A stretch of DNA of 64,000 nt from Lachnospiraceae bacterium (GTDB lineage: Bacteria > Bacillota > Clostridia > Lachnospirales > Lachnospiraceae): the NCBI GenBank assembly GCA_015056925.1, contig SVFJ01000007.1:1-64000 (forward strand), read 5' to 3'. This document shows, one piece after another, positions 1 through 64,000 of this stretch (positions within the stretch are counted from its first letter, which is position 1; every line of letters starts with the position of its first letter). The translations under genes were made by a program, and so were the position numbers. Under the pieces are notes generated by a model. That model made no database searches and was not told the DNA's origin. It saw only the letters and a list, made by a program, of their open reading frames with translations.

Positions 1-357
1 ATGTATCTGAGCCATAGTTCAACATCCTTTCGTTAATTGTTTTTGTGGTGATTACATTTTAACCGAAAGTTGAGCTATGTGCTCATTTTTTATTTAATTG
101 AATTTACACCATTATAAGGGCTCTATCCTCTTTGATGCGGAAAATAGAATGGAAATCTTGATTTTTTCTTTTTTTTCTCTTTCTTGGAGACAGAAAATTA
201 ATTGTGCAGTTTTAGCTTTCCGCCACTCCGCAGTGTTCATTCGTAGCGCCTGTTTCTTCGAAAGTTCCGCAACTAACGTTACGAATCGCCGAAGGCGATT
301 GCATCGTTATACCACAATTTAACGGAACATGATTATTTGAATACGGAGGTAAAAGTA
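1..357. other. Non-coding leader of the window
   Basis: No convincing gene is visible here. A short hairpin at 71-85 (TGAGC, loop TATGT, GCTCA) followed by a T-rich run to 94 could end a plus-strand gene lying before the window. A second small hairpin, AATCGCC-GAA-GGCGATT, sits near 284-300. A 74-residue frame at 98-322 has no ribosome binding site and an uninformative sequence, so I do not call it. Confidence 0.4.
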
Positions 358-612
358 TTGAAGAAAATATATGCATGGGAACCTTGGTTTTTTATGTTCT
401 TTGGTTCATTTCATTTACATAAAGTATGGGGACTTTTTGACAGACAGTCCTATGCCGACTTTTGGCTAGAGATATTAATAAATAAAGGCATACTCTATTT
501 TATGCTGATGGGTATTTTGCTATTGTGTTGTTTTTATGGGCTTATCACATTCTATAAAAACAGAAAGTTCAACTATTGGTGGAGATGGATATATCTTTTG
601 GGTGGTAGTTAA
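358..612 (+). CDS. Small membrane protein, unknown function
   Basis: This is an 84-residue hydrophobic protein that I do not recognise. It begins MKKIYAWEPWFFMFFG, has a central membrane segment (about residues 42-63, rich in Leu, Met and Phe) and a short basic, Trp/Tyr-rich C-terminus. The start is chosen as TTG at 358 because a GGAGG motif lies at 345-349, 8 bases upstream; an upstream TTG at 337 would put that motif inside the gene. It ends 11 bases before the next gene, also a membrane protein, so the two are probably co-transcribed. The function is unknown; a paired membrane complex is possible but only inferred from adjacency. Confidence 0.55.
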   Translation: MKKIYAWEPWFFMFFGSFHLHKVWGLFDRQSYADFWLEILINKGILYFMLMGILLLCCFYGLITFYKNRKFNYWWRWIYLLGGS

Positions 613-623
613 GGAGGCATACA

Positions 624-1061
624 ATGGAATGGTTTAACGTTTTTGGTATATTTTTTATGGTGATGATTATGATTCCCAATATCGTATATGCACTAAAGTG
701 CAAAGATGGATTTGAAAATAACTGGAACAATAAAATTGTTGAAACTATAGAGCAAATCGGAAGATTTGGTTGCTTTGGTTTTATGATTATTAATATTCCA
801 GGAACATGGTTTGGATGGTGGTCAGATGAGGCTTTTGCTCTATACCTTATTGTAAATGTATTGTTAATTATCTGTTACTGTGGAATATGGATTATTTGTT
901 TTAGGAAAAACACAGTCTTTAAAGCATTGGCATTATCTATCATTCCGTCAGTTATTTTCTTGTTTAGTGGAGTTATGAGTAGGTCTGTTCTATTGATTAT
1001 ATCATCCATACTATTTGCACCTGCCCACATCACGATTTCATATAAAAATGTTAGGAAATAA
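624..1061 (+). CDS. Polytopic membrane protein, unknown function
   Basis: This 145-residue protein has about four predicted membrane helices (near residues 4-23, 47-60, 70-92 and 101-135) separated by short loops. A charged loop (KCKDGFENNWNNK) follows the first helix and a basic tail (SYKNVRK) closes the protein. I do not recognise a catalytic motif. The ATG at 624 follows an AAGGAGG ribosome binding site at 611-617, immediately behind the preceding small membrane gene, so both are likely one transcription unit. It resembles the conserved hypothetical membrane proteins common in clostridia, with no function that can be read from sequence. Confidence 0.65.
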   Translation: MEWFNVFGIFFMVMIMIPNIVYALKCKDGFENNWNNKIVETIEQIGRFGCFGFMIINIPGTWFGWWSDEAFALYLIVNVLLIICYCGIWIICFRKNTVFKALALSIIPSVIFLFSGVMSRSVLLIISSILFAPAHITISYKNVRK

Positions 1062-1080
1062 CCAAATCATATATTTATTA

Positions 1081-1108
1081 GTGACAAGACCTGCACATAT
1101 GCTATGAT
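1081..1108 (+). promoter_or_regulatory. Probable sigma-A promoter for the DUF1292 gene
   Basis: GTGACA at 1081-1086, a 16-base spacer, and TATGAT at 1103-1108 form a good vegetative promoter. It lies 67 bases before the chosen start of the DUF1292 gene. A small dyad, AGACA-ATT-TGTCT, follows in the leader at 1116-1128. Confidence 0.55.
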
Positions 1109-1174
1109 ACACGCAGAGACAATTTGTCTGCTGGAAAAAGTAAGATAAAAGGATGTTTTTTAGGAGGACATACT

Positions 1175-1459
1175 ATGGATTTCATGGAAAAAAAGTTAGA
1201 GGATATTGTCGTGACACTTCCATATGAAGATGGAACAAGTTTGGATTGCGGCGTTTATTCTTATTTTGAGGTTAATAATAAAAAATATTTTGCATTACTT
1301 CCTCTTAAAGGAGAAAAGCAATTGGATTTTTCTCAAAGCTATATGCTTTATGAGGTAGAAGAAGATGAGGAGAATAATCCTATCGTTATGTATATAGAGG
1401 ATGATATAGAATACGCTATTGCAGCACAATATTTCTCAAATCAGTTGTCAAAGAAGTAA
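1175..1459 (+). CDS. DUF1292 family protein
   Basis: A 94-residue acidic protein matching the DUF1292 (YrzB-like) pattern: an opening strand with a polar motif (LPYEDGTSLDCGVYSYFE), then NKKYFALLPL, then a strongly acidic stretch (EVEEDEENNPIVMYIEDD) before a helical end. The biochemical role of this family is not established; in Firmicutes it is a small cytoplasmic protein. The start is ATG 1175 because an AGGAGG site lies at 1162-1167; the longer frame from 1124 would add 17 residues without a binding site. It has its own promoter upstream and is 40 bases from the peptidase gene that follows. Confidence 0.75.
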   Translation: MDFMEKKLEDIVVTLPYEDGTSLDCGVYSYFEVNNKKYFALLPLKGEKQLDFSQSYMLYEVEEDEENNPIVMYIEDDIEYAIAAQYFSNQLSKK

Positions 1460-1499
1460 ATAGATGAGAAAAGAGAATTTGAATTTATGGAGGTAAGCT

Positions 1500-2138
1500 A
1501 TGAGTACATATATATTAACAAGTATGTTTCCTAATGGATTTAATGAAGAAATAACTGAATTATTTCAGAAGAAAATATCTAAAAGAAATAAGTTTGCTTT
1601 TGTTGTATCCGAATTTAAAGGAATGGATGAGGAAAATGATAGTTATTTTGAATTTTTCTTAAATATGTTTGAGGAAAAGGGTATTCATTTTGAAAAAGCA
1701 TATGTTGTTGATGGTAGAATGACAGCGGAAGAAGCACAAAATGCAGTTGCTGAGGCAGATGTTGTTTGGCTGTCTGGAGGCGATACGCCTACACAGTTTA
1801 GATACTTTGGAGAATATGGGTTAGATAAGGTTATTAAGCAACATAAGGGTGTTATTATTGGTATGAGTGCAGGTTCAATTAATTTAGCAGAAACTGCTAT
1901 ATGTACATTAACTTGCGAGCATTACAAACAAGAGATATATAAGGGGCTTGGATGTGTAAATATTTCTGTTGAGCCTCATTTCACAATCAATGAAGTTTCA
2001 AATGAATTGATAGAATTATCTAAGAAGTATATGATTTATGGATTATGCGATGATAGTATAATTGTTTGTTCGGATGGAGAAGTCGAGTTCTTAGGAGAAA
2101 TATATATACTTAATAATGGTAATATTGAACCCATATAA
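1500..2138 (+). CDS. Peptidase S51 (dipeptidase E-like) family protein
   Basis: A 212-residue cytoplasmic protein of the peptidase E / cyanophycinase family (S51), serine hydrolases with a class I glutamine-amidotransferase-like fold that cleave dipeptides with N-terminal Asp. The nucleophile elbow is visible as GMSAGS, Ser about residue 123, preceded by the family-typical VVWLSGGDTPTQF. A later EPHFTINE segment holds the probable catalytic His. Length agrees with single-domain PepE proteins. The start follows GGAGG at 1489-1493 by 6 bases. There is no signal peptide, so it probably acts on internal peptides. Substrate specificity cannot be read from the sequence. Confidence 0.85.
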   Translation: MSTYILTSMFPNGFNEEITELFQKKISKRNKFAFVVSEFKGMDEENDSYFEFFLNMFEEKGIHFEKAYVVDGRMTAEEAQNAVAEADVVWLSGGDTPTQFRYFGEYGLDKVIKQHKGVIIGMSAGSINLAETAICTLTCEHYKQEIYKGLGCVNISVEPHFTINEVSNELIELSKKYMIYGLCDDSIIVCSDGEVEFLGEIYILNNGNIEPI

Positions 2139-2223
2139 TACAAACAAATTCCAATTTGTCGAACACATGAAACTTTCAGTTTGTCGAAGTTTCTTCCAAT
2201 CCCAATTTTAAAAAATATATTAC

Positions 2224-2253
2224 AAAAAGGCCTGCCACATGCACGACAGGCCT
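2224..2253 (-). terminator. Rho-independent terminator of spoVG
   Basis: On the minus strand a 7-bp stem AGGCCTG/CAGGCCT with a 12-base loop is followed by TTTTTG, 22 bases after the spoVG stop codon. Confidence 0.85.
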
Positions 2254-2275
2254 GTAACCCACATTTATTTTGAAC

Positions 2276-2548
2276 TTACTCCTCTACAGGCTCAAGAAGT
2301 GCTTTCTCATAAGCCTTAAGGATAGTAGTCTGAATCATCTCACGTGTTCCTGAGTTGATTGGATGAGCAATATCTCTGTACTCTCCGTCAGCAGATTTCT
2401 TACTTGGCATTGCGATGAAGAGTCCCTTCTCGCCCTCAATAACCTTAATGTCATGAACGACAAATTCATCATTGATAGTAATGGAAACCACTGCCTTCAT
2501 TTTTCCTTCTTTTGTAATAATACGAACGCGAACATCTGTAATCGTCAT
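2276..2548 (-). CDS. spoVG: Septation regulator SpoVG
   Basis: A 90-residue SpoVG protein, full length for the family. It begins with the typical MTITDVRVR strand and contains [21 protein letters not shown] and a C-terminal helix after [14 protein letters not shown]. SpoVG is a small nucleic-acid-binding protein that influences asymmetric septation and cortex formation in spore formers and acts as a site-specific DNA/RNA-binding regulator in other Firmicutes. It lies about 100 bases downstream of glgD on the same strand, separated by a small GC-rich hairpin (2623-2638), and ends in a strong terminator. A purine-rich AAAGGGGGAA lies just before the start. In Bacillus, spoVG is sigma-H dependent; I could not identify a convincing sigma-H promoter here. 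Confidence 0.95.
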
Positions 2549-2645
2549 TCTTAAGTTCCCCCTTTTGCAAGCTATTCCGGTTATTTACACAAACACTCAC
2601 TAAGTTTCATTGCGAAACCCCTGCCAGCTTAAGCCGGCGTTTTAC

Positions 2646-3773
2646 TTATAATACATACCTCTCATTTTTCTCAACCACAACCTTTATTTCATTTTCCCCT
2701 ACGTGGTATGAGTTTGCTCTAATGGTGTCACGACTTTCTACAATACAATTCTCAATGTGGGTGTTGTCTCCAAGGTATACACCATTTAAAATGATAGAGT
2801 TTTTAATGTAACAGTTGTTGCCTACATATACCTCTTTGAAGATAACAGAATCTTCAACAGTTCCGTTTACAATACATCCGCTGGAGATTAAGCTGTTCTT
2901 AATCTTTGCACCCGGATTGTACTTTGCCGGCGGCAGGTCATCAACTCTTGAATATACGTCAGGATACTGCTTGAAGAAGTAATCTCTGACCTCAGGCTTT
3001 AAGAAGTCCATATTGGTCTCGAAATAATCTTCAACAGAAGCGATATTCTTCCAATACTCCTCAATCTTATAGCCATATATTCTCTTTAAATCTTTATAGC
3101 GAATAAGAATGTCCTGTACAAAATCGTACCTTCCATCTTCTGCGCACTTCTCCAACAGTTCGATAAGCTGTCTTCTTCTGATAACATAGATACCGCAGGA
3201 AACGGTATGTGACTTTGCTACCATCGGCTTCTCTTCGAACTCATAGATACGACCGTCATCGTCCATCTTCACGGTTCCGTATCTTTCCATATCTGTCTCA
3301 ACAGGCATATCCTTTACTACTACTGTAATATCTGCCTTCTTTGCAATATGGTGCTCTAATACTTTATTATAATCCATCTTATAAACGCAATCACCTGTTG
3401 CGATTACAACATATGGCTCATGACTTCTCTTTAAGAATAAGAGATTCTGGTAAATACTGTCCGCTGTACCGCGATACCAGTTACTATTATCCGGCGTAAC
3501 TGTTGGCGAGAATACATATAATCCTCCCTGCTTACGTCCGAAGTCCCACCACTTGGATGAGCTTAAATGTTCATGAAGACTTCTGGCATTATACTGTGTA
3601 ATGACAGCAACCTTCTGAATATGAGAGTTTGACATATTACTCAATGTAAAGTCAATACTTCTGTAGCTTCCCGCTACCGGCATAGCCGAAATCGCTCTCT
3701 TATTGGAAAGCTCTCTCATTCTTCTATTATTTCCACCTGCTAATACAATACCGACCGCTCTCATATTACTCAC
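2646..3773 (-). CDS. glgD: Glucose-1-phosphate adenylyltransferase, GlgD subunit
   Basis: A 375-residue protein homologous to ADP-glucose pyrophosphorylase that acts with GlgC in glycogen synthesis. The nucleotidyltransferase domain fills about residues 1-240, followed by a left-handed beta-helix C-terminus (hexapeptide-like [17 protein letters not shown]). Key positions differ from the catalytic subunit: the phosphate loop reads LAGGNNRRM instead of LAGGQGSRL and the FGGKYR motif is replaced by MPVAGSYR, so it is probably a regulatory partner, as shown for Firmicute GlgD proteins. The start is GTG at 3773, which overlaps the end of glgC by 8 bases (translational coupling); an ATG at 3764 is an alternative. 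Confidence 0.92.
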
Positions 3774-5034
3774 CCGCCTTTACCAATGTCTTGCCGCTAT
3801 CTAAGATGCCTTCCGGATAATCTTCAGGTATTGTGTTACCGGCTACCACGCTGTTCTTACCAATCTTAACGTTATCAGGAATCACGGTTCTGTCACCGAC
3901 TGTCACAAGTCCCGAATTGTAAATATGAGGTGCTGTTTCATTGTCCTTCTCAGGCATGGTACCAAGCTCAACATGATTACCGATTCTTGCTTCCTCAGCA
4001 ATGATTCCCTTCTCAATCACACAATTGTCTCCAATCTGTGCCTGATTCATAATAATGGAATCTCGGATTACTGTACCTTTTCCCACTGTTACACCACAAC
4101 CAATTACGGAATTATACACATGTCCGTAAATCTCAGAGCCTTCACCGATAATACAACGCTCAACCGTGCTGTCTCCCGCAATGTACTGCGGTGGTAACAC
4201 ATCACTCTTTGTATAAATCTTCCAGTACTCTTCATATAAATTAAACTCAGGAACAATATCAATCAACTCCATATTTGCTTCCCAATATGAGCTTAGTGTT
4301 CCTACATCCTTCCAATAACCGTTAAACTCGTAGGTATACATTGGTGTACCCTTACTGTGACAGTATGGAATTATATGTTTACCGAAGTCCAACGCCGACT
4401 GGTCCTTCATTGTAACCAGTGCTTCTTTCAAGGTCTTCCAGTTAAAGATGTAAATACCCATGGATGCCAAATTACTTCTTGGATTCTCCGGCTTTTCTTC
4501 AAAGTCAACAATTCTTTTATTCTCGTCTGCAATAACAATACCGAATCTCTTTGCCTCTTCCATTGGTACAGGCATTGATGCGATGGTTACCTCTGAACCG
4601 CTCTCCTTATGGAAATCAAGCATTACCTCGTAATCCATCTTATAAATATGGTCACCCGACAAAATCAGTACATATTCCAGATTATACGACTCCATATACT
4701 CCAGATTCTGATAAATCGCATTTGCCGTTCCTGTGTACCACTCACTGTTGGCACTCTTCTCATATGGCGGCAATACAGAAACACCACCGATATTTCTATC
4801 TAAGTCCCAAGGAATACCAATTCCAATGTGACTGTTCAGCTTTAATGGCTGATACTGGGTCAAAACTCCGACAGTATCTACGCCGGAATTAATGCAATTA
4901 CTCAGCGGAAAATCGATAATTCTATACTTTCCCCCAAAAGCAACTGCCGGTTTTGCCATCTTGGATGTCAGGATACCCAGTCTTGAACCCTGACCACCTG
5001 CTAAAAGCATGGCAATCATTTCTTTCTTAATCAT
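3766..5034 (-). CDS. glgC: Glucose-1-phosphate adenylyltransferase, GlgC
   Basis: Makes ADP-glucose from ATP and glucose-1-phosphate, the committed step of bacterial glycogen synthesis. The 422-residue protein has the N-terminal nucleotide-binding loop [11 protein letters not shown] (about residues 10-19), the [10 protein letters not shown] substrate motif, GDHIYKMDY in the active site, and a C-terminal beta-helix of hexapeptide repeats that normally binds allosteric effectors. The start is ATG 5034, behind AGAAGGGGTG; a longer frame reaching 5115 adds an unlikely N-terminus and exceeds family length. It is the first gene of a glgC-glgD operon; glgA, glgB and glgP are not in the window. A promoter is visible at 5130-5158. 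Confidence 0.95.
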
Positions 5035-5129
5035 GTTGTCACCCCTTCTAAGTAATCCGAAAGCTAATGAACGTTTGCCCATTACACCTATACAATAATC
5101 ACGTGCTAGACGCAAAAATGTGTATTCTC

Positions 5130-5158
5130 ATTATATCATATGATTAACATAAAGTGAA
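5130..5158 (-). promoter_or_regulatory. Probable promoter of glgC-glgD
   Basis: On the minus strand TTCACT (5153-5158), a 17-base spacer and a perfect TATAAT (5130-5135) lie about 95 bases upstream of the glgC start. The region up to murC (5116-5446) is otherwise non-coding and AT-rich; an isolated TATAAT at 5331-5336 on the plus strand may serve murC but has no clear -35. Confidence 0.6.
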
Positions 5159-5446
5159 CATTTTTAAGGTTTTTCGGAGAGTTTCCAAGTATTGTATGAA
5201 ATTGCAACAATTAACTGTTTTACACTATATATATCGACATTTTTCTGAAAACATAAAGAGTTTACAAAAATTATTTTTTTTAATTTTATTTCATCTTCAT
5301 TTTAAGATGGAAATGTTGTCTGAAAGGGTATATAATTTTGAATCATATTCTTACGGTCTTTGCTGTAAATGCTTCGACCTGTACTGAACAGTTACTACAA
5401 ATTCATATAATTGACAATAACCATACTACTTATGGAGGAAATATAC

Positions 5447-6826
5447 ATGTATCAAATTAATTTTAATGAACCTATTCATATTCACTTTATGGGAATCGGC
5501 GGTATCAGCATGAGTGGGCTTGCTGAAGTTTTATTAGACGCAGGTTTTTCTATCAGCGGTTCTGACGACCGCAAGTCACTGCTTACTGAACATCTTGCGT
5601 CCTTAGGTGCAAAGATATCTTATGGGCTTCGTGCTGAAAATATTACGCAGGACATTGATTTGGTCGTTTACACTGCTGCAATTTCTGCTGACAATGCCGA
5701 ATATGCAGAGGCTGTATCAAAAGGGATTCCAATGATGTCACGTGCTGTTCTTTTGGGACAGATTATGAAGAATTATAAGACTCCGATTGCAATCAGCGGA
5801 ACACACGGCAAGACAACTACCACCTCTATGGTATCAGAAGTACTTCTTGCAGCCGATGCAGACCCGACTCTTTCCATCGGAGGAATTTTAAAATCCATCG
5901 GCGGCAATATCCGCGTTGGTAAATCAGAATATTTTGTAACAGAAGCCTGCGAGTACACCAACTCTTTTTTGAGCTTCTTTCCGCGTATCAGTATCATATT
6001 AAATATAGAAGAAGACCACATGGATTTCTTCAAGGATATTCATGAAATACGCGATTCCTTCCATCGTTTTGCAAGACTTTTACCCAATGACGGATATCTG
6101 ATTCTAAACAGTGGTATTGAGAATTATCGTGAGCTCACTTCTGATTTAACCTGTGATGTGATTACCTTTGGTAAAGATGCCTCTTCCGATTACAGTTATA
6201 CTGATTTAAGCTATGATGAATTCGGAAGACCTTCCTTTACTTTATTAAAAAAAGGAGAACCTCAGTACAAGGTATCTCTTGGCGTTGTAGGAGAGCATAA
6301 TGTATTGAACTCACTTTCCGTAATTGCACTTATGGATATCTTGGGTATGAACACCGAGACCGTACTTACAGCACTTAACAGATTTACAGGTACTGACAGA
6401 CGCTTTGAGGTAAAGGGCAAAATAGGCGGTATTACCATATTAGATGACTATGCACACCATCCAACAGAGATAGAAGCAACCCTGAAGGCTGCGGTCAACT
6501 ACCCGCATAACAAGCTTTGGTGTATTTTCCAGCCTCATACTTATACACGTACTAAGGCATTTTTATCTGATTTTGCAAAGGCGCTCTCTCTTGCTGATGA
6601 GATTGTCCTGACAGACATTTATGCTGCCAGAGAGAAAAATACTATCGGAATTACCTCTGATGATTTACGGAAGGAAATCGAAAAGCTGGGCAAACTCTGT
6701 CACTATTTCCATTCCTTCGACGAAATTGAAAATTTTTTATTAGAAAATTGTATCAACGGTGATTTGTTGATAACTATGGGAGCCGGAGATGTTGTAAAAA
6801 TCGGCGAAAACCTTTTAGGAAATTAA
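5447..6826 (+). CDS. murC: UDP-N-acetylmuramate--L-alanine ligase MurC
   Basis: Adds L-alanine to UDP-MurNAc using ATP, the first amino-acid step of peptidoglycan precursor synthesis in the cytoplasm. The 459-residue protein shows the N-terminal UDP-binding Rossmann motif HFMGIGGISMSG (about 13-24), the Mur ligase P-loop GTHGKTTTT (118-126), the central ligase domain and the C-terminal domain containing DDYAHHPTEI and FQPHTYTRT, all typical of MurC. The start is ATG 5447 behind GGAGG (5434-5438); the longer frame from 5411 has no binding site and extends beyond the family N-terminus. It stands alone rather than inside a dcw cluster, as is common in Lachnospiraceae. A run of DnaA boxes begins directly at its stop codon. 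Confidence 0.96.
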   Translation: MYQINFNEPIHIHFMGIGGISMSGLAEVLLDAGFSISGSDDRKSLLTEHLASLGAKISYGLRAENITQDIDLVVYTAAISADNAEYAEAVSKGIPMMSRAVLLGQIMKNYKTPIAISGTHGKTTTTSMVSEVLLAADADPTLSIGGILKSIGGNIRVGKSEYFVTEACEYTNSFLSFFPRISIILNIEEDHMDFFKDIHEIRDSFHRFARLLPNDGYLILNSGIENYRELTSDLTCDVITFGKDASSDYSYTDLSYDEFGRPSFTLLKKGEPQYKVSLGVVGEHNVLNSLSVIALMDILGMNTETVLTALNRFTGTDRRFEVKGKIGGITILDDYAHHPTEIEATLKAAVNYPHNKLWCIFQPHTYTRTKAFLSDFAKALSLADEIVLTDIYAAREKNTIGITSDDLRKEIEKLGKLCHYFHSFDEIENFLLENCINGDLLITMGAGDVVKIGENLLGN

Positions 6827-7023
6827 TTATCCACACTATCCACATCTTTTTTGTCCCAAATCGGGCAAAACCGATGTGGATATTTTCATTTTCCATCCAC
6901 ATAAATGCCGTCATTTTTTCACACCCTCAAAAACCTTATTTTATATAGCTTTTTCCTATAAATGCCATTTGCTAATCCACAATATCCACACTATCCACAT
7001 TTCGCAAAAATCCAGTATTCACA
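6827..7023. promoter_or_regulatory. Cluster of eight DnaA-box-like 9-mers
   Basis: Between murC and the DnaD-like gene lie TTATCCACA (6827-6835, perfect consensus), CTATCCACA (6836-6844), TGTGGATAT (6875-6883, reverse), CCATCCACA (6893-6901), TAATCCACA (6973-6981), ATATCCACA (6982-6990), CTATCCACA (6991-6999) and GTATTCACA (7015-7023). DnaA binds TTATNCACA; near-consensus boxes in clusters act as DnaA-titration or regulatory sites in Firmicutes. The pair 6837-6846 and 6873-6882 also forms a 10-bp inverted repeat followed by a T-rich stretch, which may double as the murC terminator. The downstream genes encode replication-initiation proteins, so DnaA control is a reasonable inference. Confidence 0.75.
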
Positions 7024-7079
7024 AGGCTTTGCGGGCTCTGGGGACTTGTATTTTTTTAGGGTTATGTTACAATACATTT

Positions 7080-7182
7080 ACTGTTCAGTACCTTCACAGT
7101 AAGAGTAAAAATCCATTCAAAATTACCTTCGGTAATGGGATTTTTACTTGAGACACCATTGTGAATACCTACACTGAACAGT
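7080..7182. repeat. About 103-bp palindromic element ending in ACTGTTCAGT
   Basis: ACTGTTCAGT (7080-7089) is exactly repeated in inverse at 7173-7182. Inside, AGTAAAAATCC (7104-7114) pairs with GGATTTTTACT (7138-7148), and ATTACC (7122-7127) with GGTAAT (7131-7136) around a TTC loop, so the whole element can fold as one long imperfect hairpin. It lies directly upstream of the DnaD-like gene. A single half site, ACTGAACAGT, occurs at 5383-5392 before murC, and the element at 16327-16496 has similar termini. No transposase is present. It may be a MITE-like repeat or a transcribed leader structure. Confidence 0.6.
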
Positions 7183-7198
7183 TAACGATATATTTAAA

Positions 7199-8398
7199 AT
7201 GACAACATACAGGGAGTGGTATTGGAATAGACGGCTGCTTCCGCGAAAGGCATGGTTAAAAGGGATGAATCGTCTAAACATTTATAAACCTTCATACAAA
7301 GAGCAGACAATGCTTTCTAATTATTTTATTGATGAATTTATGGCTGATGCAAACGATGCACAGCTCAAGATATATTTATTTCTTATCCGCATGATGAGTG
7401 CAAATCTTCCAACCAGTGTATGCGATATTGCAGACAAATTTAATTACACAGAGAAGGATGTATTACGTGCTTTGGCATACTGGGAATCCAGACAGCTTCT
7501 TAGCTTAGAGTATGATGCCGCTCATAATCTGACCGGTATTCAGGTTCTTTCTTTAGACAACCCTTATGAAGTACAAAAGCCTGCCACACGCATTACACCT
7601 GTTTTATCCTTTGTGAGACCTGCATCTATGCAGACAGGCATGACTGCACGTCAGGCAAGACCGGTCGCAGCTCCACAGGCTACTTACACAGCACCTCAGC
7701 CGGCTTCTATCAGCCAGTATCCGGTACAGCAGTCTACCACTGCTCCTGTTAAGCCTGAATACTCTTTGGATGACTTGAAGATTTTCAAGAGCAACGAAGA
7801 CGCACAGCAGATTCTCTTTGTTGCAGAGCAGTATCTTGGCAAGCAACTTACAAGAAAAGACATGGAGACCGTCCTCTTCATCTATGATACACTTGGTTTT
7901 TCATCAGATTTAATTGACTATCTGATTCAGCACTGTGTCGAAAAGGGCAAAAAAGATTTCCGTTATATCGAGAAGGTTGCCCTTGCATGGGCTGACCAGG
8001 GAATCTCTACTCCTAAAGAAGCACAGGAGATTTCCAAGCAGTACGATAAGACTGTATATACAATTATGAAATCCTTGGGTAAGAACAATGCTCCTGCCCC
8101 TAAGGAGATGGAATATATTAATAAATGGACAAAGGAATACGGCTTCCTTTTAGATGTCATTCAGGAGGCATGCGATAAGACTGTTTTAACCACTGACAAT
8201 CATCGTTTTGCCTACGCAGACGGTATCCTTACAAAGTGGTATCAGGCGGGTGTGCATCACAAATCAGATATTCCCCAGGCTGATGCTTCATATCAGCGCA
8301 TGAACCAGAATCAAAAGATGCAGAATAATAAGTTCAATCGTTTCGAGCAGAATACATATGATTACGATGAGCTTGAAGCGGCAATACTTAGCAACTAA
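7199..8398 (+). CDS. DnaD-domain primosome protein
   Basis: A 399-residue DnaD-family protein, expected to help load the replicative helicase at origins and restart forks. The N-terminal winged-helix part (about residues 23-100, with NDAQLKIYLFLIRMM and ADKFNYTEKDVLRALAYWE) and the C-terminal DnaD/DnaB2 domain (about 190-370, ending in ILTKWYQAGV) are separated by a low-complexity linker rich in Ala, Pro and Gln (about 135-185). The next gene, 18 bases on, encodes the helicase loader, which fits. Start is uncertain: ATG 7199 has no clear ribosome binding site; ATG 7265 (MNRLNIYKPS) matches where family similarity begins but its AAAAGGG motif directly abuts the codon. A DnaA-box cluster lies upstream. 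Confidence 0.85.
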   Translation: MTTYREWYWNRRLLPRKAWLKGMNRLNIYKPSYKEQTMLSNYFIDEFMADANDAQLKIYLFLIRMMSANLPTSVCDIADKFNYTEKDVLRALAYWESRQLLSLEYDAAHNLTGIQVLSLDNPYEVQKPATRITPVLSFVRPASMQTGMTARQARPVAAPQATYTAPQPASISQYPVQQSTTAPVKPEYSLDDLKIFKSNEDAQQILFVAEQYLGKQLTRKDMETVLFIYDTLGFSSDLIDYLIQHCVEKGKKDFRYIEKVALAWADQGISTPKEAQEISKQYDKTVYTIMKSLGKNNAPAPKEMEYINKWTKEYGFLLDVIQEACDKTVLTTDNHRFAYADGILTKWYQAGVHHKSDIPQADASYQRMNQNQKMQNNKFNRFEQNTYDYDELEAAILSN

Positions 8399-8416
8399 TG
8401 AAGGAAGGTCAACACA

Positions 8417-9388
8417 ATGCCACTTACCAACAGTCAATATGATAGCATTATCCGAGCATATGAAGAGAAACAGAGAGCTTCCAGACATCGTCTGGAGGCT
8501 CATACTGAGATAGTATACCGACAGATTCCCAATTATGAGGAGTTAGACAGACAAGTATCCCGCATTTCTATTGAACAGGGAAGAAAGCTCCTAAGCGGTG
8601 ACGCAAGTGCTCTTCCCGAGCTAAAGAAAAAGCTTCGCGAGCTTACCGCAAAGAAAGCTGCCCTTTTAGAAGAGCATGGCTTTGCTGCCGATTATCTGAC
8701 ACAAACCTATGAATGCAGTGCCTGCAAGGATACAGGTTATGTAGATAACCGTAAGTGTAACTGCTTTAAGCGAGCAGAAATCGACCTTATCTATGAACAA
8801 TCCAACATAAAAAATTTGTTAAAAACTGAAAATTTTGCTCAATTGTCTTATGAATATTATCAGGGCGAAGACCTGCTTAGGTTCCAAAACGCTGTGAAAT
8901 TGTGCCAAAAATTCATAAAAAACTTCAATTCGGACTACCACAATCTGTTTTTTTATGGTACAGTAGGTACGGGTAAGTCATTCCTATCTTCATGCATTGC
9001 AAAGGAGATTATTGAACAGGGTAAGCTGGTAATTTATTTCAGTGCCACCCAGTTGTTTGATGCATTATCCAAGAGCACCTTTGATAAGGACAGCAAAGAA
9101 GCAATGTCGGGGATTTACGAAGATATTTACGAATGTGACTTATTAATCATTGATGACCTGGGAACAGAGCTTACTAATGCTTTTGTATCGTCTCAGTTAT
9201 TTTCATGTTTGAACAATAGACATTTGCGTAAGAAAGCAACAATTATTACGACAAACCTATCCATTCCTGAGATGAGAGACCGATATTCAGAACGAATCTT
9301 TTCCCGCATTACAAGCAATTATGAGGTATGCAAAATATCCGGTCCCGATATCCGGATAGAGAAAAAAAAGTCGAAGAATAGAAAGTGA
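8417..9388 (+). CDS. DnaC/DnaI-like helicase loader ATPase
   Basis: A 323-residue AAA+ protein of the DnaC/DnaI helicase-loader class, which delivers the hexameric replicative helicase onto DNA. Visible: a helical N-terminal region (1-95), a four-cysteine zinc-binding segment (C100, C103, C114, C116 in CSACKDTGYVDNRKCNC), Walker A GTVGTGKS (181-188), Walker B LLIIDDLG (242-249), and a C-terminal part with TIITTNLS and the arginine-containing RIFSRI. The Zn segment and the DnaD-like upstream partner favour a chromosomal loader over the related IstB transposase helper, and no transposase is nearby. It lies 18 bases behind the DnaD gene and 10 bases before prs, forming an operon. Confidence 0.9.
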   Translation: MPLTNSQYDSIIRAYEEKQRASRHRLEAHTEIVYRQIPNYEELDRQVSRISIEQGRKLLSGDASALPELKKKLRELTAKKAALLEEHGFAADYLTQTYECSACKDTGYVDNRKCNCFKRAEIDLIYEQSNIKNLLKTENFAQLSYEYYQGEDLLRFQNAVKLCQKFIKNFNSDYHNLFFYGTVGTGKSFLSSCIAKEIIEQGKLVIYFSATQLFDALSKSTFDKDSKEAMSGIYEDIYECDLLIIDDLGTELTNAFVSSQLFSCLNNRHLRKKATIITTNLSIPEMRDRYSERIFSRITSNYEVCKISGPDIRIEKKKSKNRK

Positions 9389-9398
9389 GGATTTTCGC

Positions 9399-10595
9399 AT
9401 GTCAGTACGCGAAGAAAAAAGAAATCTTAATTCGATACCCGTTGGTTCTTTAGGAATTATTCCTTTAGAAGGTTGTAAGGCTCTTGGTGACAAGGTAGAT
9501 GAATATCTTGTTAAGTGGAGAACAGAGCGCGAAAGCGAGCATAAGAACAGTCTTGCATTTTCAGGCTATCAGCGTGATTCTTATATTTTGAAGACCAAGG
9601 TACCACGTTTTGGTACAGGTGAAGCGAAGGGTATGATTTTAGAGTCTGTTAGAGGTGATGACCTTTACTTACTCGTTGACGTTACAAACTATAGCTTAAC
9701 TTATTCTCTTTGCGGACATGATAATCATATGTCTCCTGATGACCATTATCAGGATTTGAAGAGAATTATCGCTGCTGTAGGTGGTAAGGCAAGAAGAATT
9801 ACCGTTATTATGCCATTCTTATATGAAAGCCGCCAGCATAAGAGAACTTCCCGTGAGTCTCTTGACTGTGCACTTGCATTACAGGAGATGGTAAAGATGG
9901 GTGTTGATAACATTATTACTTTCGACGCTCACGACCCACGTGTACAGAATGCAATTCCGTTACATGGCTTTGAAACAGTGTCTCCTACTTATCAGTTCAT
10001 TAAGGGACTTTTAACACATGTACCGGACCTTACTATAGATTCATCTAATATGATGATTATCAGCCCTGATGAAGGTGGTATGAACCGTGCTATCTATATG
10101 GCAAACGTTATGGGTCTTGATATGGGTATGTTCTACAAGAGACGTGACTACACTAAGATTGTAGACGGACGTAATCCTATTGTTGCTCATGAGTTCTTAG
10201 GAACAAGTGTTGAGGGCAAGGATGTATTAATTATTGACGATATGATTTCTTCAGGTGACAGTGTACTTGAGGTTGCTGCTGCATTAAAGGCTAGAAAGGC
10301 AAGACGTATTTTCGTATGTGCTACTTTCGGTTTATTTACAAGTGGATTAGCAAGCTTTGATAAGGCATATGAGGAAGGTTTGATTGACAGAGTTCTTACT
10401 ACTAACTTAATCTATCAGACACCTGAGTTATTAGAGAAGCCTTACTACATCAACTGTGATATGAGTAAGTATATTGCTTATATCATCGATACTTTAAATC
10501 ATGATTCTTCTATTAGCGATTTGTTGAATCCTAACGACAGAATCCACAGCATTATCGAGAGATATAAGAACGGCGAATTAGAGTGCCAGCAGTAA
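9399..10595 (+). CDS. prs: Ribose-phosphate pyrophosphokinase
   Basis: Transfers pyrophosphate from ATP to ribose-5-phosphate to give PRPP, the precursor for purines, pyrimidines, His, Trp and NAD. The 398-residue protein is longer than the usual 310-320, as in a clostridial subgroup with an extended N-terminus (about 50 extra residues) and a C-terminal tail. Key motifs are present: FDAHDP (175-180), the flexible catalytic region around KRRDY (247-251), and the PRPP-binding loop VLIIDDMISSGDS (276-288). It follows the helicase loader by 10 bases and ends at a terminator, so it closes the dnaD-dnaC operon; the link between PRPP supply and replication is suggestive only. Confidence 0.93.
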   Translation: MSVREEKRNLNSIPVGSLGIIPLEGCKALGDKVDEYLVKWRTERESEHKNSLAFSGYQRDSYILKTKVPRFGTGEAKGMILESVRGDDLYLLVDVTNYSLTYSLCGHDNHMSPDDHYQDLKRIIAAVGGKARRITVIMPFLYESRQHKRTSRESLDCALALQEMVKMGVDNIITFDAHDPRVQNAIPLHGFETVSPTYQFIKGLLTHVPDLTIDSSNMMIISPDEGGMNRAIYMANVMGLDMGMFYKRRDYTKIVDGRNPIVAHEFLGTSVEGKDVLIIDDMISSGDSVLEVAAALKARKARRIFVCATFGLFTSGLASFDKAYEEGLIDRVLTTNLIYQTPELLEKPYYINCDMSKYIAYIIDTLNHDSSISDLLNPNDRIHSIIERYKNGELECQQ

Positions 10596-10603
10596 TGAGA
10601 GAT

Positions 10604-10641
10604 ACGGCTACTTCTTTTATAGAGGTAGCCGTTGATTTTTT
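10604..10641 (+). terminator. Terminator of the dnaD-dnaC-prs operon
   Basis: Stem ACGGCTAC (10604-10611) with GTAGCCGT (10625-10632), followed by TGATTTTTTA. The T-run overlaps the -35 of the next promoter. Confidence 0.85.
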
Positions 10642-10660
10642 ATCTATTAGATGCTATAAT
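10632..10660 (+). promoter_or_regulatory. Promoter of the first cobalamin-riboswitch transcript
   Basis: TTGATT (10632-10637), a 17-base spacer and TATAAT (10655-10660) lie just ahead of the cobalamin aptamer that begins at 10681. Confidence 0.7.
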
Positions 10661-10680
10661 ACCACGGAATTGAATAAATG

Positions 10681-10846
10681 AATCAGGTGTCAGAAGAACA
10701 TGAAAAGTTCGTTCTGGTGAAAAGGGAAACAGGTGCAAATCCTGTACGAACTCGTCACCGTAATTAGGGAGCTATACCGATATATCACTGGGAAACCGGG
10801 AAGATGGTAGATGCAATGAACTATGAGTCGGGAGACCTGCCTGATT
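10681..10846 (+). ncRNA. Cobalamin riboswitch (first copy)
   Basis: The outer helix is closed by AATCAGG (10681-10687) and CCTGATT (10840-10846). Inside are the conserved cobalamin core GGGAAACAGGTGCAAATCC (10724-10742), CACTGGGAAACCGGGAAG, and a nearly consensus B12 box GAGTCGGGAGACCTGCC (10825-10841). It precedes an intrinsic terminator and a Cys-rich small protein of a cobalamin-associated family, consistent with repression by B12 through premature termination. Confidence 0.93.
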
Positions 10847-10933
10847 TTAAATACATAAGCGAAAGCTTAATGCCACGAGTTAATTGGTTGTATCTTACCC
10901 TATCTTGTACAAGATAGTTTTATTTGTGTGTGG

Positions 10934-10962
10934 AGAGTTATCGCTTTGATAACTCTTTTTTA
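10934..10962 (+). terminator. Riboswitch-linked intrinsic terminator
   Basis: AGAGTTATC (10934-10942), loop GCTTT, GATAACTCT (10948-10956) then a T-run, 12 bases before the start of the Cys-rich protein. A second perfect palindrome, CTATCTTGTACAAGATAG, lies about 25 bases upstream and may take part in switching. It fits an attenuator controlled by the preceding cobalamin aptamer. Confidence 0.85.
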
Positions 10963-10973
10963 TTGGAGAAAAA

Positions 10974-11213
10974 ATGGAAAATTCATATAAATACTTTGAA
11001 AACAAAGATTGTAAATATTATCCCTGCCATAAAGGAACGCAGAATATCAATTGTTTATTCTGTTATTGTCCACTATACAATCAGGTAACATGTCCGGGGC
11101 AATATAATCATATCGATTTTAATGGGATAAAAATTAAAGAATGTACAAATTGTACATTTCCACACAAGGCAGAGAACTATGATATTATCATTAGTCTCTT
11201 GTCTAAGAAATAA
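10974..11213 (+). CDS. Cysteine-rich small domain protein (cobalamin-associated)
   Basis: A 79-residue protein with eight cysteines in paired, metal-binding-like spacing (CKYYPC, CLFCYC, CPG, CTNC), matching the cysteine-rich small domain (Pfam PF04071) that is often fused to or encoded beside cobalamin-synthesis proteins such as CobD. It is probably a small zinc- or iron-sulfur-binding cytoplasmic protein. Its start is ATG 10974 behind TTGGAG. The gene stands between two cobalamin riboswitches and is preceded by the terminator of the first, so B12-responsive expression is well supported, while its exact role (cobalt or corrinoid handling) is unknown. Confidence 0.8.
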   Translation: MENSYKYFENKDCKYYPCHKGTQNINCLFCYCPLYNQVTCPGQYNHIDFNGIKIKECTNCTFPHKAENYDIIISLLSKK

Positions 11214-11241
11214 CGTATATCATAAATTTATGATAGAAAGT

Positions 11242-11401
11242 AATATTCGGGGAAACAAGTGCAAATCTTGTACGAGCCCGTCGCCGTGATGCGAATGAAT
11301 AAATAGTTATTCTTACCTGATGCCACAATTAGGGAAAAGTCATTGGAAGAGATTCTGAGAAGACGGATAACTATATCGCTTAGTCGAAATATCCGAATAT
11401 T
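11242..11401 (+). ncRNA. Cobalamin riboswitch (second copy, diverged B12 box)
   Basis: A closing helix is formed by AATATTCGG (11242-11250) and CCGAATATT (11393-11401). The core GGGGAAACAAGTGCAAATC, followed by GAGCCCGTCGCCGTGATG and a GTC...GAC-closed helix near AAGTCATTGGAAGAG, matches cobalamin aptamers. The B12 box is unusual: TAGTCGAAATATCC in place of AGTC-GGA-ACCTGCC. It precedes a DUF4430 lipoprotein and an ECF S component, both expected for vitamin uptake. No strong terminator is seen before the start, so control may be at translation. Confidence 0.82.
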
Positions 11402-11473
11402 ATAATCCTTTGTTAGAAGCTGCGAGTGCCGGCAAAAGGGAGCAAATTATTACATTACAGGAGGAACAAAAAC

Positions 11474-11935
11474 ATGAAATTTAAGAGTAGCAAGAGAATT
11501 ACTTCGTGGCTCCTTTGCATGATGCTTATTGTGGCTATGGCATTTTCTGCAATTGGATGTGGCACGAATAACTCAAACGATGTCAGCCAGACATCAACAG
11601 AAAGTCAGGTAACCGAAGAAAATAAAGATAGTATCTTAGGCGAAGGTCAGACAACCTTTTTCTTTACCGTAGAGGACAAAGACGGTAACAGCACAAACTT
11701 TGAAATCCACACCGATAAAGAAACCGTGGGAGATGCCTTGTTAGAAGTTGATTTGATTGCCGGCGAAGAAGGCGAATATGGTCTATACGTTAAAACTGTC
11801 AACGGCATTACCGCTGACTATGATGTCGACCAGACATATTGGGCTTTTTACATCAATGGTGAATATGCTTCAACAGGTGTTGATTCAACCACCATTGAAG
11901 AGGGTATGACATATACTTTTAAAGTAGAACAGTAA
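11474..11935 (+). CDS. DUF4430 lipoprotein
   Basis: A 153-residue exported lipoprotein. It has a basic N-terminus (MKFKSSKRITSW), a hydrophobic stretch and a lipobox SAIGC, so the mature protein is anchored at Cys about residue 31. After a polar linker (about 35-60) comes a single DUF4430 domain (about 65-153) with TVGDALLEV and YWAFYINGEYASTG. DUF4430 is related to the C-terminal domain of animal transcobalamin, a B12-binding fold. With the cobalamin riboswitch upstream and the S component overlapping downstream, it probably captures corrinoids at the cell surface. Start: ATG 11474 behind AGGAGG (11459-11464); the longer frame from 11426 lies within the leader. Confidence 0.85.
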   Translation: MKFKSSKRITSWLLCMMLIVAMAFSAIGCGTNNSNDVSQTSTESQVTEENKDSILGEGQTTFFFTVEDKDGNSTNFEIHTDKETVGDALLEVDLIAGEEGEYGLYVKTVNGITADYDVDQTYWAFYINGEYASTGVDSTTIEEGMTYTFKVEQ

Positions 11936-12453
11936 TGAAACCAACAGTAAAAGAAACTGTAGTATTCGGTATGCTTGGAGCTCTAATGTATGCTTCCAAA
12001 GTAATCATGGAGGTCGCTCCAAATATACATTTACTTGGAGTTTTTACAATTGCATTTACCGTGGTGTATCGAAAAAAAGCACTGTACCCCATTTATACCT
12101 ATATTCTGTTAAACGGGATATTTTGTGGCTTTGCAACCTGGTGGATTCCATATCTGTATCTGTGGACAATACTATGGGGTGCTACAATGCTGCTTCCCCA
12201 GAAAATACCTAAGAAAATCAGACCTGCTATATATATGATAATCAATGCTTGTCATGGTTTTTTATTCGGTACGTTATACGCACCCGCTCAAGCAATCTTA
12301 TTCGGACTCAGTTTTGATGGGATGATTGCCTGGATAATCGCAGGACTTCCTTGGGATTTTGTTCATGGAATCGGCAATTTCTTTTGCGGTATACTTATTG
12401 TACCTATTATAAGTATACTATTTAAATTGGAACATAGTATAACAAGGCATTAA
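11935..12453 (+). CDS. ECF transporter S component, probably cobalamin-specific
   Basis: A 172-residue integral membrane protein with about five or six helices and the MKPTVKETVVFGMLGALMY start typical of ECF-type S components, including the Ala/Gly-rich first helix that contacts the ECF T subunit. S components bind a vitamin and dock to a shared EcfA-EcfA'-EcfT module encoded elsewhere. The gene overlaps the DUF4430 stop codon by one base (TAATG), implying translational coupling, and belongs to a cobalamin-riboswitch transcript. It is therefore likely a B12 transporter of the CbrT kind; specificity is inferred from context. Confidence 0.85.
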   Translation: MKPTVKETVVFGMLGALMYASKVIMEVAPNIHLLGVFTIAFTVVYRKKALYPIYTYILLNGIFCGFATWWIPYLYLWTILWGATMLLPQKIPKKIRPAIYMIINACHGFLFGTLYAPAQAILFGLSFDGMIAWIIAGLPWDFVHGIGNFFCGILIVPIISILFKLEHSITRH

Positions 12454-12499
12454 TCTAATTGCTCTACATAAATCAAATACAATATCAGACAGCATTATA

Positions 12500-12548
12500 T
12501 CCCCTCTATCCGCTCGTATGACGGAGAAAGGGGACTTGCTTTTTTTAT
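12500..12548 (+). terminator. Terminator after the ECF S-component gene
   Basis: An imperfect stem TCCCCT..TCCG (12500-12512) with CGGA..AGGGGA (12522-12534) is followed by a T-run (12540-12546). It separates the cobalamin unit from the queT leader. Confidence 0.75.
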
Positions 12549-12587
12549 TTTTTTGTGATAGATTGATACAGTTGCAAAATTTGAAAC

Positions 12588-12630
12588 CGAGTGTTCGAGA
12601 CCTTCCACTCGTAAAACAAAACTAAAGGAG
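12588..12630 (+). ncRNA. PreQ1-I riboswitch overlapping the queT ribosome binding site
   Basis: P1 is CGAGTG (12588-12593) and CACTCG (12606-12611), closing a 12-base loop TTCGAGACCTTC. The A-rich tail TAAAACAAAACTAAAGGAG follows. CCTT in the loop (12601-12604) is complementary to AAGG of the Shine-Dalgarno (12625-12628), giving the H-type pseudoknot of translational preQ1-I riboswitches, as in Thermoanaerobacter. Ligand binding would hide the ribosome site of queT. Confidence 0.85.
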
Positions 12631-12638
12631 AAATAAAA

Positions 12639-13160
12639 ATGAAAACTCAAAACTCTTTCAAGAAACCTTCGGTTTCCAAGAAGCTTTCAGCTTCTTTGAT
12701 GGCGCAGGCATCTATGATTGCTGCGTTGTATGTCGTGCTTACCTTGGTTGCTAACGCCCTTGGCTTAGCCAATTATGCCATTCAGGTAAGGTTCTCAGAG
12801 GCACTTACGATTCTGCCTTATTTTACCCCAGTTGCCATTCCTGGCTTATTTATTGGATGTTTACTTAGTAATTTGTTAACAGGTTGTCTTCCACTTGATA
12901 TTGTCTTTGGAAGCATTGCTACATTATTGGGTGCTTTGGGAACCTATGCGTTAAGACGCTATAAATGGTTAGCCCCATTACCACCGATTCTTGCCAATAC
13001 AATTATCGTTCCTTTTGTACTGGCCTATGTATACAAATTTGAAGGCAGTCTTCCTTACTTTGCACTGACTGTTGGTATTGGTGAAATCATTTCCTGTGGG
13101 GTCTTAGGAATGATTCTGCTTTTTGGCTTAAAGAAATATGCGAATATAATATTCAAATAG
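12639..13160 (+). CDS. queT: QueT, queuosine-precursor ECF transporter S component
   Basis: A 173-residue membrane protein of the QueT family, the substrate-binding subunit of an ECF transporter for preQ0/preQ1-type queuosine precursors. About five or six helices are visible; the family signature NYAIQVRFSEALTILPYF and the Gly/Pro-rich GLFIGCLLSNLLTGC are present, preceded by a polar N-terminus of about 20 residues. ATG 12639 follows AAAGGAG by 8 bases. The leader contains a preQ1-I riboswitch that occludes this site, strongly supporting function. An ECF energising module is not encoded here. Confidence 0.93.
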   Translation: MKTQNSFKKPSVSKKLSASLMAQASMIAALYVVLTLVANALGLANYAIQVRFSEALTILPYFTPVAIPGLFIGCLLSNLLTGCLPLDIVFGSIATLLGALGTYALRRYKWLAPLPPILANTIIVPFVLAYVYKFEGSLPYFALTVGIGEIISCGVLGMILLFGLKKYANIIFK

Positions 13161-13166
13161 AAATGT

Positions 13167-13202
13167 AACAGCTGACACTTCCGCAACAAAGTGTCAGCTG
13201 TT
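13167..13202. terminator. Bidirectional terminator between queT and the HD gene
   Basis: A perfect 14-bp stem (13167-13180 with 13189-13202, AACAGCTGACACTT and its complement) with an 8-base loop. It lies 7 bases after the queT stop and touches the stop codon of the convergent HD-domain gene. Only short T or A tracts flank it. Confidence 0.8.
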
Positions 13203-13789
13203 TATATCTTATAATTCTCTTTATCTACTACAACATAGATGTCTTTCCCTGCTTTTTCTTCAAAGTGACGCTTGAGCTCTAGGTTACTATCCCATTTGGC
13301 TTGCGGAAAGGAACCGTATCTTCTCTTTACATCAAGCATTCTATCTTCAATATTCATGACACATTCTGCACCTGCAAGAGCATCACATAACTGAATCAAT
13401 CTATCATATTCATCCAAAACTATTACTTCTAAAGCATCCTGTACCATCTTCAATTCTTCATCCGTAGTATCAAAGTTACCAATATATTCATCTGTAGTCT
13501 TATTATTAAATGAGTGGGTCAGACATATCCGCGCTACCTCATCATATCCTAAAGACATCATATAGGAATAACCATCCGACACATGTCCCATATGTCTTCC
13601 ACCAAACTTTCTGCCTATATCATGCAATAAACCAACTATGTATGCCTTATCTGCGTCCATATCACCACTTGCCAATGCTATCGCTTCGGCACAGTGTGCC
13701 GCCACACGACTATGATTGCCCCATGGACCGGGATTACACTCTTCTGCCTCTTTCAAAATTAATTCTGCTTCTTCTCTTGTAGGTAACAT
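13202..13789 (-). CDS. HD-domain phosphohydrolase
   Basis: A 195-residue cytoplasmic HD-superfamily protein. The metal-binding pattern is visible: NHSRVAAHC (first His), GLLHDIGR (His-Asp pair), RHMGHVSDGY, LTHSF and a late Asp in LIQLCDALAG. Such proteins are metal-dependent phosphohydrolases acting on nucleotides or small phosphates; the substrate cannot be predicted. AAAGGAGAAAGAAT stands before ATG 13789. It is transcribed as a single gene, convergent with queT. The upstream region to 14465 holds repeats only. Confidence 0.85.
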   Translation of the reverse strand: MLPTREEAELILKEAEECNPGPWGNHSRVAAHCAEAIALASGDMDADKAYIVGLLHDIGRKFGGRHMGHVSDGYSYMMSLGYDEVARICLTHSFNNKTTDEYIGNFDTTDEELKMVQDALEVIVLDEYDRLIQLCDALAGAECVMNIEDRMLDVKRRYGSFPQAKWDSNLELKRHFEEKAGKDIYVVVDKENYKI

Positions 13790-13947
13790 ATTCTTTCTCC
13801 TTTACTTAAAACCACTTTTAGGAAACTGTTCTTAAATCACAAATTTGGGTTTAATTGAGCTAGTGCAGCAAGTGGTGTACTCGACTTCTGAAGCTATGAA
13901 AAGTATTTTAATTGCGTCACTAAGGCTTATATTATTTCTACACCTAT

Positions 13948-14260
13948 AAAAGACCAAGTAAATCTTAGTAGTTGGTCTTTTATCACTGTTTCACTTATGA
14001 AAGACCAAGTAAATTCTTAGTAGTTGGTCTTTTATCACTGTTTCACTTATGAAAGACCAAGTAAATTCTTAATAGTTGGTCTTTTGTCACTGTTTCACTT
14101 ATGAAAGACCAAGTAAATTCTTAATAGTTGGTCTTTTGTCACTGTTTCACTTATGAAAGACCAAGTAAATTCTTGATAGTTGGTCTTTTGTCACTGTTTC
14201 ACTTATAAAAGACCAAGTAAATCCTTAGCAATTGTTCTTTATTCCTATTTCATTTGTAAA
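13948..14260. repeat. Array of six 52-bp tandem repeats, each a hairpin
   Basis: AAAGACCAA recurs at 13948, 14000, 14052, 14104, 14156 and 14208, a constant 52-bp period. Each unit has AAAGACCAA, about 15 bases of spacer (GTAAATTCTTAGTAG-like), TTGGTCTTTT, then TCACTGTTTCACTTATG. The arms pair, so every unit is a terminator-like hairpin with a T-run; the last copy is degenerate in its second arm. Middle units differ from one another at only one to three bases. The array is downstream of the minus-strand HIT gene and upstream of the HD gene. The rest of 13790-14465 holds only one more hairpin, GGGTATAAAA/TTTTATACCC (14398-14432). Confidence 0.9.
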
Positions 14261-14465
14261 ATACTAACGTTAGCAATTTATGACAAATCAGACATGAAAT
14301 AAAGCTTCATATCCATAAGCAAACGTTTTGGCGTGGCGAATGGGCATGCACTGTGGCGTGGTGGAAGTTGTACGACACTTTTTAAATCATTCATCGCGGG
14401 TATAAAACGACGTTTTTTCTGCTTTTATACCCCTGAAATTGCTCAGCACGAGTATGAATTGTGCT

Positions 14466-14867
14466 TTAGTTGATTCTTATCTTTTCATATATTTCTTCTA
14501 TTTCATGATTCGCACCGTCAAAATTAGGCCAAGCATCAACATTATCATTTTTTCTTCGTGGAATAATATGTATATGAAAATGTGGAACAGATTGACCCGC
14601 ACTTTCATCATTTGCATTTAATAAATTCACTCCATCATACCCACATTCATCAACACAATAATTTGCAACCTTTTTTACTGTAGCCATTAAACAATTAAGG
14701 ATATCCTCATCGCAATCAAGAATATTTTTAATGTGCTTTTTAGGTATTGCAATCATGTGGCCGTCAACATCTTTTGCAATATCCATAAAAACCATTGTGT
14801 GTTCCTCTTCATATACTTTCAAACTCGGAATTTCTCCGTTTACTATCTTACAAAATATACAATCCAT
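14466..14867 (-). CDS. HIT family hydrolase
   Basis: A 133-residue histidine-triad protein, a nucleotide-binding phosphoramidase or hydrolase of the HINT/Fhit superfamily acting in the cytoplasm. The catalytic HIT motif HFHIHIIP is present near residues 97-104, with the N-terminal zinc-site-like CIFCKIVNGEIPS and the conserved HMIAIPKKHI. Length is normal for HINT-type proteins. An AAGGT motif lies upstream of ATG 14867. The gene is alone; downstream transcription would run into the hairpin at 14398-14432 and the 52-bp array. Confidence 0.93.
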   Translation of the reverse strand: MDCIFCKIVNGEIPSLKVYEEEHTMVFMDIAKDVDGHMIAIPKKHIKNILDCDEDILNCLMATVKKVANYCVDECGYDGVNLLNANDESAGQSVPHFHIHIIPRRKNDNVDAWPNFDGANHEIEEIYEKIRIN

Positions 14868-15006
14868 TTACGTTTTACCTTCACAAATCCAAGATTTGTT
14901 TAAACTATGCTTTCGTTTTTTAGAAACACCATTTACAAATAAGATATAATTAGTCGACATAACTATATTACATAATTCTTATATCTTAAGCAACCACATT
15001 TATACC

Positions 15007-15048
15007 AAAAGCGCCTTGTCCTTCGTCATAAAACAAAGAACAAAGCAC
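15007..15048 (-). terminator. Terminator of the MerR-methyltransferase gene
   Basis: On the minus strand GTGCTTTGTTCTTTG (15034-15048) pairs along its whole 15 bases, with several G-U pairs, to CGAAGGACAAGGCGC (15011-15025), followed by TTTTGG. Confidence 0.7.
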
Positions 15049-15074
15049 TATTTACCTCAAGGTATTCCTCAATC

Positions 15075-16256
15075 TTATTTATGACAATGCCAGAAATCCG
15101 AACTTGACTGGATGATGATTGCACCTTGTGTTGAAATCTTCTCTTTAAAATATGCCATAATCAACTTCTCATGGTCTGCAAAATATTTTTTTGCATCTGT
15201 ATACTTTTCGCAAAGTACATCAAACAACTCATCCGCACTTTCATATCTCATATCACACGGAATTTTAATATTCTCTACATTGTCGAAATACTTCTCAAGC
15301 ATCTGAACAAGCTCATCCTGTCTAGTCTGCATTCTTTCCTTCTTTTGAACAGCAAAAGAAGAATCAAGCTTCATCTCATCAAAGGCCTCTTTCCAAAATA
15401 CATGCTCGCTACTCACATCACAGCCATTACAAGAGAAGATTCCTCCTGCTGCCAGCTTCTTAGACGCACGTTCTGCTAACTTCTCTATATCCTTAAGAAA
15501 ATCAAAGAGATAATGTGCAATGATATAGTCATAAGGCTCTTTTCCCGATAAGCTCTCCCATGTCTTTTCCGCTTCCACATCCTCAAAGTATAACGAAATC
15601 TCTGTCTCCTCTGTCAAGTCTCCTTTATTCTCAGAAACAAACTCCTCGAAATTATCGGCCCAGCTGCCACGCAAATCATAGGCATCAATAGTAACACTCT
15701 TTGGTATATCCTTCCAGTTGTTTCTCCAAAGCTTCGCGAAGCCACAGCCCAAATCTAATACTCTTGAATCCTCTTTGAAACCAAGTGTGTTATAAATCTT
15801 CACATACCAGTCTATCTCATCTGCTGTATGCTTTAATGCCTTAAAATGTCTCTCATCTGCACCTTGGTCCTTCTGAATCATCTTCACAATATCTGCCACA
15901 CTGTCCCAATCCGGCTCATCCTTCTCTCTTTGAAGAACTGTCTTAATACAAGTAATCGTTCTCTCAATTTCAGATTTCTTAGCTTCCATAATTTCCAGCT
16001 GTCTGTTCAAAGACTCTACAATATTCATGGACTTATCTTCAGTAAGACTGTCACGAATCTCTTCCAACGAGAAGCCTATCTGTTTTAATGCAATAATCTT
16101 CTCAAGAACCAGAAGTGCCTCTTTATCATAAAGTCTATAGTTCCCCTCCGAATAGTCCGAGGGCTTGAGCAATCCTTTCTCATCGTATAAACGAATTGCC
16201 TTTTGAGAAACGCCTGTCTTTTTTGCAATTTCTCCTGATGTCATTTTCTTTTCCAT
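15075..16256 (-). CDS. MerR-type regulator fused to a SAM-dependent methyltransferase
   Basis: A 393-residue fusion. Residues about 4-70 are a MerR winged helix-turn-helix (MTSGEIAKKTGVSQKAIRLYDEKGLL, GNYRLYDKEALLVLEKI). A coiled-coil follows (about 80-115). From about 145 on comes a class I methyltransferase with motif I VLDLGCGFAKLW and motif II region VTIDAYDLRG. MerR coils normally lead to an effector-binding domain, so the methyltransferase may act as the sensor (binding a substrate that must be methylated) or carry out a detoxifying methylation. Start ATG 16256 follows GGAGGTGA by 6 bases; GTG 16265 is less likely. A 19-bp-spacer MerR promoter precedes it, implying autoregulation. Confidence 0.88.
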   Translation of the reverse strand: MEKKMTSGEIAKKTGVSQKAIRLYDEKGLLKPSDYSEGNYRLYDKEALLVLEKIIALKQIGFSLEEIRDSLTEDKSMNIVESLNRQLEIMEAKKSEIERTITCIKTVLQREKDEPDWDSVADIVKMIQKDQGADERHFKALKHTADEIDWYVKIYNTLGFKEDSRVLDLGCGFAKLWRNNWKDIPKSVTIDAYDLRGSWADNFEEFVSENKGDLTEETEISLYFEDVEAEKTWESLSGKEPYDYIIAHYLFDFLKDIEKLAERASKKLAAGGIFSCNGCDVSSEHVFWKEAFDEMKLDSSFAVQKKERMQTRQDELVQMLEKYFDNVENIKIPCDMRYESADELFDVLCEKYTDAKKYFADHEKLIMAYFKEKISTQGAIIIQSSSDFWHCHK

Positions 16257-16277
16257 CAAAATCACCTCCGTAACTAA

Positions 16278-16308
16278 AGCCTAAGGGGTTCCCCAAGGGG
16301 AGAGTCAA
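16278..16308 (-). promoter_or_regulatory. MerR-type promoter with 19-bp spacer and operator dyad
   Basis: On the minus strand -35 TTGACT (16303-16308) and a weak -10 TAGGCT (16278-16283) are 19 bp apart, the elongated spacing typical of MerR-activated promoters. The spacer holds the dyad CTCCCCTTGGGGAA (16289-16302). It sits 22 bases before the MerR-methyltransferase start, so the fusion probably controls itself. Confidence 0.75.
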
Positions 16309-16326
16309 TAGGTATAAATAAAAAAA

Positions 16327-16496
16327 TAACTATTCAGAGTCACCATTCGCAAAATCGCTTCTTCGAAGCTTTACTTGAACAACATTTAGTTGTTTGCTCA
16401 TGTTGGCTTCTCGCCATATATATTTTCATAAATGTGTACATTCATGAAAACATGATATACACATTTATTGAAAATCTGCATGACTCTGAATAGTTA
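16327..16496. repeat. MITE-like element with 16-bp perfect terminal inverted repeats
   Basis: TAACTATTCAGAGTCA (16327-16342) is repeated exactly in inverse at 16481-16496. The 170-bp interior has more nested palindromes, for example CTTCTTCGAAG, and TTTTCATAAATGTGTA facing TACACATTTATTGAAAA. There is no coding frame or transposase. No target-site duplication is obvious. The outer TAACTATTCAG resembles the ACTGTTCAG termini of the element at 7080-7182. Confidence 0.7.
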
Positions 16497-16499
16497 CAA

Positions 16500-16536
16500 A
16501 ATAGCGCATATTGATAAATTAATCAATACGCGCTAT
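16500..16536 (-). terminator. Terminator of galE
   Basis: Minus-strand ATAGCGCGTATTGAT and ATCAATATGCGCTAT form a long near-perfect stem followed by TTTTG, 10 bases after the galE stop. Confidence 0.85.
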
Positions 16537-16546
16537 CTATATCTAG

Positions 16547-17563
16547 TTATTCGTCATATCCGTTAGGATTATTAGACTGCCATCTCCAGCTGTCCTCGCA
16601 CATCTCCTTGATGCCATACTTAGCCTTCCAACCAAGCTCCTTCTCAGCCTTAGAAGCATCTGCATAGCAGGTTGCAATATCTCCGGGACGTCTGTCCTTG
16701 ATTACATATGGAATCTTGATGCCTGTTGCAGCCTCAAAGTTCTTCACAATATCCAACACACTGCATCCATTACCTGTACCAAGATTGTAGATGCAAAGTC
16801 CTGCCTTCTCCTCAATCTTCTTCAATGCCTTCACATGTCCATCAGCTAAGTCTACTACATGGATGTAATCTCTTACGCCTGTACCGTCATGTGTATCATA
16901 ATCATCACCGAATACACCAAGCTGCGCTAACTTACCAACTGCGACCTGTGTGATGTATGGCATAAGGTTATTTGGAATACCGTTAGGATTCTCTCCAATA
17001 GTACCGCTCTTATGAGCTCCGATTGGATTGAAGTAACGAAGAAGGATTACGTTCCACTCCGGGTCAGCCTTCTGCATATCTGATAACATCTGCTCTAACA
17101 TAGACTTTGTCCAACCGTATGGGTTTGTGCACTGTCCCTTTGGACACTCCTCTGTAATCGGAATAAATGCAGGGTCTCCATATACTGTTGCTGATGAAGA
17201 GAAGATGATATTCTTACAATTATGCTTTCTCATAACATCTACTAATGTCAATGTACCTGTTACATTATTATGATAATATTCCCAAGGCTTAGCAACAGAC
17301 TCACCTACTGCCTTCAATCCTGCAAAGTGAATACATGAATCAATCTGCTCCTTTGCAAAGATATCCTCTAATGCCTCTCTATCTAAAATATCAGCCTTAT
17401 AGAACTTTACAGGCTTCCCTGTAATCTTCTCCACTCTCTCTAAAGACTTCTCACTGGAATTTGCAAGATTATCCACTACTACTACATCATAACCTGCATT
17501 CTGTAACTCAACTACTGTATGGCTACCGATAAATCCGGCACCACCTGTAACTAAAATTGCCAT
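16547..17563 (-). CDS. galE: UDP-glucose 4-epimerase
   Basis: Interconverts UDP-glucose and UDP-galactose in the Leloir pathway and supplies UDP-galactose for cell-surface glycans. The 338-residue extended short-chain dehydrogenase has the NAD-binding [10 protein letters not shown] (about 6-15), the catalytic Ser region [10 protein letters not shown], and the Tyr-x-x-x-Lys pair in [12 protein letters not shown] (about 149-160), then the [17 protein letters not shown] sugar-binding segment. Length is standard. The gene is monocistronic with its own terminator; an AT-rich leader with a DnaA-box group lies upstream. Confidence 0.96.
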
Positions 17564-17807
17564 AACCTACCTCCATTTGAGTATTTTTTACTTCTGTTTT
17601 AACTATATCCCTTTTAAAAAGATAATACAATAGCATTATCACATACAATTCTTTTCAAATTCGACCATATATCCGTAATTTTGTCCAAAATAACGTGCAT
17701 ATTTGTTACCTTTTCATTCGTTGCATATATTTTACCCTAAACTTCTATCTCATCTCACCCGCTCTTGAGTTTTCTGTCTTTTTACCTTTTCAAGACAAGT
17801 TAAGTAT

Positions 17808-17840
17808 TTATTCACATTCGTATGTGGATAGTGTGGATAA
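17808..17840. promoter_or_regulatory. Second DnaA-box group (three boxes)
   Basis: TTATTCACA (17808-17816, plus, consensus TTATNCACA) is followed by TGTGGATAG (17823-17831) and TGTGGATAA (17832-17840), the reverse of CTATCCACA and TTATCCACA. The last two are the same 18-bp tandem pair found at 6827-6844, here inverted. They lie 3 bases past the stop of the heparinase-like gene and about 245 bases upstream of galE. Confidence 0.7.
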
Positions 17841-17843
17841 CTC

Positions 17844-19604
17844 TCACCAACATTCAATTTTTATCACGCTTTCAGACCTACTTCCCGCATCTATCGGAAC
17901 CTTCCATTGTATCAGGTATACATCTTCAGACACACCCTCATGATTACTGTGCTTTTGTGCCAAAACAGCAATCTCTGTCTGACTATCCACGGTAATCTTA
18001 CAACTTCCATGACGCCCCTGTAAGACAACACTATTGTTATCCACAATTGGCTCATACTGCGTAATCAGGTTTTCCACAACGCTGTGAGTTTTTGCGCTTG
18101 GCTGAAAACAATCCCTCACACGCATAGAAAACTTTCCCTTCTCCTCAGGCAATACCTGAATCTTACGCTCCACCTCTGCAATCGCATCCTCGCTATATGC
18201 CGATGCGAAGGATATCATCAACTCTTTTTGTTTTTCATCCCACACAAACGCCCCTGCACAATATTCCTTTCCGGCACATTGTTCTGTATCATTTATGATT
18301 GGAACCGAATGTCCCAAGGAACGATTACACAAGATATCATACCTTCCGGCACCAAAGTATTCCTTGGTATACTCTCCTGCCCCCAAATCCGTTAAAAACA
18401 TTTCGCCCTGATACACTACAAGAAAATGTCCAACATCGTTATGATTATGACTTTCCGCATTATGACCTCCCTTAGCGGCATAACCATTCCCCTGTTTATC
18501 TTTATAAATCATCCACTGCGCAGATGGCAAAAGATGATATTGTTCCTCGTGTGAATACTCTGACTCTGTTTCATCACTTTCATACTTCATCAGCCATCTG
18601 ATATTTCTTTCATTTGTCAGCCAGCGATAACAATGGTCTCCATACAATCCTCTTGCCAGACTATAATCCGGTGTTTCCACCGTCGAAAATCTATGCTTCA
18701 TATAGGCTGTCATTCCCGGTAGGAAGCATTCCTTACTGTTGCCATCTGAAAAGCTGATACTCATTCCCTTCCCAAAGTAACATTTCTGTTGGAACAAAGC
18801 AATATTTTCACATTTCTTTCCTATCATTAAATCAATATTCCCTTGGCTTTCCTCATAAGCCAGCTCTGCAAATCCAGTAAAATAACTCATTCCATAAGAA
18901 TAATAGCCAAGTCCCTCTGTACAGGCGCCATCCTCCTCCAGACCACCTATATAGCATTGCATAGATGCACAGACACGCTGTATACATTCATCCCTTTGCA
19001 CCTTATCCAGTCTTCCCATTCGATAAAGGTAAACGGCGGCCATACCAATAGAGCCTGCACAGACTGCAGACCAGTTACACGGGTCTGTTTCCCAGCCATA
19101 AGCCACTCTTCTCTCCATATACGGCACCATAACTCTTCGTATTACCTCATCCAATATCCGGGTCTTTACCTTATCATCCAATCTGTCTTGTAACAAATAA
19201 ACCAGCTCTGATAAAGTCTGTGCCGTTTCTGCTGCAAACAAATCTATGGTTAGCTCATCCCTTGTACTCGCATTCACATGCGCCGGCAATGCCCAATAGC
19301 GCTCCCTGCATACAGACTCTAAAATATCTGTCAGTTTCTCTATATCCTCCTGCTCTCCACGATACACCGCAAGAATCCCATAAACAGTCAGATACTTTCT
19401 CCTGCCAAAATAAGATGCCTCATACACCAAGCGATTGCCTGTCTGAAAAAACAATTCAAACTCTTTTTCAGTCAATACAGGCATGGCTGTATGTGAAAGC
19501 ACTTTCGCCTCCTGCTCTATTTCCTTCCAAAATCTTTGTAAATATTCAATCTGCTGCTTCTGCATAAGCGATACCACACCTTCCCTCTCATATAGTGTAA
19601 TCAT
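17844..19604 (-). CDS. Heparinase II/III-family polysaccharide lyase-like protein
   Basis: A 586-residue protein with an alpha/alpha-toroid N-terminal part (about 15-330, with DPCNWSAVCAG and EGLGYYSYGMSYF holding the Asn and Tyr expected in the active site) and a C-terminal beta-sandwich starting with GGHNAESHNHNDVGHFLV, the His/Asp motif of heparinase II/III-like lyases (PL12, PL15, PL17, PL21 relatives). Such enzymes cleave uronate-containing chains by beta-elimination. No signal peptide is seen, so an intracellular oligosaccharide lyase is likely. Start ATG 19604 follows AAAGGTG. Exact substrate (glycosaminoglycan, alginate-like or pectic) is unknown. Confidence 0.8.
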   Translation of the reverse strand: MITLYEREGVVSLMQKQQIEYLQRFWKEIEQEAKVLSHTAMPVLTEKEFELFFQTGNRLVYEASYFGRRKYLTVYGILAVYRGEQEDIEKLTDILESVCRERYWALPAHVNASTRDELTIDLFAAETAQTLSELVYLLQDRLDDKVKTRILDEVIRRVMVPYMERRVAYGWETDPCNWSAVCAGSIGMAAVYLYRMGRLDKVQRDECIQRVCASMQCYIGGLEEDGACTEGLGYYSYGMSYFTGFAELAYEESQGNIDLMIGKKCENIALFQQKCYFGKGMSISFSDGNSKECFLPGMTAYMKHRFSTVETPDYSLARGLYGDHCYRWLTNERNIRWLMKYESDETESEYSHEEQYHLLPSAQWMIYKDKQGNGYAAKGGHNAESHNHNDVGHFLVVYQGEMFLTDLGAGEYTKEYFGAGRYDILCNRSLGHSVPIINDTEQCAGKEYCAGAFVWDEKQKELMISFASAYSEDAIAEVERKIQVLPEEKGKFSMRVRDCFQPSAKTHSVVENLITQYEPIVDNNSVVLQGRHGSCKITVDSQTEIAVLAQKHSNHEGVSEDVYLIQWKVPIDAGSRSESVIKIECW

Positions 19605-19628
19605 AGCACCGCACCTTTCACATCACAA

Positions 19629-19668
19629 TAAAAAGTGAATGCTTTCTTCCTTTTGAAAGCATTCACTC
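19629..19668 (-). terminator. Terminator of the PAP2-chemoreceptor unit
   Basis: AGTGAATGCTTTC and GAAAGCATTCACT (19634-19646, 19655-19667) form a 13-bp stem; on the minus strand it is followed by TTTTTATT. Confidence 0.9.
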
Positions 19669-19678
19669 ATACTGTTAT

Positions 19679-21403
19679 TTACAGTTTAAAATAATTTGTT
19701 TCATTATTCAGCGTCACTGCTACTTCCTTTAAGGTCTTAGCGGAATCTGCAACCAGACTTATGGTTGCACTTAATTCTTCCATCGAAGCAGTCGTTTCTT
19801 CTGCTGCCGCTGCATTCTCCTCTGAGATAGCTGACAGATTTGCAATAATACCCTCAACACTTTGTCTTGCTACATCGCATTCATCTGTCTGAGTATTGAT
19901 TGTATCCGTATCTCTTCTTGAAATCTCAATATCCTCAATTACTTTCTTAAACTGCTCCTGTGTCACAGCAAGCTTTTCCTGCTGTTCCTTCAAGATTTCC
20001 TTTACTTCATCCATCAGACTCATAGAATTCTTAGAATCTGTTGATAATTCCCTGATAATATCATATATTTTCTTGGCAGACTCATTAGATTCATCCGATA
20101 ATTTGGATATTTCTGATGCAACAACCGCAAATCCTCTACCTGCCTCACCGGCTCTTGCAGCTTCAATGGAAGCATTTAAGGATAACAGATTGGTCTGACT
20201 TGCAATATTGGTAATCAACTGTACTGCTGAAGCAATCTCATTTACCATATTATCTGTTTCTTTTACATTCTCCGATACCTTGTAGATAGCTTCAACCGTC
20301 TTATCATTAAACTCAGCCAGTTCCTTCATTGTCTGCGAAGACGCTTCTCCCGTTTCCTTCATGGAAATAGATGTATCATTTAATTTGGTCACATTTTCTG
20401 TAATCAAACGGATTAATTCACCCATTTGATTTACCTGTGTTGTTGCATTTTCCGTATCCTCTGCCTGTGAAGATGCTCCCTTTGAAATATCCTCAATAGC
20501 AGTATTTACCTCTCCTGCATTTGTACTACTCTGTATAGCAATACCTTCAAGCTCATTACCATCCTCCAGAACCTTATTTGCTGCATTCTGGATATTGCCA
20601 ATAATATTTCGCAGAGTATCCTGAAGTCTTGATGCTGCTCTTGTAATACCGCCAAATTCATCCTTACGCTTCAGTACCGTCTGGTTCAGTTCAGAATTCA
20701 AATTACCATCGGCAAGCTCTTTCAAAAGAATCTCCATACTCACGATAATTTTTATAATTTTTCGTGCAATGAGAACAACAATAATTGCTATGATAACCGC
20801 ACATCCAATTGCCATCATTACAACATTTCCTGTCTTCTCTGCAATGAAGGAATCTATTTCTTCACTTGGCTGACCTGCAAAAACCATACCAATAATCGTT
20901 CCGTCAGGATTCTCTAACGGTTCATAATAGCAATAATAATTCTCATTGTTAATGGTGGTATTATGCGACGTGAATACTTCACCTTGCTTTAATACGGTTT
21001 CAATAACTGCATCCGAAGCCTGCGTACCGATAATTCGATTACCGGAAGTATCCAAAAGCGAGGTTGCCATTCGTGTATCCCCATAAAATAATGTTACCTC
21101 TGTATCAATTCCTTCTGTATACTCATCTATCGCTACCATATGCTGTGTAATATTATAATCACCTTTTAGGAAATCACCGTTTTCATTCAACATAAAATCG
21201 CCGTCGTTGAGATTTACATATGCTGTTTTTACCGCAGTCACCGTTGCCTGCAATGTCAACATAGCTTCCTGCTGCAAACCGGTCTTTAAATTACTTGATG
21301 CAACAGAAATTACAATAATCATTAACACCAATAATGGTACAATACAAATCAATAATAACTCTGTTAAAAAGCTATGTACGCCTCGTTTCTTTGCCTTGTT
21401 CAT
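19679..21403 (-). CDS. Methyl-accepting chemotaxis protein (Cache sensor)
   Basis: A 574-residue transmembrane chemoreceptor. Order: basic N-terminus, first membrane helix (about 12-33), an extracellular single-Cache-type sensor domain (about 35-190), second membrane helix (about 193-213), HAMP (about 214-270), and a cytoplasmic signalling coiled-coil whose conserved tip reads [20 protein letters not shown]. It would relay ligand binding to CheA/CheW. The ligand is unknown; the Cache fold suggests a small organic compound. Only 19 bases separate it from the PAP2 gene upstream, so they are probably co-transcribed, and a strong terminator follows. No CheB/CheR-tethering pentapeptide is evident at the C-terminus. 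Confidence 0.93.
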
Positions 21404-21422
21404 AATACAACCTCCCCTTTTA

Positions 21423-22085
21423 CTACTTACTTTTCTTCAACCATGACAACTCAAAATTCAAAACAAAATTACAAAATGCTTTATCTTTATTCTTTTCACA
21501 TAAGTTAAAGAACCACTTAGTAAGCGGAACACCTATACAGGTACATACTGTACCTATCAGCAAGCCTGCAACCACATCCGAAGGATAATGCTCCATCATA
21601 TAAATACGTGCCAAACACATCAGTCCCACATAAATTGTTGTAAACGGAACTAGCTTCTTGCCTTTTCCATCCGGGAGCATCAAACAAAGAGCCAATAATC
21701 CTGCAATCGCAACCTCAACATGACCTGACGGGAATGACGTATCTGTATCCAGTCGAAGTTCCAGCATAGACCACCACTCATAATAATCCGAACCAAATAC
21801 CTCATAGGGGCGAGGACGTGCCACCACTCGCTTTAAAAATCCCTTTCCAATGACACAGCCAATTAATACAGAACCTATCTCTGATACACCGGCTTTTCTC
21901 GTCTTGGGGAACATGCACAATATCAATCCTGAAGCAAACAACAGAATCGCATACTCTCCCGAAAAAGAAATAAAATGTAATATATGTGTCAACACCGGAT
22001 GACCGAACTCTGCAAGCTTATGACACAATTCCAACAATGCATAATCAAACGTGTGAAATGTCTCATTTAACCAATCTACAAACAT
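21423..22085 (-). CDS. PAP2-family membrane phosphatase
   Basis: A 220-residue integral membrane protein with the three-part phosphatase signature of PAP2: KRVVARPRP, then PSGH in [12 protein letters not shown], then [16 protein letters not shown]. It has about five helices and acts on lipid-linked phosphates such as phosphatidic acid or undecaprenyl pyrophosphate. The catalytic residues are all present. It leads a two-gene unit with the chemoreceptor, which is likely incidental. A role in undecaprenyl recycling is plausible for an anaerobe's envelope but is not shown by context. Confidence 0.9.
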
Positions 22086-22162
22086 GGTAAGCCTCCTAGA
22101 TATAATTTATATACATTATATCAAACTTTCAGTTTCTTTATCGAGTTTACTGATAAATTATG

Positions 22163-22193
22163 CAAAAAATCTCAGGTGTTTACCTGAGATTTT
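22163..22193 (-). terminator. Terminator of the oxidoreductase-rubredoxin-flavodiiron operon
   Basis: AAATCTCAGGT (22167-22177) and ACCTGAGATTT (22182-22192) with a 4-base loop; the minus strand continues TTTTGC. It lies just past the stop of the last operon gene. Confidence 0.85.
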
Positions 22194-22199
22194 GGCAAT

Positions 22200-24413
22200 T
22201 TATTCTGTTCTTTTCTTCAACGCCCTAAATCTTGCATCAATTTCCTTCTGCATTCTATCCACAACTTCTTTGTATTCATCCTTCTGCAAATGTCTCGTTC
22301 TTCCCATCATAGTAAGCCAGTCAAGTATCGGAATCTTCTTTCCTGTCTTCTCAGGGTCATAGGATAATCTTGTTATCCCTTGTTCTATCTCATAGAGAGG
22401 AAAATAGCAGCTGTTCACAGCAGCCTCAATTACTTTTCTTTCTGTTGCAGGCTTATCATTCCAGTTCAAAGGACATGCTGAAATCGCCTTTATATATGCT
22501 GTTCCCGTTGTCTTTGCATAATATGCAGCCTTTGCGGCCTTTTTTATAAAGTCCGTAGGATTGGATTCTGCCACCGTAGCCACATAAGGAATGCCGGTTG
22601 CTGCCATAATCTGCGGCATATCCTTGTTGAAAAAGGTCTTTCCATACTGTTCCTTACCTACATGGGAGGTTGCGCTTCTTGCTCCAAGCGGCGTTGAATA
22701 CGACAACTGATATCCTGTATTCATATATCCGCCATTATCATACTCAAATATCAATAATCTATGCCCGCGAAGTGCTGTTCCTAAGGCAGAGCCCATACCT
22801 ATATCCAATCCACCATCTCCACTGACCATAACAAAGACAATATCCCCCGGTGGAATTTCTCCCTTTTGCTGCTTACGATAACAAATTTCTGCTACACCAC
22901 TCAAGGTTGCCGCACCATTTTGAAAAAGATTATGCAGATATGGAACCTTGAAGCTGGTTCTTGGATATGCCGTAGTAACAATCATGGCACAGCCCGTCTG
23001 AAATAAAAATACCACCGGGTCTTCAATACCCCTTAGAAGCAGATTCAGATTCACCGGGATTCCACAGCCCGGACACGCTCCATGTCCCGGAGCAATACGT
23101 CCCGGCATGGCAGTCACAGCATTCAGATTACCTCCAATAACCTTTACTTCTTCTCCGTTTTCCTCCACCTTTGTTGCATTAATCTTAGTTTTTTCTCTTG
23201 TTACCGGTGCAAACAACGGCTTATCTTCTTCCTGACTTTTCTCTCCCTTTTCTACTCCGTAATACGCAAAGTCAGGTCTGGTGGAATCCGTACACCATGA
23301 AAACATCGTTTTTGCATCTTCCTTAAAGAAATCCTTGCCGCCAAGTCCATAGACGACACTCTTAATCTTTGCCTTATGATTACTCCTCTGCATCGCCGCA
23401 CGAACCTCAAGGGAAAGATTACCTCCTCCTGCTCCGTAGCTGTCCTGCCTGTCAGCCACCATGATATTTCCTGCTTTAGATAACAGATTGGCAAGCTCTT
23501 TTCCAGGAAACGGACGCAAAACGTGCAAGGTTGCTGCTCCTACTCTTTCCCCTTGCATACGCATCTCTTCTACTGCATCTAAGGAAGTATCATAAGAAGA
23601 CCCTAACAGCATCAGGATACTCTCAGCATCCTCACAGCTGCATCCCTCTACCTTCCCATATTCTCTGCCTGACAACTCTTTATATGAGGCAAATAATTCG
23701 GGAAGCAATCTATCTGCCTCTTCCATGGCCAAATGCAACTGATATCTGTTATTAATTATATCCGGTTCATTCATATAAGAGCCTACAGTTATCGGCTTCT
23801 CCAAATCAAGAAATGGATATTCTTCCTTCTTTGCTCCAATGTACTCCTTCACCACCTTATCCTCTGCAAAACGATAACAACGTCCCTTCTGATGACTGGT
23901 AAAGAATCCATCATAAGCTACTACTACCGGAAGGCGCACCGCTTCCGCCAGCTTTAATGCAATGATATTAAAGTCATACACCTGTTGAACGGTACTTGCA
24001 AACAGAATCGGCCATCCTGCATTCAAGATATACATAATATCGCTATGGTCTCCTTTGATAGATAACGGTCCCGAAACGGTTCTGCATACCACACTCATAA
24101 CCATGGGATATCTTGTACCCGACTGTACCGGAAACTGTTCAATAGCATATAAAAGACCATTGGCACTGGTAGCATTTACGACACGTCCTCCTGCTACCGA
24201 AGCACCATAGCAGATACCCGCTGCACTATGCTCTCCCTCTGCTGCCACCATAACCATATCCGTTTCGCCATTCGCCCGCATAATATCCAAATTCTCTGCA
24301 ATCTGGGTCGAAGGTGTAATGGGATAATATCCCATCAAATCATAGCCTATCTGTTTAATCGCAATCGCTGCCATTTCATTTCCCGATGCATATTCCATAA
24401 GCTGTTCCTGCAT
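22200..24413 (-). CDS. 2-oxoacid:ferredoxin oxidoreductase, fused alpha-beta subunits
   Basis: A 737-residue fusion of the two large subunits of a pyruvate/2-oxoglutarate/2-oxoisovalerate-type ferredoxin oxidoreductase, normally separate chains. Residues about 1-375 are the alpha (PorA/KorA-like) part, starting GNEMAAIAIKQIGYDLMGYYPITPSTQIAE; a charged linker follows (about 390-430); about 440-690 is the thiamine-pyrophosphate beta part, with GHGACPGCGIPV (cluster cysteines) and GDGGLDIGMG (TPP/Mg motif). It oxidatively decarboxylates a 2-oxoacid to acyl-CoA and reduces ferredoxin. Its ATG overlaps the stop of the gamma-delta gene by one base. Substrate is unassigned. Upstream in the operon lie rubredoxin and flavodiiron genes. 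Confidence 0.9.
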   Translation of the reverse strand: MQEQLMEYASGNEMAAIAIKQIGYDLMGYYPITPSTQIAENLDIMRANGETDMVMVAAEGEHSAAGICYGASVAGGRVVNATSANGLLYAIEQFPVQSGTRYPMVMSVVCRTVSGPLSIKGDHSDIMYILNAGWPILFASTVQQVYDFNIIALKLAEAVRLPVVVAYDGFFTSHQKGRCYRFAEDKVVKEYIGAKKEEYPFLDLEKPITVGSYMNEPDIINNRYQLHLAMEEADRLLPELFASYKELSGREYGKVEGCSCEDAESILMLLGSSYDTSLDAVEEMRMQGERVGAATLHVLRPFPGKELANLLSKAGNIMVADRQDSYGAGGGNLSLEVRAAMQRSNHKAKIKSVVYGLGGKDFFKEDAKTMFSWCTDSTRPDFAYYGVEKGEKSQEEDKPLFAPVTREKTKINATKVEENGEEVKVIGGNLNAVTAMPGRIAPGHGACPGCGIPVNLNLLLRGIEDPVVFLFQTGCAMIVTTAYPRTSFKVPYLHNLFQNGAATLSGVAEICYRKQQKGEIPPGDIVFVMVSGDGGLDIGMGSALGTALRGHRLLIFEYDNGGYMNTGYQLSYSTPLGARSATSHVGKEQYGKTFFNKDMPQIMAATGIPYVATVAESNPTDFIKKAAKAAYYAKTTGTAYIKAISACPLNWNDKPATERKVIEAAVNSCYFPLYEIEQGITRLSYDPEKTGKKIPILDWLTMMGRTRHLQKDEYKEVVDRMQKEIDARFRALKKRTE

Positions 24414-25534
24414 TAAACCTCGCCTCCTTCCATTCTTTTTTCTGTCAGATATGACTCTGATGTGATATATCCGTCAGGACCTGCCTCTTCATAGTAATCC
24501 GGTCTGCGTATCAGTTCTTGATTTGTCACAAAATACTCTTTATTCGAATGTTCTGCCTCTACTCCCGTAACAAGCGCATTTACAGGACAAACATCTACAC
24601 AGCGAAGACACCCTTTGCAATGGAAATAATCTAATCCCTGATTGACCATCATCTCCCTGCCTTTATATTCACCCTTGGCAAACTGGAAAACCATATCCGG
24701 ACATGTAGAATGACACAAGCCACAGTTAATACATCTTTCCTTGATAAACAAAGGAATATACCCCTGTCTCGACGGTGATAAATCTGCTACTACCGTACTA
24801 CCGAATCTGGGATTTATACCTCCGATTGGTGCCGTATCGTATCCCCATTCCGACTGTTCCTTCTTATAGTTCTTAGTTTCCTGTGATGTTTTCCAAAAAG
24901 AGTTATCCAGTCTCTTAACTTCTTCATATCCTCTCTTCATACCTTCGATATTCCCCTTTAAGGCATCCGGATATTTCTTTCCCAAAGTATCTATACAAAT
25001 CTGCTCTCCTGCTTTGATATCCTTTATCCCCATAAGTCTAAGTGCAGCCCCCAGCATAACCATATTGATTCTGGAATGCGTCTCCATCGCAATCCTCTGT
25101 GCTTCCACTCCATAAAAGGCTCTTGGCTTTTCTCCTTGCTTTTCTATGCAATCAGGCTTCTCCTGCCCTGCTTCTAACGCAATAATGACTGCTGTTTCCT
25201 CTCCACAGCCCTTCCATACCGAACTATCCTTTAAAAGAGCCTGATGAAACACCACCAACAAATCAGGCTCAACCACAGGATAATGGACTCTGATTTCTTT
25301 GTCCTTCTTACAATATCTGATAAAGCCCTTTACCGGTGTTCCTGTTTTTTCTGAACCATAGCTGGAAAAACTGCTACTGTTGACATCTAAATACTTTAGC
25401 CCTAACTCTCCTAACATCTTTCCGCACAAATTTGCTCCAAGACCGCCAATACTCTCCAAACGGATTTCATAATAGTCCTTCCCTGAGCTAAGTTTTTCAT
25501 CTAACCCTATTGCATCATCCATCAATTGCTCCAT
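24413..25534 (-). CDS. 2-oxoacid:ferredoxin oxidoreductase, fused gamma-delta subunits
   Basis: A 373-residue fusion: a gamma subunit (about 20-185, with YYEIRLESIGGLGANLCGKM) and a C-terminal delta ferredoxin with two [4Fe-4S] motifs, CINCGLCHSTCP and CKGCLRCVDVCP (about 265-310). It completes the alpha-beta protein encoded next, so the whole enzyme needs only two chains. The delta domain passes electrons to soluble ferredoxin or rubredoxin. Start ATG 25534 follows GAGAAGGG by 7 bases; the TTG at 25555 is less likely. The gene comes 23 bases after the rubredoxin stop codon in the same transcription direction. Confidence 0.9.
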   Translation of the reverse strand: MEQLMDDAIGLDEKLSSGKDYYEIRLESIGGLGANLCGKMLGELGLKYLDVNSSSFSSYGSEKTGTPVKGFIRYCKKDKEIRVHYPVVEPDLLVVFHQALLKDSSVWKGCGEETAVIIALEAGQEKPDCIEKQGEKPRAFYGVEAQRIAMETHSRINMVMLGAALRLMGIKDIKAGEQICIDTLGKKYPDALKGNIEGMKRGYEEVKRLDNSFWKTSQETKNYKKEQSEWGYDTAPIGGINPRFGSTVVADLSPSRQGYIPLFIKERCINCGLCHSTCPDMVFQFAKGEYKGREMMVNQGLDYFHCKGCLRCVDVCPVNALVTGVEAEHSNKEYFVTNQELIRRPDYYEEAGPDGYITSESYLTEKRMEGGEV

Positions 25535-25557
25535 CTTATTTCCCTTCTCAATCAAAT

Positions 25558-25719
25558 TTACTCAGTTACTTCACTAAACAATTCCTTTCCAACAAAGCAT
25601 AACGGACATGCAAAATCCTCCGGTAAATCTTCGAATTTCGTTCCCGGTGCAATTCCCATATCCGGAGCACCTGCTTCTTCATCATAAATCCATTCGCAGA
25701 CATCACATACATACTTCAT
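25558..25719 (-). CDS. Rubredoxin
   Basis: A 53-residue rubredoxin, too short for most ORF cut-offs. It begins [10 protein letters not shown] and has two Cys pairs, CDVC (residues 5-8) and CPLC (about 39-42), which bind a single Fe, with [15 protein letters not shown] between them as in all rubredoxins. A strong AGGAGG precedes ATG 25719. It lies between the flavodiiron gene (14 bases upstream) and the oxidoreductase gamma-delta gene (23 bases downstream), consistent with carrying electrons from the oxidoreductase to the flavodiiron oxygen/NO reductase. Confidence 0.95.
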
Positions 25720-25733
25720 ACTTCCTACCTCCT

Positions 25734-26906
25734 TTATTCTTCATTACAATCTATTTTACATAATTCATCTGCAAGCTGTTCTAGCTGTGTCTCACTCTCA
25801 TCATTAAGTGCTGACAAGATTCTCACTGTCGTTTCTGTATAACTGATTTGCTTACTTTTCTCCAGCATTTCCCTCATAAGCATTGCCGCAATAGGTGCCC
25901 AGCTTCCATTCTCAATAAATGCTACCGTTCTATTGCAAAAATTACGCTCTGTCAGGCATTTGATAAACTCTCGCATGGGCGGGAAAACATCCGCATTATA
26001 GGTAGTAGTCGCCAACACCAGCTTACTGTAACGAAAAGAATTTGCTACCGCATCAGATATGTCACATCTTGCAAGGTCTTTTATTACCACTTGCTCACAT
26101 CCTCTATCACGAAGCATCTGTTCCAGTATTACAACTGCCTTTTTCGTATTTCCATAGATTGATGTATAAGCAATCACCACACCATCTTCTTCCGGTTCAT
26201 AAGTTGACCATCTATTGTATTTCTCAATATAATATTCAATATTTTCAAAGAGAACGGGGCCATGCAACGGACAAATCATCTGTATATCCCAGTCTTCTAT
26301 TTTCTGAAACAGCTTTTGTACCCAAATGCCATACTTACCCACTATTCCTACATAATATCTTCTGGCTTCTTCAATCCACTCTTCCTGTGTATCTACGGTA
26401 CCAAATTTTCCAAATGCATCCGCTGAAAACATTACCTTCTCCGTACTGTCATAGGTTACAAGTACCTCCGGCCAGTGAATCATAGGCGCTGTCATAAAGA
26501 TTAATTTATGGTTTCCCAAGAGTAGTATATCTCCATCTGCAACAATCCTTCGGTTTTCTCCAAATTCCACTCCAAAAAAATTTTTCATCATCTCAAAAGC
26601 TCTTGCAGAAGCTACGATGGTAACCTTTGGGTACTTCGACATGAAATTCATAATATTTGCCGAATGGTCAGGTTCCATATGTTGTACTATCAAATAGTCA
26701 GGTTCTCTATCCCCCAGTACTTCTTCTAAATTATGCATCCATTGCTCTGCAAATGCTGCTTCAACAGAATCTAATACAGCTATTTTTTCATCCATAATCA
26801 CATAGGAATTATAAGACATACCATTGGGTACCTTATAAAGTCCTTCAAACAAATCAATATCGTAGTCATTAACACCAATATACTTAATATCATCTGTGAT
26901 TGTCAT
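25734..26906 (-). CDS. fprA: Flavodiiron protein (FprA-type flavoprotein)
   Basis: A 390-residue flavodiiron protein that reduces O2 to water and/or NO to N2O in anaerobes using rubredoxin electrons. The N-terminal metallo-beta-lactamase-like domain carries the di-iron ligands H-x-E-x-D-H (HMEPDH, residues 76-81), later ligands in [16 protein letters not shown] and CPLHGP. The C-terminal flavodoxin domain begins near 250 with [14 protein letters not shown] (FMN phosphate loop). Length is normal for the family. It is the first gene of an operon with rubredoxin and the fused 2-oxoacid:ferredoxin oxidoreductase, giving a complete electron route for oxidative-stress defence. Confidence 0.94.
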
Positions 26907-26987
26907 TCTCCTACCTCTACTCTATGTTTATTATGGAAATATCATCCTCTTATAAGTATCTTCAATTACAACCAAAATATACAAAAA

Positions 26988-27109
26988 GAATGTGCTAAAG
27001 CACATTCCGTACCGCAAAAGTGTCGCCTTTATGCGACATTTTCCTTGCTTTTGCGTGTACATCCATGTAAGCTTTTTTGAATAATAGGATTTTCCTATTA
27101 TTCAAAAAA
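26988..27109. other. Cluster of nested hairpins upstream of fprA
   Basis: This non-coding stretch holds GAATGTG/CACATTC (26988-27007), CGCAAAAG enclosing TGTCGC/GCGACA and closed by CTTTTGCG (about 27013-27054), and a long hairpin TTTTTTGAATAATAGGA facing TCCTATTATTCAAAAAA (about 27073-27109). No frame is present. It may act as terminator or processing structures between gdhA and the fprA operon. Confidence 0.6.
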
Positions 27110-27137
27110 GCCTCGGAACTTTCGTTCCGAGGCTTTC
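27108..27137 (-). terminator. Terminator of gdhA
   Basis: AAGCCTCGGAACG/CGTTCCGAGGCTT-type stem, a perfect dyad with an AAA loop on the minus strand, followed by TTTTTTGAA, about 20 bases past the gdhA stop. Confidence 0.92.
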
Positions 27138-27157
27138 TACCTTAATCGTATTTCATT

Positions 27158-28516
<1,359 letters not shown>

Positions 28517-28641
28517 TTAGTCTCCTCTTAATATTACTTGGTAGCATCTGCTCTATGCATAGCTCCTTTTGTTTCCATATTCATATACAGATACGCTCTG
28601 GAATGTAGCACTTTACAGTACTAAACTATCTGCTAGACCTT

Positions 28642-28670
28642 ATTATAGTGTATTTCCCTTTTATGTACAA
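28642..28670 (-). promoter_or_regulatory. Possible gdhA promoter
   Basis: On the minus strand TATAAT (28642-28647) lies 17 bases behind TTGTAC (28665-28670). The -35 matches only weakly, so confidence is moderate. The remainder of 28505-28918 contains the 90-bp repeat and a terminator. Confidence 0.5.
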
Positions 28671-28784
28671 GAAAAATTTTATGTGATTTCTAATTTTGTG
28701 ATATTGAACAATTTAGGGCTTTTACATGAAATATATATTAGTTATTTTTAGTGGTTTTGTATAGAACTACTATTGTTTTATAAT

Positions 28785-28874
28785 AAAAAAGTGTTGCCCA
28801 GCGGCAACACTCTGCAAGAATCAGCTTCGCTGATTCTTGTTTAACTTCCACTACTTTCCGTGCAATTTCCTATA
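28785..28874 (-). repeat. 90-bp interspersed hairpin repeat, copy 1
   Basis: Nearly identical (about four mismatches) to 39749-39838. Read on the minus strand it starts TATAGGAAA, then has two hairpins: AAGAATCAG-CGAAG-CTGATTCTT and AGTGTTGCC/GGCAACACT followed by TTTTTTA. It ends like an intrinsic terminator. It lies downstream of a Na/Pi cotransporter gene and upstream of gdhA. Confidence 0.85.
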
Positions 28875-28885
28875 CCATAAACGAA

Positions 28886-28907
28886 GAGACCGATACAAAT
28901 CGGTCTC
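28886..28907 (-). terminator. Terminator of the first Na/Pi cotransporter gene
   Basis: Stem GAGACCGAT/ATCGGTCTC with loop of 4, 12 bases past the stop; on the minus strand it is followed by only a moderately T-rich tail (TTCGTTT), so it may work together with the next hairpins. Confidence 0.6.
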
Positions 28908-28918
28908 CATTAATTCAT

Positions 28919-30688
28919 TTATGGTAAATCATATTTCTTTAAGAAGTTCTGATATCTTAAATCAAAGTCACTTCCTTCGCCCTTCTGGATGTTATCAACA
29001 TACTCATGGGCATGTGTTTCCACTTCTTTAAGCTGCATTACACTAATCGCAATATTAGAACAATGGTCAGCGATTCTCTCATAATTATTCGTAATCTCTG
29101 AAAGTGCAAATCCCATCTCTACGGTACACTTACCCTTGTTCAAACGCTTCTTATGACGTTTCTTCATTTCCTTCTGAATTGAATCAATCGCCTCCTCAAA
29201 CGGCTCTACCGTTCTCGCAAGTATTGCATCCTCATTCTTAAAGATATCAACTGACATCGCTACAATATCCGTAACAGCCTTTGTAAAGATATGAAGCTCC
29301 TCGATAGCCTTTGCAGAGAACCCCTGCTCCTTCTTATGCAAATCTGCCGCTGCATCTACCAGATTCATGGCATGGTCGGCGATTCTTTCCAAATCTCCTA
29401 TCGTGTGAAGAATAATTGTAAGCTTCTTACTGTCAGTCTCACTTAAATTCTTAGCAGAAAGCTTCATCAGATAACTGCTGATTTCATCATCATAATGGTC
29501 AACCAACTGCTCCTTTTCTTCAACCTCTTTTGCAATTACCTTATCATAATTAAAGAATAATGAAGTAGCCTGGTCTAACGACTCCTTTGTAATCTCTGCC
29601 ATCTCCATAACTCTTGTATTCGCCTGTTCAAGTGCGAATGCAGGAGAATTCAGGAAACGCTCATCCAAGCGGAAGCGTTTTGAAGCATTTGCCTCCTGAC
29701 GCTCTTCCTCCTCGTCTCTCTTAACAATAAGCATTGATAACTTCTCTAATCCCTTAGAAAATGGCAATAATACCAAAGTTGCAATTATATTAAAGCATGT
29801 ATGAACTACTGCAATACCCGTTTGATTTGCTGCTTCATCCATAAAAGCAAACCCAATAACTGCATTCAAGGTATAAAAGGCAATCATAAACAAGGCTGTT
29901 CCGATTACATTAAAAAGCAAATGTACTACAGAAGCTCTTTTGGCATTCTTGCTTGCGCCAACACCTGACATAATCGCCGTAATACAAGTACCAATATTCT
30001 GTCCCATAATAATCGGAATTGCCGCACTGTAGCTTACTCCCCCTGTTTTACATAATGCCTGCAAAATACCTACAGACGCAGAAGAAGATTGAATCACAGC
30101 AGTCAGTATAGCACCTACAAGTAATCCCAAGATAGGATTTGAAAACATAACAAATAAACTTGTAAATTCAGGCATCGTACTCAATGGCTTCATTGCATCT
30201 GACATTGCATCCATACCAAACATCAAAATAGCAAATCCAATGAAAATAAGACCAATATCCTTCTTCTTAGAATCTTTCAAAAACATGATAAATACAATAC
30301 CAATGATTGCTAAAATCGGACAAAAAGAAGTAGGCTTAAGCATCTGAACAAAAAAGCTCTCACTCTCAAGACCTGACAAGCTCAAAATCCACGAAGTAGC
30401 TGTTGTACCAATATTAGCACCCATAATAATACCAATTGCCTGCGAAAGCTTCATGATACCGGAATTAACAAAACCAACAACCATAACCGTTGTCGCAGAT
30501 GACGATTGAATTGCTGCTGTCACGCCAGCACCCAGCAGAACTGCCTTCCACTTGCTGCTTGTCAGATTCTCTAAAATTCTCTCGAGTCTTCCTCCTGACA
30601 CCTTTTCAAGTCCTTCACTCAAAAGATGCATACCATACAAGAACAGCGCTAATCCGCCTACCATAGACAGAAAATCAAAAATTGTCAT
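28919..30688 (-). CDS. Na/Pi cotransporter family protein (first copy)
   Basis: A 589-residue membrane protein: about nine hydrophobic segments in residues 1-310 hold the two inverted SLC34-like repeats, each with QSSS (IQSSSATTVMVVGFVN and IQSSSASVGILQAL), and a cytoplasmic PhoU-like helical region fills about 340-560. This family imports phosphate with sodium; the PhoU part probably senses or regulates. It is monocistronic. The related gene at 44095-45738 shares the architecture but differs strongly in sequence and operon context, so they are paralogues. Confidence 0.92.
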   Translation of the reverse strand: MTIFDFLSMVGGLALFLYGMHLLSEGLEKVSGGRLERILENLTSSKWKAVLLGAGVTAAIQSSSATTVMVVGFVNSGIMKLSQAIGIIMGANIGTTATSWILSLSGLESESFFVQMLKPTSFCPILAIIGIVFIMFLKDSKKKDIGLIFIGFAILMFGMDAMSDAMKPLSTMPEFTSLFVMFSNPILGLLVGAILTAVIQSSSASVGILQALCKTGGVSYSAAIPIIMGQNIGTCITAIMSGVGASKNAKRASVVHLLFNVIGTALFMIAFYTLNAVIGFAFMDEAANQTGIAVVHTCFNIIATLVLLPFSKGLEKLSMLIVKRDEEEERQEANASKRFRLDERFLNSPAFALEQANTRVMEMAEITKESLDQATSLFFNYDKVIAKEVEEKEQLVDHYDDEISSYLMKLSAKNLSETDSKKLTIILHTIGDLERIADHAMNLVDAAADLHKKEQGFSAKAIEELHIFTKAVTDIVAMSVDIFKNEDAILARTVEPFEEAIDSIQKEMKKRHKKRLNKGKCTVEMGFALSEITNNYERIADHCSNIAISVMQLKEVETHAHEYVDNIQKGEGSDFDLRYQNFLKKYDLP

Positions 30689-30765
30689 AATAATCTCCTT
30701 TAAACTTCATCACACATGTAGTCAATACAAGTCCATTATACGACACAAATTGAAATTTGTGTAAA

Positions 30766-30811
30766 AAATCTCACCAACTTTTGTAAAATCTATGTTAAGT
30801 CGGTGAGATTT
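30766..30811 (-). terminator. Terminator of the GH127 gene
   Basis: AAATCTCACCGACTT pairs with AAGTTGGTGAGATTT on the minus strand (15 bp with one G-U pair), followed by TTTAC, 12 bases after the stop. Confidence 0.8.
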
Positions 30812-30822
30812 CTATTATTTTC

Positions 30823-32880
30823 TTATATTCTTACCCATACGGACATTTCACCTTCACCACGATTATTCCATGCATAATATGGTACAAATGTCAATGTTAC
30901 TTCTTCTTCCGTATAAGGCTTGTATTCGCTATAAAGCGACATTTCCTCCGAAGCTTTCTGTCTCAAACCGGGCACTTGTATGGTTAGCATTTTATGCCCA
31001 AGCTCATCCGTACTTCCTATCTTTATATCAGACGCCAAAAGCTTTGCATTTATTCTAACCATATGAAGATTATCGCCGTTATCAGCTTCCTCCATACAAT
31101 AGGTAATCGGCCCTCTTGTAAATGCTACCTTACCAATATTCTCACGAACCTTAGTGCTTGCTGTCTTAATCTGCACTTCCATCGGGAAGTCAAGCTCTAC
31201 AACATCTCCATCAGACCATGTGCCTGTAATATATATATATCCGTCCTTTACTTCCTGATGCTTCTCTCCTGTAACAGAAAGCTTTCTATCAGCTTCCTTA
31301 CACCATCCCGGAATTCTAAAAGCCAATGTTGCATCTACTGCACAATCTACATGTATCCTTGCCGTTACCTTACCTTCCCATGGCATCTGTGTTTCCACCT
31401 GAATATCAAGTGTCCTATCTCCAACCTGTTTAGATAATGCACTTCCCATATACAAATGTACCCAAAGAGTATCTTCATTCTCTGTATAAGCATAAGAAGC
31501 AATAGAGCTAACAATTCTTGCTATATTAGGAGGACAGCACGCGCAACCAAACCATTTCTGTCTTACTGACTTTACATGAAATTTTCTATGGTCCTTATGA
31601 CATGCCTCAGGATATACCTCGAGCGGATTTACATAGAAGAAACTCTTTCCGTCCAGTGCCATACCACTTAAAACCGTATTATACAATGCCTGTTCCATCA
31701 CATCTGCATATTTGCTGTCAGGCTTAATCTCTAACATTCTTCTTGCAAAGAATGCAAGTCCAATCGCAGCACAAGTCTCTGAGTAAGCTGTATCATTTGG
31801 TAAATCATAAGGGAACGAAAATGCTTCTCCCATATGGGTTCCGCCAATTCCTCCCGTAATATAAAGCTTTTCATTTACAATGTTATTCCAAAGTCTTTCA
31901 CATGCTTCCAATAAGCTGTCATCCTGTGTCAGTCTCGCTACATCTGCCATACCCGAATACAAATACACTGCACGAACTGCATGTCCTACTGCTTCCTCCT
32001 GCTGTCTTACCGGCTTGTGTGCCTGATAATAGTCATATCTGTTCGGATTAGTATCCGGCTTGTATGGTCTGCCGTCAAGCTGTGCCATTGTCTCATTCTC
32101 TTTATCAAAGTATCTTGGTTCTGTACCTCTCTGATTTACGAAATACTTACTTAACTCCAGATACTTTTCATTTCCCGTTACCTCATACAAACGCACCAAC
32201 GCCATCTCAGCAATCTCATGTCCCGGATAACCATTGCACTTTCCTTCTTCTGTTCCAAAATAATCTGCTACATAGTCTGCAAAACGTGCTGCTGCCTTCA
32301 AAAGCTTATCTTTACCGGTTGCCTGATAGTATGCCACTGCTCCCTCCACCAAATGACCAAGGCAATACAACTCATGATGGTCTCTCAAATTGGTAAATGC
32401 TCTGTCCATACCATTAATAATATAGTAGGTATCCAAATATCCGTTCTCCAACTGGGCTGCACATACCACATCAATTGCTTCATCAGCTGTCTTTTCCAGC
32501 TCTGCATCCGGATACTGTGTCAATGAATAACCTACAGCCTCAATCCATTTGGAAAAATCTGTATCCTGAAATACAAAACCATAAAACTTATCATTATCCG
32601 TATTCTTAGGGTCATCAGGCAATGCCTCAAAACCTCTGAAGGTATACGTTGGAGCTACGTAGCTGTTACCCTTTGCCTTTTTCTCCTTCATCATCTGACC
32701 TGCCACTCTGAAGTTATGCATGCAATAGCTTGGTGCTGCATCTTCAATCCTATCATTTAAAGCATCCCACTGATACGGAATCACTTCTGTTCTGACAAGC
32801 TCCTGCTCTCTATGCCAAAACTCATCTGTCACTTTGATATTCTTCAAATCAATCGGGGTACTGAAATTCTTCTTATCCAT
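30823..32880 (-). CDS. GH127 beta-L-arabinofuranosidase
   Basis: A 685-residue glycoside hydrolase of family 127 (DUF1680) related to bifidobacterial HypBA1, which releases L-arabinofuranose from arabino-oligosaccharides. The zinc-cysteine centre is visible: Glu in THMGEAF (about 352), Glu and Cys in SETCAAIG (368, 370) and the Cys pair in WFGCACCPP (446, 448, 449), with the same spacing as HypBA1 E322/E338/C340/C417/C418. There is no signal peptide, so it acts on imported sugars. Start ATG 32880 follows AGGAGG; the longer frame from 32931 is unlikely. A strong promoter lies at 33008-33035. Confidence 0.95.
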   Translation of the reverse strand: MDKKNFSTPIDLKNIKVTDEFWHREQELVRTEVIPYQWDALNDRIEDAAPSYCMHNFRVAGQMMKEKKAKGNSYVAPTYTFRGFEALPDDPKNTDNDKFYGFVFQDTDFSKWIEAVGYSLTQYPDAELEKTADEAIDVVCAAQLENGYLDTYYIINGMDRAFTNLRDHHELYCLGHLVEGAVAYYQATGKDKLLKAAARFADYVADYFGTEEGKCNGYPGHEIAEMALVRLYEVTGNEKYLELSKYFVNQRGTEPRYFDKENETMAQLDGRPYKPDTNPNRYDYYQAHKPVRQQEEAVGHAVRAVYLYSGMADVARLTQDDSLLEACERLWNNIVNEKLYITGGIGGTHMGEAFSFPYDLPNDTAYSETCAAIGLAFFARRMLEIKPDSKYADVMEQALYNTVLSGMALDGKSFFYVNPLEVYPEACHKDHRKFHVKSVRQKWFGCACCPPNIARIVSSIASYAYTENEDTLWVHLYMGSALSKQVGDRTLDIQVETQMPWEGKVTARIHVDCAVDATLAFRIPGWCKEADRKLSVTGEKHQEVKDGYIYITGTWSDGDVVELDFPMEVQIKTASTKVRENIGKVAFTRGPITYCMEEADNGDNLHMVRINAKLLASDIKIGSTDELGHKMLTIQVPGLRQKASEEMSLYSEYKPYTEEEVTLTFVPYYAWNNRGEGEMSVWVRI

Positions 32881-32931
32881 ATGTCCTCCTATCCACTTCC
32901 ATTCTGCAAAACTGCATATTACAGGATTCAC

Positions 32932-32946
32932 GGCACAAAATGTGCC
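32932..32946. promoter_or_regulatory. Palindrome GGCACA-AAA-TGTGCC in the GH127 leader
   Basis: A 15-bp dyad lies between the GH127 promoter and its start codon, well placed for a repressor operator or leader hairpin. A second dyad, CAACTT-CTCAT-AAGTTG, lies about 22 bases further upstream. No regulator is identified. Confidence 0.4.
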
Positions 32947-33007
32947 TTTTATAAGAATTTGCTTTGCAACTTCTCATAAGTTGTATAATACACATCAATT
33001 TGCCTTC

Positions 33008-33035
33008 ATTATACTAATCCCTATTTGAATGTAAA
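33008..33035 (-). promoter_or_regulatory. Promoter of the GH127 gene
   Basis: Minus-strand TTTACA (33030-33035), a 16-base spacer and a perfect TATAAT (33008-33013) lie about 130 bases before ATG 32880. The surrounding 32881-33319 region is non-coding and includes a hairpin GCACTTTCT/AGAAAGTGC (about 33091-33124). Confidence 0.75.
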
Positions 33036-33250
33036 GTGCTTCCACGATACATCTGACCTTTTACCAACAAATCTGTTCTTTTTGACAACCGGCACTTTCT
33101 TCCCTTTAAAATAGGTAGAAAGTGCTTACCATAACTTTAACAATTCCCTTTTTATAACTGCATAACTATGCAATAATTCCATGTTTTGCTCTCAAAATGC
33201 CCTCACACTATATAAAATGTTTAAAAATCGCAATTTTGAAAAATTTCTCT

Positions 33251-33278
33251 TTTACTTTTTGCAATTCTTTTATATAAT
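33251..33278 (+). promoter_or_regulatory. Possible carB promoter
   Basis: TTTACT (33251-33256), a 16-base spacer and TATAAT (33273-33278), 42 bases before the carB start. Confidence 0.55.
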
Positions 33279-33319
33279 AGGGAGAAAAGAATTTTTTTGT
33301 ATTGAATTAGGAGGGTATT

Positions 33320-36300
33320 ATGCCAAAGCGAACAGATATTCAAAAGGTACTTATCATTGGTTCCGGACCTATCATTATCGGACAGGCCTGTGAATTCGAT
33401 TATTCAGGAACTCAGGCTTGTAAAGCATTGAAGAAGCTTGGATATGAAATCGTATTAGTAAACTCTAATCCGGCTACTATCATGACTGACCCTGAAACTG
33501 CTGATGTTACTTACATCGAGCCTCTTAATGTTGAGAGACTGGAGCAGATTATTGCAAAAGAAAGACCTGATGCAGTTCTTCCTAACCTTGGTGGACAGTC
33601 AGGATTAAATCTTTGTGCTGAGCTTGCAAAAGAAGGCATCTTAGACAAGTATAACGTACAGGTTATCGGTGTTCAGATTGATGCTATCGAACGTGGTGAG
33701 GACCGAGTAGAATTTAAGAAATCCATGGAAGCTATCGGTATTGAAATGGCAAGAAGTGAAGTAGCTTATTCAATAGAGGAAGCTCTTGCTATTGCTGATA
33801 AGTTAGGATATCCGGTTGTATTAAGACCTGCTTATACCATGGGTGGCGAAGGCGGCGGACTCGTATATAATAAAGAAGAACTTAAGACTGTATGTGCAAG
33901 AGGTCTTCAGGCCAGCTTAGTAGGACAGGTTCTTGTAGAAGAATCTATTCTTGGTTGGGAAGAGCTTGAGCTTGAAATCGTTCGTGACGCGGACAACAAC
34001 ATGATTACTGTATGTTTCATCGAGAACATCGACCCGCTTGGTGTTCATACAGGAGACTCTTTCTGTTCAGCTCCTATGCTTACTATCTCTGAGGATTGCC
34101 AGAAGAGATTACAGGAACAGGCATATAAGATTGTAGAGTCTGTTCAGGTTATCGGTGGTACAAACGTACAGTTTGCTCACGACCCTGTTACAGACCGTAT
34201 CTGCGTAATTGAGATTAACCCAAGAACTTCTCGTTCTTCAGCTCTTGCTTCAAAGGCTACCGGATTCCCTATCGCTTTGGTATCCGCTATGCTTGCTGCA
34301 GGACTTACATTAAAAGATATTCCATGTGGAAAATATGGAACTCTTGATCAGTACAAGCCTGATGGTGATTACGTCGTAATCAAGTTCGCACGTTGGGCAT
34401 TCGAAAAATTCAAAGGTGTTGAGGATAAGCTTGGTACTCAGATGCGCGCCGTAGGTGAAGTCATGAGTATTGGTAAGACATATAAGGAAGCATTCCAGAA
34501 GGCTATTCGAAGCCTTGAAACAGGACGTCATGGTCTCGGATTTGCTAAAGACTTTAATTCAAAGACAAAAGAGCAGCTTCTTCAGATGTTAATTACTCCT
34601 TCAAGCGAGCGTCACTTCATCATGTACGAGGCATTAAGAAAGGGCGCAACTGTTGATGAGATTCATGAAATTACTAAGGTTAAGAAGTGGTTTATCGAGC
34701 AGATGAAGGAATTAGTAGAGGAAGAAGAAGCAATCCTTGCAAATAAGGGAAGCTTACCTGCTGATGAATTGTTGATTAAGGCTAAGAAGGACGGATTCTC
34801 AGATAAGTATATCGCTAAGTTGATTAAGCGTCCTGAGGATGAGGTTCGTAACCGTCGTATTGAGCTTGGCCTTGAAGAGGCTTGGCAGGGTGTTCATGTA
34901 AGTGGTACAGAAGACAGCGCTTACTACTACTCAACCTATAATGCTGAGGATAAGAATCCTATTAAATCTGAAAAGCCAAAGGTTATGATTCTTGGTGGTG
35001 GTCCTAACCGTATCGGTCAGGGTATCGAGTTTGATTATTGTTGTGTACATGCTTCACTTGCATTAAAGAAGCTTGGTTTTGAAACAATCATCGTTAACTG
35101 TAACCCTGAGACAGTTTCTACTGACTATGATACTTCAGATAAACTTTATTTCGAGCCATTAACTCTTGAAGATGTATTAAGTATCTACAAGAAAGAGCAG
35201 CCTGTTGGTGTTATCGCACAGTTTGGTGGTCAGACACCTCTTAACCTTGCTGCCGAGCTTGAAAAAAATGGTGTTAAGATTCTCGGAACTTCACCTTCTG
35301 TCATTGACCTTGCAGAGGACCGTGATTTGTTCCGTGCTATGATGGATAAATTAGAGATTCCTATGCCAGAGTCTGGTATGGCTACTACAGTAGAAGAAGC
35401 TCTTTCTATTGCAGCTAAGATTGGATATCCTGTAATGGTTCGTCCTTCTTACGTACTTGGTGGACGTGGTATGGAAGTTGTTTACGATGATGAGAGCATG
35501 GTTAGCTACATGAATGCAGCTGTTGGTGTAACTCCTGACCGTCCAATCCTCATTGACCGATTCTTGAATCACGCTTTAGAGTGTGAGGCAGATGCTATCA
35601 GTGATGGTACTCACGCATTCGTTCCTGCTGTTATGGAACACATCGAGCTTGCCGGTGTTCACTCAGGTGACTCTGCTTGTATCATTCCTTCTGTTCATAT
35701 TACAGAAGAGAATGTTGCTACAATCAAAGAATATACAAAGAAGATTGCAGAAGAAATGCATGTTAAGGGATTAATGAATATGCAGTATGCAATTGAGAAT
35801 GGTAAGGTATATGTATTAGAGGCAAATCCTCGTGCATCTCGTACTGTTCCATTAGTATCTAAGGTATGTAATATCCGCATGGTACCAATTGCTACAGATA
35901 TCATTACCTCTGAGATTACAGGTCGTCCTTCACCAGTATCTGCTCTTAAGGAACAGAATATTCCATATTACGGTGTAAAGGAAGCTGTATTCCCATTCAA
36001 GATGTTCCCTGAGGTTGACCCACTTCTCGGACCAGAGATGCGTTCAACAGGTGAGGTACTTGGTCTTTCATCTAACTATGGCGAGGCATTCTACAAGGCT
36101 CAGGAAGGTACAGGTTCTAAATTACCATTAAGCGGTAATGTATTAATCTCTGTTAACCGCAAGGACAAGGCTGAAATCGCTGATATTGCTAAGGCTTTCG
36201 CTGCTGACGGATTTAAGATTTTTGCTACAGGTAATACTTGTGAAGTGATTCGCGAGGCCGGTGTAGAGGTTGAATTAGTTAAGAAGTTATCTGAGGGTCG

Positions 36301-36547
36301 TCCAAACCTCTTAGATATGATTACAAACGGACAGTTTGACTTAATCATCAACTCTCCATTAGGCAAAGACGGTGTAAATGATGATAGTTATCTTCGTAAG
36401 GCAGCTATCAAGGCTAAGATTCCTTACATGACTACTGCTGCTGCTGCAAGTGCAACAGCACACGGTATCCACAACGTTAAGGAAAATGGTCGCTGTGAAT
36501 TAAAGTCAATTCAGGAATTACACAGTGAAATTACTGAGAAACAATAA
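33320..36547 (+). CDS. carB: Carbamoyl-phosphate synthase large subunit
   Basis: Makes carbamoyl phosphate from bicarbonate, ammonia (from the CarA glutaminase) and two ATP, for pyrimidines and arginine. The 1075-residue protein has the duplicated structure: first ATP-grasp half (about 1-400) starting [20 protein letters not shown], an oligomerisation region (about 400-550), second half (about 550-935) starting [19 protein letters not shown], and the C-terminal MGS-like allosteric domain (about 940-1075, ending near NPL-GKDG). Length is typical. No carA is adjacent, unlike the usual carAB order; the glutaminase must be elsewhere. ATG 33320 follows AGGAGG, and a terminator follows the stop. 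Confidence 0.97.
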   Translation: [1075 protein letters not shown]

Positions 36548-36556
36548 CAATACACA

Positions 36557-36584
36557 AAAGGGACTTCCAGTCGGAAGTCCCTTT
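36557..36584. terminator. Bidirectional terminator between carB and the GGDEF-EAL gene
   Basis: AAAGGGACTTCC (36557-36568) and GGAAGTCCCTTT (36573-36584) form a perfect 12-bp stem with a 4-base loop; short A/T tracts flank both sides of these converging genes. Confidence 0.85.
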
Positions 36585-36593
36585 ATGATTTCA

Positions 36594-39500
36594 TTATTCA
36601 TTTGCAAAGGTATATCTACCCTTACCATTACGCTTTGATTCGTATAATGCATCATCTGCTTTTTTGAAGATATCCTCAACCGGAAGATTTGCTGACTTTG
36701 TAATCGCAACTCCAATACTACAACCTATTCTCACATCACCCGAGGTATCTATACAACTTACCCTCTCTATCATAGCATATGCTTTAGAGGTCGCAATCTT
36801 TTTACTGTAAGAGCCGGGGATAAATGCAATAAATTCATCACCGCCAAATCTTCCAAGAATATCATCCTTTCGGAAGATTTCCCTTAGTGTATCTGCTACT
36901 TTGATTAATACCGTATCTCCTGCCTGATGTCCCAATTTATCATTTACCTGCTTAAAATTATCAACATCAATTACAAAAAGAATACCACCTTTATTCTCCT
37001 TGATAGATTTACCTACCTCTACTAAAGATGCATCATGATTTAGCAAATGAGTCATCGCGTCATGCTCTGCCTGTTGTTTCAAACCACTAAGCTCCTGCAT
37101 ATCGTTATCAATATCATCCGCACGACCGGCAATACGATAAATTTTACCATTTTCATCTGCAACACTGGTATAATACACACGATACCACTTAAAATTGCCC
37201 GTATTATCAAAGCAGGCCCTAAGCTCTCCCTTTCCGTTAACCGGTTTCTTCAAAGCCTCCATAAATGCATTCGCCAGCTTATGCAAGCTCTCATTATCCA
37301 ACCACTTATGCTCATCTATTTTCTTCAGGAAATGCTTCATTTGCAGTGTTTGTATCTCATTATTTTCCGTTGCAATTCGCACTGTCAAAGTATCAACAGA
37401 TGGCTCATAGTCATATGTAATCATTCCCGGAATCTCCGCCAGAGTGCGATACATAGTATTCTGCCATATCTGTTCCTGCAGCTTTTGCTTACGTTCATCC
37501 ATATCCGTGATAATAACATAGAACCACTTCTTACCGTTTGCATCTGTAAATAAACGGCCTACATCGTAGAACCATTTCAGGCTTCCGTCTGCTGTCTCCA
37601 CTCTGTATTCACAATATGTATAATTACCCACTGCAATCTCATCATCAATTTCCGCCAAAACACGTGCCCTGTCTTCCTTGTAGACAAAGTTCGGAAATCT
37701 GTTATTAAACTTATTATGGAACTCCTCAATCGTATAACCAAGCAATTCCAAAACAGTATCACTAACATATGCAAAGGTCTGGTCACCATCTACCTCATAC
37801 TTAAATAATCCACCCGGCATCTGTTCCAGGTGTGTATTTAACTCCTTAGTAACTGCACTTAATTCTGACTGAATCTCATGAACCTTGGTTACATCCTCAA
37901 CAAGCATAAAGAATATATGGCTATGTGCCCCCGATGAAACATGATGATAGGTTCCCATAATCCATCTTTCATTAATCTTCTGCTCAGACTCCCCCTTGGC
38001 TACTCCAAGCACAATCGCTTCCTCCAAGGTTGCCCTTAATTTTGCTTCTGCCGATTCCGTCATGGTTACCAGCAAATTATTTCTATATCTTTCGAATCGG
38101 TCTCTTGATATATTAACCGTTTTGTAAAAATCATCATTTACCAATAGAGCCGCCAGCTGTTCACCGTCATACTCCAATATCATGGCAGCGCCGATACAAA
38201 AGTCAAAGATAAATGAACTATTGCTGTTCGTGCGCATAAGCTCATTCAAATTCTTCAGCCCGGGTCCCTTAAAATCATTGAAAATAGTTCCCACTGACTG
38301 CTTCATCAAAAGCTTCTCAAATTCCGAAGCCGGCATCGGCTTTGCAAAATGATAACCTTGCATTACAACACAACCCAGATTTTTTAGGAAATTTGCCTGT
38401 TCTACATTTTCTACGCCTTCTGCAATAATCGGAAGTTCCAAACTGTTTGCCATACGAATCACTGCGCTAATGATATTACCGCCTCTTGAATCATGTCCCG
38501 CCTGACTCAAGAAGCGCATATCCAGCTTTAAAATATCAATCGGTACTTCCTTTAACATATTCAATGAAGAATATCCGCTTCCAAAGTCATCCATTTCAAT
38601 AATAAATCCCTGACTCTGAAGCCGCTCTACCATTGTAATTAAAAGCTCCGGCTTCTCCATATATGCACTTTCTGTAATCTCTAATCGAAGAGAACGGGTA
38701 GATAATCCATATCTTTTCACCAGACCATAGATATACTGACAAAAACCCGCCTCCTGTAAATCCATTCTGGATACATTCACCGCAATCTCTATCGGAACAT
38801 TTTTCGTATATTTTTCCCATTTCTGTGCATAGTCACATACCTGTTCCCACACATATCTGTCAAGCTGGGATATCTGTCCTGTCTTCTCCAATACAGGAAT
38901 AAACTCGCTGGGTAGAATTTCTCCAAGGATTGCATGCTCCCAACGGCACAATGCTTCCACACCAACCATCTGGCTTGTTACATAATTATACTGCGGCTGA
39001 AACCAAATAGATAACTCACCTTCATCAATTGCCTGCTTTAAACCTTTGCTAATTAAATTCTGTCTTCTCTGTTTCTCTCCCAACGCATCGCTAAAGAAAA
39101 CACACTTACTTCCGACATAACCTTTTCCGCTCTTTCTAGCAAGATTTGCATAGTCCAGCATTTGGTTAATATCCGGCGAGATAGTGTCCTGAGGTTTTAA
39201 CCAATATATTCCTGCCAGCATCTCTACATCATATCTAAAATCCGAATCTCTGAAAAAGTCTCTCAATTTATCGGAAATTACTGTAAAGTGCTTCTCAAGA
39301 TTCTCTCTACGCTCCTCATGTGTCAGCATGACAACAATATCCGCAGCAATACGTCCTACTGCCTCATCCTCACTCAGATTCTCTGAAATAACATCTATCC
39401 AATAACGAAGCAGACTATCTCCTGCTTCATATCCTAAAGTTTCATTAATAATCTTAAACTGACGCAAATCACAATACCAAAGAGCATATTGACAATCTTG

Positions 39501-39623
39501 ATTTTGTAAAATCAATCTTTTGGCCGCAGAACGGAATGCATTAAAATCTAAGCATCCTGTAAGCTCATCACGATTCCCATATGATGCACCATCACGCCTT
39601 GTTCGCATGTAGTCTCTTTCCAT
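36594..39623 (-). CDS. GGDEF-EAL-PAS-GGDEF cyclic-di-GMP turnover protein
   Basis: A 1009-residue cytoplasmic signalling protein. Residues about 15-170 are a degenerate GGDEF fold (GRIAADIV where active cyclases have GR-GGDEF). About 195-440 is an EAL phosphodiesterase domain with the metal and catalytic residues present (VEALCRW, VNVSRMD, EITES, EMDDFGSGYSS, ILKLDM, AEGVE, GYHFAKP). Then come a ligand-free linker, PAS-like domains (one about 625-745, with LLGYTIEEF) and a C-terminal GGDEF with intact GRFGGDEF (about 925-932). It may both make and break c-di-GMP. The start is ATG 39623, behind AAAGGAG; the frame reaching 39644 lacks a site. Confidence 0.92.
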   Translation of the reverse strand: MERDYMRTRRDGASYGNRDELTGCLDFNAFRSAAKRLILQNQDCQYALWYCDLRQFKIINETLGYEAGDSLLRYWIDVISENLSEDEAVGRIAADIVVMLTHEERRENLEKHFTVISDKLRDFFRDSDFRYDVEMLAGIYWLKPQDTISPDINQMLDYANLARKSGKGYVGSKCVFFSDALGEKQRRQNLISKGLKQAIDEGELSIWFQPQYNYVTSQMVGVEALCRWEHAILGEILPSEFIPVLEKTGQISQLDRYVWEQVCDYAQKWEKYTKNVPIEIAVNVSRMDLQEAGFCQYIYGLVKRYGLSTRSLRLEITESAYMEKPELLITMVERLQSQGFIIEMDDFGSGYSSLNMLKEVPIDILKLDMRFLSQAGHDSRGGNIISAVIRMANSLELPIIAEGVENVEQANFLKNLGCVVMQGYHFAKPMPASEFEKLLMKQSVGTIFNDFKGPGLKNLNELMRTNSNSSFIFDFCIGAAMILEYDGEQLAALLVNDDFYKTVNISRDRFERYRNNLLVTMTESAEAKLRATLEEAIVLGVAKGESEQKINERWIMGTYHHVSSGAHSHIFFMLVEDVTKVHEIQSELSAVTKELNTHLEQMPGGLFKYEVDGDQTFAYVSDTVLELLGYTIEEFHNKFNNRFPNFVYKEDRARVLAEIDDEIAVGNYTYCEYRVETADGSLKWFYDVGRLFTDANGKKWFYVIITDMDERKQKLQEQIWQNTMYRTLAEIPGMITYDYEPSVDTLTVRIATENNEIQTLQMKHFLKKIDEHKWLDNESLHKLANAFMEALKKPVNGKGELRACFDNTGNFKWYRVYYTSVADENGKIYRIAGRADDIDNDMQELSGLKQQAEHDAMTHLLNHDASLVEVGKSIKENKGGILFVIDVDNFKQVNDKLGHQAGDTVLIKVADTLREIFRKDDILGRFGGDEFIAFIPGSYSKKIATSKAYAMIERVSCIDTSGDVRIGCSIGVAITKSANLPVEDIFKKADDALYESKRNGKGRYTFANE

Positions 39624-39748
39624 GGCTTTTACTGCTCCTTTCATTGTTTTTCACATTTATAACGCATTGTTAAATAAATTGTATCACAATTCAAACAATT
39701 TGAATAGCTTTTTCAGAATTTTACACAATTCTTTGTATATACTAATAT

Positions 39749-39838
39749 AAAAAAGTGTTGCCCGGCGGCAACACTCTGCAAGAATCAGCTTCGCTGATTC
39801 TTGTTTAACTTCCACTACTTTTCGAGCACTTTCCTATA
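39749..39838 (-). repeat. 90-bp interspersed hairpin repeat, copy 2
   Basis: Same 90-bp sequence as 28785-28874 with about four mismatches and the same orientation relative to the neighbouring minus-strand gene. It starts at the T-run of the terminator of the gene at 39877-42222 and carries two hairpins, the last one AGTGTTGCC/GGCAACACT plus TTTTTTA on the minus strand. Confidence 0.85.
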
Positions 39839-39843
39839 AAAAA

Positions 39844-39867
39844 GGAGAATCCTTAATCGGATTCTCC
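39844..39867 (-). terminator. Terminator of the YetA-like gene
   Basis: GGAGAATCC (39844-39852), 6-base loop, GGATTCTCC (39859-39867); on the minus strand TTTTTTATAGG follows. Confidence 0.88.
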
Positions 39868-39876
39868 GCCACATAT

Positions 39877-42222
39877 TTATTCTGTAATCTTCTTCATAAA
39901 TTCCGGTAATTTTGAAATCGCACTATAATAAGTAATCAGTGGGATGAAACTCTGCCCAAAGGTCTTTGTTGATGCATTACCTACCACCACTGCATCCCCT
40001 GCAATTCTTTTTGTACCGCCAACTCCCGGACTGCTTGAAACGATTGCCTGCTTAAAGGTCAATAGACCGGGGTCCAGATATTTTTCATCTCCGGTCAGCT
40101 CATAAGCAATGGCAAGCGCCTCCAATAAAAGCGTATTATTACCCAATCGATTCAAGCTTGGAAGCTCTTTATAATAGAATAACCCTACCTCTTCCATATA
40201 GCAGCTTTCTATCAAATCATCTACTGCCCGAAGCAGCATTTGCTTTATTTCCTCATCCGGAAACTCACGATAATACCGCATGACACTACCTACTGCAACT
40301 GAAATCATAAAACCGACGCGAATTACCGTATTATCCGTATATGGAGCCAGCCAGTTACCATACTGCTCTTCCCACAGCTTAAAATTATTCAATATCCATT
40401 TACACTTAGCTAACCACTTCTCATCTCCTGTTTCCACATATAATGCTGTCAATGAACGCAAAGCCCAACCGGTTTCCCTTGCATTCATCTCCCCAACACC
40501 TGCATACATTGGCGTATCCAAGAGTCGCAGAACATTTTCTCCGATACCAAGAGCTGTCTCTAAACCTCTTTCATCACCCGTAAAGTGATAGTAATCCAGT
40601 AAGCCTTCAACCCATTCATGTGAGCACACCATGACACCGTTCTTACAATGACCGTTCGTATGCTCCCACTGTCCTCCAAGATAAAGAGAGTCTTTATGAT
40701 AATGACATACATCCACATCCATCCAATGACGGCATGATGCAATATTATAATCCATAAATCTTCGGATACCTGTACGGACATACTCCAACGCACAAGCATG
40801 TGGATAATCATATTCGTTATTACACCACACCAACTCACCATTTCCTCTTCCCTGTGCAGTATAATTCGGGTCCGGTGAATCTCCAAAATTCAATATTCCA
40901 TAGCATCGCGAATGCCCATCAGCCTTGGCAATCAGCGACTGTTCCACATCTATATTGCGATTCTTTGGAAAAATATCAGGATAAAGTCCCGATTCCTGAT
41001 AAACCCGTGATGAAAGATATGGTCTGTCAGGCATCTGATAAATCAAACTTCGGTTGTCCAGTTCCAACAGGCTTTCCTCGGCTTTATGGAAATGCAGTAG
41101 AAAGCGTTGTTCCCGCGACATTCCCGATTGCATTTCTACCTTTTCAATATTCTTAGGTACCAGCATCAGACTAATTCCATTCTTGTCAGCCAGTACAGCC
41201 TTCGGATAATTCTGCTGTGCCTGATATATCGAAGCACAAACACCACCTTTATCATCCGTACAATCAGCAAAAAAGGTTCCATAGAATACTTCCGCTATAT
41301 GTTCATTACTTTCCTTCATCAAATATGGCGCATCTACATACTTGCAAACCGCATTTCCGGCTTTTCCTACATAAAAATCCGTCTTATAATTTGAACTGGC
41401 AACACAGGTTCTAATCTCTTCAACAGGTGCCTGTCTTTCTATTTCTTCTAACTCTAAGATACCGTTCGTGTGCAGTCTCTCTCTTGCCGAAAAATCCTGC
41501 TCCGCTACCAGACTTCTGAATACCTTCTCATGCTGTGATACATCTGTCACATCTGTATGTCGAAATACATGAAAACTTAACGAAGCTATATGCAGGGAAT
41601 CCTCTGTTGTATTTATGATTCGATAAGCAATCTCTAACCATGGCTTATTAGCATATGCCGTCACAGATATCGTAAAGGCGATTTCTTTTTCCCCAATATT
41701 CCGTCCCTTAGCTGATATAATTGTTGCTACAGGACCTGTTTCCTGTACCTTCCAATCCTCTATCCAAACCTTGTATTGACACCCATCTCCATCCTCCAAT
41801 ACAGGTCCTACAAACTGTTCCTTTTCATATCGACAGCCCTCTGCTTCCAGCCATGAAAACAACTGACTGCTTTTATTCTCTACTGCAAAAGAAATCCTAC
41901 CGGTATGCACTGTTATTCTCTCTTCACTCTGCTCTATCCGCATATCAGGTGCATCTGACACAAACTCTGAATTCGTATCACATAGCAAAGTAGCACTCTG
42001 ATTTGCAGGCAAATCTGCCATAAAACGCAGAAACAGGAATCGTACCGAACCATCTCTGTGATAAGATGTTACCTTCTTCTGCATCGGTACTGCCTTACCG
42101 TTCTGAAGCACCGCAATCTTACTTAAATCCTTTAATTCCCCCTTCTTCATCGGAATACCGATATAACACGGCTCCTCTAGTCTTGGATAACGATACAGCT
42201 TGTCAAAATAAAGTTCCATCAT
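39877..42222 (-). CDS. YetA/PcRGLX-like (PL26-related) protein
   Basis: A 781-residue protein that resembles Bacillus YetA and the RIFT-barrel/alpha-toroid architecture of exo-rhamnogalacturonan lyases (PL26). The N-terminal third (about 1-270) is beta-rich, with PMQKKVTSYHRDGSVRFL; the remainder (about 400-760) is an alpha-toroid with repeated helices around WEHTNGHCKNGVMVCSHEW and TGDEKWLAK, as in sugar-chain processing enzymes. No signal peptide is seen. It is likely an intracellular enzyme on pectic side chains; the exact reaction is inferred. A GAGG site precedes ATG 42222. The GT39-like gene ends 27 bases upstream of it, in the same direction. Confidence 0.65.
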   Translation of the reverse strand: MMELYFDKLYRYPRLEEPCYIGIPMKKGELKDLSKIAVLQNGKAVPMQKKVTSYHRDGSVRFLFLRFMADLPANQSATLLCDTNSEFVSDAPDMRIEQSEERITVHTGRISFAVENKSSQLFSWLEAEGCRYEKEQFVGPVLEDGDGCQYKVWIEDWKVQETGPVATIISAKGRNIGEKEIAFTISVTAYANKPWLEIAYRIINTTEDSLHIASLSFHVFRHTDVTDVSQHEKVFRSLVAEQDFSARERLHTNGILELEEIERQAPVEEIRTCVASSNYKTDFYVGKAGNAVCKYVDAPYLMKESNEHIAEVFYGTFFADCTDDKGGVCASIYQAQQNYPKAVLADKNGISLMLVPKNIEKVEMQSGMSREQRFLLHFHKAEESLLELDNRSLIYQMPDRPYLSSRVYQESGLYPDIFPKNRNIDVEQSLIAKADGHSRCYGILNFGDSPDPNYTAQGRGNGELVWCNNEYDYPHACALEYVRTGIRRFMDYNIASCRHWMDVDVCHYHKDSLYLGGQWEHTNGHCKNGVMVCSHEWVEGLLDYYHFTGDERGLETALGIGENVLRLLDTPMYAGVGEMNARETGWALRSLTALYVETGDEKWLAKCKWILNNFKLWEEQYGNWLAPYTDNTVIRVGFMISVAVGSVMRYYREFPDEEIKQMLLRAVDDLIESCYMEEVGLFYYKELPSLNRLGNNTLLLEALAIAYELTGDEKYLDPGLLTFKQAIVSSSPGVGGTKRIAGDAVVVGNASTKTFGQSFIPLITYYSAISKLPEFMKKITE

Positions 42223-42248
42223 AGACCTACCTCACTTTCTCTACAAAA

Positions 42249-44000
42249 CTACTGAAACAAATACCTTTTAAAATAATAACCATCCAGTCCGCTATCTGCC
42301 TCTTTCAGGTGCTCAATTCCCATAGCAGACTTTACTTCCTCCAAGGTCGCATCCCTTTCATCCACAGGATTTGACAGATAAATCATAACACTCTGTCCCT
42401 CTTCATATTCATAACTCTCCAAAAATGCCATATTACTTCTGCGCAAAATCACACTTTTCTCACATTGGCTTAATATATAGGAATCCTTGGCATATGCCTG
42501 CCACGAAGTTTCAGGAATCATATACACGCATACCGTATTCTCCGGTACTTCTACTGTCAGCTGTCCATCATCCGTCAAATGCTCGGGCTTATACATAAAG
42601 CAATTAGATAACAAAAAGATTACCATTACCATCAATGCACATCCTACAGTTCGAAGCTTTTCATTTCGGCATAACAGTCTTCCATAGAAATCAATTGTTA
42701 ACATAATTGCCAGAAAGACAAAGGGCATAATACACATGATATAACGGTTATGAACCATCGGTGTTGATACTGCCACAAAGAAAAAATAGAAAAGCGGTGG
42801 CAGAAAAATCAGCCAATCCAAATCCCGGTGCTTCTTCTGAAACACTACAACAGCTGCTGTAACGCAGGCAAGCAAAAGTAATATCAATAAAACAACTGCC
42901 TGCCCTCCCATACAAGTCTTTGCAAGCTCTCGAAACATCTGCACAATCAGATTCCAGTAATTCTCTACACTGCTGATTGCCTCCCTGAAATCATCACCAC
43001 GATAATCAGAGAAAAAATGTTTCAAAGAAAACGGCCATATTACCACACCTATCACTGCTGCATAAATGTACTGCCTGATATAAGTCCAACTCTTCTTTAT
43101 CTGACCCGACTTACACATTATCACCAGCGCAGCCGCCATCATAAGCGCTGCATAAACCACATAATAATAAAGTGTATAATAGCCAAGCACCACTAAGATT
43201 ATCAATGTCAGCTTTTGTTTCCTTTTAAGTTCCCAGTTATTCTTCTGCAAATATAAGTGAAAATAACATAATGCCATCGTCAAAAGGGTAATCACTCCAT
43301 ACATTCTAAAAAATACCATATTAGACTGAAACCCCATACTAAGCCCATACACCAACACTGTCGCATAAGCAACCCATGATTTGGAAATGTACTGCCTTAC
43401 CATACGATACAGCAAAAGCAATGTTGCCATCAAAGCAACAAAATTCACACTAAATCCATGCCACTTGGAAAAACTTCCTGTAAACAAGGAGCATACCGTA
43501 TGTAATAAAATATAATAAAAGGGCGGATGCACATCAGCTCTCTGATTATAATATACAGAAACATAATTAAAGCCTGTCCCCTCTTCTACCGTTAAGTAAT
43601 TCTTATAATACTCTCCGGGCAGCCATGTAGTCTGCACCCAAGGCTGATTGTTATTATATTGTGCCTCTCTGTATTTCTCATACAAATCAGTCTGTCGAAA
43701 TTGAAAATCCGCTTCTTTCAATATCTGAAAGTCCTTCCAGAAATTACGCAATAGGTCGCCTATATTATTACCTGCACCGTATTCCTGCATGAAATCATTG
43801 ATACTGTAAGCTCCACTGTCACCTTCCTGAGGAAACGGCATATAATTACTGTTGGATAATCCATAGGAATAAATTTCATCTACATGAAAACCTTCTTTTC
43901 GATAACCATTCCATATCGATACTCCTGCCACTAACAACATGATAAGCAACAGCAGAAGACCTTCCCTCACTTTATCTTTACTATACTTCCCTGTTTTCAT
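42249..44000 (-). CDS. GT39-like membrane glycosyltransferase
   Basis: A 583-residue GT-C type membrane protein with about ten helices. The first extracytoplasmic loop after helix 1 carries the catalytic-type Asp-Glu pair (GFHVDEIYSYGLS, about residues 36-48), and DVHPPFYYILLHT is the typical dolichyl-mannose/ArnT-like second motif. It probably moves a sugar from an undecaprenyl-phosphate donor onto a surface acceptor outside the membrane. The long hydrophilic loop after helix 1 (about 40-155) is the probable acceptor domain. Co-directional with the YetA-like gene (27-bp gap) and preceded by a terminator of the upstream operon. Confidence 0.8.
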   Translation of the reverse strand: MKTGKYSKDKVREGLLLLLIMLLVAGVSIWNGYRKEGFHVDEIYSYGLSNSNYMPFPQEGDSGAYSINDFMQEYGAGNNIGDLLRNFWKDFQILKEADFQFRQTDLYEKYREAQYNNNQPWVQTTWLPGEYYKNYLTVEEGTGFNYVSVYYNQRADVHPPFYYILLHTVCSLFTGSFSKWHGFSVNFVALMATLLLLYRMVRQYISKSWVAYATVLVYGLSMGFQSNMVFFRMYGVITLLTMALCYFHLYLQKNNWELKRKQKLTLIILVVLGYYTLYYYVVYAALMMAAALVIMCKSGQIKKSWTYIRQYIYAAVIGVVIWPFSLKHFFSDYRGDDFREAISSVENYWNLIVQMFRELAKTCMGGQAVVLLILLLLACVTAAVVVFQKKHRDLDWLIFLPPLFYFFFVAVSTPMVHNRYIMCIMPFVFLAIMLTIDFYGRLLCRNEKLRTVGCALMVMVIFLLSNCFMYKPEHLTDDGQLTVEVPENTVCVYMIPETSWQAYAKDSYILSQCEKSVILRRSNMAFLESYEYEEGQSVMIYLSNPVDERDATLEEVKSAMGIEHLKEADSGLDGYYFKRYLFQ

Positions 44001-44037
44001 ACTAACTCCTTATGTCTGACTTCGACTCTGAATAAAA

Positions 44038-44069
44038 AACACACTTTTATTATCATAAAAAAGTGTGTT
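44038..44069 (-). terminator. Terminator of the KdpDE-like/Na-Pi operon
   Basis: AACACACTTTT and AAAAGTGTGTT (44038-44048, 44059-44069) form an 11-bp stem; the minus strand continues TTTTATTC. It is 26 bases past the stop of the Na/Pi gene. Confidence 0.88.
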
Positions 44070-44094
44070 CTACTATATTATATCATACTTATTA

Positions 44095-45738
44095 TTATGC
44101 GCCCATACAAAACTGAATCTTTACAACTTCATCTGAAATATTTAACGCATGGTCTCCAATTCTCTCAAAATCAGTCAACATCTCTGAAAACAGAATACTT
44201 CCCTCATCTGTACAGGTTCCTGCCTGAATACGGTTGAACATATTGTTGCGATATTCCTTTGTCATATCATCAATCTTCTGCTCAAGGCAAGCAATCTGTG
44301 CATGCCAGTCTACCACATCATCACTCTCAACAAGCAACAAAGCCAGCATTCTGTCACATATTCTCTGCATCTGTGCAATTTCTTCCTGCGCCATCTGAGA
44401 GAAATGAATATTCTTCTCTCGTATCATGTTAGAATAACCGGCCACATTGATTGCATGGTCTCCAATTCTCTCTATATTACTGGTAATCAGAAAATAGGAA
44501 CTAAAGATTCCGCTACCTCTTTCCGTTCTCTCATGTGCGCTAACACGGGAGATATATTTTGCAATCTCCTTATTCAGGTAGTCAATATATTCCTCTCCCT
44601 TTTCTACCTCCTCCATTACCTCTTCATCAAGATTGGCAAAAACATCAAACGCCTTATGTACATTATCCTTCGCCATAGTAAGCATTCTGCAAATCTCATT
44701 CTTTGTTTCCTCCATACTCATGGCTGAAACTCCTAATGCATCCTCATTGATATTCTTAATATGCTGCAAATGATGCACTAAATCCGTATCCTCTGCGATT
44801 TCTTTATCCTTCAACAGCTTTTCAGCAAACATGGCAAGATAATTACCAAATGGTATCAAAAGAATAGTGGTTGTTACATTAAATAACGTATGCATATTGG
44901 CAATCTGTGCTGACGCCTTATCCGGAGTAAAGCTCTCTACCCACATCACAAGCGGCGTTACCAGACATAATATCGTAAACACTACTGTACCGATTACATT
45001 AAAAGAAATATGTATCACTGTGGTTCTTCTTGCATTGCGACCGGTTCCGATGGATGCCAAAAGCGCTGTAATACAGGTACCGATATTCTGTCCGAATAAT
45101 ACATATACTGCACTGCTTAAACCAATGACTCCACTATCGGCCAAAGCCTGTAAAATGCCGACCGATGCAGAAGAGGACTGAATAACGGCAGTAAATACCG
45201 TTCCTGCCAAAATACCAAGAATCGGGTTTTCAAAGTTGGTTAACAGGCTTACAAAGCCTTCATGATTGGCAAGAGGCTTCATAGCTGCGCCCATCATATC
45301 CATACCAATAAAGAGAATACCTAAGCCTGCAAAAATATTTCCAATATGATGCAGCTTTACATTCTTAGAGAATACGACCATCGCCACACCTAAAAAGGCA
45401 ATGACAGGTGCAATTGCTCCCACATCCAAAGCAATCAACTGTCCTGTAATCGTCGTACCAATATTGGCACCCATAATAATCCAAACAGCCTGGCGCAATG
45501 TCATCATACCACAGTTAACAAAACCTACAACCATAACAGTAGTTGCTGATGATGACTGAATGATTGCCGTAATAACAGCACCAACCAATACTCCTAAAAA
45601 ACGGTTCGCAGTCAGCTTCTCTAAGATACTCTTCATCTTATTACCAACAGCAGCCTCTAAGCCTGCACTCATCATTTGCATTCCATATAAAAACAATGCA
45701 AGTCCGCCTAATAAACCAAATCCATCTGTCAGTGTCAT
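44095..45738 (-). CDS. Na/Pi cotransporter family protein (second copy)
   Basis: A 547-residue paralogue of the protein at 28919-30688: about nine membrane segments in the first 300 residues with the duplicated QSSS motifs (IQSSSATTVMVVGFVN, IQSSSASVGILQAL) and a PhoU-like cytoplasmic domain (about 335-545). Its ATG directly follows the stop codon of the response regulator (TAAATG), so the three genes form one translationally coupled operon behind a KdpDE-like two-component system. The transporter may be regulated by, or feed information to, the kinase. Confidence 0.92.
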   Translation of the reverse strand: MTLTDGFGLLGGLALFLYGMQMMSAGLEAAVGNKMKSILEKLTANRFLGVLVGAVITAIIQSSSATTVMVVGFVNCGMMTLRQAVWIIMGANIGTTITGQLIALDVGAIAPVIAFLGVAMVVFSKNVKLHHIGNIFAGLGILFIGMDMMGAAMKPLANHEGFVSLLTNFENPILGILAGTVFTAVIQSSSASVGILQALADSGVIGLSSAVYVLFGQNIGTCITALLASIGTGRNARRTTVIHISFNVIGTVVFTILCLVTPLVMWVESFTPDKASAQIANMHTLFNVTTTILLIPFGNYLAMFAEKLLKDKEIAEDTDLVHHLQHIKNINEDALGVSAMSMEETKNEICRMLTMAKDNVHKAFDVFANLDEEVMEEVEKGEEYIDYLNKEIAKYISRVSAHERTERGSGIFSSYFLITSNIERIGDHAINVAGYSNMIREKNIHFSQMAQEEIAQMQRICDRMLALLLVESDDVVDWHAQIACLEQKIDDMTKEYRNNMFNRIQAGTCTDEGSILFSEMLTDFERIGDHALNISDEVVKIQFCMGA

Positions 45739-46443
45739 TTATTTCTCCTCATCTTTAAAACTATAACCTACACTCAGCTCATTCTTGATATATTTGTTCT
45801 CGCCGGGTTTTTCATGAAACTTCTTTCTGATATTTGCCATATTCACCTGAAGCTTCTTAACACTGCCTGCGTCCGCGTATCCCCATATCTTCTTTATAAT
45901 CTCAGAATATGTCAATACACGTCCTGCATGAATCGATAAGAGTTCCACAATATTATACTCTGTCTGTGTCAGTTTAATCTCTTCTCCATCCAATACAATG
46001 CTTCTGCGCTCATAATCAATTGTCATATTGTTTACTGTAAAGGACTTACCTACCTGACGCTCGCCCTCCTCCTGACGAGTACTTCTAAGCGTTGCCCTTA
46101 CTCTGGCAAGAAATTCATTCGTTCCAAAAGGCTTAGTCACATAATCATTGGCACCTAAATCCAATGCCTTTACCTTATCAATCTCATTTGTTCGTGCTGA
46201 CAGAATAATAATCGGCGTCGCAAACTCCTCTCTTATACCACGAATCAAATCTAATCCATCCATATCCGGCAACCCCAAATCTAAAATTACCAGATTAGGA
46301 CAATGCGATAAAAACATCGTCTTACCATTACTACCGTTATTTGCACATAGCACCTGATAGCCATTGGTTTCCAATATAGTCTTTATAAAATTTCGGATAT
46401 TATTTTCGTCCTCAACTACCAAAATCTTATATTTATTGCTCAT
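45739..46443 (-). CDS. KdpE-like response regulator
   Basis: A 234-residue OmpR/KdpE-type regulator: receiver domain (about 4-118) with ILVVEDENN, phosphoacceptor Asp in LVILDLGLPDMDG (about residue 53) and Lys in VTKPFG, then a winged helix DNA-binding domain (about 135-230) ending GVGYSF-like. Start ATG 46443 follows GGAGGATGAGG, while the 46452 ATG abuts the site. It overlaps the kinase stop by about ten bases and directly precedes the Na/Pi transporter. No kdpFABC genes are nearby, so a phosphate or ion response other than K+ uptake is possible. Confidence 0.9.
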   Translation of the reverse strand: MSNKYKILVVEDENNIRNFIKTILETNGYQVLCANNGSNGKTMFLSHCPNLVILDLGLPDMDGLDLIRGIREEFATPIIILSARTNEIDKVKALDLGANDYVTKPFGTNEFLARVRATLRSTRQEEGERQVGKSFTVNNMTIDYERRSIVLDGEEIKLTQTEYNIVELLSIHAGRVLTYSEIIKKIWGYADAGSVKKLQVNMANIRKKFHEKPGENKYIKNELSVGYSFKDEEK

Positions 46444-47494
46444 TTTCCTCATCCTCCATATCTAAACAGAATCGAAAACAGCAGCCTCCTTGCGAGTTAT
46501 TCTCCACCATAATACTTCCCTCATGTGCCCTAATAATAGATGCACACACCGATAAGCCGATTCCCATGCTGCTTTTCTGACAATCTGCCGGAGCATTCTT
46601 TTTCTCAAAATAGCCTGTAAAAATATCGTTCATTCTTTCCTTATCAATCCCACACCCATCATCAATAATCTCAAAAAATGCCTTTTGGTTAAAAATATAC
46701 ACCTTAAGAATGAGCCTTGTCATTCCTACTGCATGCTGTACCGCATTCTCCAGAATATTCACAACTACCTGTTCAATCAGTGTCGCATCCATTGGAATCA
46801 TAACAAAATCCTCCGGTATACTCACCTCTATCTCCTGATTCGGATAGCGCTTACGAAAACGCACCAGGACAGCATCAATTAATTCCTCTAAAACAACCGG
46901 ACTCTTGACAATCTTCATCTTTACATTGTCAATTCTGGTAACAGTAAGTAAATTCTCTACCATGCCTACTAACCACTGGGAATCATCTCTGATTCCATTA
47001 GCAAGCTGAATCATCTGCTCCTTAGACAAATCATCATACTTCTCTACAATTGCAGAACTGGAACCATATATGGTTGTTAACGGCGTTCTTAAATCATGCG
47101 ATACTGCACGAAGAAGATTGGCACGCATCTTTTCTTTTTCCCCCTCAGCCTGTAATTTATCCTGCTGACGCACCTTCGTCATCAATGCACTGGTAAAAAT
47201 CGTAATCACCAACATAATCACTGCAGATACCAAATTAACAGGGATACTGAAGTTAAATTTAAAATATGGAAATGTAAATGCATAGTTCAGTGCCATCACG
47301 CTGACTATGGAACCTGCCACTCCATACCAATAACCATCTGTATACATCGCAATCAAAAATACCGCCAAAACAAACAGCGCCGGAATCAGCGTGCTTGCTT
47401 CCAGTAACTCTGAAATAAAAAGACTAATTACAAAAAATGTAAAGAGTACAATTGTTGAAAAAATAATGTTTTTCGGTCTTCTGTTTTTATCCAT
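46433..47494 (-). CDS. KdpD-like membrane sensor kinase, N-terminally truncated form
   Basis: A 353-residue histidine kinase with four membrane helices of the DUF4118/KdpD transmembrane type (about 15-115), a HisKA domain with SHDLRTPLTTIYGSSS (His about 142) and an HATPase domain with NILENAVQHA, DDGCGID and GIGLSV. It lacks the roughly 400-residue N-terminal KdpD and universal-stress domains, as in many short KdpD-like kinases. Start ATG 47494 follows GGAGG; the 47512 frame adds an unlikely segment. It begins the operon; a 20-bp dyad lies upstream. Confidence 0.9.
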   Translation of the reverse strand: MDKNRRPKNIIFSTIVLFTFFVISLFISELLEASTLIPALFVLAVFLIAMYTDGYWYGVAGSIVSVMALNYAFTFPYFKFNFSIPVNLVSAVIMLVITIFTSALMTKVRQQDKLQAEGEKEKMRANLLRAVSHDLRTPLTTIYGSSSAIVEKYDDLSKEQMIQLANGIRDDSQWLVGMVENLLTVTRIDNVKMKIVKSPVVLEELIDAVLVRFRKRYPNQEIEVSIPEDFVMIPMDATLIEQVVVNILENAVQHAVGMTRLILKVYIFNQKAFFEIIDDGCGIDKERMNDIFTGYFEKKNAPADCQKSSMGIGLSVCASIIRAHEGSIMVENNSQGGCCFRFCLDMEDEENEQ

Positions 47495-47538
47495 ACTGCC
47501 TCCCTCACACATGATAACATCTTGTCAGTAAAGAAACA

Positions 47539-47558
47539 GTTAAGATTTGAATCTTAAC
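47539..47558. promoter_or_regulatory. Dyad GTTAAGATT-TG-AATCTTAAC upstream of the sensor-kinase operon
   Basis: Two 9-bp arms are exact complements. It lies 45-64 bases before the start of the kinase gene, a good place for an operator, maybe for the KdpE-like regulator. Terminator function is unlikely as no T-run follows. Confidence 0.5.
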
Positions 47559-47589
47559 CGCTTTTCATGCATATTATTCTAGCACATTC

Positions 47590-47622
47590 AAAAGCCTGTG
47601 GTCATAAAAACCACAGGCTTTT
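47590..47622 (-). terminator. Terminator of the DUF1624 gene
   Basis: AAAAGCCTGTGGT/ACCACAGGCTTTT, a perfect 13-bp stem just after the stop codon; the arm itself ends in a T-run on either strand. Confidence 0.88.
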
Positions 47623-47623
47623 C

Positions 47624-48361
47624 TTATCTTCCTATAAATACAATCATCAAAATCCCATAAACAATCGGTTGGTGTAACATATAAATAATCAGCGAATGCT
47701 TCCCTATCCATTCCAACAAACGATTCTTAAAATGATAACAATAATTCAGCAGTTTCTTACTTTCCATCAGCTTATGTATGTAATACCCTGCCGCATACAG
47801 AAATATCCACGGAATTAGCGAAAAGTAATCTGTTGAATAAAATCCCCTTGCAGGAAATCCCAGATAGGTCGTGAAGCTGTTTGCATACCACGAATCAGGC
47901 AGTTCAAAAATCTGCCATACGCCAACTCCTAATCCTCCCGAATTCACATTTCTCGTCAATATAAACAAACCAAAGCTGATAAGAATTCCCATTACCGGGG
48001 GACATTTGCATAAACACTTGTCTAATGGAATAAACACCAACATACAGCTTCCAAGTAATGTTAATACTCCAAACACCACAATATTAGAAGGCATGACAAT
48101 CGCAGTCACCACTGTAACCAAAATTCCTGCGACAAATACCATTAGTCCACGCCTTAATTTCCTCCTGCCAAAGCTCCAGCAAAAACCGGACAGTAGGATG
48201 AATCCCCAACAGATACTCTGCTGCCAGTAATATGCAGCCTCGGACCGATACCACTTCCAATTTATTCCAAATATATAAACAATATCCCATACAGTATGAT
48301 AAATCACCATGCTAATGATAATCAAACCTCTTATACTATCCAACATAGCATATCTCTTCAT
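47624..48361 (-). CDS. DUF1624 (heparan-alpha-glucosaminide acetyltransferase-like) membrane protein
   Basis: A 245-residue membrane protein of the DUF1624 / YeiB-related acyltransferase superfamily. It begins MKRYAMLDSIRGLIIISMVIYH, where the Arg-Gly and His in the first helix match the acyltransferase-3-like signature, and has about seven helices, ending HSLIIYMLHQPIVYGIL. These proteins are believed to move acetyl or acyl groups across the membrane to sugars; the substrate is unknown. ATG 48361 follows AGGAGG; the TTG at 48367 is an artefact of the open frame. Divergent to nhaC. Confidence 0.82.
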   Translation of the reverse strand: MKRYAMLDSIRGLIIISMVIYHTVWDIVYIFGINWKWYRSEAAYYWQQSICWGFILLSGFCWSFGRRKLRRGLMVFVAGILVTVVTAIVMPSNIVVFGVLTLLGSCMLVFIPLDKCLCKCPPVMGILISFGLFILTRNVNSGGLGVGVWQIFELPDSWYANSFTTYLGFPARGFYSTDYFSLIPWIFLYAAGYYIHKLMESKKLLNYCYHFKNRLLEWIGKHSLIIYMLHQPIVYGILMIVFIGR

Positions 48362-48490
48362 TTGCAACTCCTCCTACCAAAAGTATAGCATATAGATACA
48401 CTTGATACCAAAGAGTTTGTTTACCATAGCATGAATTATGTAAATATGATACACTATATTTATCTTTATTTTAGTAAAAGGAGAGAATTT

Positions 48491-49804
48491 ATGCAAAAAG
48501 GAAATTGGCGTGCGTTATTACCAATCGGAGTTTTTTTATTTTTATACTTAGGACTTGGACTGTTGTTTGAATACGGTCTTGGAATCGCAATGGGATTCTA
48601 CAATATCCCCATCGTAGTTTCATTTCTTGTAGCTTTATTAGTGGCATTTATTCAGAATCCTGCCTTAAAGTTTGATGAAAAGTTAGAGGTCATTGCAAAA
48701 GGTGTGGGAGACAAGAATATTATTACAATGATTTTGATTTTCCTTACAGCCGGCGTATTTGTGGGTGTTGTAGGCAGAAGCAGTGCAGAGAGTGTTGCTT
48801 ATTTCCTCTTATCCATTTTCCCTGCGCAGTTTGCTGTATTGGTATTATTTATTGTCAGCTGTTTTGTATCTCTTGCCATGGGTACCTCCGTTGGTACGAT
48901 TACATTGATTACACCAATTTCTATTGCTGTAGCCAATGCGTCCGGCTTTTCACCTGCCTTATGTGTTGGTACCGTTATCAGCGGCGCTATGTTTGGTGAT
49001 AATCTGTCATTTATTTCAGATACAACCATCGCAGCCTGCAATGGACAGGGCTGTGAAATGAAGGACAAATTCAAAGCTAATTTTTTCATTGCCCTTCCTG
49101 CTGCTATCGCAAGCACAGTAATTATTTTAGCTTTGTCACTAAATAACGAAGTAACCGCCGGTGTTGACTTATCCTATAACCTGGTACAGATTGTGCCTTA
49201 TATTCTTGTTCTAATTGGAGGGATTGTTGGAATTAATGTATTTATCGTTTTACTAATCGGTATTACTTCAGGTGCCTTTATTATGTTGGTTACAAATGCA
49301 ACCGCACCTACGGACCTACTTGCAAATATGGGCTCAGGTGTATCAGGTATGTATGAAACCATCATGGTTACGATTCTGGTATCTGCTATCTGCGCATTAA
49401 TTCGTGAATACGGCGGTTTTCAGGCAATTCTATCCTTTATTCGACGCGTGTTTAAAAACACAAAAGGCGGAAAGTTAGGTATGGGACTTCTGGTTGGTGC
49501 TATGGATATTGCTACTGCCAATAATACAGTTGCCATTGTAATGGCAAATCCAATTGCCAAAGAAATTTCAGAGGAATACGACATCTCACCAAAGAATGCT
49601 GCTTCCATACTGGATACCTTCTCTTGTATCTTCCAAAGTATCATTCCATACGGTGCACAGATATTAGTAGCAATTTCTGCGGCTACAGAGCTTGGTTGTG
49701 AACTATCAGCTTTTGATATTATACCAAACTTGTTTTATCCGTATATGTTACTCATCAGCTGTCTAATTGCTATTTTTGCCTTTGGCGAAAAGAAGAAACA
49801 ATAA
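48491..49804 (+). CDS. nhaC: Na+/H+ antiporter NhaC family protein
   Basis: A 437-residue polytopic membrane protein with about eleven helices, typical of the NhaC family that exchanges Na+ (or organic anions) for protons. Family-typical stretches include VSLAMGTSVGTITLITPI, SGAMFGDNLSFISDTTIA and the central IATANNTVAIV. It contributes to pH or sodium homeostasis; NhaC relatives may also be amino-acid/malate-lactate antiporters, so the substrate is not settled. The start is ATG 48491 behind AAAAGGAGAG; the frame from 48431 has no ribosome site. Single gene with terminator. Confidence 0.88.
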   Translation: MQKGNWRALLPIGVFLFLYLGLGLLFEYGLGIAMGFYNIPIVVSFLVALLVAFIQNPALKFDEKLEVIAKGVGDKNIITMILIFLTAGVFVGVVGRSSAESVAYFLLSIFPAQFAVLVLFIVSCFVSLAMGTSVGTITLITPISIAVANASGFSPALCVGTVISGAMFGDNLSFISDTTIAACNGQGCEMKDKFKANFFIALPAAIASTVIILALSLNNEVTAGVDLSYNLVQIVPYILVLIGGIVGINVFIVLLIGITSGAFIMLVTNATAPTDLLANMGSGVSGMYETIMVTILVSAICALIREYGGFQAILSFIRRVFKNTKGGKLGMGLLVGAMDIATANNTVAIVMANPIAKEISEEYDISPKNAASILDTFSCIFQSIIPYGAQILVAISAATELGCELSAFDIIPNLFYPYMLLISCLIAIFAFGEKKKQ

Positions 49805-49808
49805 ACAA

Positions 49809-49850
49809 AACCTTGGAGTATGGCTTCAACACCAACTCCAAGGTTTCTTT
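49809..49850 (+). terminator. Terminator of nhaC
   Basis: AACCTTGGAGT and ACTCCAAGGTT (11 bp) with a 15-base loop, then TCTTTTTATTT. It also lies just beyond the stop of the converging CotF gene. Confidence 0.88.
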
Positions 49851-49857
49851 TTATTTC

Positions 49858-50121
49858 TTACTTCGCACTCTGGCTAAACTGCTGCTTTACTTCCTGAAGC
49901 TTTCTATCCTCTGCCATTGGTGTCGGATATAAGCCCTTTGTATGCATCATCTGAAATACATCCTGCTGAATCTCATGCTCCTGATTTAAAATATGAAGCA
50001 TTGTCTTTCTCACATCCTCATGCACACACTCATTTGCCGCAGTATTAAACTCTGCAGTTGATGCCTTCTGTGTGGCTAAAGCATCACCTAAGATTTCCTT
50101 CTCTGTATAAATCCCCTGCAT
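49858..50121 (-). CDS. CotF-like spore coat protein
   Basis: An 87-residue helical protein of the coat F (CotF) family, a ferritin-like four-helix fold. EVTALATQKASTAEFNTAANECVHEDVR-type pattern, seen here as residues about 11-40, is the family core, followed by LNQEHEIQQDVFQMM and a short polar tail (GLYPTPMAEDRKL). CotF proteins are synthesised during sporulation and deposited on the coat or outer spore layers. AAGGAGG precedes ATG 50121. A second small related helical protein is encoded 12 bases upstream. Confidence 0.85.
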   Translation of the reverse strand: MQGIYTEKEILGDALATQKASTAEFNTAANECVHEDVRKTMLHILNQEHEIQQDVFQMMHTKGLYPTPMAEDRKLQEVKQQFSQSAK

Positions 50122-50133
50122 ATCCTTACCTCC

Positions 50134-50319
50134 TTATGATAACTTTGAGTAGAGTTCATTAAAATGTCCCTGATGCTTCTGCGAAATACTCTGCATCTTG
50201 CATCTTAATTCTTCAGTGTCTGCATGCTCTGCAAGCATCTGATATTTCTTTACCAAAAGCTCCTCCTCGGAAAGTAAGGATTTAATTGTTGCCAATTCCT
50301 TTTCTGATAGCTTTATCAT
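50134..50319 (-). CDS. Small helical spore-coat-associated protein
   Basis: A 61-residue all-helical protein (MIKLSEKELATIKSLLSEE..., with EELLVKKYQMLAEHADTEEL and an ending YSKLS). It looks like one half of the CotF/DUF2383 ferritin-like pair and is always next to a CotF gene in clostridia by family convention; this assignment is from length, helicity and context. Strong AGGAGG precedes ATG 50319, and it is the first gene of a two-gene unit, 12 bases before the CotF gene. Confidence 0.75.
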   Translation of the reverse strand: MIKLSEKELATIKSLLSEEELLVKKYQMLAEHADTEELRCKMQSISQKHQGHFNELYSKLS

Positions 50320-50342
50320 GAAAATACCTCCTCATTTACCTC

Positions 50343-50388
50343 ATACTATTTGAATAGTCGCCATTTACGCCGACTACACAAATAGTAT
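50343..50388. terminator. Long hairpin between the coat-protein pair and the SBP gene
   Basis: ATACTATTTG (50343-50352) faces CAAATAGTAT (50379-50388), and inside TAGTCG faces CGACTA. It makes a 46-bp hairpin without an evident T-run, 26 bases beyond the stop of the binding-protein gene. It is a probable terminator or processing site. Confidence 0.6.
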
Positions 50389-50413
50389 CTGCAAACAAGA
50401 AGGTATTTATACT

Positions 50414-51490
50414 TTACTGATATCTCTGTTCAATAATTTCCTGTGTCAAATGAACCACAGAATATTCTTTTTCATCAATTTTTAAAACATCAATTGATTC
50501 ATATGCGCTAAAAATTTCTTCATCCATATAATGGAATTTTACAGGCTGTTCTCCTGTCTCTAAAGTTTCAATAATAGCCTGTACTCTTGGTCCATGCAAG
50601 GGATTACACTCCGCAATACAGGCTATCTTTCCCTTTAATGCATAGCTCATGGCATCGCGCTTTACGCCATCAAAGGATACCACCATAATCTCACCGTTCC
50701 CAATATCTAATCCAACCTTTTTTCCGGTTGCCTCGATAGCTTCTATTGCGCCATATGCTTCATTATCATTTTCACAATATACTACATTGATATTGTCGTA
50801 TTGCTTCAGGAATTCCTCCATAACTTCTTTTCCCTTGGTTCTTGTAAAGTCTCCCGGCTTTTCTTCCAGCAAATCCCAACCATAGGCTTCTACTGCATCT
50901 CTAAGTCTCTTGGTTCTTCCAATCTGTGAAGAACCGCCAAGTGTTCCCTGAATATTAACAATATGTACATCCTTGGCTGCTATATTATTTTTCAGTGTAT
51001 ATTGTCTGAGCCACTCCGTAACCTTTTGTCCTTCCAGTTCAAAGTCGGCACCTACCCAACAGGTAAACAGACTCTCATCAGCTACATCTACCATTCGGTC
51101 TACAATAATCACCGGAATATCTGCATCCTTTGCCTCCTGCAACACAGTATCCCAACCCTTTTCTGTAACAGGTGCCAATATAATGTAATCAACCTCCTGC
51201 TGTATAAAGGTGCGGATTGCCATAATCTGATTTGCCTGCTTTTGCTGCCCATCCTCAAAAATCAACTCATAGCCATTCTCTTCCGTGAAGGTATTTATGA
51301 TAGATTCTGTATGTGCACTTCGCCAGTCTGATTCTGCTCCAAGCTGCGAAAAACCTACTACTATGTTTTCCTTTACTTCTTCCTTAACAGTGTCCGATGG
51401 TGCTCCTCCATCCTTATCACTGCTTCCACAACCAATCATCATCAAGCCGAATATTATAGTCAACATGATTGCTAAGGACCTCTTAAACAT
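50414..51490 (-). CDS. YtfQ-like sugar-binding lipoprotein linked to a chemoreceptor
   Basis: A 358-residue exported lipoprotein (lipobox MMIGC, Cys about 21) of the periplasmic-binding type I fold. The first strand reads VVGFSQLGAESDWR, close to the galactofuranose-binding signature of E. coli YtfQ (GFSQVGSESGWR), and further on it has VDYIILAPVTEKGWD and IPVIIVDRMVD. It lies only 2 bases after the chemoreceptor stop codon and has no permease directly after it. It probably binds a furanose sugar and presents it to the chemoreceptor, and perhaps also to the permeases upstream. Confidence 0.88.
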   Translation of the reverse strand: MFKRSLAIMLTIIFGLMMIGCGSSDKDGGAPSDTVKEEVKENIVVGFSQLGAESDWRSAHTESIINTFTEENGYELIFEDGQQKQANQIMAIRTFIQQEVDYIILAPVTEKGWDTVLQEAKDADIPVIIVDRMVDVADESLFTCWVGADFELEGQKVTEWLRQYTLKNNIAAKDVHIVNIQGTLGGSSQIGRTKRLRDAVEAYGWDLLEEKPGDFTRTKGKEVMEEFLKQYDNINVVYCENDNEAYGAIEAIEATGKKVGLDIGNGEIMVVSFDGVKRDAMSYALKGKIACIAECNPLHGPRVQAIIETLETGEQPVKFHYMDEEIFSAYESIDVLKIDEKEYSVVHLTQEIIEQRYQ

Positions 51491-51492
51491 AC

Positions 51493-53349
51493 TTATTCTT
51501 CTCCAATACTATTACATTCTTCCTCTTTGTCTGTATCCTCTTCCAAAAGCGGTTCTGTTTCTGTTTCTTCTATAGCTACCGTTTCTTCCAAAGCTACCGT
51601 TTCTTCCATAGCTACTGTTTCTTCCAAAGCTACTGTTTCTTCCAAAGCTACTGTTTCTCCCTCTGTCTCAACTACACTTTCTGTCTCACCACTAAAATAA
51701 GACACAGATTCTTCCAACTCCTTCGCCATTGTATTCATCTTCTCGCAATTGTCATTAACAGTCTTAACCTCTTCTATAATCTCAAAAATATTTGCATTTA
51801 CCTCTTCATTATTTGCGGTATTCTCCTCACATATTGCGCTAAGAGTATGCACATTCTGAATAATATTTTCTTTATACTCTGTCAGGTTCTCTGTCTTACC
51901 TGCAATCGCACGGATTTCTTCCACTGATTGATGAATCTCGTTACTCAGTTCATCATACTTCTGCTGCGTAATCGCAACGCTCTCCTGCTCCAGCATAATA
52001 ATAGAACAAACACCCTCTGCCAGCTCTACAGACTTTCTTGACTTCTCTGTGATGGTATTGGCAAGATTCTTAATCATCTCAGCACCCTGTGCACTCTGCT
52101 CTGACAGCTTTCTGATTTCCTCTGCAACTACCGAGAAACCACGACCGGCTTCTCCTGCTCTGGCAGCCTCTATTGATGCATTTAAGCTCAAAAGATTGGT
52201 CTGCTCTGAAATTCCAAGAATTAATTCAACCGCCTCGTCAATCTCGGCTATAGAATCATTGGTCTGCTTTATCTGCATAGTGATACTGTTAACAGCATCT
52301 ACCGATGCCTTGGTATTCTCCAGAATTTCTTCCATATCAGCCTTTGCTTCACTGTTTGTCGCTAATATATCCTTAGAATTTTTATTCAAATGGTCTACAT
52401 TCTCGGAAATGTCATTTACACAATTACCGATTTCATCCATCTGGTCGCTGATACTCTGTACGTTATCCGTCAGTGAAAGCATAGCTGTAGAAAGCTCATC
52501 TACTGCTGTTGTAATCTGGTTTGCCCTGCGGTTGGTACTCTCACTTAATTCTGTGGCTTCTGCAATGTTCTCTACCAATACCTGAGATACCGATTTCACC
52601 TTTCCAATCGTATTGGAAAGATTATCCTGCATCATTGCCGTATCTTCTAAAAGAATATTCATCTCTTTGACAGAACTGCTCTTTTTCTCCTGAATACTCA
52701 AATCTCCCTGCGCCAACGCCGTAATATTTTTGCCGATTGCATCAAAGGTTTTTATTAATTTCTTACTAAAAATCATAGCAACCAATGCAAATACAACTAT
52801 TAATACAGCTGCTATCACAACAAAATTGGTAACAATTTCTATCATTCCGCCGGTTACATCACCAACGAGCTGACAAGCAACTGCAACGCCGATAATATCA
52901 CCCTGTACCTCTATCGGCATACAGTATGCATAATAGTAGCTTCCGTTAATCTCTACATTATCCTCAAAATAACCTTCCGGCATATCGTATCTGTCACTTA
53001 AAACATCTCTCTGGAAAATAATTTCTCTCACACGATAATCATTCTCATTCTTGACAGAGGCAGTACAGCTACTTTCCAAAATGATTGCCATCTCAATATT
53101 CTGACTCTTCAGGCTGTCAATGTAATCATAATAATCCGTTACACTAACCGCAGTAATCTCATTTTCCTTACAATGACTTGCTAAATTATTAGAAACCAGA
53201 TACAGCTTCTCCTTGGCAGCATCTTCCAAATTACCCTTTGTCAAAAACAGGGATACCACGCTAATAATAATAACCGATAACATCAACGGTATAATCGAAA
53301 TACTAATGAGCATTGCAAACAAATTAAAAGACAGATTTTTTTTCTTCAT
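51493..53349 (-). CDS. Methyl-accepting chemotaxis protein with repeat tail
   Basis: A 618-residue chemoreceptor: first membrane helix (about 8-30), an external Cache-like domain (about 31-175, with [20 protein letters not shown]), second helix (about 178-205), HAMP (about 206-260) and signalling domain with [20 protein letters not shown] near 400. After the domain come five TVALEE-type repeats (about residues 565-595) and an acidic tail to the end. The next gene encodes a YtfQ-like binding protein with a 2-base gap, so the pair probably forms a sugar taxis module like Trg-RbsB. It has its own promoter (53391-53419). Confidence 0.93.
51565..51654 (-). repeat. Five 18-bp tandem repeats coding TVALEE
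   Basis: Within the chemoreceptor C-terminus, 18-bp units at 51565-51582, 51583-51600, 51601-51618, 51619-51636 and 51637-51654 encode TVALEE, with Met or Ile variants at the fourth position. The repeats keep frame, so copy number can change without frameshift. The role of the acidic tail is unknown. Confidence 0.95.
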
Positions 53350-53390
53350 CTCGAATTCTCCTTTTTGAATTGTCTACATCCCCTTATAAC

Positions 53391-53419
53391 ATTATAACTT
53401 TTTTTTGATACTTTGAAAA
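53391..53419 (-). promoter_or_regulatory. Promoter of the chemoreceptor-SBP unit
   Basis: Minus-strand TTTTCA (53414-53419), 17-base spacer, perfect TATAAT (53391-53396), 42 bases before the chemoreceptor start. It lies downstream of the ABC terminator, so this unit can be transcribed separately. Confidence 0.7.
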
Positions 53420-53453
53420 CACAAATTTCCAGGATAATCAGAAAACAGAATAA

Positions 53454-53483
53454 AAGCCCAAGAATATTCATACTCTTGAGCTT
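53454..53483 (-). terminator. Terminator of the sugar ABC operon
   Basis: AAGCTCAAGA (minus strand of 53474-53483) pairs with TCTTGGGCTT (53454-53463) using a G-U pair, then TTTATT. It lies between the last permease and the chemoreceptor. Confidence 0.75.
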
Positions 53484-53511
53484 ATTATTCCATTTTGTAT
53501 TTATTTCATTG

Positions 53512-54537
53512 CTATCCTTTTCTTGCCGCTCTCTTCTTACGTGCAATAACCACACTCTGTACCAATAAGAAAACACAAAGCATCGTTGCAATCGTAATAT
53601 TTGTCCACCATGCTTCACCCAAACCTGCTGATGATACAATATTCTTAATTGTACTTAAAGACAGCACGCCAAACAGTGTTCCTAAAATATTACCTACACC
53701 ACCTGTTAACAGCGTTCCACCGATAATAGAAGATGCAATCGCATTCATCTCCATACCTGACGCATGAGATGCTGCTCCTGAGCCTACATAAAGAAAATAT
53801 ACATATCCACCAATACCTGCTAATAAGCCTGATAACAGGTATGAAATGAACTTTGTTCTCTTCACATTAATTCCAAGCATTAATGCACTCTGTGTATTAC
53901 CTCCTACTGCATAGAAGTTACGTCCAAGCTTTGTCCATCTCAACATACAGAAGAAAACAACAACAACCAGAATTGCTACAACGACACCTATCTGAATATA
54001 TGCATCCACATACTTACCAAGTCTGTTCACAGAGCCCATAAACGGTACCACAATTCTTGTATCCTTTAATGCTACAAACGCTTCATTTGCAACGTTAAAC
54101 GGATTCGTATGTACAATGGTTGTCATACCTCTTGCAAAGAACATACCTGCCAATGTTACAATAAACGGCTGAATATCCAGATAAGCAATTAAAAATCCCT
54201 GTACCAAGCCAAATGCCAAACCGATAGCTAATGCAATCAGAATCGAACCAAATATATTTCCGTCATGATAGTCTAAATACACTGCACATGACATACTCAC
54301 CAGTGCAACCACACCGCCTACTGAAATATCAATACCACCGGTAATCATTACCAGACTCATACCAACCGATACAATAATCAATGCCGCATTTGCATTCAAA
54401 ATATTAAAGAAGGTCTGCGCTTTTAAAAATCCACTGCCAAGGAAAATCATGGCACATAAATACATCACAAAGAATACCACAATTGTAATCAGCAATAAGA
54501 GATTTGTATCTGAGAGGTTTTTCAATTTATTCTTCAT
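53512..54537 (-). CDS. ABC sugar permease (YjfF-like)
   Basis: A 341-residue integral-membrane permease of the ribose/galactofuranose (YjfF/YtfT, RbsC) type with about nine helices. TGGIDISVGGVVALVSM is the conserved family segment between helices 3 and 4, and GINVKRTKFISYLLSGLLAG is the loop that contacts the ATPase. It is the last gene of the transport operon, one base after the first permease (54539), and is followed by a terminator. Two different permeases, as here, make a heterodimeric pore. Confidence 0.92.
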   Translation of the reverse strand: MKNKLKNLSDTNLLLLITIVVFFVMYLCAMIFLGSGFLKAQTFFNILNANAALIIVSVGMSLVMITGGIDISVGGVVALVSMSCAVYLDYHDGNIFGSILIALAIGLAFGLVQGFLIAYLDIQPFIVTLAGMFFARGMTTIVHTNPFNVANEAFVALKDTRIVVPFMGSVNRLGKYVDAYIQIGVVVAILVVVVFFCMLRWTKLGRNFYAVGGNTQSALMLGINVKRTKFISYLLSGLLAGIGGYVYFLYVGSGAASHASGMEMNAIASSIIGGTLLTGGVGNILGTLFGVLSLSTIKNIVSSAGLGEAWWTNITIATMLCVFLLVQSVVIARKKRAARKG

Positions 54538-54538
54538 A

Positions 54539-55606
54539 TTAAGCTACCTCCTTTGCTGTCTTACCTGAATTGAATTTCTTAGCCAAATCTGACATTTTCT
54601 TTCTAACTGTCGGTGCACTCATAACTACCAGAATAATAACGACAACCGCCTTGTATGCTGACAATGCATCTGACTGCACATTAAACTTATAAAGTGTTGT
54701 TGTTAAGAACTGGATTACATACGCTCCGATAATGGAAGCTGTCATGTTAAATTTACCGCCGCTTAACGCATTACCTCCCAAAGCAACTGCAAGAATAGCA
54801 TCCATTTCAATATCCTTTGCAATAACCGAATAGTTAATCGTTGACAGACGGCTTACCTTAATCAATGCTGCTACAGCAACACAAATACCAAGAATCACAA
54901 AGCTTAAAAACTTTACAAACTTTGGATTCAAACCATTCAATCTGGCTGAACTTTCATTAATACCAACCGCCTGCGTATAAAGCCCAAGTGTTGTAAACTT
55001 TAATACCAATGCAATGATTAACATACATGCCAAAGCAATAAAGAATGGCGTAGGAATCGGAATTCCCGGTATGAAGCCACCAAAATAAGTAAAGGAAACA
55101 TCATTTACAATCGGAAGCTCATTATTATTAATCCAAGCGGCAATGGAACGGCCTGCTGTATAGAGAATCAATGTTGCAACCATCGGCTGAATCTTGAAAT
55201 ATGCAACCAGCACACCATTAAATGCACCAAACAACATAGCTACCACACAGGCAATCAAAAATGCTGCAATAATCGGCATCTGCAATGTCTCTGCACGGGA
55301 ATTACTTCCACACAGCATTCTCAGCATCACACTACCCGCAATGGCAATGGCTGAGCCGACACTGATATCCTGACCGCCGGATGCTGCTGTAACAAGTGTC
55401 ATTCCGATTGCAAGAATGGCAAGCTCTGAACCATAGTCAAGAATCGTTATCAAATAGCCTGATAACACAGGATTTCCCGCACTGTTATAACCTAAAGTAA
55501 TCTTAAAAAAGGACGGGTCACAAATCAGGTTGAATACAGCTAACAACAACAGGGCTGCTACCGGAATAAAAATCTGGTTTTTAAATATTTTTGTAATCTT
55601 AGGCAT
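54539..55606 (-). CDS. ABC sugar permease (YtfT-like)
   Basis: A 355-residue permease with about nine helices; ASGGQDISVGSAIAIAGS is the conserved loop, and GINESSARLNGLNPKFVKF the ATPase-contacting segment. It partners the following permease. The gene begins at the exact end of the ATPase gene (overlap of one base at 55606), so translation is coupled. YtfT/YjfF systems import galactofuranose in E. coli; in this glycan-degrading anaerobe arabinofuranose is another reasonable ligand. Confidence 0.92.
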   Translation of the reverse strand: MPKITKIFKNQIFIPVAALLLLAVFNLICDPSFFKITLGYNSAGNPVLSGYLITILDYGSELAILAIGMTLVTAASGGQDISVGSAIAIAGSVMLRMLCGSNSRAETLQMPIIAAFLIACVVAMLFGAFNGVLVAYFKIQPMVATLILYTAGRSIAAWINNNELPIVNDVSFTYFGGFIPGIPIPTPFFIALACMLIIALVLKFTTLGLYTQAVGINESSARLNGLNPKFVKFLSFVILGICVAVAALIKVSRLSTINYSVIAKDIEMDAILAVALGGNALSGGKFNMTASIIGAYVIQFLTTTLYKFNVQSDALSAYKAVVVIILVVMSAPTVRKKMSDLAKKFNSGKTAKEVA

Positions 55607-57135
55607 TATTCCATGTCACCTCCTGCAATTGTTCCCATAATCTTATTCTGGGTCAAATCTTCACCTGTCAATTCGCCTACTACCTTACGGTCACGCATAA
55701 CCACAAGTCTTGAACAGGTACGAAGCATTTCATCTGTCTCTGAAGAAATAAAGGTAATACTCATACCTTCAGAAGCCAGCTTTAATACTAATTTCTGGAT
55801 ATCAATCTTAGTACCGACATCAATACCTCTTGTCGGTTCATCCAGAATCAGATATTCCGGATGCGTCAGCAGCCATCTTGCAAGAATAACCTTCTGCTGA
55901 TTACCTCCTGACAATGACTTAATCGGTGTATCCGCCGATGCTGTCTTAATACCAAGCAGCTTAATATACTCATCTGCAAACTGATAGGCTTCTGCCTTGG
56001 AAAATGGTTTAAAGAAGCCCTTCATTACCTGTAATGCGAGAATAATATTCTCTCTTACAGACAAATCGCCTATAATACCGTCTATCTTTCTATCTTCCGG
56101 AAGATAAGCAATACCATTCTTCATGGCATCTATTGGCTTATTAATCTTAATGGTCTTTCCATTCTTCTTCGCAGTTCCGCCAATCACACGGTCTGCTCCG
56201 AATATCGCACGGACACATTCACTTCTACCTGAACCAAGCAAGCCCGTAAATCCGTTTACTTCACCCTTCTTAATATAGAAATCAAACGGTTTAATTCCTT
56301 CCGTGCTCTCTAATCCTTCAAATTCAAAAGCCGATTCACCCGCATCCTCCTTATCGTAAACCGCCTGCTCACTGCGAATATCCGACATATCATCCAGTTC
56401 TTTTCCAAGCATCTTTGAAACAAGCTGTACACGAGGAAGCTCTTTAATTTCATATTCTCCTACTAACTTTCCGTCACGGAGTACCGTAATCTTATCACAC
56501 ACTTCATATACCTGGTCCAGGAAGTGTGTTACGAAGATAATGCCAACTCCCCGCTCTCTTAACTCTCTCATCAATTTAAAAAGCTTCTGAACCTCATTAT
56601 CATCTAATGAAGACGTCGGCTCATCCAGAATCAGCACCTTACAATCCATATCCACTGCTCTTGCAATCGCAACCATCTGCTGAACTGCTATAGAACAGCT
56701 TGAAAGCTGCTGTGCAGCCTTTGCCGGAATATCCAACGACTGTAATATCTTATCTGCATCTGTGTTCATCTTCTTCCAATTCTGCAGCATTCCTTCCGTA
56801 CGTCCGATATACATATTTTCTGCAACAGATAAATTGGGACACAATGTAATCTCCTGATATACAGTACTGATTCCTAATCTTTGTGCATCCTGTGGCGAAC
56901 GAATTGCCACCGCTTTATCGATTCCCTTTAAGAAAATCTGACCCTCATCTTTTTCATATACTCCGGTTAATACCTTAATCAGAGTAGACTTTCCGGCACC
57001 ATTCTCACCCATTAAGGCATGAATCTCACCTTCACACAGTGTAAAATCTACCCCCTGCAAGGCCTTAACACCCGGAAAACTCTTATGAATATTTCTCATT
57101 TCCAAAACATGATTATCTTTCACCAGTGTATCCAC
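55606..57135 (-). CDS. Sugar ABC transporter ATP-binding protein (YtfR-like)
   Basis: A 509-residue double ATPase for a ribose-class importer. First half (about 10-245): Walker A GENGAGKST, a signature that departs from LSGGQ, Walker B VLILDEPTSS. Second half (about 265-505): degenerate Walker A GLLGSGRSE and signature LSGGNQQKV with Walker B YLILDEPTRG. This is the usual pattern in RbsA/MglA/YtfR proteins. Start is GTG 57135 or GTG 57123, as GGGAG lies directly before the first. A strong hairpin lies between it and the binding-protein gene upstream. Confidence 0.93.
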   Translation of the reverse strand: MDTLVKDNHVLEMRNIHKSFPGVKALQGVDFTLCEGEIHALMGENGAGKSTLIKVLTGVYEKDEGQIFLKGIDKAVAIRSPQDAQRLGISTVYQEITLCPNLSVAENMYIGRTEGMLQNWKKMNTDADKILQSLDIPAKAAQQLSSCSIAVQQMVAIARAVDMDCKVLILDEPTSSLDDNEVQKLFKLMRELRERGVGIIFVTHFLDQVYEVCDKITVLRDGKLVGEYEIKELPRVQLVSKMLGKELDDMSDIRSEQAVYDKEDAGESAFEFEGLESTEGIKPFDFYIKKGEVNGFTGLLGSGRSECVRAIFGADRVIGGTAKKNGKTIKINKPIDAMKNGIAYLPEDRKIDGIIGDLSVRENIILALQVMKGFFKPFSKAEAYQFADEYIKLLGIKTASADTPIKSLSGGNQQKVILARWLLTHPEYLILDEPTRGIDVGTKIDIQKLVLKLASEGMSITFISSETDEMLRTCSRLVVMRDRKVVGELTGEDLTQNKIMGTIAGGDME

Positions 57136-57163
57136 TCCCTAATACATTATAGATATAGAGAAA

Positions 57164-57203
57164 GCGTGGCGAGCGTACGAAAAATCTTTACGCTGCGCCA
57201 CGC
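57164..57203 (-). other. GC-rich hairpin between binding-protein and ATPase genes
   Basis: GCGTGGCG-AGCGTA (57164-57177) pairs with TACGCT-GCGCCACGC (57189-57203) leaving one bulged base. It has no T-run and lies between the SBP and ATPase genes, as in mRNA processing or partial attenuation sites that give excess binding protein. Confidence 0.65.
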
Positions 57204-57237
57204 CTTCCTACTTATCAGCTAATACCGAATCTAACTA

Positions 57238-58209
57238 TTAGATACCGTATTTATCAACATCTTCCTGTGTGATTGTTGTAGCATCGAAGCCCTTCTCATC
57301 CATGATGATTGTCTTCTCTGAAAGAGTCTCACCCTTCTCAAGCTTCTGGATAATGTCATGAATGTAAGAAGCCTGGAATGGATTACACTGTCCATCATAG
57401 TTCCAGTTCTGCTTCAAAAGCTCTTCTAATGCCCACTTATTGCAGTCAAATCCCATGATAATAACGTCTCCGCCAACACCGTGAGAAATGTTTGCCTTAT
57501 CAAGAGCTGCTACAGCACCCTTAGCCATATCGTCGTTCTCTGCGTAAACTACGTTGAAGCTCTCGCCTGAATCGATAACTGACTGTACAATCTGCTGTGC
57601 CTTCTCTGCATTCCACTCTGCTGTCTGCTGTGTAACAATTGTCCATCCGTCAGATGCTACTGCTGCATCAACTGCACCTGAACGTCCCTTCTGAGCTGCT
57701 GAACCCATTACACCCTGAATATGTATAATCTTATACTCGCTAAGATTCTGGCTCTTTAACCAATTAACTGCTGTCTCGCCTTCCTTCTCCATATCTGAAA
57801 CGATAGAAGCCTCGTAAAGACTTGGGTCTGCATCGATTGTACGGTCAAATAAGATAACCTTTGTACCTGCATCCTTAGCATCCTTTAATACGGAATCCCA
57901 ACCTGCTGTATCTGCAGCCGAAAGAAGAAGATAATCAACGCCGTCCTGAATGAACTGCTGTGCAGCTGTAATCTGCTCGTCATTCTTTAAGCTGTAAGCA
58001 AAGGATGCATCATATCCGTTTGCCTCTGTGAACTTCTCTCTCATATCCTTGTCGTTTGCTGTACGATAACCTGACTCATTTGGGTCGTTGTTAATGATAC
58101 CAACCTTGATTAATCCATCTGAGCCGCCTGAAGTTTCTGCTGCACCACAAGCTGTTAATCCCAACACCATTGTCATTGCCATAATGACTGCTAAAATTTT
58201 TCTTTTCAT
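57238..58209 (-). CDS. Sugar ABC transporter substrate-binding lipoprotein (YtfQ-type)
   Basis: A 323-residue lipoprotein (signal MKRKILAVIMAMTMVLGL, lipobox LTAC, Cys 21) of the type I binding fold, with VDYLLLSAADTAGWDSVLKD and VILFDRTIDAD, both typical of YtfQ-like proteins. The first ligand segment reads NDPNESGYR rather than SQ-G-ESGWR, a difference from the second SBP of this locus. It is the first gene of the transport operon and follows a promoter with direct repeats and dyads. Start ATG 58209 follows GGAGG by 7 bases. Confidence 0.92.
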   Translation of the reverse strand: MKRKILAVIMAMTMVLGLTACGAAETSGGSDGLIKVGIINNDPNESGYRTANDKDMREKFTEANGYDASFAYSLKNDEQITAAQQFIQDGVDYLLLSAADTAGWDSVLKDAKDAGTKVILFDRTIDADPSLYEASIVSDMEKEGETAVNWLKSQNLSEYKIIHIQGVMGSAAQKGRSGAVDAAVASDGWTIVTQQTAEWNAEKAQQIVQSVIDSGESFNVVYAENDDMAKGAVAALDKANISHGVGGDVIIMGFDCNKWALEELLKQNWNYDGQCNPFQASYIHDIIQKLEKGETLSEKTIIMDEKGFDATTITQEDVDKYGI

Positions 58210-58233
58210 TTTAAAGCCTCCCATAAGATTATT

Positions 58234-58250
58234 TGTGAAAGTTTTTCACA
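58234..58250. promoter_or_regulatory. 17-bp dyad in the SBP leader
   Basis: TGTGAAA-GTT-TTTCACA lies 25 bases upstream of the SBP start codon. It resembles a catabolite (cre-like) palindrome but lacks the central CG, so the regulator is not clear. Confidence 0.4.
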
Positions 58251-58315
58251 TACACAAAATGCATATTTTACATGGAGTGTATGTTTGTATCCTTTGCGGT
58301 TAAGTATTTCTTAAC

Positions 58316-58343
58316 TGAATACATCTTATCGTGCTTTTGTCAA
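58316..58343 (-). promoter_or_regulatory. Promoter of the sugar ABC operon
   Basis: On the minus strand a perfect -35 TTGACA (58338-58343) is followed after 16 bases by a weak -10 TATTCA (58316-58321). A weak -10 with a good -35 fits an activator-dependent promoter. A dyad GTTAAG-TATTT-CTTAAC (58299-58315) covers the expected transcription start. Confidence 0.6.
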
Positions 58344-58367
58344 GGAATCCATGCAAATATCACATAC

Positions 58368-58409
58368 AAAAGTTGATTTTTTTATGTAACCTTTTGAAAA
58401 GTTGATTTT
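58368..58409 (-). promoter_or_regulatory. Direct repeats, probable YesN binding site
   Basis: AAAAGTTGATTTT occurs exactly twice, at 58368-58380 and 58397-58409, 29 bp apart, the nearer copy 25 bases upstream of the -35 of the ABC operon. AraC-type regulators such as YesN activate from direct repeats placed like this, and the yesN gene is encoded 1.5 kb upstream. Confidence 0.6.
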
Positions 58410-58431
58410 CTTATGAAATTTGTTTGATATT

Positions 58432-59889
58432 TTAAACCATTTGTTCTTTCTCTATACAGGGCAATATGACGGCAACGACTGTTCCTTTTCCATACACGCT
58501 GTCAATGGTAATACCGTATTCTTCGCCAAAATTCAGTCTGATACGTTCATTTACATTATATAACGCATAGCTTCCCTTCCCATCGGCCTCCTGCCTCTTG
58601 ATATTGCATCTGACCTGTTCTAATCGTTCCGGTGTAATACCAATTCCATTATCCTCTATCTGCAGGCAAAAAACATTTCCCTGTAAATATCCGGTAACCA
58701 GTATCTTCCCGACGCCTCTCTTATTCTTAATTCCGTGATATAACGCATTCTCCACCAACGGCTGTATGGTAATCTTGGGAATCTGATATTCCATCAGTTC
58801 CTCGGGAATCTGTAACTCATACTCAAGAATATCCTGATATCGCACCTGTTGAATCTCCAAATAGCTCCTGACATGCATCATTTCTTCACTGACCGATACC
58901 ACATCTTTTCCCTGATTCAGCGATGAGCGGAAAAATTCTGACAGACTTCCTACCATACTTACTACCTTTTTCTGCTCTCCTGCCTCTGCAAGCCACACAA
59001 TTGCATCCAAAGTGTTATACAGAAAATGAGGATTTATCTGTGACTGCAAAAGTTCAAACTCTGCCTTTCGAAGTCTGATTTGCTCTGCCGTCACCTGGTC
59101 TAATAGTTCATTAATCTTATCAATCATGGAATTCATGGAATCACTGAGCAGATTTACCTCCATCCCTGCACGGACAGAGGAACGTACCGCTAAATCTCCC
59201 TTCGCTACCTGGTCCGTAACCTCTGCCAGTCTTCTGATTGGCTTGGTAATACTTCTTGGTATCAAGTAGGACAAAACGATAATCATAATCAAAATCGCTC
59301 CAAATGCAAGCACTGAATAGCTTATCATTGCCAAAAAGAAATTCTTATATTCCGTATGGGATTCCTGAATATCTTGAATTTCATAATATAAATATTGAAA
59401 AATGCTTTCTCGCAACAAGGAGGTCACAATCTGCACATCATTCTCCCAGATTTCAATATTATCCTCGTACCGATTCCCCTCCAGCAAGTTTGTCTTAATA
59501 CGCTCTGCATATATTTCCAAATTGCTTAGATACTTTTGTACACTCTCCAAGCGTTTCCTATTCTCCTCCGAATCCGTAAGCGAACCTAGTCCATCAACAA
59601 TTCGATTCGCTTCTGCCAGCATTGTTTCCAAAGTAGACTCCTCCAAGGTCTTATTACCTACAATCAGCAAATAGGTTTCATAATCAAAATCCTTTTTAAA
59701 ATCCAAGCTGAACTCGCTGGCAACTACGGTCGAAAGAATCATATCTTCATAGTTGTTATTTACCGCCCACAAATTATAAATACAAAATCCCAGAAAAATA
59801 ACAAATGGTACAAGTAAAACAAAGTAAGAATATCTTATTTTGGAAGCAAGGGAGGAACGATAGTAGATATTCCTAAGCTTTTCCCTCAT
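58432..59889 (-). CDS. YesM-type sensor histidine kinase
   Basis: A 485-residue membrane kinase with an N-terminal helix (about 15-38), an extracellular helical sensor region (about 40-185), a second helix (about 186-210), HAMP (about 211-265) and a His_kinase domain of the YesM/LytS class (HFLYNTLDAIVWLAEAGEQ, His about 294) plus HATPase (NALYHGIKNKRG, DNGIGI). YesM kinases sense extracellular sugars, often through a binding protein. The start codon overlaps the stop of yesN (ATGA), and the SBP follows 220 bases later, so it likely senses the transported sugar. Confidence 0.93.
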   Translation of the reverse strand: MREKLRNIYYRSSLASKIRYSYFVLLVPFVIFLGFCIYNLWAVNNNYEDMILSTVVASEFSLDFKKDFDYETYLLIVGNKTLEESTLETMLAEANRIVDGLGSLTDSEENRKRLESVQKYLSNLEIYAERIKTNLLEGNRYEDNIEIWENDVQIVTSLLRESIFQYLYYEIQDIQESHTEYKNFFLAMISYSVLAFGAILIMIIVLSYLIPRSITKPIRRLAEVTDQVAKGDLAVRSSVRAGMEVNLLSDSMNSMIDKINELLDQVTAEQIRLRKAEFELLQSQINPHFLYNTLDAIVWLAEAGEQKKVVSMVGSLSEFFRSSLNQGKDVVSVSEEMMHVRSYLEIQQVRYQDILEYELQIPEELMEYQIPKITIQPLVENALYHGIKNKRGVGKILVTGYLQGNVFCLQIEDNGIGITPERLEQVRCNIKRQEADGKGSYALYNVNERIRLNFGEEYGITIDSVYGKGTVVAVILPCIEKEQMV

Positions 59890-61511
59890 GATTCATCTCC
59901 TTCTCCACTCTTTCCTCCACGGTACTGTGTTGGTGTCACACCTTGCGTCTTCTTAAAAAGATACGAAAAATAATGCGAATCCTTATAACCTACCTCCGTT
60001 GCAATTACACTGCTACGCTTTCCTGTACATCGTAGCAATTCCTTTGCCTTATTCATACGAAAGTCTGTCAGATATTTGATGAAGGTCTGTCCTGTCTGCT
60101 GGCTGAAAATCATACTCAGGTGGTTCGGTGAGAAATTCACATGAGATGCCAGCAAATTCAAACACAATTCTTCCTCAGCATAATTCTCTTCTATGTATCG
60201 AATCACTTCATCTACAATATCCCCATAGCGATTACTTGCTGTTTTATCTCGAAGTTCAATGGCTTTTTGCATAATCTGCACAATATAGTGCATCGCACTT
60301 TCCTGACTCTGTAATACAAACGATTGTGCATCCGGTGCCTCTATTTCACTGCTTTGAAACTGCAGCCCTTCTAAAAAATCCACTACACAAAAATAAGCAT
60401 CCATCACAATATACTGCCTAAAGATATTAGACTTCATAGCACTACTTCCCAAATCTTTGAAAAACTCTTCCACAAAATAAATTACCTCTGCTCTGTCTCC
60501 CAACTTGAGAAATTCTTTGATTTTATTTCTATCCATCTGTTTGGTATTCACATCATGAATACTAAAATTCTCATGATTCACATAGAACCCCTGCTCCATT
60601 TCCTCACTGTTGAGAATACAGCTGTCTGCTACAAGATATCTATGTGCAAAGGCATGACTTGCCCGTTCAAAAGATGTAGATAATTCGCGCAAGCGATTTA
60701 CAGGGATACCCACCCCTCCAAAATAGCGCACCTGCTTATATTCCTTTAGAATATCCTCCATCTGTTGTAAATAATCTGTCTGTATCTGCTTCAATTCCTC
60801 TTCTGAATCCCCTTTTATAATGATTGCTTTTCCTTCCAGATTCCTGTCAAAGCTCAATACATTCATCTTCATATCCAACTGCTTTAATCTATCCTCTATT
60901 TCAATCAGACTATTGGAATATTCATCATGAGCATGATACATAGACTGGGTTTTCATCAGCACAATACTATACCACATAGCTGACAAATCCATTCCAAGCT
61001 TATCTCCCAGCTCCAAAAGTTCCGGAACAGACTTAGAACCGGTTACAAGATATCCGAAAAGCTCCTTCTTTTCTTTCAAGAGGTTCTCTTCCATTTCTCT
61101 CATATACTGTTCCTTGATTTCACGCTCCTGGCGCTTCTCCTCTATCTTGGAAGCCAGAGCGTCCACCTCTCGCAACAGTTCCTCACCACTGATTGGCTTT
61201 GACAGATACTGTGCCACACCAATCTTGATTCCTTCCTTGGCATATTCAAACTCTTGATGCCCTGTCAGAATAATAATTTCTATCCATGGCATTTCCTTTT
61301 TAATCAGTCTGCTTAACTCCAAGCCATCCATAAACGGCATACGTATATCTGTTATTACAATATCCGGCTTTTGTTTTTGTATCATTGGAAACGCCAGCTC
61401 TCCGTCACTGGCCTCGCCACAAAATTCATAACCATGTAATGTCCAATCTATATTCTTCTTAATGCCTTCACGCACTACAAACTCGTCTTCTACTAAAAAA
61501 ACCTTCAACAT
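59886..61511 (-). CDS. YesN-type response regulator with AraC DNA-binding domain
   Basis: A 541-residue regulator: receiver (about 1-120) with phosphoacceptor Asp in IVITDIRMPFMDG (about 55) and Lys in YLSKPI (about 105), a long helical middle (about 125-420), and an AraC-type pair of helix-turn-helix motifs (about 430-535, ASHVNFSPNHLSMIF and IATEVGYKDSHYFSYLFKK). It is expected to activate carbohydrate genes after phosphorylation by the overlapping YesM kinase. Start ATG 61511 is chosen from the family N-terminus MLKVFLVEDE. Promoter at 61566-61594. Confidence 0.93.
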   Translation of the reverse strand: MLKVFLVEDEFVVREGIKKNIDWTLHGYEFCGEASDGELAFPMIQKQKPDIVITDIRMPFMDGLELSRLIKKEMPWIEIIILTGHQEFEYAKEGIKIGVAQYLSKPISGEELLREVDALASKIEEKRQEREIKEQYMREMEENLLKEKKELFGYLVTGSKSVPELLELGDKLGMDLSAMWYSIVLMKTQSMYHAHDEYSNSLIEIEDRLKQLDMKMNVLSFDRNLEGKAIIIKGDSEEELKQIQTDYLQQMEDILKEYKQVRYFGGVGIPVNRLRELSTSFERASHAFAHRYLVADSCILNSEEMEQGFYVNHENFSIHDVNTKQMDRNKIKEFLKLGDRAEVIYFVEEFFKDLGSSAMKSNIFRQYIVMDAYFCVVDFLEGLQFQSSEIEAPDAQSFVLQSQESAMHYIVQIMQKAIELRDKTASNRYGDIVDEVIRYIEENYAEEELCLNLLASHVNFSPNHLSMIFSQQTGQTFIKYLTDFRMNKAKELLRCTGKRSSVIATEVGYKDSHYFSYLFKKTQGVTPTQYRGGKSGEGDES

Positions 61512-61565
61512 AATACCCCACCTCATCTGCTTTTCGAACCATTTTACCGAAAAGTTTACATAATT

Positions 61566-61594
61566 ATTATGCTGTGAAATTAATAGAAAGTCAA
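61566..61594 (-). promoter_or_regulatory. Promoter of the yesN-yesM operon
   Basis: Minus-strand TTGACT (61589-61594), 17-base spacer and CATAAT (61566-61571), about 55 bases before the yesN start, divergent from the GH-A gene promoter. Confidence 0.75.
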
Positions 61595-61614
61595 CGATAC
61601 ATATTTGAATATAG

Positions 61615-61644
61615 ATGACTATACAATAGTTTTTATGTTATGAT
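61615..61644 (+). promoter_or_regulatory. Possible promoter of the GH-A gene
   Basis: ATGACT (61615-61620), 18-base spacer and TATGAT (61639-61644), 33 bases before ATG 61677. Confidence 0.5.
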
Positions 61645-61676
61645 TCTAATAACATCTTTTACGAAAGGGGTTTATT

Positions 61677-64000
61677 ATGGTTGGTATTCTTTATAGTAAA
61701 CAAACTACATTAGAATTTGAACAAATAAAAACATTATTATCTGAACAAAAAATAGCTGTTGCTTGTATTTGCGCCGACAGCTTACAATCTGAAAGTCTGC
61801 AAAACATCACTGTTCTCATCAATACAATGGGAAGCTATTACCCTGAAGGAACTCTGAATGTCCTTGTTGATTATTTTAACAACGGGGGAAATATTATTCA
61901 TCTTTCCCCGACACCTTTTACCTTGAATCCCACCAATCAGACCATCAATCATCGTGCTTTGCGCAGCTTTGAAATCATCGATGATTTTCATCCGATTACA
62001 GAAACCGGTGCATATGTGGTGGATTCCAACGGAAATAGAAAAGATGTCTCCTTAACCGGACTGCACGGTGCAGTATATCATCTGTGTGAACGTGACTCTC
62101 AGGAAAAGCTTATACGCAACGGCTATCTTGAGCATATTTTGGATGCATACGATGAGGAACAGCAGCTTATTGCCACACCAATTATCAGAGTTGTTACCCA
62201 TACCAAGGGCAGTATGACTTTTTTCATGTTTGACTTTCATACCGATTTATTACTGGATTCCTACTGGAAAAGTCTTTTTCTTACGATTATTCAAAAGGAG
62301 TTTATCGGAAACATTCTGCTTGAAACCGATTCAGCTCTTGCAAGATATACATTGGAAGAGAAAAAGCCAGTCAACATCACCGTAAAGCCACTGAACCTTC
62401 GCACTGACAAGCCATTGTCCCTTTCCATATCTGTTCTGAATGCAGAGGGAATCTTATGCTTTGCCGAGCAACGCAATATCACCTTACCTTATGATGACAC
62501 CTTTACACCGGTCTTATCTGCTCCCTCTTTGTATCAGATTGTGGTAAAGGTCAACGTCGACGATATCACGTTAGCCAAGCAGACAACCGGCTTTCTTGTC
62601 ATATCAGATGATGAAATCGCTGATGAAATGGCGCACTTCAAGCCTATGTATATAGACGAATCCATTTCTACCGATTACTGTCTTGTCGACGGCAATATTA
62701 CAGCAATCCTTGGTACAACCTATTTTGTAACAGACGTGTACCGGGAATGCTTCTACAATATGAACACATGGCTATGTAATCAGGAAATGACACAGCTTGC
62801 CGCCCTTGGATTTAATGTTTTAAGAAGCGGTAACTGGACCTATATCGCTGAATTTTACGAAGAGGACGGCTGTATCAGTACCAGAGGTATTCGTGCTTTA
62901 CAGGCCTACTTTATACTGGCAGCAAGACACGGCTTTACTGTGCAATTTGCACTGGGTAATGTAATGCTGAATCAATGGGATACTTCCCGCTCACCTATCC
63001 ACGATAAGAATATGCGCAGGAAGTGTATGACCTATGTGCGGTCCTTTGCAATGAACTTCTGTGGATATCCTAATGTTACACTTGATATTGTGAATGAGCC
63101 ATCCTACTCCATCAAAGGTGCGTGGTCTCCCGGAAAGCCATCCGAAGAGCCGGGCGAGCTTACCCGTTATCGTGAATGGCTCCAAGAAAAATATCAAGAT
63201 ATATCGGCTCTTCGTAACGCCTGGGGCGAGAGTTCTTCCGCATTAAAATCCTTCGAGGATATTACCATGCCGGACACTGTTCTTTTCTCTCGAAGATTAT
63301 ACAGAACTGAGCAACGCTATAATTATACCCCTGTTGCTGATTTCTTCTCCTTCGCAAGAGACGAGTTCCTTGCATGGACGGCCGAGGTACGGGCAAATAT
63401 CAAGAAATATGCACCGAACATGACTGTTATTATGGGTCGTGATGAAACCCTAAGAATTCCTGCACAGCAGGATGAAATACTGGCAGGAAATATCGACATG
63501 GTATGCTGGCATCAGTGGCACAGCAATGCCGACATTATATATGAATATCTGATGAACAAGGTGCGTGGAAAGCTATGCGTTGCACAAGAGCTTGGTATGT
63601 ATAAATATGATGATGTTTGTGCCGGAAAACGTCACTCTGATGAAGAAATGGCTGATAAGTTAATCAAAAAACTTCTCTACTCATTTGGTAATTTCGTACA
63701 GTGGCAGGCTCACGATGACCCATTTATGTTCGAGCTTAGTGAAAACTCCCTTGGACTTTATCGTGCCGATATGTCACCTACACCATCAGTGCAAGCTACG
63801 AAAGACTTGATTACTGCCGAGAAGAAAATGCAGCACCTTATGCAGGGCAGAGATGATAATAAGACTAAGATATTGACCGTATATAATACTTCCTATTATT
63901 TTAGTGTAGACCACCCACTTGCACAGACAGGAATCCGAAATCATATACTGGCACTCTACTATCATATGAAGGAGCAGGCTGACTTTCTTCCGGAGCATCT
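61677..64000 (+). CDS. Clan GH-A glycoside hydrolase with N-terminal amidotransferase-like domain (partial)
   Basis: An open frame of at least 774 codons runs from ATG 61677 off the window end. Residues about 1-205 form an alpha/beta domain like the trimerisation/GATase-like domain of beta-galactosidases (VLINTMGSYYPEGTLNVL, GGNIIHLSP). About 210-320 is beta-rich, like an Ig-type linker. About 330-720 is a TIM barrel with acid/base Glu in DIVNEPS (residue 474) and nucleophile Glu in CVAQELGMY (638), the clan GH-A pattern. No signal peptide is seen, so it acts inside the cell. Domain order differs from GH42, where the GATase-like part follows the barrel. Five short minus-strand frames here are shadows. 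The C-terminus and family assignment await sequence past the window. Confidence 0.75.
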   Translation, partial: MVGILYSKQTTLEFEQIKTLLSEQKIAVACICADSLQSESLQNITVLINTMGSYYPEGTLNVLVDYFNNGGNIIHLSPTPFTLNPTNQTINHRALRSFEIIDDFHPITETGAYVVDSNGNRKDVSLTGLHGAVYHLCERDSQEKLIRNGYLEHILDAYDEEQQLIATPIIRVVTHTKGSMTFFMFDFHTDLLLDSYWKSLFLTIIQKEFIGNILLETDSALARYTLEEKKPVNITVKPLNLRTDKPLSLSISVLNAEGILCFAEQRNITLPYDDTFTPVLSAPSLYQIVVKVNVDDITLAKQTTGFLVISDDEIADEMAHFKPMYIDESISTDYCLVDGNITAILGTTYFVTDVYRECFYNMNTWLCNQEMTQLAALGFNVLRSGNWTYIAEFYEEDGCISTRGIRALQAYFILAARHGFTVQFALGNVMLNQWDTSRSPIHDKNMRRKCMTYVRSFAMNFCGYPNVTLDIVNEPSYSIKGAWSPGKPSEEPGELTRYREWLQEKYQDISALRNAWGESSSALKSFEDITMPDTVLFSRRLYRTEQRYNYTPVADFFSFARDEFLAWTAEVRANIKKYAPNMTVIMGRDETLRIPAQQDEILAGNIDMVCWHQWHSNADIIYEYLMNKVRGKLCVAQELGMYKYDDVCAGKRHSDEEMADKLIKKLLYSFGNFVQWQAHDDPFMFELSENSLGLYRADMSPTPSVQATKDLITAEKKMQHLMQGRDDNKTKILTVYNTSYYFSVDHPLAQTGIRNHILALYYHMKEQADFLPEH

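Follow-up and report, generated by a model that had tools for sequence, protein, structure and literature searches.

Why should a dense group of DnaA boxes lie between murC and a primosome operon in a member of the Lachnospiraceae, away from dnaA and dnaN? The window analysed here, a stretch of 64 kb that is contig C2 of a draft genome (3.5 Mb, 183 contigs, 96.6% complete), carries, within positions 6827-7023, eight sites that differ from TTATNCACA by one letter or none. A sequence-only reading of the same DNA had counted eight near-consensus boxes there and had placed them between murC and a DnaD-like/DnaC-like operon; pattern matching recovered the same count, and family models name the neighbours as MurC, a DnaD-domain protein and a DnaC/DnaI-like ATPase. 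The whole window holds 111 boxes at this stringency against a shuffle mean of 91.3, with about 0.34 expected per 197 bp. Having several boxes close to the consensus in a few hundred base pairs, and lying away from dnaA-dnaN, the cluster has the makeup of a B. subtilis DBC.

The genes around the cluster are all on the plus strand. murC (5447-6826; TIGR01082, E 1.7e-139; start codon taken from the sequence) ends immediately before the first box. The dnaD-like gene (7199-8398; PF07261 in two stretches, E 2.9e-39; TIGR01446) follows; translation may in fact begin at the ATG at 7265, the point from which relatives are similar. Next come a dnaC/dnaI-like gene for a helicase-loader ATPase (8417-9388; PRK06835, E 5.8e-105, with DnaC and DnaI models weaker and below their cut-offs) and, 10 bp after it, a prs-like PRPP synthetase gene (9399-10595; PRK06827, E 5.4e-181), likely the third gene of a dnaD-dnaC-prs operon. 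The dnaD leader also contains an inverted repeat with 13-bp arms at 7077-7089 and 7173-7185 (ACTGTTCAGT/ACTGAACAGT core), of which a further copy stands before murC at 5382-5394; when one mismatch is allowed the genome has ten matches, three of them at these places, and the reversed control gave six. A known RNA family at the cluster was rejected, as Rfam returned two matches only, both far below their gathering scores.

Within the cluster, two arrays have no spacer between their boxes (6827/6836 and 6973/6982/6991). In the distal array, box 1 (TTATCCACA, plus strand, 6827) stands directly 3' of the murC stop codon and is abutted by box 2 (CTATCCACA, plus strand, 6836), so that the pair spans 6827-6844; box 3 (ATATCCACA, minus strand, 6875-6883) was found by pattern match and is seen in relatives, and both it and box 2 occupy conserved alignment columns. 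A weaker plus-strand box within the one-mismatch limit lies at 6915-6923 (TTTTTCACA), and a ninth, with two mismatches, at 6893-6901 (CCATCCACA, plus strand; TCATCCACA or similar in close relatives). The promoter-proximal array consists of three abutting and conserved plus-strand boxes, TAATCCACA ATATCCACA CTATCCACA, at 6973-6999. It is followed by GTATTCACA at 7015-7023, also on the plus strand; the offset of 24 bp, counted from where the last abutting box begins, is common to many close relatives.

Groups of this kind appear to be few in the draft genome. The pattern YTATCCACA was found at 136 places and its reversed control at 66, and among the 100 of the 136 places listed at least three per 300 bp occur only at 6827-6999 and 17823-18045 of the window and at 32066-32360 of contig C76, the last adjoining dnaA. 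These 100 of 136 places, obtained with a fixed pattern, test in part the expectation of the sequence-only reading that dense clusters would prove rare genome-wide. Same-strand ATCCACA pairs within 30 bp number 14 (2 in the control), and exactly abutting pairs are confined to window positions 6829, 6975, 6984 and 17823 (1 in the reversed control).

The second abutting site, at 17808-17840, is a minus-strand copy of the 19-mer TTATCCACACTATCCACAT of 6827-6845 together with an inverted TTATTCACA. Its pair (17823-17840) lies directly 3' of the stop codon of a heparinase-like gene (17844-19604, minus strand; PF07940 below cut-off). This weakly matching gene is the neighbour, and hpf was rejected as a candidate for it: PF02482 (HPF) found no match in the 96.6% complete draft genome, though relatives carry hpf, which points to loss or to an assembly gap.

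Conservation before dnaD was assessed in two sets of relatives. The first comprises 80 kept matches of the DnaD protein in a species collection, mostly titled Lachnospiraceae, for which reason genomes marked as same-family are taken here to belong to the Lachnospiraceae; the second takes one genome per genus from 150 genera, with dnaD found in 149 and the upstream region taken from 142. Seven genera were left out of the 142, six for weak DnaD matches (G423, G437, G441, G446, G461 and G534) and one for a match at a contig end (G432); G437 carries two abutting pairs before dnaD (L131). At least three boxes precede dnaD in 115 of the 142 genera (2 in the reversed control) and an abutting pair in 110 (control 0), rates that may be too high, since the six genera whose DnaD matches are the weakest of those listed are among the ones omitted. 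These figures reject a chance origin of the cluster, and they bear out the suggestion, made from the single sequence, that conservation should be looked for upstream of dnaD in related genera. The other 27 genera have fewer than three boxes, and in some of them the gene start may have been misjudged, as in G449, where a pair lies before DnaD and outside the scored region. A looser box pattern has at least three matches within up to 700 bp before dnaD in 78 of the 80 loci; the exceptions are L039, with 73 bp of DNA, and L077, with two boxes.

The boxes are sharply localized. Across the 80 relatives, the 400 bp before dnaD carry 11-12 boxes per kb per sequence, and none of the other 200-bp bins listed from -3000 to +4000 exceeds 0.8 (reversed control, 0-8 matches per bin). 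Closer relatives usually show two abutting plus-strand boxes, a minus-strand box 38-39 bp on, and then a second array of two or three boxes that abut, often followed by GTATTCACA at a distance of 24-25 bp. The best conserved columns of the intergenic alignment are the boxes, a run of T after a hairpin, and a -10 element. Gene order is similarly stable, with MurC upstream of dnaD in 141 of 142 genera and 76 of 80 loci, and the prs-like gene directly after dnaC in 77 of 80 relatives, mostly at a gap of 6-60 bp. Loci from seven other families have neither MurC upstream nor an abutting pair at dnaD (0 of 14 in each case), compared with abutting pairs at 13 of 16 loci from the own family; in an eighth family, the abutting pair of one locus (L358, f40) lies some 500 bp upstream of a DnaD-like gene.

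Dense boxes on both strands might be taken as the mark of a second, or even the true, replication origin. We regard this as scarcely credible, and oriC at 6827-7023 was rejected, in agreement with the sequence-only reading, which had thought it unlikely. The dnaA gene lies on contig C76 with boxes flanking it on both sides, and the interval between dnaA and dnaN holds a box followed by a DnaA-trio run, CTATTACTA. For comparison, DnaA was sought in 30 genomes of the family, 4 of which gave no match, leaving 26 dnaA loci, in which the upstream side of dnaA is covered in part. A trio next to a box occurs in neither the window cluster, nor the 142 dnaD-upstream regions, nor 142 pieces from the far (murC-side) end of the same regions, as against 8 of the 26 oriC loci, a proportion that makes the sensitivity of the trio test low. 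In the relative G414, which has three boxes with one abutting pair before dnaD, GC skew over 20 sampled stretches changes from -0.11 at 1415 kb to +0.10 at 1442 kb, with dnaA at 1436 kb, and remains positive across dnaD (1675 kb), where no switch was seen.

The spacing of the boxes further separates the two kinds of site. Before dnaD, in 142 genera, same-strand boxes are most often 9 bp apart (183 pairs), followed by 18 bp (26 pairs), 12 bp (22) and 21 bp (20); a distance of 11 bp accounts for 9 pairs. At the 26 dnaA loci the peaks are instead at 11, 12, 33 and 22 bp (11, 10, 10 and 7 pairs), with 4 pairs at 9 bp, and the same rule finds an abutting pair at one of them. The zero-spacer arrangement is therefore typical of the dnaD site and rare, though present, at the oriC of the family. 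It is also unusual for DnaA, given the 11-12 bp start-to-start spacing of the family's oriC and the preference of E. coli DnaA for boxes 2-3 bp apart (PMC11317965). The double boxes of E. coli listed there (mutH/DARS2, polA, purH, nrdA and mioC) are likewise paired at regulatory sites; their spacers are 2-3 bp, whereas the arrays in the Lachnospiraceae window have 0 bp and, in one case, three boxes in a row.

Because zero spacing differs from the oriC of the same family, the arrays could in principle belong to some other protein with TATCCACA specificity that binds 9-bp-phased arrays in place of DnaA. Against this, TTATCCACA is the commonest box at dnaD sites and oriC loci alike, and abutting pairs lie on both sides of dnaA in G475 and adjoin tsaD/gcp in other families. 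Furthermore, DnaA is the only protein in the draft genome matched by the box-binding domain PF08299, by which a DnaA paralogue as reader of the boxes was also rejected. We consider a different binding protein improbable.

Part of the cluster appears to serve a second purpose. Box 2 and box 3 form the base of the stem of a predicted intrinsic terminator of murC (6836-6883, plus strand) with a T-rich tail after it; the inverted repeat pairs 6837-6856 with 6863-6882, and a stretch slightly longer than this folds with an MFE of -24.2 kcal/mol. A simple scanner did not report a hairpin at 6836-6883. To survey relatives, the 222 regions (80 loci and 142 genera) were searched for TCCACA/TGTGGA, which yielded 151 distinct regions, the rest being duplicates or without a match. 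Between box 2 and the minus-strand box lie 26-31 nt, most often 29 or 30; the median MFE of the fold is -20.6 kcal/mol, and at least five T occur in the next 8 nt in 125 of the 151 regions, compared with 17 of 223 after other boxes. A hairpin followed by a T tract, as in intrinsic terminators, is thus present in the window and in most of the surveyed regions. The three variable outer stem letters pair fully in 61 of the 151 regions and not in 90 (permutation mean 31.6, maximum 45, with relatedness ignored), and the inner stem varies among the examples inspected by eye yet stays largely complementary. We read the hairpin as a predicted murC terminator whose base consists of DnaA boxes.

The frequency of this hairpin raises the possibility that the conserved letters are only the murC terminator and promoter DNA, with the boxes incidental. 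Such an account would leave unexplained box 1, the three-box proximal array, and the invariance of the TCCACA/TGTGGA columns beside an unconserved inner stem. This invariance is taken from a separate alignment, independent of the 151 regions, which were picked by those very letters. We therefore hold an incidental origin of the boxes to be very improbable.

What the proximal array might act on is suggested by the DNA that follows it. An extended -10 element of a predicted dnaD promoter, ATGTTACAAT, lies in conserved columns at 7064-7073 on the plus strand (hexamer 7068-7073), and the last abutting box begins 77 bp before the hexamer does; the alignment consensus downstream of the proximal array is TATGnTAnAAT. 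The simple scanner reported no sigma-70 promoter at 7064-7073, and the -35 is weak. Downstream of the last abutting box, 44 of 73 loci have a good extended -10, compared with 7 once the sequence is shuffled a single time, and so do 74 of 97 genera, compared with 9. Its distances, counted from where that box begins, are mostly 58, 67-69, 75-79 and 87-88 bp, in steps of about 10 bp; across 69 values the best period is 10-10.5 bp (R 0.65), followed by 11 bp (0.62) and 9 bp (0.45), a test that overstates significance because the genera are not independent. The boxes thus hold a conserved position relative to a predicted promoter, as expected of promoters regulated by DnaA. The preferred, stepped distances to a conserved extended -10 point to control of transcription and are the main argument for such an effect. 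The distance between the two arrays was also considered as a looping signal and was dropped, periods of 9 and 11 bp fitting as well as or better than 10.5 bp.

We therefore propose, at a probability of roughly two in three, that the cluster is a DnaA operator that couples transcription of dnaD-dnaC-prs to DnaA. DnaA-dependent control of the helicase-loading genes had been suggested from the single sequence, and conservation before dnaD and promoter phasing now lend it comparative support; the zero-spacer geometry, the hairpin held in common with the murC terminator, the phased promoter and the prs-like third gene go beyond that suggestion. In the proposed mechanism, DnaA would occupy the two arrays of abutting boxes. 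The distal one (6827-6883) follows the murC stop codon and its boxes 2 and 3 would double as the base of the terminator stem, and the proximal one (6973-7023) would cover roughly -107 to -57 relative to the predicted start site. Bound there, at a fixed upstream distance and in helical phase, DnaA would act on RNA polymerase, and the output of DnaD, of the helicase loader and of PRPP synthetase would be tied to the level or nucleotide state of DnaA. Activation is weakly favoured over repression, as the array is upstream of the core promoter and not over it. It counts against the operator reading that no contact between the distal array and the promoter is obvious.

Alternatively, the cluster may be a site that titrates or inactivates DnaA, comparable to the DBCs of B. 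subtilis or datA of E. coli, and titration was also the second suggestion of the sequence-only reading: replicated early, it would soak up DnaA and limit re-initiation, with dnaD a mere neighbour. The position of dnaD is compatible with this, at 137-667 kb from dnaA in nine relatives with both genes on one contig (a circular contig is assumed for G472, and draft contigs favour short distances); the three single-contig genomes among these give about 239, 286 and 517 kb. Removal of six DBCs from B. subtilis gives early initiation (PMC5295017). Abutting pairs are also found beside tsaD/gcp, hpf and elsewhere, and those at hpf show no clear promoter phasing. On the other hand, the array at dnaD keeps preferred, phased distances to the promoter and stays with murC-dnaD, and a pure titrator needs neither. 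We consider titration as the sole function unlikely, with an appreciable chance nonetheless. The two functions can coexist, and the distance of dnaD from dnaA in the nine relatives is such that titration may be an added role of the operator.

The abutting pairs elsewhere form a wider set. A 150-genome sample of the family contains the pattern 248 times, spread over 110 genomes, and the control 16 times, in 16 genomes. Of 30 such loci listed, dnaD accounts for 16 and the region before hpf for 5. With 20 further chosen stretches there are 13 hpf loci, representing 12 places as L137 and L145 are the same, the identity of HPF being confirmed by Pfam at three loci and based on mutual similarity at the others. 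The other sites are a mixed group, part of which falls within coding sequence. The boxes lie about 220-550 bp before hpf at L117, L120, L127, L136, L137 (= L145), L144, L146, L147, L149, L150, L160 and L161, and five of these places (L117, L120, L127, L137 and L147) have a single box 52-53 bp before the last pair.

The abutting pair was rejected as a trait of this family only, since of 291 genomes sampled from the class 100 contain it (8 of 11 from the own family and 92 of 280 from others; 15 of 291 in the reversed control). Of the 20 class loci listed, 8 (L346-L351, L362 and L364) have the pair past the 3' end of tsaD/gcp, two of them confirmed by NCBIfam, and such pairs come from five clostridial families. 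At L365 (1501-2882), a locus from another family, an abutting pair adjoins a replicative helicase gene at its 3' end. In vitro, DnaA of B. subtilis binds at the 3' end of tsaD/gcp (PMC4447404), and the match of the clostridial pairs to this bound position independently supports the view that abutting pairs can mark real DnaA clusters.

Comparison with known systems places the cluster between familiar categories. It resembles the B. subtilis DBCs in its dense boxes outside oriC, and the position at the 3' end of tsaD/gcp is common to DBCs and clostridial abutting pairs; the available DBC text names none before dnaD, dnaB or dnaI, whereas here the boxes are followed by a phased promoter of a primosome operon. 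The DnaA-activated sda promoter of B. subtilis, a different gene, likewise has several boxes upstream (PMC4447404). datA and DARS of E. coli are also DnaA-binding loci outside oriC. Caulobacter belongs to another phylum than the Lachnospiraceae. Its dnaB (helicase) and dnaQ are in the DnaA regulon, with predicted boxes before the helicase gene (PMC8203912); the product of that gene is a helicase and not a loader of the DnaD/DnaC type. DnaA as a transcription factor, DnaA-box clusters and the predicted boxes before Caulobacter dnaB are therefore already known. In the open-licence literature, of which coverage was partial, we found no report of DnaA boxes before loader operons of the dnaD/dnaC type, of DnaA boxes in Lachnospiraceae, or of DnaA boxes associated with hibernation promoting factor.

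A bolder and more tentative reading, which we hold as a real but minority possibility, is that abutting 9-bp arrays constitute a distinct DnaA-DNA code in Lachnospiraceae. They would mark regulatory sites, dnaD-dnaC-prs and in some genera hpf, as opposed to an oriC with 2-3 bp spacers, and a non-unwinding complex of the initiator would control its own helicase loader, the supply of PRPP and perhaps ribosome hibernation. The geometry conserved at dnaD, unlike that of the same family's oriC, would make discrimination by DnaA between regulatory and origin sites testable through 0-bp versus 2-3-bp spacers. If the operator reading is true, an abundant gut family would have wired its initiator to the making of its own downstream partners, forming a feedback.
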